Shown: in pieces, positions 1 to 26,407 of the stretch
Layout of the letters: every line of letters starts with the position of its first letter
Numbering within the stretch: position 1 is the first letter of the stretch
Source of the DNA: a virus
IMG/VR virus record: IMGVR_UViG_3300032605_000119
Location: 1-26,407 of that record
Reading direction: 5' to 3' (one strand)
Length of the DNA: 26,407 bases
Notes under the pieces: model-generated
What the model was told of the DNA's origin: nothing
Databases searched by the model: none
What the model saw: only the letters and a program-made list of their open reading frames with translations
Made by a program: the position numbers and the translations under genes

Positions 1-138
1 ACCAGTCAATAGATTGCCGCCCTTTTGCTTGCCGTAAACACCTTGGCCAACACGCTTTAATGCGCCGCCTGTCATCGGTTGTGCTACTGTAGCGACAGAT
101 CCAGATGTTGTGCTTTCGTATATGTCATTGATTTTCAT
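1..138 (-). CDS. Partial small protein, unknown (3' end outside window)
   Basis: An open frame starts at the ATG at 138 and runs off the left edge, giving 46 residues. It begins MKINDIYESTTSG and is rich in Gly, Thr and Lys, with a segment reading GGALKRVGQGVYGKQKGG. The short MKIxxI..E start resembles the start of the 1020-aa protein further right and, loosely, T4 capsid-targeting leaders, which are cut after [L/I]xE; here IYE is followed by Ser rather than Ala or Gly. A late-promoter-like AATAAATA lies 25 bases upstream. I do not recognise the family. A small virion-associated protein is a guess from the context and composition. Confidence 0.6.
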   Translation of the reverse strand, partial: MKINDIYESTTSGSVATVAQPMTGGALKRVGQGVYGKQKGGNLLTG

Positions 139-162
139 TGAATTGATTCCATAGTGATGTAG

Positions 163-170
163 TATTTATT
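163..170 (-). promoter_or_regulatory. T4-type late promoter (AATAAATA)
   Basis: AATAAATA on the minus strand, one mismatch to T4 late TATAAATA, lies 24 bases before the ATG at 138 and directly after the stop of the HNH gene. It would let the partial gene be transcribed late, independently of the inserted endonuclease. Confidence 0.55.
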
Positions 171-171
171 C

Positions 172-906
172 TTACTTTACTATTCTCCAACCTTTAGCAT
201 GACTATATTTTCCGTTGATAACTTGGCTGATATTACTTTTTAGCTCAGGATACCGCAAGGTTATTTCTAATCTAGTCGCAGTTAAATGCTCTCCGGTAAT
301 AATATTCTCCCAAAGATAAACCGTGTCTATGTACCTAGGATTCTTTTTTCCTGTTGGCTTTGAATCCGGATTATCCTTATAGAAAGTTTTTCTACCATTA
401 CTATAGTTGACATGCATCTGTTCTGTAATCACTCTACTAGCAGATGATAGCCTTTGTATTTCTTTGGTTTCATCAGTATGTTTATGGCCGTAGAAAGGAT
501 TATCTTTGCCTTTGTGTTTCTCACTCATATACTTGCTATGTAGTAAGGCCGCTTCTGCTCGGATTGCAGCTATCTCGGGTATTAGGTTATCCCTTATTAT
601 TCTTTGTTGTGTTTTACTTTGTGGATTTGCCATACGAACAGCAGCTAGCGACATCTTTCTAATGTTCTGTTCTTCACTAACCATTTTGGGCAACAACAGG
701 TGAACTTTTAAGTGTTCTTCCGCAGTTAACCACACTAGGTTAGATTGTTCATCCGTTCCTCCCATTGATTTAGGTATTATGTGATGACGCTCTGTGTAAG
801 TTAGTATATTCTTTGCTTCTTTTCTAGAGGCGGATTGCGGAACTCTTACTATGGCAGGATTGACAATAGCATAATATTGATCAGTGAAGTTGTTTTCCAA
901 ATACAT
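172..906 (-). CDS. HNH homing endonuclease with NUMOD3 and C-terminal DNA-binding repeat
   Basis: This 244-aa protein has a clear HNH nuclease core at about residues 38-70: ERHHIIPKSMGG, then SNLVWLTAEEH and KVHL, which provide the paired His (41-42), the Asn and the downstream His residues. A NUMOD3-type motif (GKDNPFYGHKHTDETK) follows at about 133-150. The C-terminal 50 residues (TVYLWENIITGEHLTATRLE onward) look like a NUMOD1/IENR1 helix-turn-helix DNA-binding segment. The family makes site-specific double-strand breaks that drive copying of the gene into alleles lacking it. It sits alone between a terminator and the next gene, with its own late promoter and an AAAGGA ribosome site, as expected for a freestanding mobile gene. 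I see no intron or intein. Confidence 0.9.
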   Translation of the reverse strand: MYLENNFTDQYYAIVNPAIVRVPQSASRKEAKNILTYTERHHIIPKSMGGTDEQSNLVWLTAEEHLKVHLLLPKMVSEEQNIRKMSLAAVRMANPQSKTQQRIIRDNLIPEIAAIRAEAALLHSKYMSEKHKGKDNPFYGHKHTDETKEIQRLSSASRVITEQMHVNYSNGRKTFYKDNPDSKPTGKKNPRYIDTVYLWENIITGEHLTATRLEITLRYPELKSNISQVINGKYSHAKGWRIVK

Positions 907-927
907 CGCAGTTTCCTTTTACTAATC

Positions 928-935
928 TATTTATC
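928..935 (-). promoter_or_regulatory. T4-type late promoter of the HNH gene (GATAAATA)
   Basis: GATAAATA on the minus strand, 21 bases before the ATG at 906. The ribosome site AAAGGA lies between them. The same GATAAATA variant precedes both GIY-YIG endonuclease genes. Confidence 0.6.
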
Positions 936-973
936 ATTCCTAGAACATTTTGTGAAAACTACTGCACTCAAAA

Positions 974-1000
974 AGAAAGGGGGATTTATTCCCCCTTTCT
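974..1000 (-). terminator. Rho-independent terminator after the glycosyltransferase operon
   Basis: Perfect 11-bp stem (AGAAAGGGGGA with its complement) and a 5-nt loop. On the minus strand it is followed by a run of T. It closes the transcript that ends with the 16-codon ORF and insulates the HNH gene downstream. Confidence 0.85.
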
Positions 1001-1004
1001 AGTA

Positions 1005-1055
1005 TTAAACGATCTCGTTTCCGCCTTCGTCAACTAACTTGACCTTACCAGTCAT
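1005..1055 (-). CDS. 16-codon ORF translationally coupled to the glycosyltransferase gene
   Basis: The start ATG shares its A with the last base of the TGA stop of the gene before it (TGATG), the standard layout for coupled translation. The peptide reads MTGKVKLVDEGGNEIV and the TAA lies 5 bases from the terminator stem. It has no separate ribosome site. It could be a real micropeptide, the surviving end of a longer gene, or a chance frame. The overlap and its exact fit between stop and terminator are the only support. Confidence 0.3.
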   Translation of the reverse strand: MTGKVKLVDEGGNEIV

Positions 1056-2011
1056 CAGACTTGAGCAGGAATACCTGCTGATGCAGCAGCGGCAGCGGCA
1101 GCATCAGCAGGTGATAGAGGCTCGGTGATCGGATCTTGTGCAGCCTGCTGTGCAGCAATGTTTTGCTGCTCTTGAACATACATCGGGCCGATACTGCTCA
1201 TGAGATGCTGCTGGTTCTCCATGCAGAACACATATGAACCTGAGTGACGGAGAAGTACACGCTTGTCAACCCAAATCTTGCCGCCTAAATCCCTAAGGTT
1301 CTCGCAAAAAGTCCAATCCTCGCTGTAGTAGCGATTCTGACGGACAGCAGTATCAAAGTATGTCTTTAGATATTGATCATACTTCGGATCAAGACCGATA
1401 TCATTCTTATACTGCTTGACTGCTGGGTGAGAATTTAACTTCTCAAATACATGCTTCTTCATGAGAAGGAAGCCAGTGCCTGCCTTAGAGACTTCTTGAA
1501 GACCATCAGGACCTTCTTCAGCACCTTCAAACCCGTTGACGACCCACTTGATCGGCATCGTCTTCATCGGATAAAGACCACCGATGACATCAACATCACG
1601 ATTTAGAAGGACTAGCAAATGCCAGGGTTCCCAACCGATGTCCGCGTCAACGAAGAACAAGTGAGTTGCTTCAGGCATGTCTAAGAACTTTGCCGTTAGC
1701 GTATTACGAGCGCGGCTGATGAGAGATTCATTAACCATAGTCTCTAAGGTCCAATCAATACCAAGTTGACGGGCAGTGTTTGCCCACTTGATGAATGACA
1801 TGAATGTAGATTCAGTCAACATGCCACCGTAACAAGGCATTGCGATATGAACCTTAGTTGTACGTAAGAAATCTACGTTGACTTGAATCTGGCCTTCTTG
1901 CGGAGCTTGTTGCTCGGCAGCAGCCTGTTCTGCGATCTCATGAATCTTCTCAACCGGAACAGTCTTTTCTTCTGCTGCGGCTGCCTTCTTAGTGTTTGGT
2001 TTACGTGCCAT
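1055..2011 (-). CDS. Glycosyltransferase-like protein (GT-A fold, DxD)
   Basis: A 318-aa protein. After an Ala/Lys/Glu-rich tail (1-45), the core starts VHIAMPCYGG, then LISRARNTLTAKFL (98-110) and THLFFVDADIGWEP (116-129), whose DAD at 122-124 fits the metal- and sugar-nucleotide-binding DxD motif of GT-A glycosyltransferases. GGLYPMKT follows at 144-151. Proteins of this layout are common in large marine phages. Possible substrates are phage DNA bases, virion proteins or host surface glycans; the sequence does not say which. The C-terminus (about 295-318) is Ala-rich and low complexity. The start is supported by AGAGGA 7 bases before the ATG. It is the last sizeable gene before the terminator at 974-1000. 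Confidence 0.7.
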   Translation of the reverse strand: MARKPNTKKAAAAEEKTVPVEKIHEIAEQAAAEQQAPQEGQIQVNVDFLRTTKVHIAMPCYGGMLTESTFMSFIKWANTARQLGIDWTLETMVNESLISRARNTLTAKFLDMPEATHLFFVDADIGWEPWHLLVLLNRDVDVIGGLYPMKTMPIKWVVNGFEGAEEGPDGLQEVSKAGTGFLLMKKHVFEKLNSHPAVKQYKNDIGLDPKYDQYLKTYFDTAVRQNRYYSEDWTFCENLRDLGGKIWVDKRVLLRHSGSYVFCMENQQHLMSSIGPMYVQEQQNIAAQQAAQDPITEPLSPADAAAAAAASAGIPAQV

Positions 2012-2043
2012 TTAAGTCCTCTTCTGTTGTAAACTTATAATGA

Positions 2044-2051
2044 TATTTACA
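2044..2051 (-). promoter_or_regulatory. Possible late promoter (TGTAAATA)
   Basis: TGTAAATA on the minus strand, 32 bases before the ATG at 2011, in the short gap after the 1020-aa gene. It is weaker than the ATAAATA matches elsewhere, so confidence is low. Confidence 0.3.
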
Positions 2052-2070
2052 TCAGTAGAAGGTAGTGAAA

Positions 2071-5000
2071 TTATTTTTCTTCTAGATAATCGTTGTTTTG
2101 AGATATATTAGTGTTTGATTGGGCATTTTTTTTCATGCCAATAATTGCCTCTATATTTGGCAAAGATGTTTCAAACTTTAATGCCAATAATGTTTGTACC
2201 TTATTATACGAGTCTGCTTTATTAAACAACAACGTCACTGTAGTTAGATTACCAACGGATCTACTAAGAGGATAAGTTTCTTTTTGACCTGAGTTTCTTT
2301 GGGCAGTACATGTGCCATTATCTTTGCTCAGTAATGTTACTACCTCAGGTGCATGTGCAGGAGACACATGATCATTGATCAATACCAACGGTACAAGAAT
2401 ACATTTTTTATTAAGTTTAACATTATCAGACATGTTTACTAATGATTTGAAATAAGAATCTATTTCAGGATCATTTGCTTCTGTTAGCACCGTATTTCTA
2501 GTAAAAAATGCCTCTGTTATCCTAAGTCTAGTATCCATGTCTTCAATGTAGTTGTAGTCAGACCAATCAAAAGTGGTCTCGTTTATCTTTTGTTTTTTTA
2601 TCCAATTATCCGGAATCATATGATGCTTCTTCACGAAATCATTGTGTAACTTATCACCAGTAAGATGGTATTCTTTGCAGACGACTTGCATCATCTTGTC
2701 TATCTTATCGTAATCAAGTTTTATGCCGCGTTCTTTGGCTTTCAATAATGCTTTCTCTAGCATTTCTACTGCCCCTGGCTTTTCCTTACCAGTGACATGC
2801 GTAGGTTTCATATCACCTTCGTTTATACGAGAAGCGAAAAGTTCTTCATACGGGTATATAGTAGCGATATCTTTTGCTAGTGCTTTGTCTAACTTAGCAT
2901 TAGGTAGGTCACCTGCTTTGAGTTTTCTAGCACCCGTCGCATTAGCCATCTCATTTTTATTGAAACGGCTTATTATGGCTTTCAATGAACTGGCAGGTCC
3001 GTCAAAATCGTGATAGACTCCGTTTTTTTCAACCACTGCATGTTGTGCTATGTTGTTTTTATCAACAAGAACAACAATATTTCCTCCTATACGATTTTTA
3101 ATGACTTCAGCCGCAGTTAGACATCCACCATCAAATGGACCTGAGTCAAGATGATTAATGAATAGTTCATATATTTTGTCTTTGTCATATTTGGGTTTTA
3201 CAGCAGCTTCGCTGAGTTGCTTTGATGCTTGATTGAACATACGAATAAGAGGTATCTTTTCATCAACCGAGATAGATTCAGAAACAATGAGTGGCTGAAT
3301 ACGCTGTATGAATTCTTTTAGTTTACGACCTTTTGGCTTTGGAGCGTGAAACTGCGTGAGATTTTCTTTTGCCACACGCATCATATGTAATACTTCTTCA
3401 TCGCTGATTTTAGGACTGATTGCTTGTCTCCAGACGGCAAATTGTTCTTCTTTAGTTGCGTTCGGATTCATTAATATCTCGCGCATGGGTGTTGCTCTAG
3501 GTCCTTCATGATAGTCAGGACTTTCTGTATCGCTTCCGGGAGCCTTCGTATCTTGTCTGCTCATTATAGTCAAGCTATCTAATCCGAATTTTTTATAGGG
3601 TTCTGTACCTGATTTATCAGGGCGGGTGAGATAACCAAATGCTTCTTTCTGATCAGCACCAACTACAAGCGTCACGTCAGTATATCCATTAGAAGCTAAT
3701 GCAGCTAATTCATCGTTTAGATTAGTTTTAAGTTGAAACATATCCGCATATTTAGGGAATTTCTTCCTATAAAGTTCCAACTTCATTTCAGGTGGAATAG
3801 GATCATCTTTACCGAAACTGCGTGATATGATAAAGAACGGTGTCGCATTAGTCTTTATTGCCTGATGCAATACTGCGATGACAAGAGCATCATGTCCGGT
3901 GTGTCCCATGCCACGACCCCAGCCTACTACGGCTGATTTACCTTGCTGTGCTTCAGTTATAGCTGTACCTGTATTAAGTACTGATTCCTTAGGAGACCAA
4001 TTCTTTTGGTCAATTGTCTTTATGAATTGTCCAGGGATATCATAGTCAAATTTTGCGCCAGGGTGTGCTTGTGCATATCCTTCTGGCTTAGTCTGCTTGA
4101 TTCCACCATGTAATCCTTGACTCAACTCGTCAATCAATAGTTTCTTATGAATACCAAGGGCTTCTATCGCACCTAGCGTCGTTTTTAACCCTTCTTTATC
4201 AGAGAGTAAAGTCTCTGCTTTTTTCGCACTTAGATTTGACTTAGCCCAATCTGGAAAATCATTTACCAATCCCTCAGTGCGTAGATGTTTGTTTAGATAT
4301 GAATATAGTTCTCTACCTGGATTGCTCATACCTGGCTTAGGAGCAAGATAGTCGTCAATCTTTTTTGCATTAGTCTTGATGAATGCTTCTAGCCTATCTA
4401 ATCCTTTTTGATCTACTTTTACTGGATCCTGCACATAAGTCGTGCCCTGAACAATCACATCCGGTGTACTCAAACTTGCTGCATCTGGATAACGCTGCTC
4501 ATCGGATGATCCTAATGTGGGGAAATATCCTGTAGCAGCTACCATTACCTTTGCCTTAGCAATTCTCTTGCCTAGCTCGCTATCTGCTGGTACATGGAAT
4601 GTCGTGATATTAGGAGTAAAGTCGTAAGTATTAGTCTCTTTAGTATATATAGGCATAGCAGACACACCGTCTGGTTTAGTGCCTGGGTAGAATAACAACC
4701 CGCCTTCTATATATCCTTGCTTAGGACTAATCTGTTCAAAATAAGGCCATAGACTAGCAAACTGTTTAGCGAACACTTCTCTCGCTTTTGGATCTCCGCT
4801 ACCGGTACCTAACACAAATGATTTCACATCATTCGGGTTTCTCATGACTGTAGGGGCACCTGACGATGTTTGTGTTTTTCCGCTCTTTAGATATGCCCAT
4901 GCATTTTTAGGAATCATGCTGAAGTTACCTGCTTCATCACGACCCCAATATACCACTGGCATACCGTCCCATTTGAGTTCTATAGTTCCGCCTTGCTCAG

Positions 5001-5133
5001 CCATATTACGCAATCTTTGGATTGCGTGTAATCCCCCGTGTGACCCGTGACTCAACACCAAATCTTCAATATGCTGATACTTACGACCTACTTTAGATGC
5101 ATCTGCTTCTGTCAAGATAGTTTTTATTTTCAT
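2071..5133 (-). CDS. Multidomain (poly)protein: KxDG domain, HxGH nucleotidyltransferase, Cys/His/Asp peptidase-like domain
   Basis: A 1020-aa protein with at least four parts. (1) Residues 10-390 contain LKWDGMPVVYWGRD; K54-W-D-G57 resembles motif I of nucleotidyl-transferring ligases, and YIEGGLLFYPG (141-151) may be a later motif. (2) Residues 395-600 contain VVGWGRGMGHTGHDAL; H411-T-G-H414 is the HxGH signature of NMN/cytidylyl-type nucleotidyltransferases, with LVVGADQ at 489-495. (3) Residues 643-770 contain DGGCLTAAEVI (C671), QHAVV (H698) and YHDFDGP (D709/D711), a papain- or C39-like triad. (4) A helical part and a C-terminal part of unknown fold follow. [L/I]xE|[A/G] sites occur at 9/10, 394/395, 642/643, 772/773, 874/875 and 885/886. 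The leader MKIKTILTE|A resembles T4 internal-protein targeting leaders. It overlaps the nucleotidyltransferase gene by 4 bases (ATGA). Domain names are motif-based; the activities are inference. Confidence 0.75.
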   Translation of the reverse strand: MKIKTILTEADASKVGRKYQHIEDLVLSHGSHGGLHAIQRLRNMAEQGGTIELKWDGMPVVYWGRDEAGNFSMIPKNAWAYLKSGKTQTSSGAPTVMRNPNDVKSFVLGTGSGDPKAREVFAKQFASLWPYFEQISPKQGYIEGGLLFYPGTKPDGVSAMPIYTKETNTYDFTPNITTFHVPADSELGKRIAKAKVMVAATGYFPTLGSSDEQRYPDAASLSTPDVIVQGTTYVQDPVKVDQKGLDRLEAFIKTNAKKIDDYLAPKPGMSNPGRELYSYLNKHLRTEGLVNDFPDWAKSNLSAKKAETLLSDKEGLKTTLGAIEALGIHKKLLIDELSQGLHGGIKQTKPEGYAQAHPGAKFDYDIPGQFIKTIDQKNWSPKESVLNTGTAITEAQQGKSAVVGWGRGMGHTGHDALVIAVLHQAIKTNATPFFIISRSFGKDDPIPPEMKLELYRKKFPKYADMFQLKTNLNDELAALASNGYTDVTLVVGADQKEAFGYLTRPDKSGTEPYKKFGLDSLTIMSRQDTKAPGSDTESPDYHEGPRATPMREILMNPNATKEEQFAVWRQAISPKISDEEVLHMMRVAKENLTQFHAPKPKGRKLKEFIQRIQPLIVSESISVDEKIPLIRMFNQASKQLSEAAVKPKYDKDKIYELFINHLDSGPFDGGCLTAAEVIKNRIGGNIVVLVDKNNIAQHAVVEKNGVYHDFDGPASSLKAIISRFNKNEMANATGARKLKAGDLPNAKLDKALAKDIATIYPYEELFASRINEGDMKPTHVTGKEKPGAVEMLEKALLKAKERGIKLDYDKIDKMMQVVCKEYHLTGDKLHNDFVKKHHMIPDNWIKKQKINETTFDWSDYNYIEDMDTRLRITEAFFTRNTVLTEANDPEIDSYFKSLVNMSDNVKLNKKCILVPLVLINDHVSPAHAPEVVTLLSKDNGTCTAQRNSGQKETYPLSRSVGNLTTVTLLFNKADSYNKVQTLLALKFETSLPNIEAIIGMKKNAQSNTNISQNNDYLEEK

Positions 5134-5864
5134 CTCAACCGATCCAATGTATTACGGAACCACTCACTGCTACCTTCAGCAATCGGGTCTTCAATAGCGT
5201 ACTTCTGCTTGATAGCCTTATATTTTTCAGGATATGATTGTAATGCCTTCAACAACTTTGTTGGATTACCCATATCATCTGCTGAAGCAGTTGGTCCTAT
5301 GATGATCTTAGCGATCTCATCTTTATCATTCGTGATCAGTTCTTTGTTTTCTCTATCCACTAGACCCTTATAAGGACTCATCATGAGACTAGTATGTCCA
5401 GGAATACTACTCATGTTCGCTAGATCAGCCCACATTGCGTGTAATGTTCCGCCCTTCATATTTGGATCAGAATAGTCGTGGGTGTGCAATGGCTGTGCTG
5501 CTTTTGCATTTTCTACAGCCATCAGATCCACTTGAACTACCTCATCACCAACACCAGTGGGGACACCAACGTGTATGCTGACACCAGTCCTTGCTGCGAA
5601 CAGACCTTTACTCTTAAAGTAATCTTCTAGTTCTTTTCTACTTAATTTAAGCTCCTTTGCAGGAAATGCCCTCATCAATTCTTCTGCATCAACGAGGGCA
5701 TCGATATCACTTGATATCTCTTTCTTCCCTGCACTACCGATAGGATATAGATTTAATCCCTGCGGTAGGATATCCTGAAGGTTTTTCATAGCCGCAGCAA
5801 AGTTTTCCCTTTTGATAGGGACTGCACCCGGCACAACATTTCCACCTTCAATTAGTATCATCAT
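5130..5864 (-). CDS. Pol-beta-fold nucleotidyltransferase
   Basis: A 244-aa protein with the signature GSAGKKEISSDIDALVD (43-59): a GS motif, then D53 and D55, with a third acidic residue D113 in VVQVDLMAV. This fits the catalytic triad of Pol-beta-type nucleotidyltransferases, which move a nucleoside monophosphate onto RNA, protein or small molecules. The substrate cannot be told. The N-terminus MMILIEGGN contains LIE|G, a possible prohead-protease site directly after the start. Its stop overlaps the ATG of the 1020-aa gene (ATGA), so the two are co-transcribed and probably coupled. A late promoter AATAAATA sits 18 bases upstream. Met2 is an equally good start. Confidence 0.75.
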   Translation of the reverse strand: MMILIEGGNVVPGAVPIKRENFAAAMKNLQDILPQGLNLYPIGSAGKKEISSDIDALVDAEELMRAFPAKELKLSRKELEDYFKSKGLFAARTGVSIHVGVPTGVGDEVVQVDLMAVENAKAAQPLHTHDYSDPNMKGGTLHAMWADLANMSSIPGHTSLMMSPYKGLVDRENKELITNDKDEIAKIIIGPTASADDMGNPTKLLKALQSYPEKYKAIKQKYAIEDPIAEGSSEWFRNTLDRLR

Positions 5865-5882
5865 AATAGTTAACCTTAAATG

Positions 5883-5890
5883 TATTTATT
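5883..5890 (-). promoter_or_regulatory. T4-type late promoter (AATAAATA)
   Basis: AATAAATA on the minus strand, 18 bases before the ATG at 5864, with AAGG between them. It would drive the nucleotidyltransferase and the 1020-aa gene late in infection, the right time for packaging proteins into new heads. Confidence 0.6.
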
Positions 5891-5901
5891 AAAAACGACT
5901 G

Positions 5902-7095
5902 CTATTCTGTATTGGATAATTCATGATATTTATTTTCAATATAAATTCCATCACCTCGTAGAATAGAAAACCTCTCCATGACCAATTTTTTTAAATCTTC
6001 TTGTAGAGTGTCAAAATCTATCCATTTTTTCCAAACCCAATACCATAGATAACCGTAAACCAATCCTCTTAAATCACCATACAGTTGATATTCAGTATTT
6101 TTTGTTAAGAACCAAAATGATTTTGGTATAATCTTTTCTTTAGATAAGCCAAAATTTATCATTTTTTGCCTATTTCTAATCATCTTAGGAAGCAATATGT
6201 CATGCATTCTGTCTCTAAAATCTTCATTATAAAGAGCAGAAATACGAATAGTGTTTTCTACTATTCCTTGTATCCGATCTTCAACGTCAGGCAACGAATC
6301 AAAACTATAGTCAAACAGTTCATCATATAATTCAAGTCCATAATTATCAATTAAAAATTTATGATATCCCGGACTACAAAGTGATATGAAAGGTTTCAGT
6401 GTGGCTATGCTTTTTATTGTTTTTTCTGTCATAAACCATCCTTCAGTCTTAATGCTAGATTCTGACACAATGTCAAAAAATCCTCTCATAAAACTTGGGG
6501 GCAGGCCATGATTAGATGCGAAATTTTCTAATTCTTCGTTTTCATCCTTCAGTCGTGTTCCATCATGATATTTCCACTGATGCATGTCTGGATAAGCAAA
6601 GGTTACAACGCCGTAATTTAAAAGATCATGTTGAACTAGGGTGTCTACTAGCAATCCTCTTTCAGTTCTATACCTATGGTTATACGAAGTATACACTTTA
6701 TCTGCTAATAGATGCGTTTCTTCATAATTTATATCACTTTTAACATGGTTAATTAATATATACCTACTGTTTTGATAAAATCCAGCAGTTGCTTCAGTAA
6801 TAATATTAGGTCTAACTTCTTTACCATCTGGATTACTTATTAATAGATTAATAATTTTATTGTTTTCTAGTAACCAGTCTTGTATTTCGGAAAAAAAAAT
6901 CCCAAAAAAATACTCGGGCTCATGCTCACCCATACATAAGCATAAGATTTTATCAGGATTTATCTTTTTTATGTCATCTGCAATTTTTTTAGCGTATCTA
7001 TCAGCATGCGGCCCGATAAAAGGATATTCTACTCTCTGTTCTATCTTTGAAGATAAAATCGGAGTTGCCACCCGCATAGTATAGATACGTTGCAT
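5902..7095 (-). CDS. Glycosyltransferase-like protein (GT10/fucosyltransferase-like C-terminus)
   Basis: About 397 aa from the ATG at 7095 (MQRIYTMRVATPIL). The frame stays open to an ATG at 7173, but that start would lie well inside the Hc1-like gene, whereas 7095 falls 4 bases after its stop. The best signature is MTEKTIKSIATLKPFISL followed by SPGYHKFL (about 222-248), typical of GT10-like phage glycosyltransferases where a [F/V]TEK-[TS]-x-K-[PS] block binds the sugar nucleotide. The rest has no motif I recognise, and no signal peptide or membrane segment is evident. The acceptor is unknown. A single IITE|A occurs but is not in a linker. Codon use is AT-rich. Confidence 0.55.
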   Translation of the reverse strand: MQRIYTMRVATPILSSKIEQRVEYPFIGPHADRYAKKIADDIKKINPDKILCLCMGEHEPEYFFGIFFSEIQDWLLENNKIINLLISNPDGKEVRPNIITEATAGFYQNSRYILINHVKSDINYEETHLLADKVYTSYNHRYRTERGLLVDTLVQHDLLNYGVVTFAYPDMHQWKYHDGTRLKDENEELENFASNHGLPPSFMRGFFDIVSESSIKTEGWFMTEKTIKSIATLKPFISLCSPGYHKFLIDNYGLELYDELFDYSFDSLPDVEDRIQGIVENTIRISALYNEDFRDRMHDILLPKMIRNRQKMINFGLSKEKIIPKSFWFLTKNTEYQLYGDLRGLVYGYLWYWVWKKWIDFDTLQEDLKKLVMERFSILRGDGIYIENKYHELSNTE

Positions 7096-7099
7096 AGTT

Positions 7100-7288
7100 T
7101 TATGATTTGAGTTCTTTACGAGCGTTCTTAGTGTCAGTGATTTCACTGCGACGGGCCTTGCATAACTTAGCAAGATCGCCTAATGCCTTGCGGGCACGGG
7201 TGCCCGCTGCTGCATTGCCCTTCTCAAACTTCTCATTCTCAGCAATGAATGCTTCAAATTGTGCCTTGATATTGATTGTAGTTTCCAT
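7100..7288 (-). CDS. Histone H1-like Hc1-family protein
   Basis: A 62-aa, Lys/Arg/Ala-rich protein. The segment GNAAAGTRARKALGDLAKLC followed by KARRSEITDTKNARKE matches what I remember of the conserved N-terminal domain of the Hc1 (chlamydial histone H1-like) family, pattern AGTRxRKxLxxLxKLxxxxRxEI. Hc1 proteins bind and condense DNA. In a phage it could help compact phage DNA or remodel the host nucleoid; which of these is not shown. It lacks the long Lys-rich tail of chlamydial Hc1, so it is a domain-only form. GATAAATA lies 23 bases upstream, and the gene is followed after 4 bases by the glycosyltransferase-like gene. Confidence 0.65.
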   Translation of the reverse strand: METTINIKAQFEAFIAENEKFEKGNAAAGTRARKALGDLAKLCKARRSEITDTKNARKELKS

Positions 7289-7311
7289 ATTTTTTCTTTC
7301 TTAGATATGTA

Positions 7312-7319
7312 TATTTATC
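7312..7319 (-). promoter_or_regulatory. T4-type late promoter of the Hc1-like gene (GATAAATA)
   Basis: GATAAATA on the minus strand, 23 bases before the ATG at 7288. It forms one arm of a palindrome with the plus-strand copy at 7327-7334. Confidence 0.6.
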
Positions 7320-7326
7320 ATTAATT

Positions 7327-7334
7327 GATAAATA
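7327..7334 (+). promoter_or_regulatory. T4-type late promoter of the GIY-YIG gene (GATAAATA)
   Basis: GATAAATA on the plus strand, followed 4 bases later by the TGTAGTTC leader shared with the second GIY-YIG gene. Confidence 0.6.
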
Positions 7335-7338
7335 AAAG

Positions 7339-7395
7339 TGTAGTTCACGGTGGTGGAACACCTAACTACTCTAACGCTTTAGAGGAGCATCAGCT
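7339..7395 (+). promoter_or_regulatory. Conserved GIY-YIG leader: hairpin and strong SD
   Basis: The leader contains a two-part stem: GTAGTT (7340-7345) with AACTAC (7364-7369), and GGTG (7349-7352) with CACC (7359-7362). Then come CTAACGCT and the ribosome site GAGGAG, 8 bases before the ATG. Nearly the same leader stands before the second GIY-YIG gene (14369-14426). The stems are unchanged while the loop differs, which suggests a kept RNA structure. Confidence 0.65.
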
Positions 7396-7929
7396 ATGAA
7401 TATTTATCACTATCCAACCCACCCCTTAGGATTCTATGTATACGCATATTTGCGTACCGAAGGCACTCCTTATTATATAGGGAAAGGCAAAGGCAGACGA
7501 TGGAAACACAGCAAAAGAGAACGATATCAAACTCCTAGCGATTTGTCAAGAATAATAATCCTAGAGCATAACCTTACTGAAATAGGTGCATTAGCTATTG
7601 AGCGAAGAATGATCAGATGGTACGGTAGGAAAGACATAGGTACCGGTATCTTACATAATCGTACTGATGGCGGAGATGGCATCGCTGGTCTGAAACAAAC
7701 ACCGGAGCATATTCAAAAACGTAGCATTAGTAGAACAGGTAAATCTAATGGAAGGCGTACTCCTGAATTCAAAGAGCAGCAGCGCATACGAGCATTAGCA
7801 AGACCTCCGGCAAGTGCAGAAACTAATGCTAAGAAAGGCGCTAACCGAAAGGGAAAACCCCTTTCGGAAGAGCATAAGAGAAATATGTCATTAGCTAGAT
7901 TAGGAAAAAAGTATCCAAGAAATCAATAG
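7396..7929 (+). CDS. GIY-YIG homing endonuclease with NUMOD3 repeats
   Basis: A 177-aa protein. The nuclease core has [20 protein letters not shown] (about 12-31), a GIY-YIG variant (FYVYAYL / [10 protein letters not shown]), and [10 protein letters not shown] supplying the family's Arg/Glu region; RTDGGDG ends the core. Two basic NUMOD3-like segments follow ([16 protein letters not shown] and [20 protein letters not shown]), which bind DNA in phage homing endonucleases. It is one of the few plus-strand genes, and its last 7 bases overlap the 3' end of the minus-strand gene at 7923, consistent with a later insertion. It should be expressed late from GATAAATA at 7327. Confidence 0.9.
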
Positions 7930-8276
7930 CTGAGGTTGACGTAATTGACTCCGCCGTAGCTGAAGTCTTGTATTACGGCCCTGATATATACAAAGGTGCC
8001 GGTAATATTGGTATACATTGAAGTATTAGTGTTACTTGTTGGAAGATTATAGACTTCAAACCAATCTGAATCTAATGGTTTACTTGCCAATGTAGCTTCA
8101 ATGATGATGTTTCCTGTGCAGGTCGTCGTTGAGATATTGACCGTCTGTAGGTTTTGATTTCCAAGATAATAAGATGCGGCAGGTTGCGAGTTACCCACAA
8201 CCGTGTAAGGTGCGCCGTTACCTGGATTGTGATAGGCTGTTTGTGGTAATAATTGTAGAGTGACGCCCTGTGACAT
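7923..8276 (-). CDS. Beta-rich small protein, probably virion structural
   Basis: A 117-aa protein rich in Asn, Thr, Ser and Tyr with alternating hydrophobic strands ([36 protein letters not shown]). It has no signal peptide, no catalytic motif and almost no charge. This composition is typical of phage tail or decoration proteins, but I cannot name the family. The start codon shares one base with the TAA of the preceding 54-aa gene (TAATG), so the two form a coupled pair transcribed from the late promoter at 8464. Confidence 0.6.
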
Positions 8277-8440
8277 TACGCTCTCACAACCTCTACAATT
8301 ATACCATCACCAACTAATTCCGCAGTTACTTGTTCTAAAGCAGCATGTATCTCTTCGGTGACAATGCTATCTTCGGTCGCATCGTCCTTTACTAATTTAC
8401 TTAGTTTGAGTACGAGTACATCTTCAACAACTCTTGCCAT
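8276..8440 (-). CDS. 54-aa acidic small protein, unknown
   Basis: A short gene reading MARVVEDVLVLKLSKLVKDD at the start and ending ELVGDGIIVEVVRA, mixed helical/strand, acidic. GGAG stands 7 bases before the ATG, and the stop overlaps the next ATG (TAATG). Its ribosome site is inside a perfect 10-bp inverted repeat whose other arm is the late promoter, a layout known from T4 late genes. The coding call is supported by the SD, the coupling and the regulated leader. I do not recognise a function. The pair with the beta-rich 117-aa protein suggests a virion or assembly role. Confidence 0.7.
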   Translation of the reverse strand: MARVVEDVLVLKLSKLVKDDATEDSIVTEEIHAALEQVTAELVGDGIIVEVVRA

Positions 8441-8470
8441 ATAAATACTCCATTTTATTAGAGTATTTAT
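8441..8470 (-). promoter_or_regulatory. Inverted repeat hiding the ribosome site of the 54-aa gene
   Basis: Perfect 10-bp arms at 8441-8450 and 8461-8470 with a 10-nt loop, ending directly at the ATG. The 3' arm on the minus strand carries most of GGAG and the spacer. The 5' arm is the late promoter itself. Read-through transcripts would fold and hide the SD; transcripts begun at the late promoter would lack the 5' arm. Confidence 0.6.
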
Positions 8471-8471
8471 T
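8464..8471 (-). promoter_or_regulatory. T4-type late promoter (AATAAATA)
   Basis: AATAAATA on the minus strand, 23 bases before the ATG at 8440, just after the stop of the 229-aa gene. Overlaps the 5' arm of the hairpin at 8441-8470. Confidence 0.6.
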
Positions 8472-8476
8472 CAATT

Positions 8477-9166
8477 CTAACGCTTTTCTAATTTATAAAC
8501 TTTTCCGATAAGTTCAGGACAGATAAGACCTAACACTGTTAATGTTCCGGGATCATCATACTCTAAAAAGAATTTGTTATTAGAATATTCATAAACATAA
8601 TGCACGAGCCTATTCCTTTTTAGCCAGCGAGAGAGTGCATGACATGGAAATATAGCCGACCTGTTCACATAAGCAGCAAGTTCTTCCCTTGAACTAGCAT
8701 TGACTCTTCCGTTGACCAAGTATAATCTGTACTTGTGTTGTGGTTCTTTGACAAATGTCATGACTCCTGTTGGCATAGCATTAGCCTCAGTAATAAATGA
8801 GTTTGGTCTAAATTCCCATATTTCCTTCAATAATTCAATATTGTTGCTGTAGAAAGATATACTATTATGTTCCCTTCTTATGACAACGCCTTCTATAAGT
8901 TGCATTTTATTACGATATTCTATTATGTTTTTAACCTCATCAAGTTGAGCATCAGTATTAGGAAGGATTCTAAGACGCTGCTGAGAGTAGCGATCAGGAT
9001 ACTTTTCTTCATTTTTAATAAAGTTCAGGAACTGTGCAAATGTTTTGCAAGAACATATAAAGCGTATATTCTGATCAACGATGGTACCCCTATACTTATA
9101 CTTGTTATAGTATAGGTTAGGTCTAATTTCCGACTTCAATAATGCCATCATTCCCAACATGTGCAA
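8477..9166 (-). CDS. Conserved-type T4-like phage protein, unknown
   Basis: A 229-aa protein, or 223 aa if the start is Met7 (MALLKSEIRPN, 9148). Features are an N-terminal segment IRPNLYYNKYKYRG, alternating charged and aromatic residues, and TGVMTFVKEPQHKYRLYLVNG in the middle, which may be beta-hairpins. There is no signal peptide, transmembrane segment or catalytic motif I recognise. The 5' end overlaps the 3' end of clpA by 26-44 bases, so it is co-transcribed with clpA and dnaJ. I cannot assign a function. FITE|A at about residue 125 is a prohead-protease-like string but may be chance. Confidence 0.6.
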   Translation of the reverse strand: MHMLGMMALLKSEIRPNLYYNKYKYRGTIVDQNIRFICSCKTFAQFLNFIKNEEKYPDRYSQQRLRILPNTDAQLDEVKNIIEYRNKMQLIEGVVIRREHNSISFYSNNIELLKEIWEFRPNSFITEANAMPTGVMTFVKEPQHKYRLYLVNGRVNASSREELAAYVNRSAIFPCHALSRWLKRNRLVHYVYEYSNNKFFLEYDDPGTLTVLGLICPELIGKVYKLEKR

Positions 9167-11390
9167 CTTGCTTGATAGTTACATTAAATGCGATCTCATC
9201 ATTCTCTAAGACTGCCATCACATTCGCATTGTTGATACGCTCAAAGAGGATCTTCTTTGATAATGGAACACGGAGCATCTCATCAATCTTACGGCTGAGC
9301 GGCCTTGCTCCCATCTTGCTATCGTATCCCTTATCTGCGAGATAATTAACGACAGGTTCACTCAGATTAAGCGTGATGTTATGCTTGTCAAGCAGGGGCT
9401 TCTTAAGTTCTTCAACAAACTTGATGACGATCTTCTTGATAGACAACATGTCCAGTTTATCAAACTTGCAGACCATGTCAAGGCGATTGCGGAACTCAGG
9501 CTTGAAGAACTGCTTGAGAGCTTTGTCGTCTTCGCCGGTCTTTTCTTGGACACCGAAACCGATGTTATTCCGTTCTCCGTCTTGTGATCCTAGATTTGAA
9601 GTGAGGATGATCAGTGTGTTCTTCATTGACACTTCTTTACCGTTTGATCCAGTGACACGACCTTCGTCTAACATCTGTAAGAAGATGTTAAAGATGTCAG
9701 GGTGTGCCTTTTCAACTTCGTCAAACAGTAGGATAGAGTGAGGATTCTTGCTCAAGTCTGAAATTAGGCGTCCACCTTGTACTTGTGAATCACCGAAGCC
9801 TACATAACCAGGGGGAGGACCGATCAAACTGCTTACACTGTGCTTCTCGCTGTATTCACTCATATCATACTTGAGAAGGGGCATATCTAAGTTCTTAGAC
9901 AGCAGTTTAGCCAACTCTGTTTTACCTGTGCCTGTTGGGCCAAGAAACAAGAAACTCGCGATGGGCTTTTTATCGTTGCCGATACCAGCAAACGACACAT
10001 AAACCCTTTCAAGAACCTTATCTACGGTCTCGTCTTGACCATAGAGTTTATTCTTGACATTGAACTCAAGCGTATTGATACGCTCAAGATTATCATCTGA
10101 CAGCTTGTCAGCAGGAACACCAGTGAACTTCTCTACTTGTTCATGGATCAATTGCTTCGTGATGATCGCGCCTTCGTTCATGAGAACACGCTGCTTCGCA
10201 CATGCAGCATCCAATAGATCAATTGATTTGTCTGGATTCTTGCGATCATGGATATACCTTGAAGAACATTCAACTGCTGCTGCAATCGCTTCCTCAGAGA
10301 TAGACACGCTGTGGAAATCATTGAGACGTGTTGAAAGACCACTGAGAATACGAACGGTAGATTCTTCAGACGGTTCGTCAATAGAGATACGATAAAAACG
10401 ACGCATCAAAGCACGATCCTTTTCAAAGGATTCATAATACTCTTCCCAAGTTGTAGATGCGATTACTTTCAGATTGCCCTTAGTGATAGCAGGCTTGATC
10501 ATGTTTGCAAAATCAACTGATCCGTTAGAAGTACTACCTGCACCTTGCATCGTGTGTGCTTCATCAATAAAAAGGATAGCCTTCTTCTTGATTGCGAGCG
10601 CATCAAGTACCTGCTTAACCTTTTCTTCAAAATCACCGCGATAGCGTGAACCAGCAAGAAGGGAACCGATCTCAAGTGAATACAGTTCATATCCTTCAAG
10701 GAAGTCAGGTACTTCATCATTGACGATTGCTTGGGCGATACCTTCGGCGATAGCAGTCTTTCCTACACCAGGATCACCGACCATTAGGACATTAGACTTG
10801 AAACGCTTTGCGAGTACATTGATGATATCATCAATCTCCTTTGTGCGGCCGATGACTGGCTCCAGCTTTTCTTGACGGGCAAGAGCAGTCAGGTTTAGGG
10901 TGTATTCTTCAAGGATTTCGTCAGCTTGATTAGGTGTGATAGTTCCGGAATAGTCGCCGCCCTTATAGGTCCTCTGCCAATGTGTGACAAAATCATTCTT
11001 AGCGACGCCATACTTCAACAGGAAATAATGACCATGGGAGCTACCTTCATTCATGATGCTCAGATAAAGATCAATCGTCATCATCTGTTGACGACCAGTA
11101 AACAGAACCTGCGTCACGCTACGATTCATCACCCGCTCAAGAGTATTCGTCTTGCGTGGTTGACAATCAGCTTCCTTAGATTCAATAGCATGTAGTGCGT
11201 TTAGGTATGCTTCAATCTCAGTGACCATGAGATCAGTGTCAACATTGAAACTATTGAGACACTTCTTAAAAGGAGGATGAGTCACTAGAGCCCATAGTAG
11301 GTGTTCTACCGTGCAATAATGATGGTTTCTCTGTTTAGCCGAGTCTATTGCTCGCTCAATGATATTCTCAATTTCCGGACTGCTATGCAA
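9123..11390 (-). CDS. clpA: ClpA-like AAA+ unfoldase
   Basis: A 755-aa protein, close to the length of bacterial ClpA. An N-terminal Clp_N domain (about 1-140, TVEHLLWAL at 27-35) is followed by AAA-1 with Walker A GDPGVGKT (205-212) and Walker B ILFIDEAH (272-279), then AAA-2 with Walker A GPTGTGKT (484-491) and Walker B ILLFDEVEKAHPD (553-565). There is no ClpB-type coiled-coil middle domain. N609-I610-G611-F612 lies where ClpA carries its IGL ClpP-docking loop, followed by FFKPEFRNRLD. The protein could therefore unfold substrates and feed a ClpP, presumably the host's, since no clpP is in the window. The start codon is TTG, supported by AAAGGA 9 bases upstream and by alignment with the usual Clp N-terminus. 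Confidence 0.88.
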   Translation of the reverse strand: MHSSPEIENIIERAIDSAKQRNHHYCTVEHLLWALVTHPPFKKCLNSFNVDTDLMVTEIEAYLNALHAIESKEADCQPRKTNTLERVMNRSVTQVLFTGRQQMMTIDLYLSIMNEGSSHGHYFLLKYGVAKNDFVTHWQRTYKGGDYSGTITPNQADEILEEYTLNLTALARQEKLEPVIGRTKEIDDIINVLAKRFKSNVLMVGDPGVGKTAIAEGIAQAIVNDEVPDFLEGYELYSLEIGSLLAGSRYRGDFEEKVKQVLDALAIKKKAILFIDEAHTMQGAGSTSNGSVDFANMIKPAITKGNLKVIASTTWEEYYESFEKDRALMRRFYRISIDEPSEESTVRILSGLSTRLNDFHSVSISEEAIAAAVECSSRYIHDRKNPDKSIDLLDAACAKQRVLMNEGAIITKQLIHEQVEKFTGVPADKLSDDNLERINTLEFNVKNKLYGQDETVDKVLERVYVSFAGIGNDKKPIASFLFLGPTGTGKTELAKLLSKNLDMPLLKYDMSEYSEKHSVSSLIGPPPGYVGFGDSQVQGGRLISDLSKNPHSILLFDEVEKAHPDIFNIFLQMLDEGRVTGSNGKEVSMKNTLIILTSNLGSQDGERNNIGFGVQEKTGEDDKALKQFFKPEFRNRLDMVCKFDKLDMLSIKKIVIKFVEELKKPLLDKHNITLNLSEPVVNYLADKGYDSKMGARPLSRKIDEMLRVPLSKKILFERINNANVMAVLENDEIAFNVTIKQVAHVGNDGIIEVGN

Positions 11391-11417
11391 TTTCTATTTC
11401 CTTTAAAAGTGTTATTA

Positions 11418-12227
11418 CTATTTATTTCGGCTATTGATTATAGCTTCAATTATATCATCGTCTATATTATCAGGTAGGATAGGTTTAAGCAATAGTATTT
11501 GGTCACCATACTGTCCGCTATCTGATATAGGCATTCCTTCACCTGATATCTTGACCTGCATGGTCGGCTGTGTCCTAGGGGGAATGTTTACTGACAACAT
11601 CTTTCCGTCTATAGTTCTAAAGTCTACCTTTGTTCCTACAATCAAATCTAAAATAGAGATCGGGAGATTGAAGTATAGATCATTGCCCCTGCGATCAAAC
11701 TTTAGATCAGGTAAAACAATGAACTCTATGACAAGATGAGCACCATCGATCACGCCATCATATCTGACCTGGTCTCCGGATTTAGTTCCCGGTGGAACCT
11801 TGACCTTGATAGCACTAACTCCGGTTGGTGAGCTAACCTGTAATGCCTTTTCTTCTCCGTAATATGAATCCATCAATGATATCTCTAACCTAGTGCGATA
11901 TAATTGTTGTTGTGTCTGTCTGAAAGGGTTATTATCAAACGGATTAGTACCTTGTTGACCGAACGCCTGACGGAATATATCATTTAGGTCAAATCCATTC
12001 ACATTGAAATTGAATCCTCCAGGATGCTGTGATTGTTTCCGTGGATTATCGTATAGATGCTTTTTACTGGGATCACTCAGTGTCTCATACGCTTCGTTTA
12101 GTTTGTGAAATTTACTGATATCTCCGCCCTGATCGGGATGATGTTGCATAGCCAATTTACGATATGCTTTTTTGATCTCTTCCAGGGAGGCTTCGCGAGA
12201 TACTCCCAATATGCTATAATGATCCAT
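11418..12227 (-). CDS. dnaJ: DnaJ-like co-chaperone without zinc finger (CbpA type)
   Basis: A 269-aa protein. The J domain covers residues 1-62 (MDHYSILGVSREASLEEIKK...) and carries the essential H30-P31-D32 tripeptide that stimulates DnaK ATPase. A Phe/Asn/Gln-rich linker (about 65-105) is followed by DnaJ-type C-terminal beta-sandwich domains (YRTRLEISLMDSYYGEEKAL to about 265). The four CxxCxGxG zinc repeats of classical DnaJ are absent, so this is the class II/CbpA layout. It lies directly upstream of clpA on the same strand, with only a late promoter in the 27-base gap, suggesting that a DnaK-linked co-chaperone and an unfoldase are made together. No good SD is visible; a 10-bp palindrome (TAGTATACTA) lies just before the start. 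Confidence 0.85.
   Translation of the reverse strand: MDHYSILGVSREASLEEIKKAYRKLAMQHHPDQGGDISKFHKLNEAYETLSDPSKKHLYDNPRKQSQHPGGFNFNVNGFDLNDIFRQAFGQQGTNPFDNNPFRQTQQQLYRTRLEISLMDSYYGEEKALQVSSPTGVSAIKVKVPPGTKSGDQVRYDGVIDGAHLVIEFIVLPDLKFDRRGNDLYFNLPISILDLIVGTKVDFRTIDGKMLSVNIPPRTQPTMQVKISGEGMPISDSGQYGDQILLLKPILPDNIDDDIIEAIINSRNK
11419..11426 (-). promoter_or_regulatory. T4-type late promoter of clpA (AATAAATA)
   Basis: AATAAATA on the minus strand between the dnaJ stop and the TTG start of clpA, 28 bases before that start. It allows clpA to be boosted late, apart from dnaJ. Confidence 0.55.
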
Positions 12228-12264
12228 TCTAGTATACTAACACACTATGTATGAGATGTCAAGC

Positions 12265-12813
12265 CTAAATTCTTGCGATTGCCTTGAGATTCTTGATATA
12301 TTCGTCCTCAACATAAGGAGTCTTATCCAAATTTAGTCCGGCAAGCTGTCGGACCTCATCTAGTTTCTCGTCCTGTTCTTTTTCCATTTTATATTCATTA
12401 GGGTTCAGGATCATCTCGTCTCTGATCTGTTGTTCATTGGCACCTACTTCTTTACCTGCGATGTCTACCACCCAATCGTCAATAGAAATATCAGTGAGTG
12501 TCTCTAGGTCAGATAGCAATTTAATTATTCTATCAGGAACTGCAATGCGGCGTTGCATCTCAACAAATACCAACCATTCACCTGGCTCTAGTTCTCCATC
12601 ACTGACGCTAGCATCAAGCACAAATTCATATCCACGCTCTAACCAAGATGTTAGATCCTTGGCGGCAAGCTTAGAATGTACGGTGAATGTCAGGGTCACG
12701 ATATCACTATCTTTGCCCATTTTAGCCGCATATTCATCAACGGTGATCTTAGGTTCTATTTGGTCCTTCATATCCATGTAGTCTAGGGCTTCATTTAGTG
12801 TTTTCATTGTCAT
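12265..12813 (-). CDS. Acidic T4-like phage protein, unknown
   Basis: A 182-aa protein that starts MTMKTLNEALDYM. A central block (DIVTLTFTVHSKLAAKDLTS ... SDGELEPGEWLVFVEMQRR) looks like an alpha/beta domain, followed by DISIDDWVV and an acidic helical tail (YKMEKEQDEKLDEVRQLAGL). I recognise no catalytic motif or membrane segment. ATG overlaps the TGA of the preceding 212-aa gene (ATGA); Met3 is an alternative start. LNE|A at residues 6-9 fits the prohead-protease consensus and the position of a capsid-targeting leader, which would make it a virion or internal head protein. That is inference only. Confidence 0.65.
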   Translation of the reverse strand: MTMKTLNEALDYMDMKDQIEPKITVDEYAAKMGKDSDIVTLTFTVHSKLAAKDLTSWLERGYEFVLDASVSDGELEPGEWLVFVEMQRRIAVPDRIIKLLSDLETLTDISIDDWVVDIAGKEVGANEQQIRDEMILNPNEYKMEKEQDEKLDEVRQLAGLNLDKTPYVEDEYIKNLKAIARI

Positions 12814-13448
12814 CCCAATGGGTTTCCGGCCTGAGCCATTTCTTCTTCAGGGGCCTGTGCTTGGTCAGCAGTTGTTTCTGGTGCCGATTCTTCTCTAGCG
12901 GTAGAGTCGTCAAGGTCCTCATTATAGGCATCTTCTATCTCGGAAAGGTCAATAGTTGAATCAGCAAGGTCAATAGAACCTTCTTTGATATCATCCATCA
13001 ATTCGATAGGAATCTCAATCTGAATAAACCAGACATCTCTAGTATGCATCTTAGGATAGCGTGTTCCTGGAACGAAGTCTTCATAGTCTAACACTTCAAC
13101 CGGAACCTCGATCTTGCTCTTACCGATGCTTGTTTTGCATCCTATGTTTACTAATCTTAATGCACCTCTAGGATCGGGCATGAGTTTATAAGGCCACATG
13201 AATGTGCATTTGCAAGAATATCTACCGATGACTGGACCATCAACGAGTTCACCTAGTGACCAGTTCTTGAATGCATAGAGGTCTGCTTCATCCAATACAC
13301 GTTCAAAGTCCAAAAGAGTGGACATAGCACCATCAGACATATAGACCCCGCGAATCGTATCAATTATGGATACGAAGTTCACATTGTTAAAAAACTTATC
13401 TGCTGGAAGGGACTTGTTGCTCATATAAGTATTTATACTTTTAGGCAT
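12810..13448 (-). CDS. T4-like phage protein with acidic tail, unknown
   Basis: A 212-aa protein, or 204 aa from Met9 (MSNKSLPADKFFNN, 13424). The body (about 20-160) is alpha/beta with GPVIGRYSCKCTFMWPYKLM and WFIQIEIPIELMDD, and could be a beta-barrel core. The last 50 residues are acidic and Ala/Glu/Gln-rich and probably disordered. I do not recognise a family name. It is the first gene of a coupled run that continues into the 182-aa gene. Start choice matters: the perfect TATAAATA late box lies between the two candidate ATGs, so late transcripts from it could only serve the second. Confidence 0.65.
   Translation of the reverse strand: MPKSINTYMSNKSLPADKFFNNVNFVSIIDTIRGVYMSDGAMSTLLDFERVLDEADLYAFKNWSLGELVDGPVIGRYSCKCTFMWPYKLMPDPRGALRLVNIGCKTSIGKSKIEVPVEVLDYEDFVPGTRYPKMHTRDVWFIQIEIPIELMDDIKEGSIDLADSTIDLSEIEDAYNEDLDDSTAREESAPETTADQAQAPEEEMAQAGNPLG
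13430..13437 (-). promoter_or_regulatory. Perfect T4 late promoter box (TATAAATA), inside or at the gene start
   Basis: This is the only minus-strand gene-boundary site read here that matches TATAAATA exactly. It ends 5 bases before the ATG at 13424 and lies inside the frame if translation starts at 13448. A transcript from it would begin at or in the ATG. Confidence 0.45.
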
Positions 13449-13454
13449 TGAACC

Positions 13455-13468
13455 AAGACAATTGTCTT
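13455..13468. repeat. 14-bp perfect palindrome
   Basis: AAGACAATTGTCTT, its own reverse complement, lies between the late box at 13480 and the ATG at 13448. It could be an operator or a chance repeat. Confidence 0.3.
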
Positions 13469-13479
13469 TGCTGAGTTAA

Positions 13480-13487
13480 TATTTATC
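13480..13487 (-). promoter_or_regulatory. T4-type late promoter (GATAAATA)
   Basis: GATAAATA on the minus strand, 31 bases before the ATG at 13448. It is the better-placed late promoter if that upstream start is used. Confidence 0.55.
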
Positions 13488-13533
13488 ATTCAAGGAAAAT
13501 TCCTGCATACTGCTTGTTTACTGAATACGTCCT

Positions 13534-13541
13534 TTTAAATA
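13534..13541 (+). promoter_or_regulatory. Possible late promoter for phoH (TTTAAATA)
   Basis: TTTAAATA on the plus strand, 56 bases before the GTG of phoH. It is a weaker match than the other late boxes. A GAGAAA/TTTCTC inverted repeat follows in the leader. Confidence 0.25.
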
Positions 13542-13597
13542 CACATGAGAAAGAAATTTCTCTAGACTAATAGTATCAAATTTAGGAGATATCAAGC

Positions 13598-14359
13598 GTG
13601 GCTAAGCACTTAAGAAAAGAAACACGACCAAGAAGATATGTAGATGAAAGCAAGATGTTTTATATGAAAGAATCAAAAACTATTGACTTTAATCAATCCC
13701 AACCTAAAAGACCCAGAAAACCAATCGAACTAATACCTCAGAGTATAAATCAGGAAAAATATATCATCGCATTGACCGACCCTGAAACAGATATCGTAAT
13801 GGTCTCAGGTCCTGCGGGAACAGGGAAAACATATCTTGCTATGTTAGCAGCCATAAAAGCAATGAAACAAGGAGATTGTGAAAAGATATTACTAACAAGA
13901 CCAGCAATTAGTATTGAATCTGAAAATCATGGATTTCTTCCTGGAAATTTAAATTCAAAACTAGAACCTTGGGTCAAACCATTAATGGATGTAATAAAGG
14001 AATATTATTCTTCAACTGAGATAGAATATTTTCTTAAAGAAGAAATAATAGAATTTGCTCCATTAGGGATGATGCGCGGAAGAACATTTAAAAAAACTTG
14101 GTTAATAGCAGACGAAATGCAAAATGCTACTCCTAACATGTTTAAAATGTTGCTTACACGCATAGGTGAAAATAGTAAAATAATACTTACCGGTGATACT
14201 GATCAGGCCGACCGATCAAATGGTCTAAATGGTTTATTGGATTTAAAGAATAAACTTAACTCTAGTGAGGTTCCTGGTATGATTAAGTGTGAATTTACTA
14301 CCAAAGATATTAAACGTCACGCTATAATTGAACATATTTTAAAATTATATGATAAATAG
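13598..14359 (+). CDS. phoH: PhoH-like P-loop ATPase
   Basis: A 253-aa protein. Walker A is GPAGTGKT (71-78) and Walker B is WLIADEMQN (168-176), with LLTRPA (98-103), FLPGNLNSKLEPW (113-125) and ILTGDTDQ (196-203), all hallmarks of the PhoH family. These are ATPases or putative RNA helicases that are widespread in marine phages; their role in infection is unsettled. The start codon is GTG, with AGGAGA 9 bases upstream. It lies on the plus strand between minus-strand blocks and looks more AT-rich than its neighbours. The stop codon overlaps the late promoter of the endonuclease gene behind it, so the two may have travelled together. Confidence 0.92.
   Translation: MAKHLRKETRPRRYVDESKMFYMKESKTIDFNQSQPKRPRKPIELIPQSINQEKYIIALTDPETDIVMVSGPAGTGKTYLAMLAAIKAMKQGDCEKILLTRPAISIESENHGFLPGNLNSKLEPWVKPLMDVIKEYYSSTEIEYFLKEEIIEFAPLGMMRGRTFKKTWLIADEMQNATPNMFKMLLTRIGENSKIILTGDTDQADRSNGLNGLLDLKNKLNSSEVPGMIKCEFTTKDIKRHAIIEHILKLYDK
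14351..14358 (+). promoter_or_regulatory. T4-type late promoter of the second GIY-YIG gene (GATAAATA)
   Basis: GATAAATA on the plus strand, lying inside the last three codons of phoH (GAT AAA TAG). Ten bases later the shared TGTAGTTC leader starts. Confidence 0.6.
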
Positions 14360-14368
14360 ATACTGAAA

Positions 14369-14426
14369 TGTAGTTCGCGGTGCTGGTCCCACCCAACTAC
14401 TCTAACGCTATAAAGGAGCAATCAGC
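14369..14426 (+). promoter_or_regulatory. Conserved GIY-YIG leader, second copy
   Basis: Same layout as 7339-7395: stems GTAGTT (14370-14375)/AACTAC (14395-14400) and GGTG (14379-14382)/CACC (14390-14393), then TCTAACGCT, AAAGGAG and ATG. Most bases outside the loop are identical to the first copy although the proteins that follow differ. Confidence 0.65.
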
Positions 14427-15067
14427 ATGACTATTTATCTGTATCTCAAAACTCACAACAAAACAGGACTAAAATACCTAGGAAAAACTATCCAAAATCC
14501 CTACAAATACCAGGGATCCGGTGAGTACTGGATACCACATATTAAGAAACACGGGTATGACGTAACTACTAAAATCCTTAAGGAATGCGGGACTACAGAA
14601 GAACTTAAAGAATGGGGCCTGTATTATAGTAAACTATGGAATATAGTAGATGAGCGTGATGAGAATGGCAAAAAACTTGGGCTAATTTAAAATCCGAAGA
14701 GGGAGACGGATTTGCCTCAGGGGTATATAATCCAGCAGCACATAGAAATTTGTTTGGTACTAATAATCCCATGTTCGGTAGGTCAGCAGTAAAAGATTTA
14801 GATCTCCATTGGTATACAAACGGCAAAGACAATGTTTACGTTTCTCCGAATGATGTACCATTAAATTATTATCCCGGCAGACACATCCCTAGTAATTATG
14901 GGAGAATTAAAGAAAGACCTTGTATTGATCCTAAGGGAAAAATTTTTAATAGTATTTTTTCTGCTGCAAAAGAATACAAAATTTCTCATTATGCAATAAG
15001 AGAGCGTATTAGGAGAAGCGAGAGAAATATTTCTGGTAATAAAAAATCAGGATGGAAATACTTATAA
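14427..15067 (+). pseudogene. GIY-YIG homing endonuclease broken by a 1-base frameshift
   Basis: The first part (14427-14690) encodes a GIY-YIG core (IYLYLKTHNKTGLKYLGKT, 3-21) and breaks off at DENGKKLGLI. One extra A in the run of six at 14670-14675 would instead read DENGKKTWANLKSEEGDGFA and join in frame to NLFGTNNPMFGRS (a NUMOD3 motif), HWYTNGKDNVYV, and a C-terminal IENR1/NUMOD1 segment (CIDPKGKIFNSIFSAAKEYK) ending at 15067. The TWANL..E.GDG stretch is the normal end of such nuclease cores, so the restored frame is surely ancestral. The break is either a real loss, a slippage site, or a homopolymer error in the assembly. The gene carries the same leader as the intact copy at 7396. Confidence 0.85.
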
Positions 15068-15070
15068 GGT

Positions 15071-15092
15071 AAACGGGGCTTCGGCCCCGTTT
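15071..15092. terminator. Terminator with UUCG loop between convergent genes
   Basis: AAACGGGGC-TTCG-GCCCCGTTT, a 9-bp stem with a stable tetraloop, then TATTTCTTT on the plus strand. It ends the plus-strand phoH/endonuclease transcript. It may also act on the minus strand, where the TAA of the 103-aa gene touches the stem. Confidence 0.85.
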
Positions 15093-15402
15093 ATTTCTTT
15101 GACTCTGCCGCCCGCCGTTGCTGACGGTTCATGCCTTGTTCTTGGGCTGCGGCTATCGGCCCTTCCTTTTCTAACTGGGTGACCAATGCAGGGTATACCT
15201 TTCGATAGTATTCACGCATGATGTCAAAGGTAGTATCATGATCTTTGCCTTCAATGACACATTTTAGTACCTTTTTCTCAGCAAAATCTAGAATCACATT
15301 TGACTGATTCATGTCTGCTGGTCGGCAACGCTTGTTTACTGTTACCAGTTCATCAATCTGTCCGTTTTCTTTTCTAACAAATGTAATTAACAAATATCTC
15401 AT
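15091..15402 (-). CDS. 103-aa basic-tailed protein, unknown
   Basis: The protein starts MRYLLITFVRKENGQIDELV and has two short beta strands, a long central helix (FDIMREYYRKVYPALVTQLE) and a polar tail (MNRQQRRAAESKK). I see no motif that gives a function. CGGAG before the ATG supports the start, and the gap to the preceding 128-aa gene is 3 bases, so it belongs to the clamp-loader operon and is its last gene before the terminator at 15071. The stop codon lies at the edge of the terminator stem. Confidence 0.65.
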   Translation of the reverse strand: MRYLLITFVRKENGQIDELVTVNKRCRPADMNQSNVILDFAEKKVLKCVIEGKDHDTTFDIMREYYRKVYPALVTQLEKEGPIAAAQEQGMNRQQRRAAESKK

Positions 15403-15405
15403 GGT

Positions 15406-15792
15406 TCACTCCGGGTCAAAAGTAAGGGTAATCACACCGCCTTGCTCAAATTCATTCCAAGCAAGTAGTGTTTCTCCGCCGTTTTGGGTCTGAACCCATT
15501 CTTTGCCGTTTGCATCAGCAGTCATCTTTATCGTCTGTGCGTTTGGATCCATCCAACCACGATCAACATATACGCCAGCAGTAGGCCCGAATGATGCTGA
15601 ACCTTGCATAAACCATACATTAGGTTGTTGCCAGAACTTCAATGCATTCGTGTTATTAGGGGTGCTTTCTTGATCAGTGTTAGACCAAGAACTATTAGGT
15701 GAAATGACAGTCAAGTCACCGATGTTATTATGTGTTACCGTAATGTTGTATGCAGTATTATTATTGATAGTTAATGTTGCTTGCCATGACAT
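15406..15792 (-). CDS. Beta-sandwich-like small protein, unknown
   Basis: A 128-aa protein rich in Asn, Thr, Trp and Gly with alternating strand patterns (ATLTINNNTAYNITVTHNN, GGVITLTFDPE) and no cysteines. It has no N-terminal signal peptide. The composition suggests a single beta-sandwich, as in lectin-like or virion decoration proteins. An aegerolysin-like fold came to mind, but no signature residues support it. AGGAG 6 bases before the ATG fixes the start. It lies inside the clamp-loader operon. Confidence 0.6.
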   Translation of the reverse strand: MSWQATLTINNNTAYNITVTHNNIGDLTVISPNSSWSNTDQESTPNNTNALKFWQQPNVWFMQGSASFGPTAGVYVDRGWMDPNAQTIKMTADANGKEWVQTQNGGETLLAWNEFEQGGVITLTFDPE

Positions 15793-15818
15793 GGGTTTCT
15801 CCTATGATGTCGGTTAAA

Positions 15819-16124
15819 TTATTGAGGCTGCTGGTGAGATTTCTCTAATCCCATATAACCTACTATTTTTACTGCTGCCTCAGCAGCATATTTATATCTT
15901 AATTTATCTGTTCCTGATACATAATTTTCATCAACATCAGGAATTTCATGCCAATGCTGTCTACCATTTGGAGAACCGTATGGATTATGCTCTATAGCGT
16001 AAAATAGTTCTTGAGCAAGATATTCCATCTGTTCTTCAAGCGGCTTAGTCTTAAACTTTTCTAGCCAAATCTTGCCGCGATCTCTGGCTGCTGCAAGAGC
16101 ATTTTCAAGAGTATCTTCGCTCAT
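15819..16124 (-). CDS. 101-aa helical protein next to the clamp loader, unknown
   Basis: A mostly helical, acidic protein (EEQMEYLAQELFYAIEHNPY, LRYKYAAEAAVKIVGYMGLE). The ATG overlaps the stop of the gp44-like gene (ATGA), so it is translationally coupled to it. In T4 that place belongs to gp62, the clamp-loader partner, but this protein is shorter and shows no gp62 signature I can name. Its position is the only reason to suspect a replication role. Confidence 0.6.
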   Translation of the reverse strand: MSEDTLENALAAARDRGKIWLEKFKTKPLEEQMEYLAQELFYAIEHNPYGSPNGRQHWHEIPDVDENYVSGTDKLRYKYAAEAAVKIVGYMGLEKSHQQPQ

Positions 16125-17044
16125 GATGTCAATTCTACTAATGTAGCGGCTAGTGAAACCTCAGGGATCCCAACTAGTGATAGATTTGCAAGACCATTGC
16201 GAATTGTGATGATCGCAGCATCTTTGCGTTCTTGTGTATTTCCCCAGAGGTCAAGGTTATCGTAGAAAAACCTGTAGCAATCCTCGATGCGGGTTGGATA
16301 GAGGCTGATGTATTGCATTATTTGCTGACGACCTTCAAGGATCTTTCCAGACTTGAATAGTTCTGTTGCAGCGATGAGCAATTCAGATTCACTATTTCCC
16401 TCTGCTTGAGCAGGAGATAGTACCCCGGACTTGGAATTGTTCTGAAGTTCATTCAGGCACTTGCGAAGATCAGGATATGTCGCACGGACATAAGTGTCAA
16501 GGTCATCCAACTCAAACTGAATATCCTCTGAGATAAGAACAGTTGCAGCGCGGGCAGTAAAGTCTGTCATGTCGGGTTTTGCGATGTGCATCTTATAACA
16601 ACGAGATTCACGCAATGCTGGAATGATCTTATGCTCGTAGTTGCAAGTCAGGATGTATCGCACTGTCTGGTAATATGTCTCCATATCACCGCGAAGAGCA
16701 GCCTGAGATTGCTGTGTCAGATAGTCAGCCTCATCAAGTAGAACCACCTTGAATTTACCGAATGGCATAGTCTGCACAAACCCATTGATCTTCTCTCGCA
16801 AAGTATCAATACCATTCTCGCGTGAAGCATTGATGTATAGCACATCGTAACTTTCTACACCGAGATCATGAATCAATACCTTAGCGAGGGTGGTCTTCCC
16901 AGTGCCGGGCTCACCTGATAGCAATAGATGCGGAATAGATCCTTCTGCGATCCAACCTTCAACCTTTTCTCGTTGTCGGTCGTCTACGAAAACATAATCC
17001 GCGACCGTATTTGGCCTGTACGCTTCGACCCAGAGATTCTTCAT
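16121..17044 (-). CDS. 44: Sliding-clamp loader ATPase subunit, gp44-like
   Basis: A 307-aa AAA+ protein, near the 319 aa of T4 gp44. LWVEAYRP at the start is the RFC-box II-like opening of clamp-loader subunits. Walker A is GEPGTGKT (44-51), Walker B is VVLLDEAD (100-107) and the SRC arginine-finger motif is ESRC (146-149). The protein uses ATP to open the sliding clamp and load it at primer ends; in T4 four gp44 work with one gp62. ATGA overlaps link it to the membrane peptide before it and to the 101-aa gene after it. A weak purine-rich site (GAGAAAGAAA) precedes the ATG. Confidence 0.93.
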   Translation of the reverse strand: MKNLWVEAYRPNTVADYVFVDDRQREKVEGWIAEGSIPHLLLSGEPGTGKTTLAKVLIHDLGVESYDVLYINASRENGIDTLREKINGFVQTMPFGKFKVVLLDEADYLTQQSQAALRGDMETYYQTVRYILTCNYEHKIIPALRESRCYKMHIAKPDMTDFTARAATVLISEDIQFELDDLDTYVRATYPDLRKCLNELQNNSKSGVLSPAQAEGNSESELLIAATELFKSGKILEGRQQIMQYISLYPTRIEDCYRFFYDNLDLWGNTQERKDAAIITIRNGLANLSLVGIPEVSLAATLVELTS

Positions 17045-17238
17045 TGTTTCTTTCTCATTGACCTTGAAGGATAATATTCATCATTGTAATCACTATACAC
17101 TTCTTTATTTACATAGTCAATAGTATTGTTTGCCCGTTGTATTATCTTTGTTATGGTATAGGCGGTGATTCCTATTCCGCCAAATACGGCAAGGTAAGGC
17201 ATAGCATTGATCATGCTCTCTTTCCATTTAGAATTCAT
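17041..17238 (-). CDS. 65-aa single-pass membrane protein
   Basis: The protein starts MNSKWKESMINAMPYLAVFG and has one transmembrane segment (AMPYLAVFGGIGITAYTITK), then a charged tail (SDYNDEYYPSRSMRKKQ). An upstream in-frame ATG at 17277 would add 13 residues but lies inside the terminator hairpin, so I prefer 17238. The stop overlaps the gp44-like start (ATGA). The predicted topology is N-in or N-out undetermined, with a basic C-terminal end. The function is unknown; small membrane proteins in phages often act in lysis timing or superinfection control, but nothing here shows that. Confidence 0.6.
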   Translation of the reverse strand: MNSKWKESMINAMPYLAVFGGIGITAYTITKIIQRANNTIDYVNKEVYSDYNDEYYPSRSMRKKQ

Positions 17239-17258
17239 TTGGGGACTCTTTAAAAGTG

Positions 17259-17282
17259 GGAGTGAGATCGCTCTCACTCCCT
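17259..17282 (-). terminator. Terminator after groES
   Basis: GGGAGTGAGA and its exact complement around a 4-nt loop, a 10-bp stem, with ACTTTT after it on the minus strand. It stands right behind the second (decayed) copy of the groES tail, so it is probably the original groES terminator. Confidence 0.75.
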
Positions 17283-17289
17283 GGATTGG

Positions 17290-17430
17290 TTAATATTCTT
17301 TGTCTGTCATTGTATAGTCGTTTACTTTTTCTTCGCTAATTAATAAAATATCATTCGGGTCTACCTTACGGATGATTTTCTCGCCTTCGTCGTTATGACT
17401 CCGGAGACCGTGTTTTACAATTAGTATCGC
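17290..17430 (-). pseudogene. Duplicated, decayed 3' fragment of groES
   Basis: Positions 17290-17393 repeat the last 104 bases of groES (17456-17559): about 84 bases are identical, and the final six codons differ only at third positions (both read MTDKEY and stop). Beyond that, 17394-17430 still aligns loosely with groES (GCGAT, CACGG, GGAGTC in order) but with gaps and a broken frame. The fragment has no start and ends at the terminator at 17259, so it is likely the older allele's tail, displaced by an insertion. Confidence 0.7.
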
Positions 17431-17453
17431 GAACTACAGCACATGTATTTATC
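17428..17453 (-). mobile_element. Remnant of a homing-endonuclease leader behind groES
   Basis: On the minus strand GATAAATA (17446-17453) is followed after 7 bases by TGTAGTTCGCG, the same order as before both GIY-YIG genes (spacers 4 and 10). No endonuclease frame follows; the leader joins straight into the decayed groES fragment. I read this as the scar of a deleted endonuclease. Confidence 0.45.
17446..17453 (-). promoter_or_regulatory. T4-type late promoter, orphaned (GATAAATA)
   Basis: GATAAATA on the minus strand, 2 bases after the groES stop. No intact gene starts before the terminator at 17259-17282, so it would only make a short transcript. Confidence 0.45.
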
Positions 17454-17455
17454 AT

Positions 17456-17818
17456 TTAGTATTCCTTATCGGTCATTGTATAGTCGTTTACTTTTTCTTC
17501 GCTAATTAATAAAATATCATTCGGGTCTACCTTACGGATGATTTTCTCGCCTTCGTCGTCTTCAATGGTCTGACCACGACTCCATCTTCCGTGTCCAATC
17601 ATAATATAATCGCCTACTTTTACATCCTCTACTTCAGGTCCTACAGCATAGACTCTCGCCCATCTCGGTCGGATGCCTGCACTCTTCATGTCATCATCTA
17701 GGAGAATAAGTCCTCCGCGACTCAGACGTTCTTTAAACTCCATATCGCAAACAAGGATAGTATCCTTCAGTGGACGGAGGTTAGAAACTTGTGTTCGGGT
17801 AAGATTAACTTTTGTCAT
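17456..17818 (-). CDS. groES: GroES-like cochaperonin (gp31 counterpart)
   Basis: A 120-aa protein. LRPLKDTILVCD (14-25) is the usual GroES opening (xxPLxDxxxV). RGGLILL (34-40) sits in the mobile loop where GroES has GGIVL, the tripeptide that docks on GroEL. ARVYAVGPEVEDVKVGDYIM (54-73) is the core barrel, and DPNDILLI (98-105) matches the closing strand. T4 replaces host GroES with gp31 so that GroEL can fold the large capsid protein; this gene may do the same. It has a C-terminal extension (EEKVNDYTMTDKEY) and its 3' end is duplicated downstream. It follows the 133-aa gene after 2 bases and has no strong SD. Confidence 0.85.
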   Translation of the reverse strand: MTKVNLTRTQVSNLRPLKDTILVCDMEFKERLSRGGLILLDDDMKSAGIRPRWARVYAVGPEVEDVKVGDYIMIGHGRWSRGQTIEDDEGEKIIRKVDPNDILLISEEKVNDYTMTDKEY

Positions 17819-17820
17819 GT

Positions 17821-18222
17821 TTACTTTTTAGCTTTTGGTTCCGGTTTAAAAAACTCTGGTGCTTCACTTGCCGGCTTGATAACGAACGATTCTTGTTTTA
17901 CTTCTTCCTTCACGAAATCAGCATCAATCTCGTCCTCAATTTCTGGAACGAGTTCTTCTGCTAAAGGAACATTGTTAACTGGTGCTTCATCAGGACGCAA
18001 TCTTTCTGCCTTCTTGATGATATTTGCTGAACGATTGCCGATAGTATTCTGATAACCATCTGATACCTTCTTATTGACAGGTACGATCACATTACCCTTT
18101 GCATCTATCGTATCTCCGCGAGCATTTACCTTCATATTTCCAACGGCTCGTGTTTTCTCATTCTTTGACATAAGTGCGCTCATATCTAATGTCTTACCGC
18201 GGGCTGATCTATATTGTGACAT
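17821..18222 (-). CDS. 133-aa T4-like phage protein with conserved N-terminus, unknown
   Basis: The N-terminus (MSQYRSARGKTLDMSALMSK, then NEKTRAVGNMKVNARGD) is of a kind I recall from many T4-like marine phages, but I know no function for it. The second half is acidic with Pro/Glu repeats (EELVPEIEDEIDADFVKEEV) ending in KPEPKAKK, probably disordered. AGAGGAGATAC before the ATG is a strong ribosome site, and a late promoter lies 20 bases upstream, so it is likely abundant late, in keeping with a virion or assembly role. It shares its transcript with groES. Confidence 0.7.
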   Translation of the reverse strand: MSQYRSARGKTLDMSALMSKNEKTRAVGNMKVNARGDTIDAKGNVIVPVNKKVSDGYQNTIGNRSANIIKKAERLRPDEAPVNNVPLAEELVPEIEDEIDADFVKEEVKQESFVIKPASEAPEFFKPEPKAKK

Positions 18223-18242
18223 GTTGCGTATCTCCTCTGTGT

Positions 18243-18250
18243 TATTTATT
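18243..18250 (-). promoter_or_regulatory. T4-type late promoter (AATAAATA)
   Basis: AATAAATA on the minus strand, 20 bases before the ATG at 18222, in the gap after the DnaE-fragment-like gene. It should drive the 133-aa gene and groES. Confidence 0.6.
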
Positions 18251-18263
18251 ACTTAATAAGGTA

Positions 18264-18770
18264 TCATTTTAAAAATTCATTGATGGATAGGTCATAATAC
18301 AGCGAATTTATCCGATGTACCCCGATAAGATAGAGTACAAAACTGCTGACGCTTGATCCTCTGCCTACTCCCCAGACGATACTATTCTTACGCATGGTAT
18401 CTACGAAGTATTTCAGATAACGCAACAACATGAACAGGTCACGCTCTTGATATAGGAGCAATTCTTCTCCCGCTCTCTGTAGTTCTGCTTCATCCTTACA
18501 TTGGTCTAATACAAACTTTGCGATATCAAAATCTTTATATTCTCCGGGGATATACCAATTTTCTCGGTTGATAGAATCAAACTCTTCTACAGATAGATCC
18601 TCTTTTATGATATGTGGTATTAAATGCGGAGCATCGTTAAGTTCTAGGGCGTTGATATCAATATTAGATGTCGTCAATACATTTTTTAACGATATCTCAG
18701 TGTTGCTCATGTAGAGGTCGCATAGGTCTTTCTCGTCATACACCAGTTGCCCATACTTATCTGTTATCAT
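18264..18770 (-). CDS. DnaE/PolC palm-fragment-like protein
   Basis: A 168-aa protein. The last 55 residues (LRYLKYFVDTMRKNSIVWGV, then GRGSSVSSFVLYLIGVHRIN and SLYYDLSINEFLK) align by eye with the bacterial DNA polymerase III alpha palm, which reads ...GPGRGSAAGSLVAYxLGIT-x-DPLxYxLLFERFLN. The protein ends exactly where the polymerase goes on to its catalytic PDIDIDF aspartates, so it cannot be a polymerase. The first 110 residues are acidic and helical. Possible roles are a nucleotide- or DNA-binding accessory, or a decoy for host polymerase partners. The resemblance is strong in the GRGS region only. The SD is poor. Confidence 0.6.
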   Translation of the reverse strand: MITDKYGQLVYDEKDLCDLYMSNTEISLKNVLTTSNIDINALELNDAPHLIPHIIKEDLSVEEFDSINRENWYIPGEYKDFDIAKFVLDQCKDEAELQRAGEELLLYQERDLFMLLRYLKYFVDTMRKNSIVWGVGRGSSVSSFVLYLIGVHRINSLYYDLSINEFLK

Positions 18771-18787
18771 ATAGTTACTATAGCAGG

Positions 18788-19360
18788 TTAATCTCGTAGT
18801 GTCAAACTATTTTTAGTATTTTTTTTCCAGGATAAGTTCAAATCAGCCCATTTACTGTCATCAAACAACTTAACGACATTATCATCATTCTGTTTGCCTG
18901 CAGGTTCCTCTACGCTAGCACAGGATCTATTCCACCAATGATTTCCACCATAACTACCTTCAGCGACCTCTGATACGATATTATATTTTACTCCATCACT
19001 CATCAGCGATCCCATGATCAGGTCGGTGATCTTTATTCTGCCCTCTGCGATAGCATTTAGTTTGAGCAATACTATCATTGACACGATCTGGTCATACGGT
19101 TGTTCAGGAAATCTGCATACTCTTACTCCGGCTTTTATATATTTTTTTATTGCTAGGGCATCTGACATGTCAACGAATACAGAATTCTGTAAAAATTCTC
19201 CGATAAAATATTCTATCCTATTCATAGATACTTGTTGTTCTCTCAGTGAGGATGTTTCCACAAGCATAGATGCAGATAACTCATACGAGTTGATATAAAA
19301 CTTATTCTCAAAATGCACGGCACTCTGAAAAAAGAAGTCTTTCTCAATTCTTGTGTTCAT
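18788..19360 (-). CDS. 190-aa protein, unknown
   Basis: The protein starts MNTRIEKDFFFQSAVHFENK. Helical stretches occur in the middle (QIVSMIVLLKLNAIAEGRIK), and a Trp/Asn/Gly-rich segment (EGSYGGNHWWNRS) precedes an acidic, polar C-terminus. No catalytic motif, membrane segment or signal peptide is visible. It overlaps the preceding small gene by 17 bases and lies 17 bases before the DnaE-fragment-like gene, so the three form one operon reading away from the tail genes. I cannot assign a family. Confidence 0.6.
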   Translation of the reverse strand: MNTRIEKDFFFQSAVHFENKFYINSYELSASMLVETSSLREQQVSMNRIEYFIGEFLQNSVFVDMSDALAIKKYIKAGVRVCRFPEQPYDQIVSMIVLLKLNAIAEGRIKITDLIMGSLMSDGVKYNIVSEVAEGSYGGNHWWNRSCASVEEPAGKQNDDNVVKLFDDSKWADLNLSWKKNTKNSLTLRD

Positions 19361-19598
19361 TGGAAGTAGCCTGAGATTGAATGTTTATAGTATTATTTAA
19401 CTTTTGTTTGTCAAAAATCTCATCCATTTTTTTACGATGCTGGCTCTTATAACTTTCAAGGGCCATGGTCAGTTGACTGATGAGAGCACCATTTCCAGTA
19501 CGATAAGCATATGTCAACTTATTTGTCAGGCTAGACATAGTTTCTTGTAATTCTTCTAGTGTCTTGCTTTTTAGATCGTTTACAAATGGATGTTCTAT
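19344..19598 (-). CDS. 84-aa helical T4-like phage protein, apparent non-ATG start
   Basis: The frame from the ATG at 19538 gives 64 aa, but the same frame stays open and protein-like for 20 more codons upstream (IEHPFVNDLKSKTLEELQET). GGAG stands 8 bases before an ATA at 19596-19598, so translation probably begins there; the only stops above are two TAA codons, one of them the stop of the preceding gene. The protein is a helical hairpin (TLEELQETMSSLTNKLTYAY, then ALISQLTMALESYKSQHRKK), resembling short conserved proteins of T4-like cyanophages whose N-termini carry the same TLEELQ stretch as far as I remember. The function is unknown. The minimal gene is 19344-19538. Confidence 0.6.
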   Translation of the reverse strand: MEHPFVNDLKSKTLEELQETMSSLTNKLTYAYRTGNGALISQLTMALESYKSQHRKKMDEIFDKQKLNNTINIQSQATSNEHKN

Positions 19599-19616
19599 CT
19601 TACTTACTCCGATTTA

Positions 19617-20906
19617 TTACCAAGCAGTGAGATTGACACGCCGCCAGATATCATTACCACCGGTATAGCATGTAGCCGTAGCAGTACCGTTCGCAGTAAT
19701 TAACTGTACATTCGCACCGGCAACACCATATTGACGAGCCTGGCTTACTGCAATCTGATTATTACCAGTATCAATGGTTGTGATGTAATATATTTGATTA
19801 GCAGCTAGTCCACCGAACACATTGCCAGTGAAGACGATAGGTGAATTGACACTTAGGTTACTTGTTGTACTTAATACAATAAAGTTATTTGTTGAAAAGG
19901 TGTTTGTTACAGTCTTACTAATCGTATTAGAGTTAAACGAGCCAGTGGCTACATATAGATATGATGCTGGATTAGCATACATCACATTACCAGTATTATC
20001 AGCCACTTGCACATTAGCAGTGACTGCAAAGTCTGTTGCCACTGTAAAATCAGTAGATGACACTACATTCCTGACATAGTAAGTCGTTCCAGGCGTGATA
20101 TTTGCTTCAAATACATTACCGGTAAAGACTACAGGTAGTTGCGGATAGAGTTGATATGTATTCGCTGTACTAAAATAGTTTCCGGCCGCAGTAGAACTGA
20201 TCACCGTGAGTTGATCTAATGATGATCCTACTGCGATGTCGCCGTTTACATCACCTAATATTCCAGTTGGAGGAGGATCGCGGGTCACTGTTTGAGTTGC
20301 TTGGAATGGTCGATTGACTGGAGTGACTGTGATCGTGTTGCCGCAATCAAGTGAGGTGAACTGATATTCTAAGATGCCAGCATTTGCCGGGGCAGTAACG
20401 GTTGCTACATTACCTATCATCGCAAAGTTTTCTAAGAGAGTGACACCAAAGTTGTTGTTTGAAGCAACACAGTTATTTGGGAATGATATAACCGCATTAG
20501 GATTGGTCATGCTGAACCTGACAACGACATTGCTCTCTGTGTTTGTAGGGGACCAGCCGCCGAATTGTAGGGTGACATTTCCTTGAACAGCACCGAACTG
20601 CACATCTGCTTGATTCACATTCACGAGAACAGCACCAGCCAGTGCATTTCCTAGATTGTAGGTTGTTGATCTAAATCCACTAATAGCAGCATTACTGATT
20701 AGGGTATTCGCCAGATCATTATTCAATGTTGTATTGTTGAGCGCCGCCTTTAGCACTGCCTTAGATTGTAGGTCAGTGATCTCTCCCGCTGCCGTGTTTA
20801 GTTGCGTCGTGATCTGCGACCAGTTATCCCGAAAAGGCTGGGTACTGTTGTTCTGTCCCGGTATCGGGTAGTTAGTGGTGATTCCGTTTGTATTAATTTG
20901 ACTCAT
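19617..20906 (-). CDS. Beta-rich tail/baseplate structural protein
   Basis: A 429-aa protein. The N-terminus (INTNGITTNYPIPGQNNSTQ, then PFRDNWSQITTQLNTAAGEI) is typical of marine T4-like structural proteins: a YPxPGQxNxxQxFRDN block and a helical stalk. The rest is Asn/Thr/Val-rich beta structure with two copies of a module (about 245-295 and 340-400) containing PxVFTGNVFxxxxxxxxYYI. The same module occurs once in the next gene. There are no catalytic residues. It probably is a baseplate or fibre component. GGAAGAG stands before the ATG, and the gap to the 844-aa gene is 21 bases. Confidence 0.7.
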   Translation of the reverse strand: MSQINTNGITTNYPIPGQNNSTQPFRDNWSQITTQLNTAAGEITDLQSKAVLKAALNNTTLNNDLANTLISNAAISGFRSTTYNLGNALAGAVLVNVNQADVQFGAVQGNVTLQFGGWSPTNTESNVVVRFSMTNPNAVISFPNNCVASNNNFGVTLLENFAMIGNVATVTAPANAGILEYQFTSLDCGNTITVTPVNRPFQATQTVTRDPPPTGILGDVNGDIAVGSSLDQLTVISSTAAGNYFSTANTYQLYPQLPVVFTGNVFEANITPGTTYYVRNVVSSTDFTVATDFAVTANVQVADNTGNVMYANPASYLYVATGSFNSNTISKTVTNTFSTNNFIVLSTTSNLSVNSPIVFTGNVFGGLAANQIYYITTIDTGNNQIAVSQARQYGVAGANVQLITANGTATATCYTGGNDIWRRVNLTAW

Positions 20907-20927
20907 GTTTCTCTTCCGATATTCTAT

Positions 20928-23462
20928 TTAGTACTGGGAGTGATCTGGTAAAATAGTTCTCTGTGGGAATAAAACAGCGAAGTCGTCCGCATCCGTTGGA
21001 TCTGGTGGAGGTGTCGCACTAGGTAGTTGGGTCCAGACATTTGGAAGTACAGTGGTATCGTAATCATATGTGATAGTCTTGTTGACGTTGAATCTATCAA
21101 TCTGGAAGTTAATAGTGTTTAGCGTATTCAGTTCACCTACCGCATTTACCCAGTTCGTTTGGATCTGATGTTGGATGTATTGTGCGAAACTCACTGTAGT
21201 ACCGTCCGGCAATGTAGTTGTTCCTGGTAGACAATAAGCGATGACCCATGCCGGAGTGAATCCCAGCGTTGATCCATTTGGTTGTTGACTTGTCATCCAT
21301 GCCGGGAGTAACTTATAGTTAGTCTGTTGACCTAATACATCAGCGACTTGTTGCCTCATGTTCGGCAATGAGTTAGGATAAAATATCCTAGCATAACCAC
21401 CTGTAGGTAGGGGAACAAGACGGGGCCAGTAGATTGACTTAGCAACACTCTCGCCTTGAGGAGTGATGATATTTGACTGTGATTCTACCTGATAGTTGTC
21501 CATCTCGTTGTAATTGATTAGATTGTCAATGATCTGGCTATATACCACCTCATATAGGACTTTTCCGGTTGTCTCATCAATAGCTTGGGCGATGTCAATC
21601 TGACCTAAAGTGATCTGTCTCCAGTAGTGATTTTTTGTTACCGCTGCGAGGTATTGGTCAATATCGCTAGCATTTATGCTATATGCATGTTCGTAGATAA
21701 CCTCTGTTGCCTTGCCGAAGTTTGGATCTTGTGGTCTATACAAGAAAGAAGGAGGAATCAATGAGTCGCTGTTCAGTAGCGACGATAACAGTTGTCTATC
21801 GGTGATGCTAGGTGTACAGTTTATGTATAGTATGTCAGTCGGTTGATCAAATTCTTGGTAGACAGTTAATGTGAATTCAAGTGACGATTGTATTATAGGA
21901 AACAGGGGTGAATATGCTTGAACGGTGAAGCTATACTCGGTAGAAGAACCTTGTGGTAATAGAACTGATGTAGGTTGATATGCTACTATACCAGCAATCT
22001 CTCCATCAGTCATCAGTGTAAGATTGGGTGGAAGTGATCCTCCCGTCAATCTATATTGTAATGCGACATCGCTACTTGCCAAGACCTGCAATGTGCTGAC
22101 CGATCCATTGTTGATCTGCCCTAGATTTGCAGGAATCAACCAAACTATATCTGCTGATATATTATTTGTCAAATTAAATGCAAAGTTAAACACTGCTGAG
22201 TTGATATTCGTAGCAGTGTTGTTCACTACTTTGGTGACTGAGACGCTAAAATTATATTGGTTTATGTGGTCAAACCCTATCACAGGAGTACCGGTGATCC
22301 ATCCTGTTACAGGATCACCTACGAGTCCTAACGGTAGATTAAAGAAATTATATCTTAATACATTATTGTCAAAATCATGACCTAGGATAGAGAATGCAAA
22401 AAAATCTCCGCTGAAGAATGTTCCTATATAAGCAAACTGATCTGGTGCATATGTTTCTCCTAGTATAGCAGGGTTCGGTGGCAGGACATAGTAACCAAAT
22501 TCTCGCGCATTTGCATCTAATATATAAGTTTCCGGTTGTGTATTGAATATCGCAGGTATCCTAGTATTAGGAGGAAATCCAGGACCACCTTGTGACACCG
22601 GAGTATTTTGATTCACGACTTGAATAGAATATGATTGTGTTGAATTTCCTAGCGGACTGCTGATCTGTAGTGTAAAAGAATATGTCTCGTTGATGGGCTC
22701 GCCGAATGTCACTGCAGGAAGCGTCACGTCCATAAAACCTGAATCAGTGGTAAGAGGAATCGTTGTTCCACCCAGGCTTCCTGATAAAGTGATATCTGTA
22801 GAATTTAATATTGTTTTTATATAGTATGTCTGGTTTGCATTGATGCTACCGAATGTAGTTCCAGAAAATATTATAGGTCTACCTACGACGAACCCAGTAG
22901 TGCTGACGACCGTAATGACATTGTTAACTCCACTAGTGGATATTGCCATTGTGGCTATAGCTTCGGTGTTAACCTGTACTACTGGTGGTTGAGCGTACCC
23001 ACGAATAAGCCCTTCAGCGTTTATTTCTATTCCAGGAGGTAAATTTCCGTCAAGAACGCTTATAACAATCGGATTTGTAGAAACTGGATTCACATATTCT
23101 ATTGGAAACTGGGTCCAAGTGCTGTCCAAAACTGTCGCTATAACACCTGGAGGTGTCGTGAATGTTGGGATGGCTGATCCGGATAACGATATGATAAATG
23201 TCCTATCCCGTATGTTGTTAAGATTATCAGTGGCTCTTACTGCAAATGTATATGAAGTTAGTGAGGTAACCAAAGCCGGAGTACCATGTAGCAATCCTGA
23301 ACTCGTGATAGTGAGCCCAGATGGTAAAGACCCACTGAGTAGTGCATACGTCAACGATGTCGCCGGTAGTACTGGAGTGGCTGACAGTTGGTATGCTATC
23401 GGCACGGTAGAAGGATAGGTTCCTATCGTTCCTGCTGGTGTGTTCCATACCGGTTGTGTCAT
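20928..23462 (-). CDS. Large structural protein with putative Ig (He_PIG) domains
   Basis: An 844-aa protein. Repeated segments of the type LTYALLSGSLPSGLTITSSG ... GTP (38-62), VLDGNLPPGIEINAEGLIRG (137-156), FFNLPLGL..DPVTGWITGTP and YRLTGGSLPPNLTLMTDGEI are the [L/I]PxGLxxxxxGxxxGTP signature of putative Ig domains common in adhesion and fibre proteins. One VxTGxVF/YYI module lies at about 181-245. The last 300 residues change character (LYINCTPSITDRQLLSSLLN, SDIDQYLAAVTKNHYWRQIT) and look like a separate attachment domain. It is probably a baseplate- or fibre-associated adhesin. The start lies 4 bases after the endolysin stop, so the genes are coupled. Confidence 0.72.
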   Translation of the reverse strand: MTQPVWNTPAGTIGTYPSTVPIAYQLSATPVLPATSLTYALLSGSLPSGLTITSSGLLHGTPALVTSLTSYTFAVRATDNLNNIRDRTFIISLSGSAIPTFTTPPGVIATVLDSTWTQFPIEYVNPVSTNPIVISVLDGNLPPGIEINAEGLIRGYAQPPVVQVNTEAIATMAISTSGVNNVITVVSTTGFVVGRPIIFSGTTFGSINANQTYYIKTILNSTDITLSGSLGGTTIPLTTDSGFMDVTLPAVTFGEPINETYSFTLQISSPLGNSTQSYSIQVVNQNTPVSQGGPGFPPNTRIPAIFNTQPETYILDANAREFGYYVLPPNPAILGETYAPDQFAYIGTFFSGDFFAFSILGHDFDNNVLRYNFFNLPLGLVGDPVTGWITGTPVIGFDHINQYNFSVSVTKVVNNTATNINSAVFNFAFNLTNNISADIVWLIPANLGQINNGSVSTLQVLASSDVALQYRLTGGSLPPNLTLMTDGEIAGIVAYQPTSVLLPQGSSTEYSFTVQAYSPLFPIIQSSLEFTLTVYQEFDQPTDILYINCTPSITDRQLLSSLLNSDSLIPPSFLYRPQDPNFGKATEVIYEHAYSINASDIDQYLAAVTKNHYWRQITLGQIDIAQAIDETTGKVLYEVVYSQIIDNLINYNEMDNYQVESQSNIITPQGESVAKSIYWPRLVPLPTGGYARIFYPNSLPNMRQQVADVLGQQTNYKLLPAWMTSQQPNGSTLGFTPAWVIAYCLPGTTTLPDGTTVSFAQYIQHQIQTNWVNAVGELNTLNTINFQIDRFNVNKTITYDYDTTVLPNVWTQLPSATPPPDPTDADDFAVLFPQRTILPDHSQY

Positions 23463-23466
23463 ATTC

Positions 23467-24084
23467 TTAACCCAATACTTTCAGTGCGATAGCATATTGA
23501 TGTTCTCTATCAGTTAATCCCATGGCACCAGCGTTTATATGTTTAGTAAGACCAATAAAATCATTCGCATCTACATATGTATTTAGTTTATTAAATGTCC
23601 AAAACCATCCTGAAGAAACAGTTGCACCTTCAGTTGTTCCCAGATATGTGATAGTATCTGATAAACCCTTGCTCATAGATGTTGCGAACTTCTGATACAT
23701 CCATTTTCCAGTCAACTGAATGAGTCCCCTGCCGTGATAAGTCCAACCATCACCTGATGCTTCGTCGCCGTTACCCATAAGATTCGCATATACCTTATCT
23801 GCGATCTTCTGTGGATTGTGAGCATACGGTTGTGCTGACGTTAGGGTAGGGAAATAACTACCGAAGTTTGCTACTAATCCCTGTGCATTATAGTTTAGAT
23901 TCTCTTCAGTAAAATTGAAGTATCCTGATTCAAAAGAAACTTGTGCTAGGAATGCAGCCACACGATTCTTATGACCAGTCAACTGTGCTTGATCAGAGAC
24001 CTTATTAAGGGGATCCACATATGATTGAAGCGTAGCCTCTTTGGTAGAAGGGCATAGTTGCTTCAATATATCTAGTGTGATCAA
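23467..24084 (-). CDS. GH19-type endolysin (chitinase/lysozyme fold)
   Basis: A 205-aa protein. AAFLAQVSFESGYFNFTEEN (43-62) contains the catalytic Glu52 of GH19 and a second acidic pair at 60-61; YHGRGLIQLTG (116-126) is the family's substrate-groove signature, and SSGWFW and KHINAG follow. These enzymes cut the glycan strands of peptidoglycan (or chitin) and serve as endolysins in many phages. There is no signal peptide or membrane anchor, so it would need a holin, none of which I can identify here. The start codon is TTG, overlapping the TGA of the 58-aa gene (TTGA); no ATG is available near the N-terminus. It could instead be a tail-associated lysin, given its place among fibre genes. Confidence 0.88.
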   Translation of the reverse strand: MITLDILKQLCPSTKEATLQSYVDPLNKVSDQAQLTGHKNRVAAFLAQVSFESGYFNFTEENLNYNAQGLVANFGSYFPTLTSAQPYAHNPQKIADKVYANLMGNGDEASGDGWTYHGRGLIQLTGKWMYQKFATSMSKGLSDTITYLGTTEGATVSSGWFWTFNKLNTYVDANDFIGLTKHINAGAMGLTDREHQYAIALKVLG

Positions 24085-24257
24085 CGTGAAGAACCCTGCC
24101 CACGATATGCTTTGTAACCGGCACGCTTGCGTTTATTCATGGTGCTGAACTTGATGGCCGTTGGGTTCTTACCCTGAGAACTCTTTCCTCGTGAAGAAGA
24201 AAAACTGACCTTAGAACCTCCGGTTGATTTCGGAGATGACTTTGTTTTAGAAGACAT
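24081..24257 (-). CDS. 58-aa very basic Ser/Lys/Arg-rich protein
   Basis: The protein reads MSSKTKSSPKSTGGSKVSFS at the start and ends MNKRKRAGYKAYRGQGSSR. It has no acidic residues that I can see and no hydrophobic segment. AAAGGA lies 7 bases before the ATG, and the stop overlaps the endolysin start. It fills the gap between tail fibre and endolysin exactly, which supports a real gene. Possible roles are a DNA- or RNA-binding peptide, or a regulator coupled to lysis. I do not recognise it. Confidence 0.65.
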   Translation of the reverse strand: MSSKTKSSPKSTGGSKVSFSSSRGKSSQGKNPTAIKFSTMNKRKRAGYKAYRGQGSSR

Positions 24258-24272
24258 AGCAATATTCCTTTC

Positions 24273-26407
24273 TTATCCGTATGTCGCGTTAAGTGTATAC
24301 CATTGAGTTGTAGAAGTAGCGATAAAATCAAGCCTGTCGCCTACCGGTAATGAGAACGCTGCGTTCGCTGCCTGAGAGTTGATTATACCATTAGTTGCAG
24401 GATACACAGACAGTGGATTAGCGCCAGTATTTAGGACTGTTAGACGCATTCCAGTAACCGCTGTTGGGAACACGACACCTGTACTAGCAGCCACAGTAGA
24501 TACTATATTGATCATAGTCGTAAGTGCAGTTGCAGTATCTTGTGTTGATCCTGCTGCGGAATATGTGGCCACTGAACTAAGAATAAATCCAGTATTTGCT
24601 GTGATGTTTGCAGCGGTAACTGTACCAGACACACCAAGTGAAGTTAGTGTACCAACCGATGTGATATTTGGTTGTGCGTTAGTTGTGACTGTACCTGCTG
24701 TTGTTGCTGACGTGGCAGTACCAGCAGTAGCAACATTCAGGTTTGCTACCTGGGTAGTAGATGTTACAACGAATGGAGCAGTGCCAGTCGTGACAGTTGA
24801 TATCAACTGACCAGTTACATTCGCATTTCCTGCGGTGATGTTACCGGTAACCGCTAATGATGTCAATGTTCCGACTGATGTTATATTGGGTTGAGCATTA
24901 GTTGTGACTGTAGCTGCTGTTGTTGCTGCTCCAGAAAGAGCACCTACAAATGTTGTAGCAGTGATAGACGCATTTGCTAAGTTAGAACTGATAGAAGTGT
25001 TGAATACCGCAGATGAGTTACCATTAGCAGAAGAAGCGGTGAATGTCGGGTAAACAGTAGTTGCAGTTGAAGTGTTTTGAAGTAGTGCTGATGCGTTTGT
25101 TGCGGACGTAGCAGTACCAGCAGTTGTTGCATAAGTTGCATTAGCGACAGTACCTGAAACATTAGCGCCTGCTACTGCGTTTGCAGTGGTTGCATATGTT
25201 ACTGCGCCGCTGACATTAGCTCCGGTCAATGAAGCTAAGTTTGCGCCAGACAATCCAGCTGCGAAGGTAGCAGATGAACCAATTGTGCTATTCCAAGTAC
25301 CAACAGTAATGGTACCTACATTTGCTAGATTGTTAGCATTTGTTAGGTTAGCTTGGCTATTTGCTGTTATAGTGACAGCAGTTGTTGCTGAAGTTGCGCT
25401 ACCTGCACTCGTTGCGTAAGTCGCATTTGCTACAGTACCAGTGACATTAGCACCGGCTACGGCATTCGCAGTGCCAGCCGTTGTCGCAGTACCAGAACTC
25501 GTTGCGTATGTCGCATTTGCTACAGTACCAGTGACATTAGCACCGGCTACGGCATTCGCAGTGCCAGCCGTTGTCGCAGTACCCGCACTCGTTGCATATG
25601 TCGCATTTGCTACAGTTCCAGTGACATTAGCGCCGGCTACGGCATTCGCAGTGCCAGCCGTTGTTGCTGAAGTAGCAGTGCCAGCCGTTGTTGCTGAAGT
25701 AGCAGTACCTGCACTTGTTGCGTAAGTTGCATTTGCCACGGCCCCGCTGACATTAGCACCTTGGATATTACTTAGATTTCCACCTGATCCCGAAAAATAT
25801 GTAGCAGATAATACATTAGTTCCGGAATTAAAAGTGAATGCAGAACTTCCTGCAAATGCGCCGGTGCTGTTATATTGAACTTGTGTAGTAGAACCGCCGG
25901 GCGTCCCGCCGCCGTTAGCAGACGAATATTGAATACCGCCGCCAACGATAGTAGCGGTCCCGCTCACGGCTGAATCAAATGTGAGTGTGACTGCGTTTGC
26001 ATTGTTGTAAGTGATAGTCGGGAAATCATATCTTCCTAAATATGAGTTACCGGTAGAGTCAACTGGATTCACTGAAGGTTGAATGACATTAAGATTGTGA
26101 GTAATAACCCATGTGGTAGCAGCAGAGGATTGAGTGAAATAGTAATATCCGCCGGTCGTGTTAGCAAATGACAGGCCTCCGGCGCCATTCGTTAAGATCA
26201 TCTGATTAGCCACGCCGCCTGTGATGGTTACGTTGCCTATAGCACCCAGATTTGTTGTACCAGATACTGCTAGTCCAGTAAGTGTACCTACTGATATGAT
26301 GTTTGGTTGGGCATTTGCTGTTACAGTAACAGCAGTCGTAGCTGAAGTAGCAGTAGTAGCACTACCTGCGTTTGTTGCATATGTCGCATTTGCTACAGTT
26401 CCAGTGA
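24273..26407 (-). CDS. Repetitive tail-fibre protein, 5' end outside window
   Basis: The frame is open from the right edge to the stop at 24273, about 711 codons. A GTG at 26213 is an in-frame internal codon, not the start, because codons upstream continue the same repeats (TGTVANATYATNAGSATT, NAQPNIISVGTLTG). Most of the protein is built from Ala/Thr/Gly/Asn repeats such as NAVAGANVTGTVANATYATS and NAQPNITSVGTLTSL, the kind of low-complexity beta repeats found in phage fibres. An inserted globular part (GGYYYFTQSSAATTWVITHN ... YLGRYDFPTITYNN) lies in the middle. The C-terminal 110 residues (TMINIVSTVAASTGVVFPTA ... STTQWYTLNATYG) form a separate non-repetitive end domain, probably the tip. 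It would bind host surface receptors. Confidence 0.8.
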   Translation of the reverse strand, partial: TGTVANATYATNAGSATTATSATTAVTVTANAQPNIISVGTLTGLAVSGTTNLGAIGNVTITGGVANQMILTNGAGGLSFANTTGGYYYFTQSSAATTWVITHNLNVIQPSVNPVDSTGNSYLGRYDFPTITYNNANAVTLTFDSAVSGTATIVGGGIQYSSANGGGTPGGSTTQVQYNSTGAFAGSSAFTFNSGTNVLSATYFSGSGGNLSNIQGANVSGAVANATYATSAGTATSATTAGTATSATTAGTANAVAGANVTGTVANATYATSAGTATTAGTANAVAGANVTGTVANATYATSSGTATTAGTANAVAGANVTGTVANATYATSAGSATSATTAVTITANSQANLTNANNLANVGTITVGTWNSTIGSSATFAAGLSGANLASLTGANVSGAVTYATTANAVAGANVSGTVANATYATTAGTATSATNASALLQNTSTATTVYPTFTASSANGNSSAVFNTSISSNLANASITATTFVGALSGAATTAATVTTNAQPNITSVGTLTSLAVTGNITAGNANVTGQLISTVTTGTAPFVVTSTTQVANLNVATAGTATSATTAGTVTTNAQPNITSVGTLTSLGVSGTVTAANITANTGFILSSVATYSAAGSTQDTATALTTMINIVSTVAASTGVVFPTAVTGMRLTVLNTGANPLSVYPATNGIINSQAANAAFSLPVGDRLDFIATSTTQWYTLNATYG
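25411..25680 (-). repeat. 90-bp tandem repeats in the tail-fibre gene
   Basis: Three consecutive 90-bp units (25411, 25501, 25591) that are nearly identical, each encoding 30 residues of the pattern NAVAGANVTGTVANATYATS plus AGTATTAGTA. A fourth, broken unit follows. Such repeats let fibre length vary by recombination. Confidence 0.85.

Follow-up and report, generated by a model that had tools for sequence, protein, structure and literature searches.

What do two almost identical leaders do in front of two endonuclease genes that are only distantly alike, and on which strand do they act? The window (26,407 nucleotides of a viral genome, IMG/VR record IMGVR_UViG_3300032605_000119, positions 1 to 26,407) contains such a pair, each before a GIY-YIG start. 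An earlier note, made from the letters alone, had described the pair and proposed a regulatory RNA, a protein-binding site or a part of a mobile element. We found that the leader belongs to a large family of structured elements in phages, many of them T4-like and uncultured, and that the structure is strongly indicated to be kept on the strand opposite the endonuclease gene.

The two leaders of the window

The near-identical leaders noted earlier were present in the sequence at 7340-7395 and 14370-14426 (repeat family D8), and their likeness is far beyond chance. The distance from GATAAATA to the leader is 5 and 11 nt, which corrects the 4 and 10 given before. The two proteins behind the leaders match different PHROG families. 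When the window was scanned with a covariance model whose sequences came mostly from other phages, only the two leaders matched (3.5e-23 and 9.4e-20).

In copy 1, GTAGTT (7340-7345) is followed by C-A-C, GGTG/CACC, T and AACTAC (7364-7369); in copy 2, GTAGTT (14370-14375) is followed by C-G-C, GGTG/CACC, C and AACTAC (14395-14400). These stems had been seen in the earlier note, which overlooked a third one (GCY...RGC) around the Shine-Dalgarno sequence, and also TATTTAT just 3' of the ATG. The Shine-Dalgarno GGAG falls inside the structured span of both copies (7384-7387 and 14415-14418). The features of the locus are listed in Table 1. On the antisense strand, copy 2 has a hairpin A with a common extra nucleotide, UAGA at 14404-14401 and a hairpin B.

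Table 1. Positions of predicted and observed features around the two leaders; remarks give the basis or context.
Feature	Position	Strand	Remark
Sense late promoter GATAAATA, endonuclease gene 1	7327..7334	+	5-nt spacer, predicted +1 at G7340
Putative antisense structured RNA, copy 1	7340..7394	-	Model R2 74.4 bits, E 2.6e-19
Copy 1, predicted antisense 5' end GCUG	7394-7391	-	Model R2 and mismatch polarity
Copy 1, hairpin A AUGCU..AGCGU	7390-7386 with 7378-7374	-	Encloses anti-Shine-Dalgarno loop
Copy 1, linker UAGA	7373-7370	-	Between hairpins A and B
Copy 1, hairpin B outer stem	7369-7364 with 7345-7340	-	Then G bulge, R-Y pair 7363/7347
Copy 1, hairpin B inner stem	7362-7359 with 7352-7349	-	Second G bulge before inner stem
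Pyrimidine-rich tail ACTTTTATTTAT, 3' of hairpin B	7328..7339	-	Consensus of 299 copies; possible 3' end/terminator
Antisense late promoter GATAAATA (TATTTATC on +), copy 1	7401..7408	-	Within codons 2-5 of endonuclease gene 1
Endonuclease gene 1	7396..7929	+	seg-like, 177 aa, GTPYYIGKG motif, weak NUMOD3
Sense late promoter GATAAATA, endonuclease gene 2	14351..14358	+	11-nt spacer; overlaps phoH end
Putative antisense structured RNA, copy 2	14370..14426	-	Model R2 57.1 bits, E 1.5e-14
Antisense late promoter GATAAATA, copy 2	14432..14439	-	5-nt spacer, predicted +1 = 14426
Endonuclease gene 2, 5' part	14427..14690	+	GIY-YIG, YLKTHNKTGLKYLGKT type; frameshifted, rest at 14750-15067
Inserted element 1, approximate ends	7302..7929		Absent in L543-L545, where two genes adjoin
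Inserted element 2, approximate ends	14351..15067		Late promoter through endonuclease stop codon
Extra late promoter GATAAATA for displaced neighbour, insert-borne	7312..7319	-	Neighbour Hc1-like, 7100-7288

Endonuclease gene 2 (14427-15067) is frameshifted near 14680, leaving an 87-aa ORF, yet neither its RNA element nor its antisense promoter is damaged. The window has one more endonuclease gene (172-906, minus strand), which encodes an HNH/NUMOD3 enzyme and has a ATGTATTTGG start and a late promoter; the covariance search of the window found no structured element there, and it forms a natural control. Elsewhere in the window, a 104-nt direct repeat (96%) was found at 17290-17393 and 17456-17559, a partial duplication around the point where a GroES-like gene ends.

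Size and distribution of the RNA family

Pattern and covariance searches across phage genomes, the latter proposed in the earlier note, returned a large family with compensatory stems. At least 305 distinct copies were found among IMG/VR phages after combining patterns from parts of the leader, and stem-blind patterns alone recovered hundreds of IMG/VR homologues. Whole-record model searches revealed up to 13 copies per phage. In 12 IMG/VR and 4 cultured-phage records, the number of copies found with a promoter-free model of the core equalled that of the full model, record by record, apart from a chance hit in T4; orphan copies without promoters were rejected for these records.

Against Rfam 15, searched on both strands, only sub-threshold matches were obtained and none at or above the gathering threshold, so a known ribozyme or riboswitch was rejected. 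The RNA family is previously unlisted, being in no library searched. Presence in bacterial genomes was also rejected, as the 8 pattern matches in 257 Gb of GTDB contigs are about the chance expectation. The blastn search of the copy-1 leader against 50,697 cultured phage records gave partial chance-level matches only. Fifteen cultured phages, T4 among them and most picked on account of endonuclease homologues, were scanned whole, and two of them contain the element: Variovorax phage V45v66 (1e-13) and Pseudoalteromonas phage XG4 (1e-7), the XG4 copy lying directly 5' of an endonuclease homologue. T4 is without it, the 17.5-bit match inside b-gt being a chance one. The TATTTAT promoter is absent from the V45v66 and XG4 copies, so in these phages the element would need a different promoter or a different role.

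Compensatory changes in three stems

P1, the outer stem of 6 bp, keeps its pairing although as many as 38 different 3' arms occur. Among 204 stem-blind copies, selected only on TAAATA, TCTA, CAGC and TATTTA, six Watson-Crick pairs were found in 179 and mostly five in the remainder. The same covariation was seen in P2 (4 bp) and in P3, whose 5 bp enclose the Shine-Dalgarno sequence; the 100% P1/P2 pairing of one tally is partly a product of selection. The earlier note had counted a lack of compensatory stem changes against its own reading, and we found massive compensatory changes in the three stems. By APC-corrected mutual information only P1, P2, P3 and an internal R-Y pair were found, and a pseudoknot or extra helices were rejected.

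The unpaired bases (GCUG, UAGA and two bulged Gs, as read on the antisense strand) are invariant in unrelated sequence contexts, while stem and loop sequences vary between copies. A YUNR loop motif is overrepresented in the P2 loops of the sense strand and the P3 loops of the antisense strand, and is not decisive.

Mismatch polarity and the structured strand

Mismatches, read on the sense strand, were counted in 200 copies that were not stem-selected at the start and were then required to have at least 8 of 10 pairs Watson-Crick, GT or AC, a filter that treats GT and AC alike. No G.T and 59 A.C were counted in P1, the R-Y pair and the first three pairs of P2 (P2.1-3); P3 had one G.T against 148 A.C. 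The 305-copy set, for which stem criteria were used in selection with GT and AC let in equally, gave 0 G.T versus 98 A.C for P1, R-Y and P2.1-3. The R-Y pair is G-C, A-C or A-T and never G-T, and over half of the copies have C-A at pair 2 of P3. At P2.4 the picture is mixed, and this position is probably under no pairing constraint. An A.C mismatch on the sense strand is a G.U wobble on the antisense strand, so it is the antisense-strand pairing on which selection acts.

Folding agrees with this polarity. For the same 51 sequences, 97.7% of paired cells were satisfied on the antisense strand (99.8% in hairpin B) and 91.8% on the sense strand. The minimum free energies were -16.9 (antisense) versus -12.8 kcal/mol (sense), with antisense better in 271/299, and the probability of hairpin A was 0.89 versus 0.54. 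For copy 1 of the window alone, the antisense minimum free energy fold differs from the consensus. Covariance-model bits were discarded as a strand test, since sense and antisense scores are equal, as is expected for trained models. Taken from the sequences, the case for the antisense strand is strong. The earlier note, overlooking the strand polarity of the mismatches, was at the right place and probably on the wrong strand: its regulatory RNA is supported, and its hairpin in a sense 5' leader is opposed by the A.C polarity, the folding energies and a second late promoter.

A late-promoter sequence inside the endonuclease gene

Shortly after its start codon the ORF carries TATTTAT, which reads ATAAATA on the other strand and is the second promoter. 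Of 195 stem-selected copies, 132 have TATTTA at a distance of 5 nt on the 3' side of CAGC, and as the phase of the ATG differs, it is read in three frames (MTIY, MYL, MIFI). TATTTAT was found in about 90% of leader ORFs and in 2.9% of 1363 other ORFs; the leader-ORF set was chosen partly on TATTTAT, and the level is the same in the stem-selected set (195 copies). In 19 copies the sense promoter is absent or out of place, and 17 of these have the antisense promoter intact.

The T4 late TATA box is located at -13..-6 (PMC2988020). A T4-type late box (TATAAATA-like, -13..-6) was recognised on both strands here, with TAAATA and most often a 5-nt spacer. With the T4 box spacing, the antisense RNA would start at the G of GCUG (at about 7394/7395 in copy 1) and the sense RNA, in most copies, at the invariant G of P1.

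One subgroup (L164, L304, L308, L312 and L356) has P1 of the form GTCCTT/GTCCCT and retains the antisense TATTTAT; it has no TAAATA before the sense start and often GTCAACAAAAAT instead.

Pairing between TAAATA and TATTTAT in a read-through mRNA, following the logic of I-TevI, was rejected, as covariation is absent from the outer flanks (p 0.7-0.8); a weak deviation is confined to the +1/-1 pair (33% vs 25%).

Association with endonucleases and mobility

In the whole-record model search, which is independent of ORFs, an endonuclease-like ORF lies behind 96/98 copies. ORFs of at least 100 aa were found behind 277 of the 305 copies, the remainder being mostly cut by contig ends or frameshifted. 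The enzymes include several GIY-YIG types (one SegE-like), HNH, HNH_3, TnsA-like and MTES_1575/Vsr-like ones, and DNA-binding-only NUMOD3/I-TevI proteins also occur behind the element. Unrelated nuclease families share one portable, probably regulatory cassette; the question whether the leader always stands beside GIY-YIG genes is answered by a nearly constant endonuclease-like partner that is not only GIY-YIG.

Insert 1 is composed of a neighbour promoter, the sense promoter, the putative antisense RNA gene and the endonuclease ORF. At the empty site corresponding to insert 2, in L479, the phoH stop directly abuts GGTAAACGGGGC. As the empty sites of related phages are without the element, the RNA element comes and goes with the endonuclease gene. 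The idea that the leader is part of a mobile element is borne out to this extent, and we found no evidence that it is recognised during mobility.

Several observations were made on the inserted genes and their sites. The promoter in insert 1 (7302-7320) would serve a downstream neighbour cut off from its preceding gene, and an extra minus-strand TAAATA was found at 47 of 173 divergent loci, where shuffling gives 23 expected. This neighbour (7100-7288, minus strand) is a phage-encoded 62-aa histone H1-like Hc1 protein (PF07432, 3e-15). A like endonuclease with a divergent leader is located at the same phoH 3' end in L490, L491, L493, L494 and L496 (~3757-3839), the leader of L490 scoring 63.8 bits with a mismatch in P1, which suggests repeated homing to this site. 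The leader also precedes homing-type ORFs with a TnsA-like endonuclease domain (PF08722; L151:4037-4597 and L156:1725-2660), candidates for unusual freestanding homing endonucleases, and a 532-aa ORF (L353:1718-3313, minus strand) with DUF7487 and a REase_MTES_1575/Vsr-like domain.

Proposed function and alternatives

We consider it probable, from the sequence evidence, that the conserved leader is a late antisense RNA restraining translation of the endonuclease. A small-RNA gene would lie on the strand opposite the endonuclease, and the late polymerase would start at ATAAATA within the first codons, giving an RNA of about 55-65 nt late in infection. From its 5' end this RNA would comprise GCUG, a 5-bp hairpin with an anti-Shine-Dalgarno loop, UAGA, a second hairpin in which two Gs are bulged, and a tail rich in pyrimidines. 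Transcription of the endonuclease mRNA would begin at the opposite end, from its own late promoter; with such convergent starts, the antisense RNA would be complementary to the entire 5' leader of the mRNA and its ribosome-binding site. Most likely it would pair with the mRNA, loops first, and hold endonuclease synthesis low, much as IS10 transposase is kept down by RNA-OUT. We infer transcription and the 3' end from the sequence, and repression of translation by analogy with known antisense RNAs. A simple terminator scan called none at the pyrimidine-rich tail after hairpin B. Simple antisense pairing would not need the invariant GCUG, UAGA and bulged Gs, which point to a possible protein partner. 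P2 loops are identical in <1% of same-genome copy pairs, and cross-genome pairs are equally dissimilar; the difference within genomes is at most compatible with cognate specificity.

The antisense RNA might also be real and have its main job in trans, as a late small RNA or a protein-binding RNA, which we think rather unlikely. Its possible routes are the CUCCUU loop acting against other Shine-Dalgarno sequences, or the bulged-G hairpin; the bases that stay invariant amid unrelated contexts, where stems and loops differ between copies, and the many copies in one genome would suit such a role. However, the element is hardly ever alone, nearly all model-found copies (96/98) being at an endonuclease start, and the anti-Shine-Dalgarno loop follows from the gene's own Shine-Dalgarno sequence. 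A more far-reaching version, in which up to 13 late antisense RNAs with a shared protein partner silence resident and incoming endonucleases in trans, is speculative and in our judgement doubtful.

It is improbable that the hairpins belong to the endonuclease mRNA and control its translation as a sense 5' leader, by hiding the ribosome-binding site, stabilising the mRNA or binding a ligand or protein. The element does start at the sense +1, hold the Shine-Dalgarno sequence and end at the ATG, P1 and P2 fold on the sense strand too, and RNA structures sequestering the ribosome-binding site are known for T4 homing endonucleases (PMC2988022). But A.C is accepted and G.T excluded, P3 pairing on the sense side is often interrupted, the outer flanks of TAAATA and TATTTA do not covary, and TATTTAT after the ATG is left unexplained.

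A promoter and stabilising 5' leader for a divergent neighbour, offsetting the insertion, was rejected as very improbable: the upstream neighbour is divergent in 175/278 cases, and insert 7302-7929 split two minus-strand genes, but the neighbour is codirectional with the endonuclease in 103 cases, the element is kept equally there (antisense promoter 0.96 and G.T 0 in both orientation groups), and insert 1 has a separate promoter for its neighbour. Bottom-strand ssDNA hairpins used in mobility or recombination are scarcely credible: the element moves with the gene, and ssDNA systems such as attC have covarying hairpins with extrahelical bases, but this reading leaves the promoter spacing conserved at both ends unaccounted for, the differing endonuclease families make a shared DNA-recognition role unlikely, and no recombinase or HUH enzyme was noticed alongside, without a systematic search.

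Comparison with known systems and significance

Antisense control of mobile elements is already known. RNA-OUT of IS10 is a 69-nt cis-encoded antisense RNA to the transposase mRNA RNA-IN, over the translation start region (PMC5006887). The proposed late antisense RNA resembles RNA-OUT of IS10/Tn10 in having a nuclease gene of a mobile element, convergent promoters and a short RNA over the translation start region. Marks of RNA-OUT found here are a structure on the opposite strand, as read from sequence, its own outward promoter, in about 90% of copies, and a span that covers the Shine-Dalgarno sequence in both copies of the window. Unlike RNA-OUT, it has two hairpins, phage late promoters, no known sequence relation and hundreds of alleles before unrelated nucleases, and its repression would be by analogy.

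FinP of the F-like plasmids, the antisense RNA to traJ, has two stem-loops and a short linker, is complementary to the leader containing the ribosome-binding site, and regulates conjugation together with FinO. The phage element appears alike in its two stem-loops, its short linker and its complementarity to such a leader. It differs in that FinP is a plasmid conjugation regulator working with FinO, and we have no evidence of a chaperone here.

T4 I-TevI, segB and Aeh1 mobE have hairpins that sequester the ribosome-binding site (PMC2988022, PMC3014915). Common to these and the phage element is post-transcriptional control, proposed in our case, of a homing endonuclease around a late promoter. 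In I-TevI, segB and mobE it is the sense mRNA that forms the structure, and with I-TevI only read-through transcripts do so. The 5' arm in I-TevI and mobE is upstream of the late start, whereas here both stems are downstream of the predicted +1 and pairing is kept on the other strand.

The reading of wobble polarity shifts the finding from a sense leader to the opposite strand. We found no report of antisense control of homing endonucleases in open-access papers, and as far as found, no such control had been put forward for freestanding homing endonucleases before. According to a review of post-transcriptional control in T4, no small trans-acting RNA of T4 has been functionally characterised, and related genomes may suggest small-RNA candidates (PMC3014915). 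The element offers a numerous and testable family of such candidates, for which strand, start site and target can be named. If the trans network were true, it would be a multicopy-inhibition system for selfish genes, with one portable cassette per gene.
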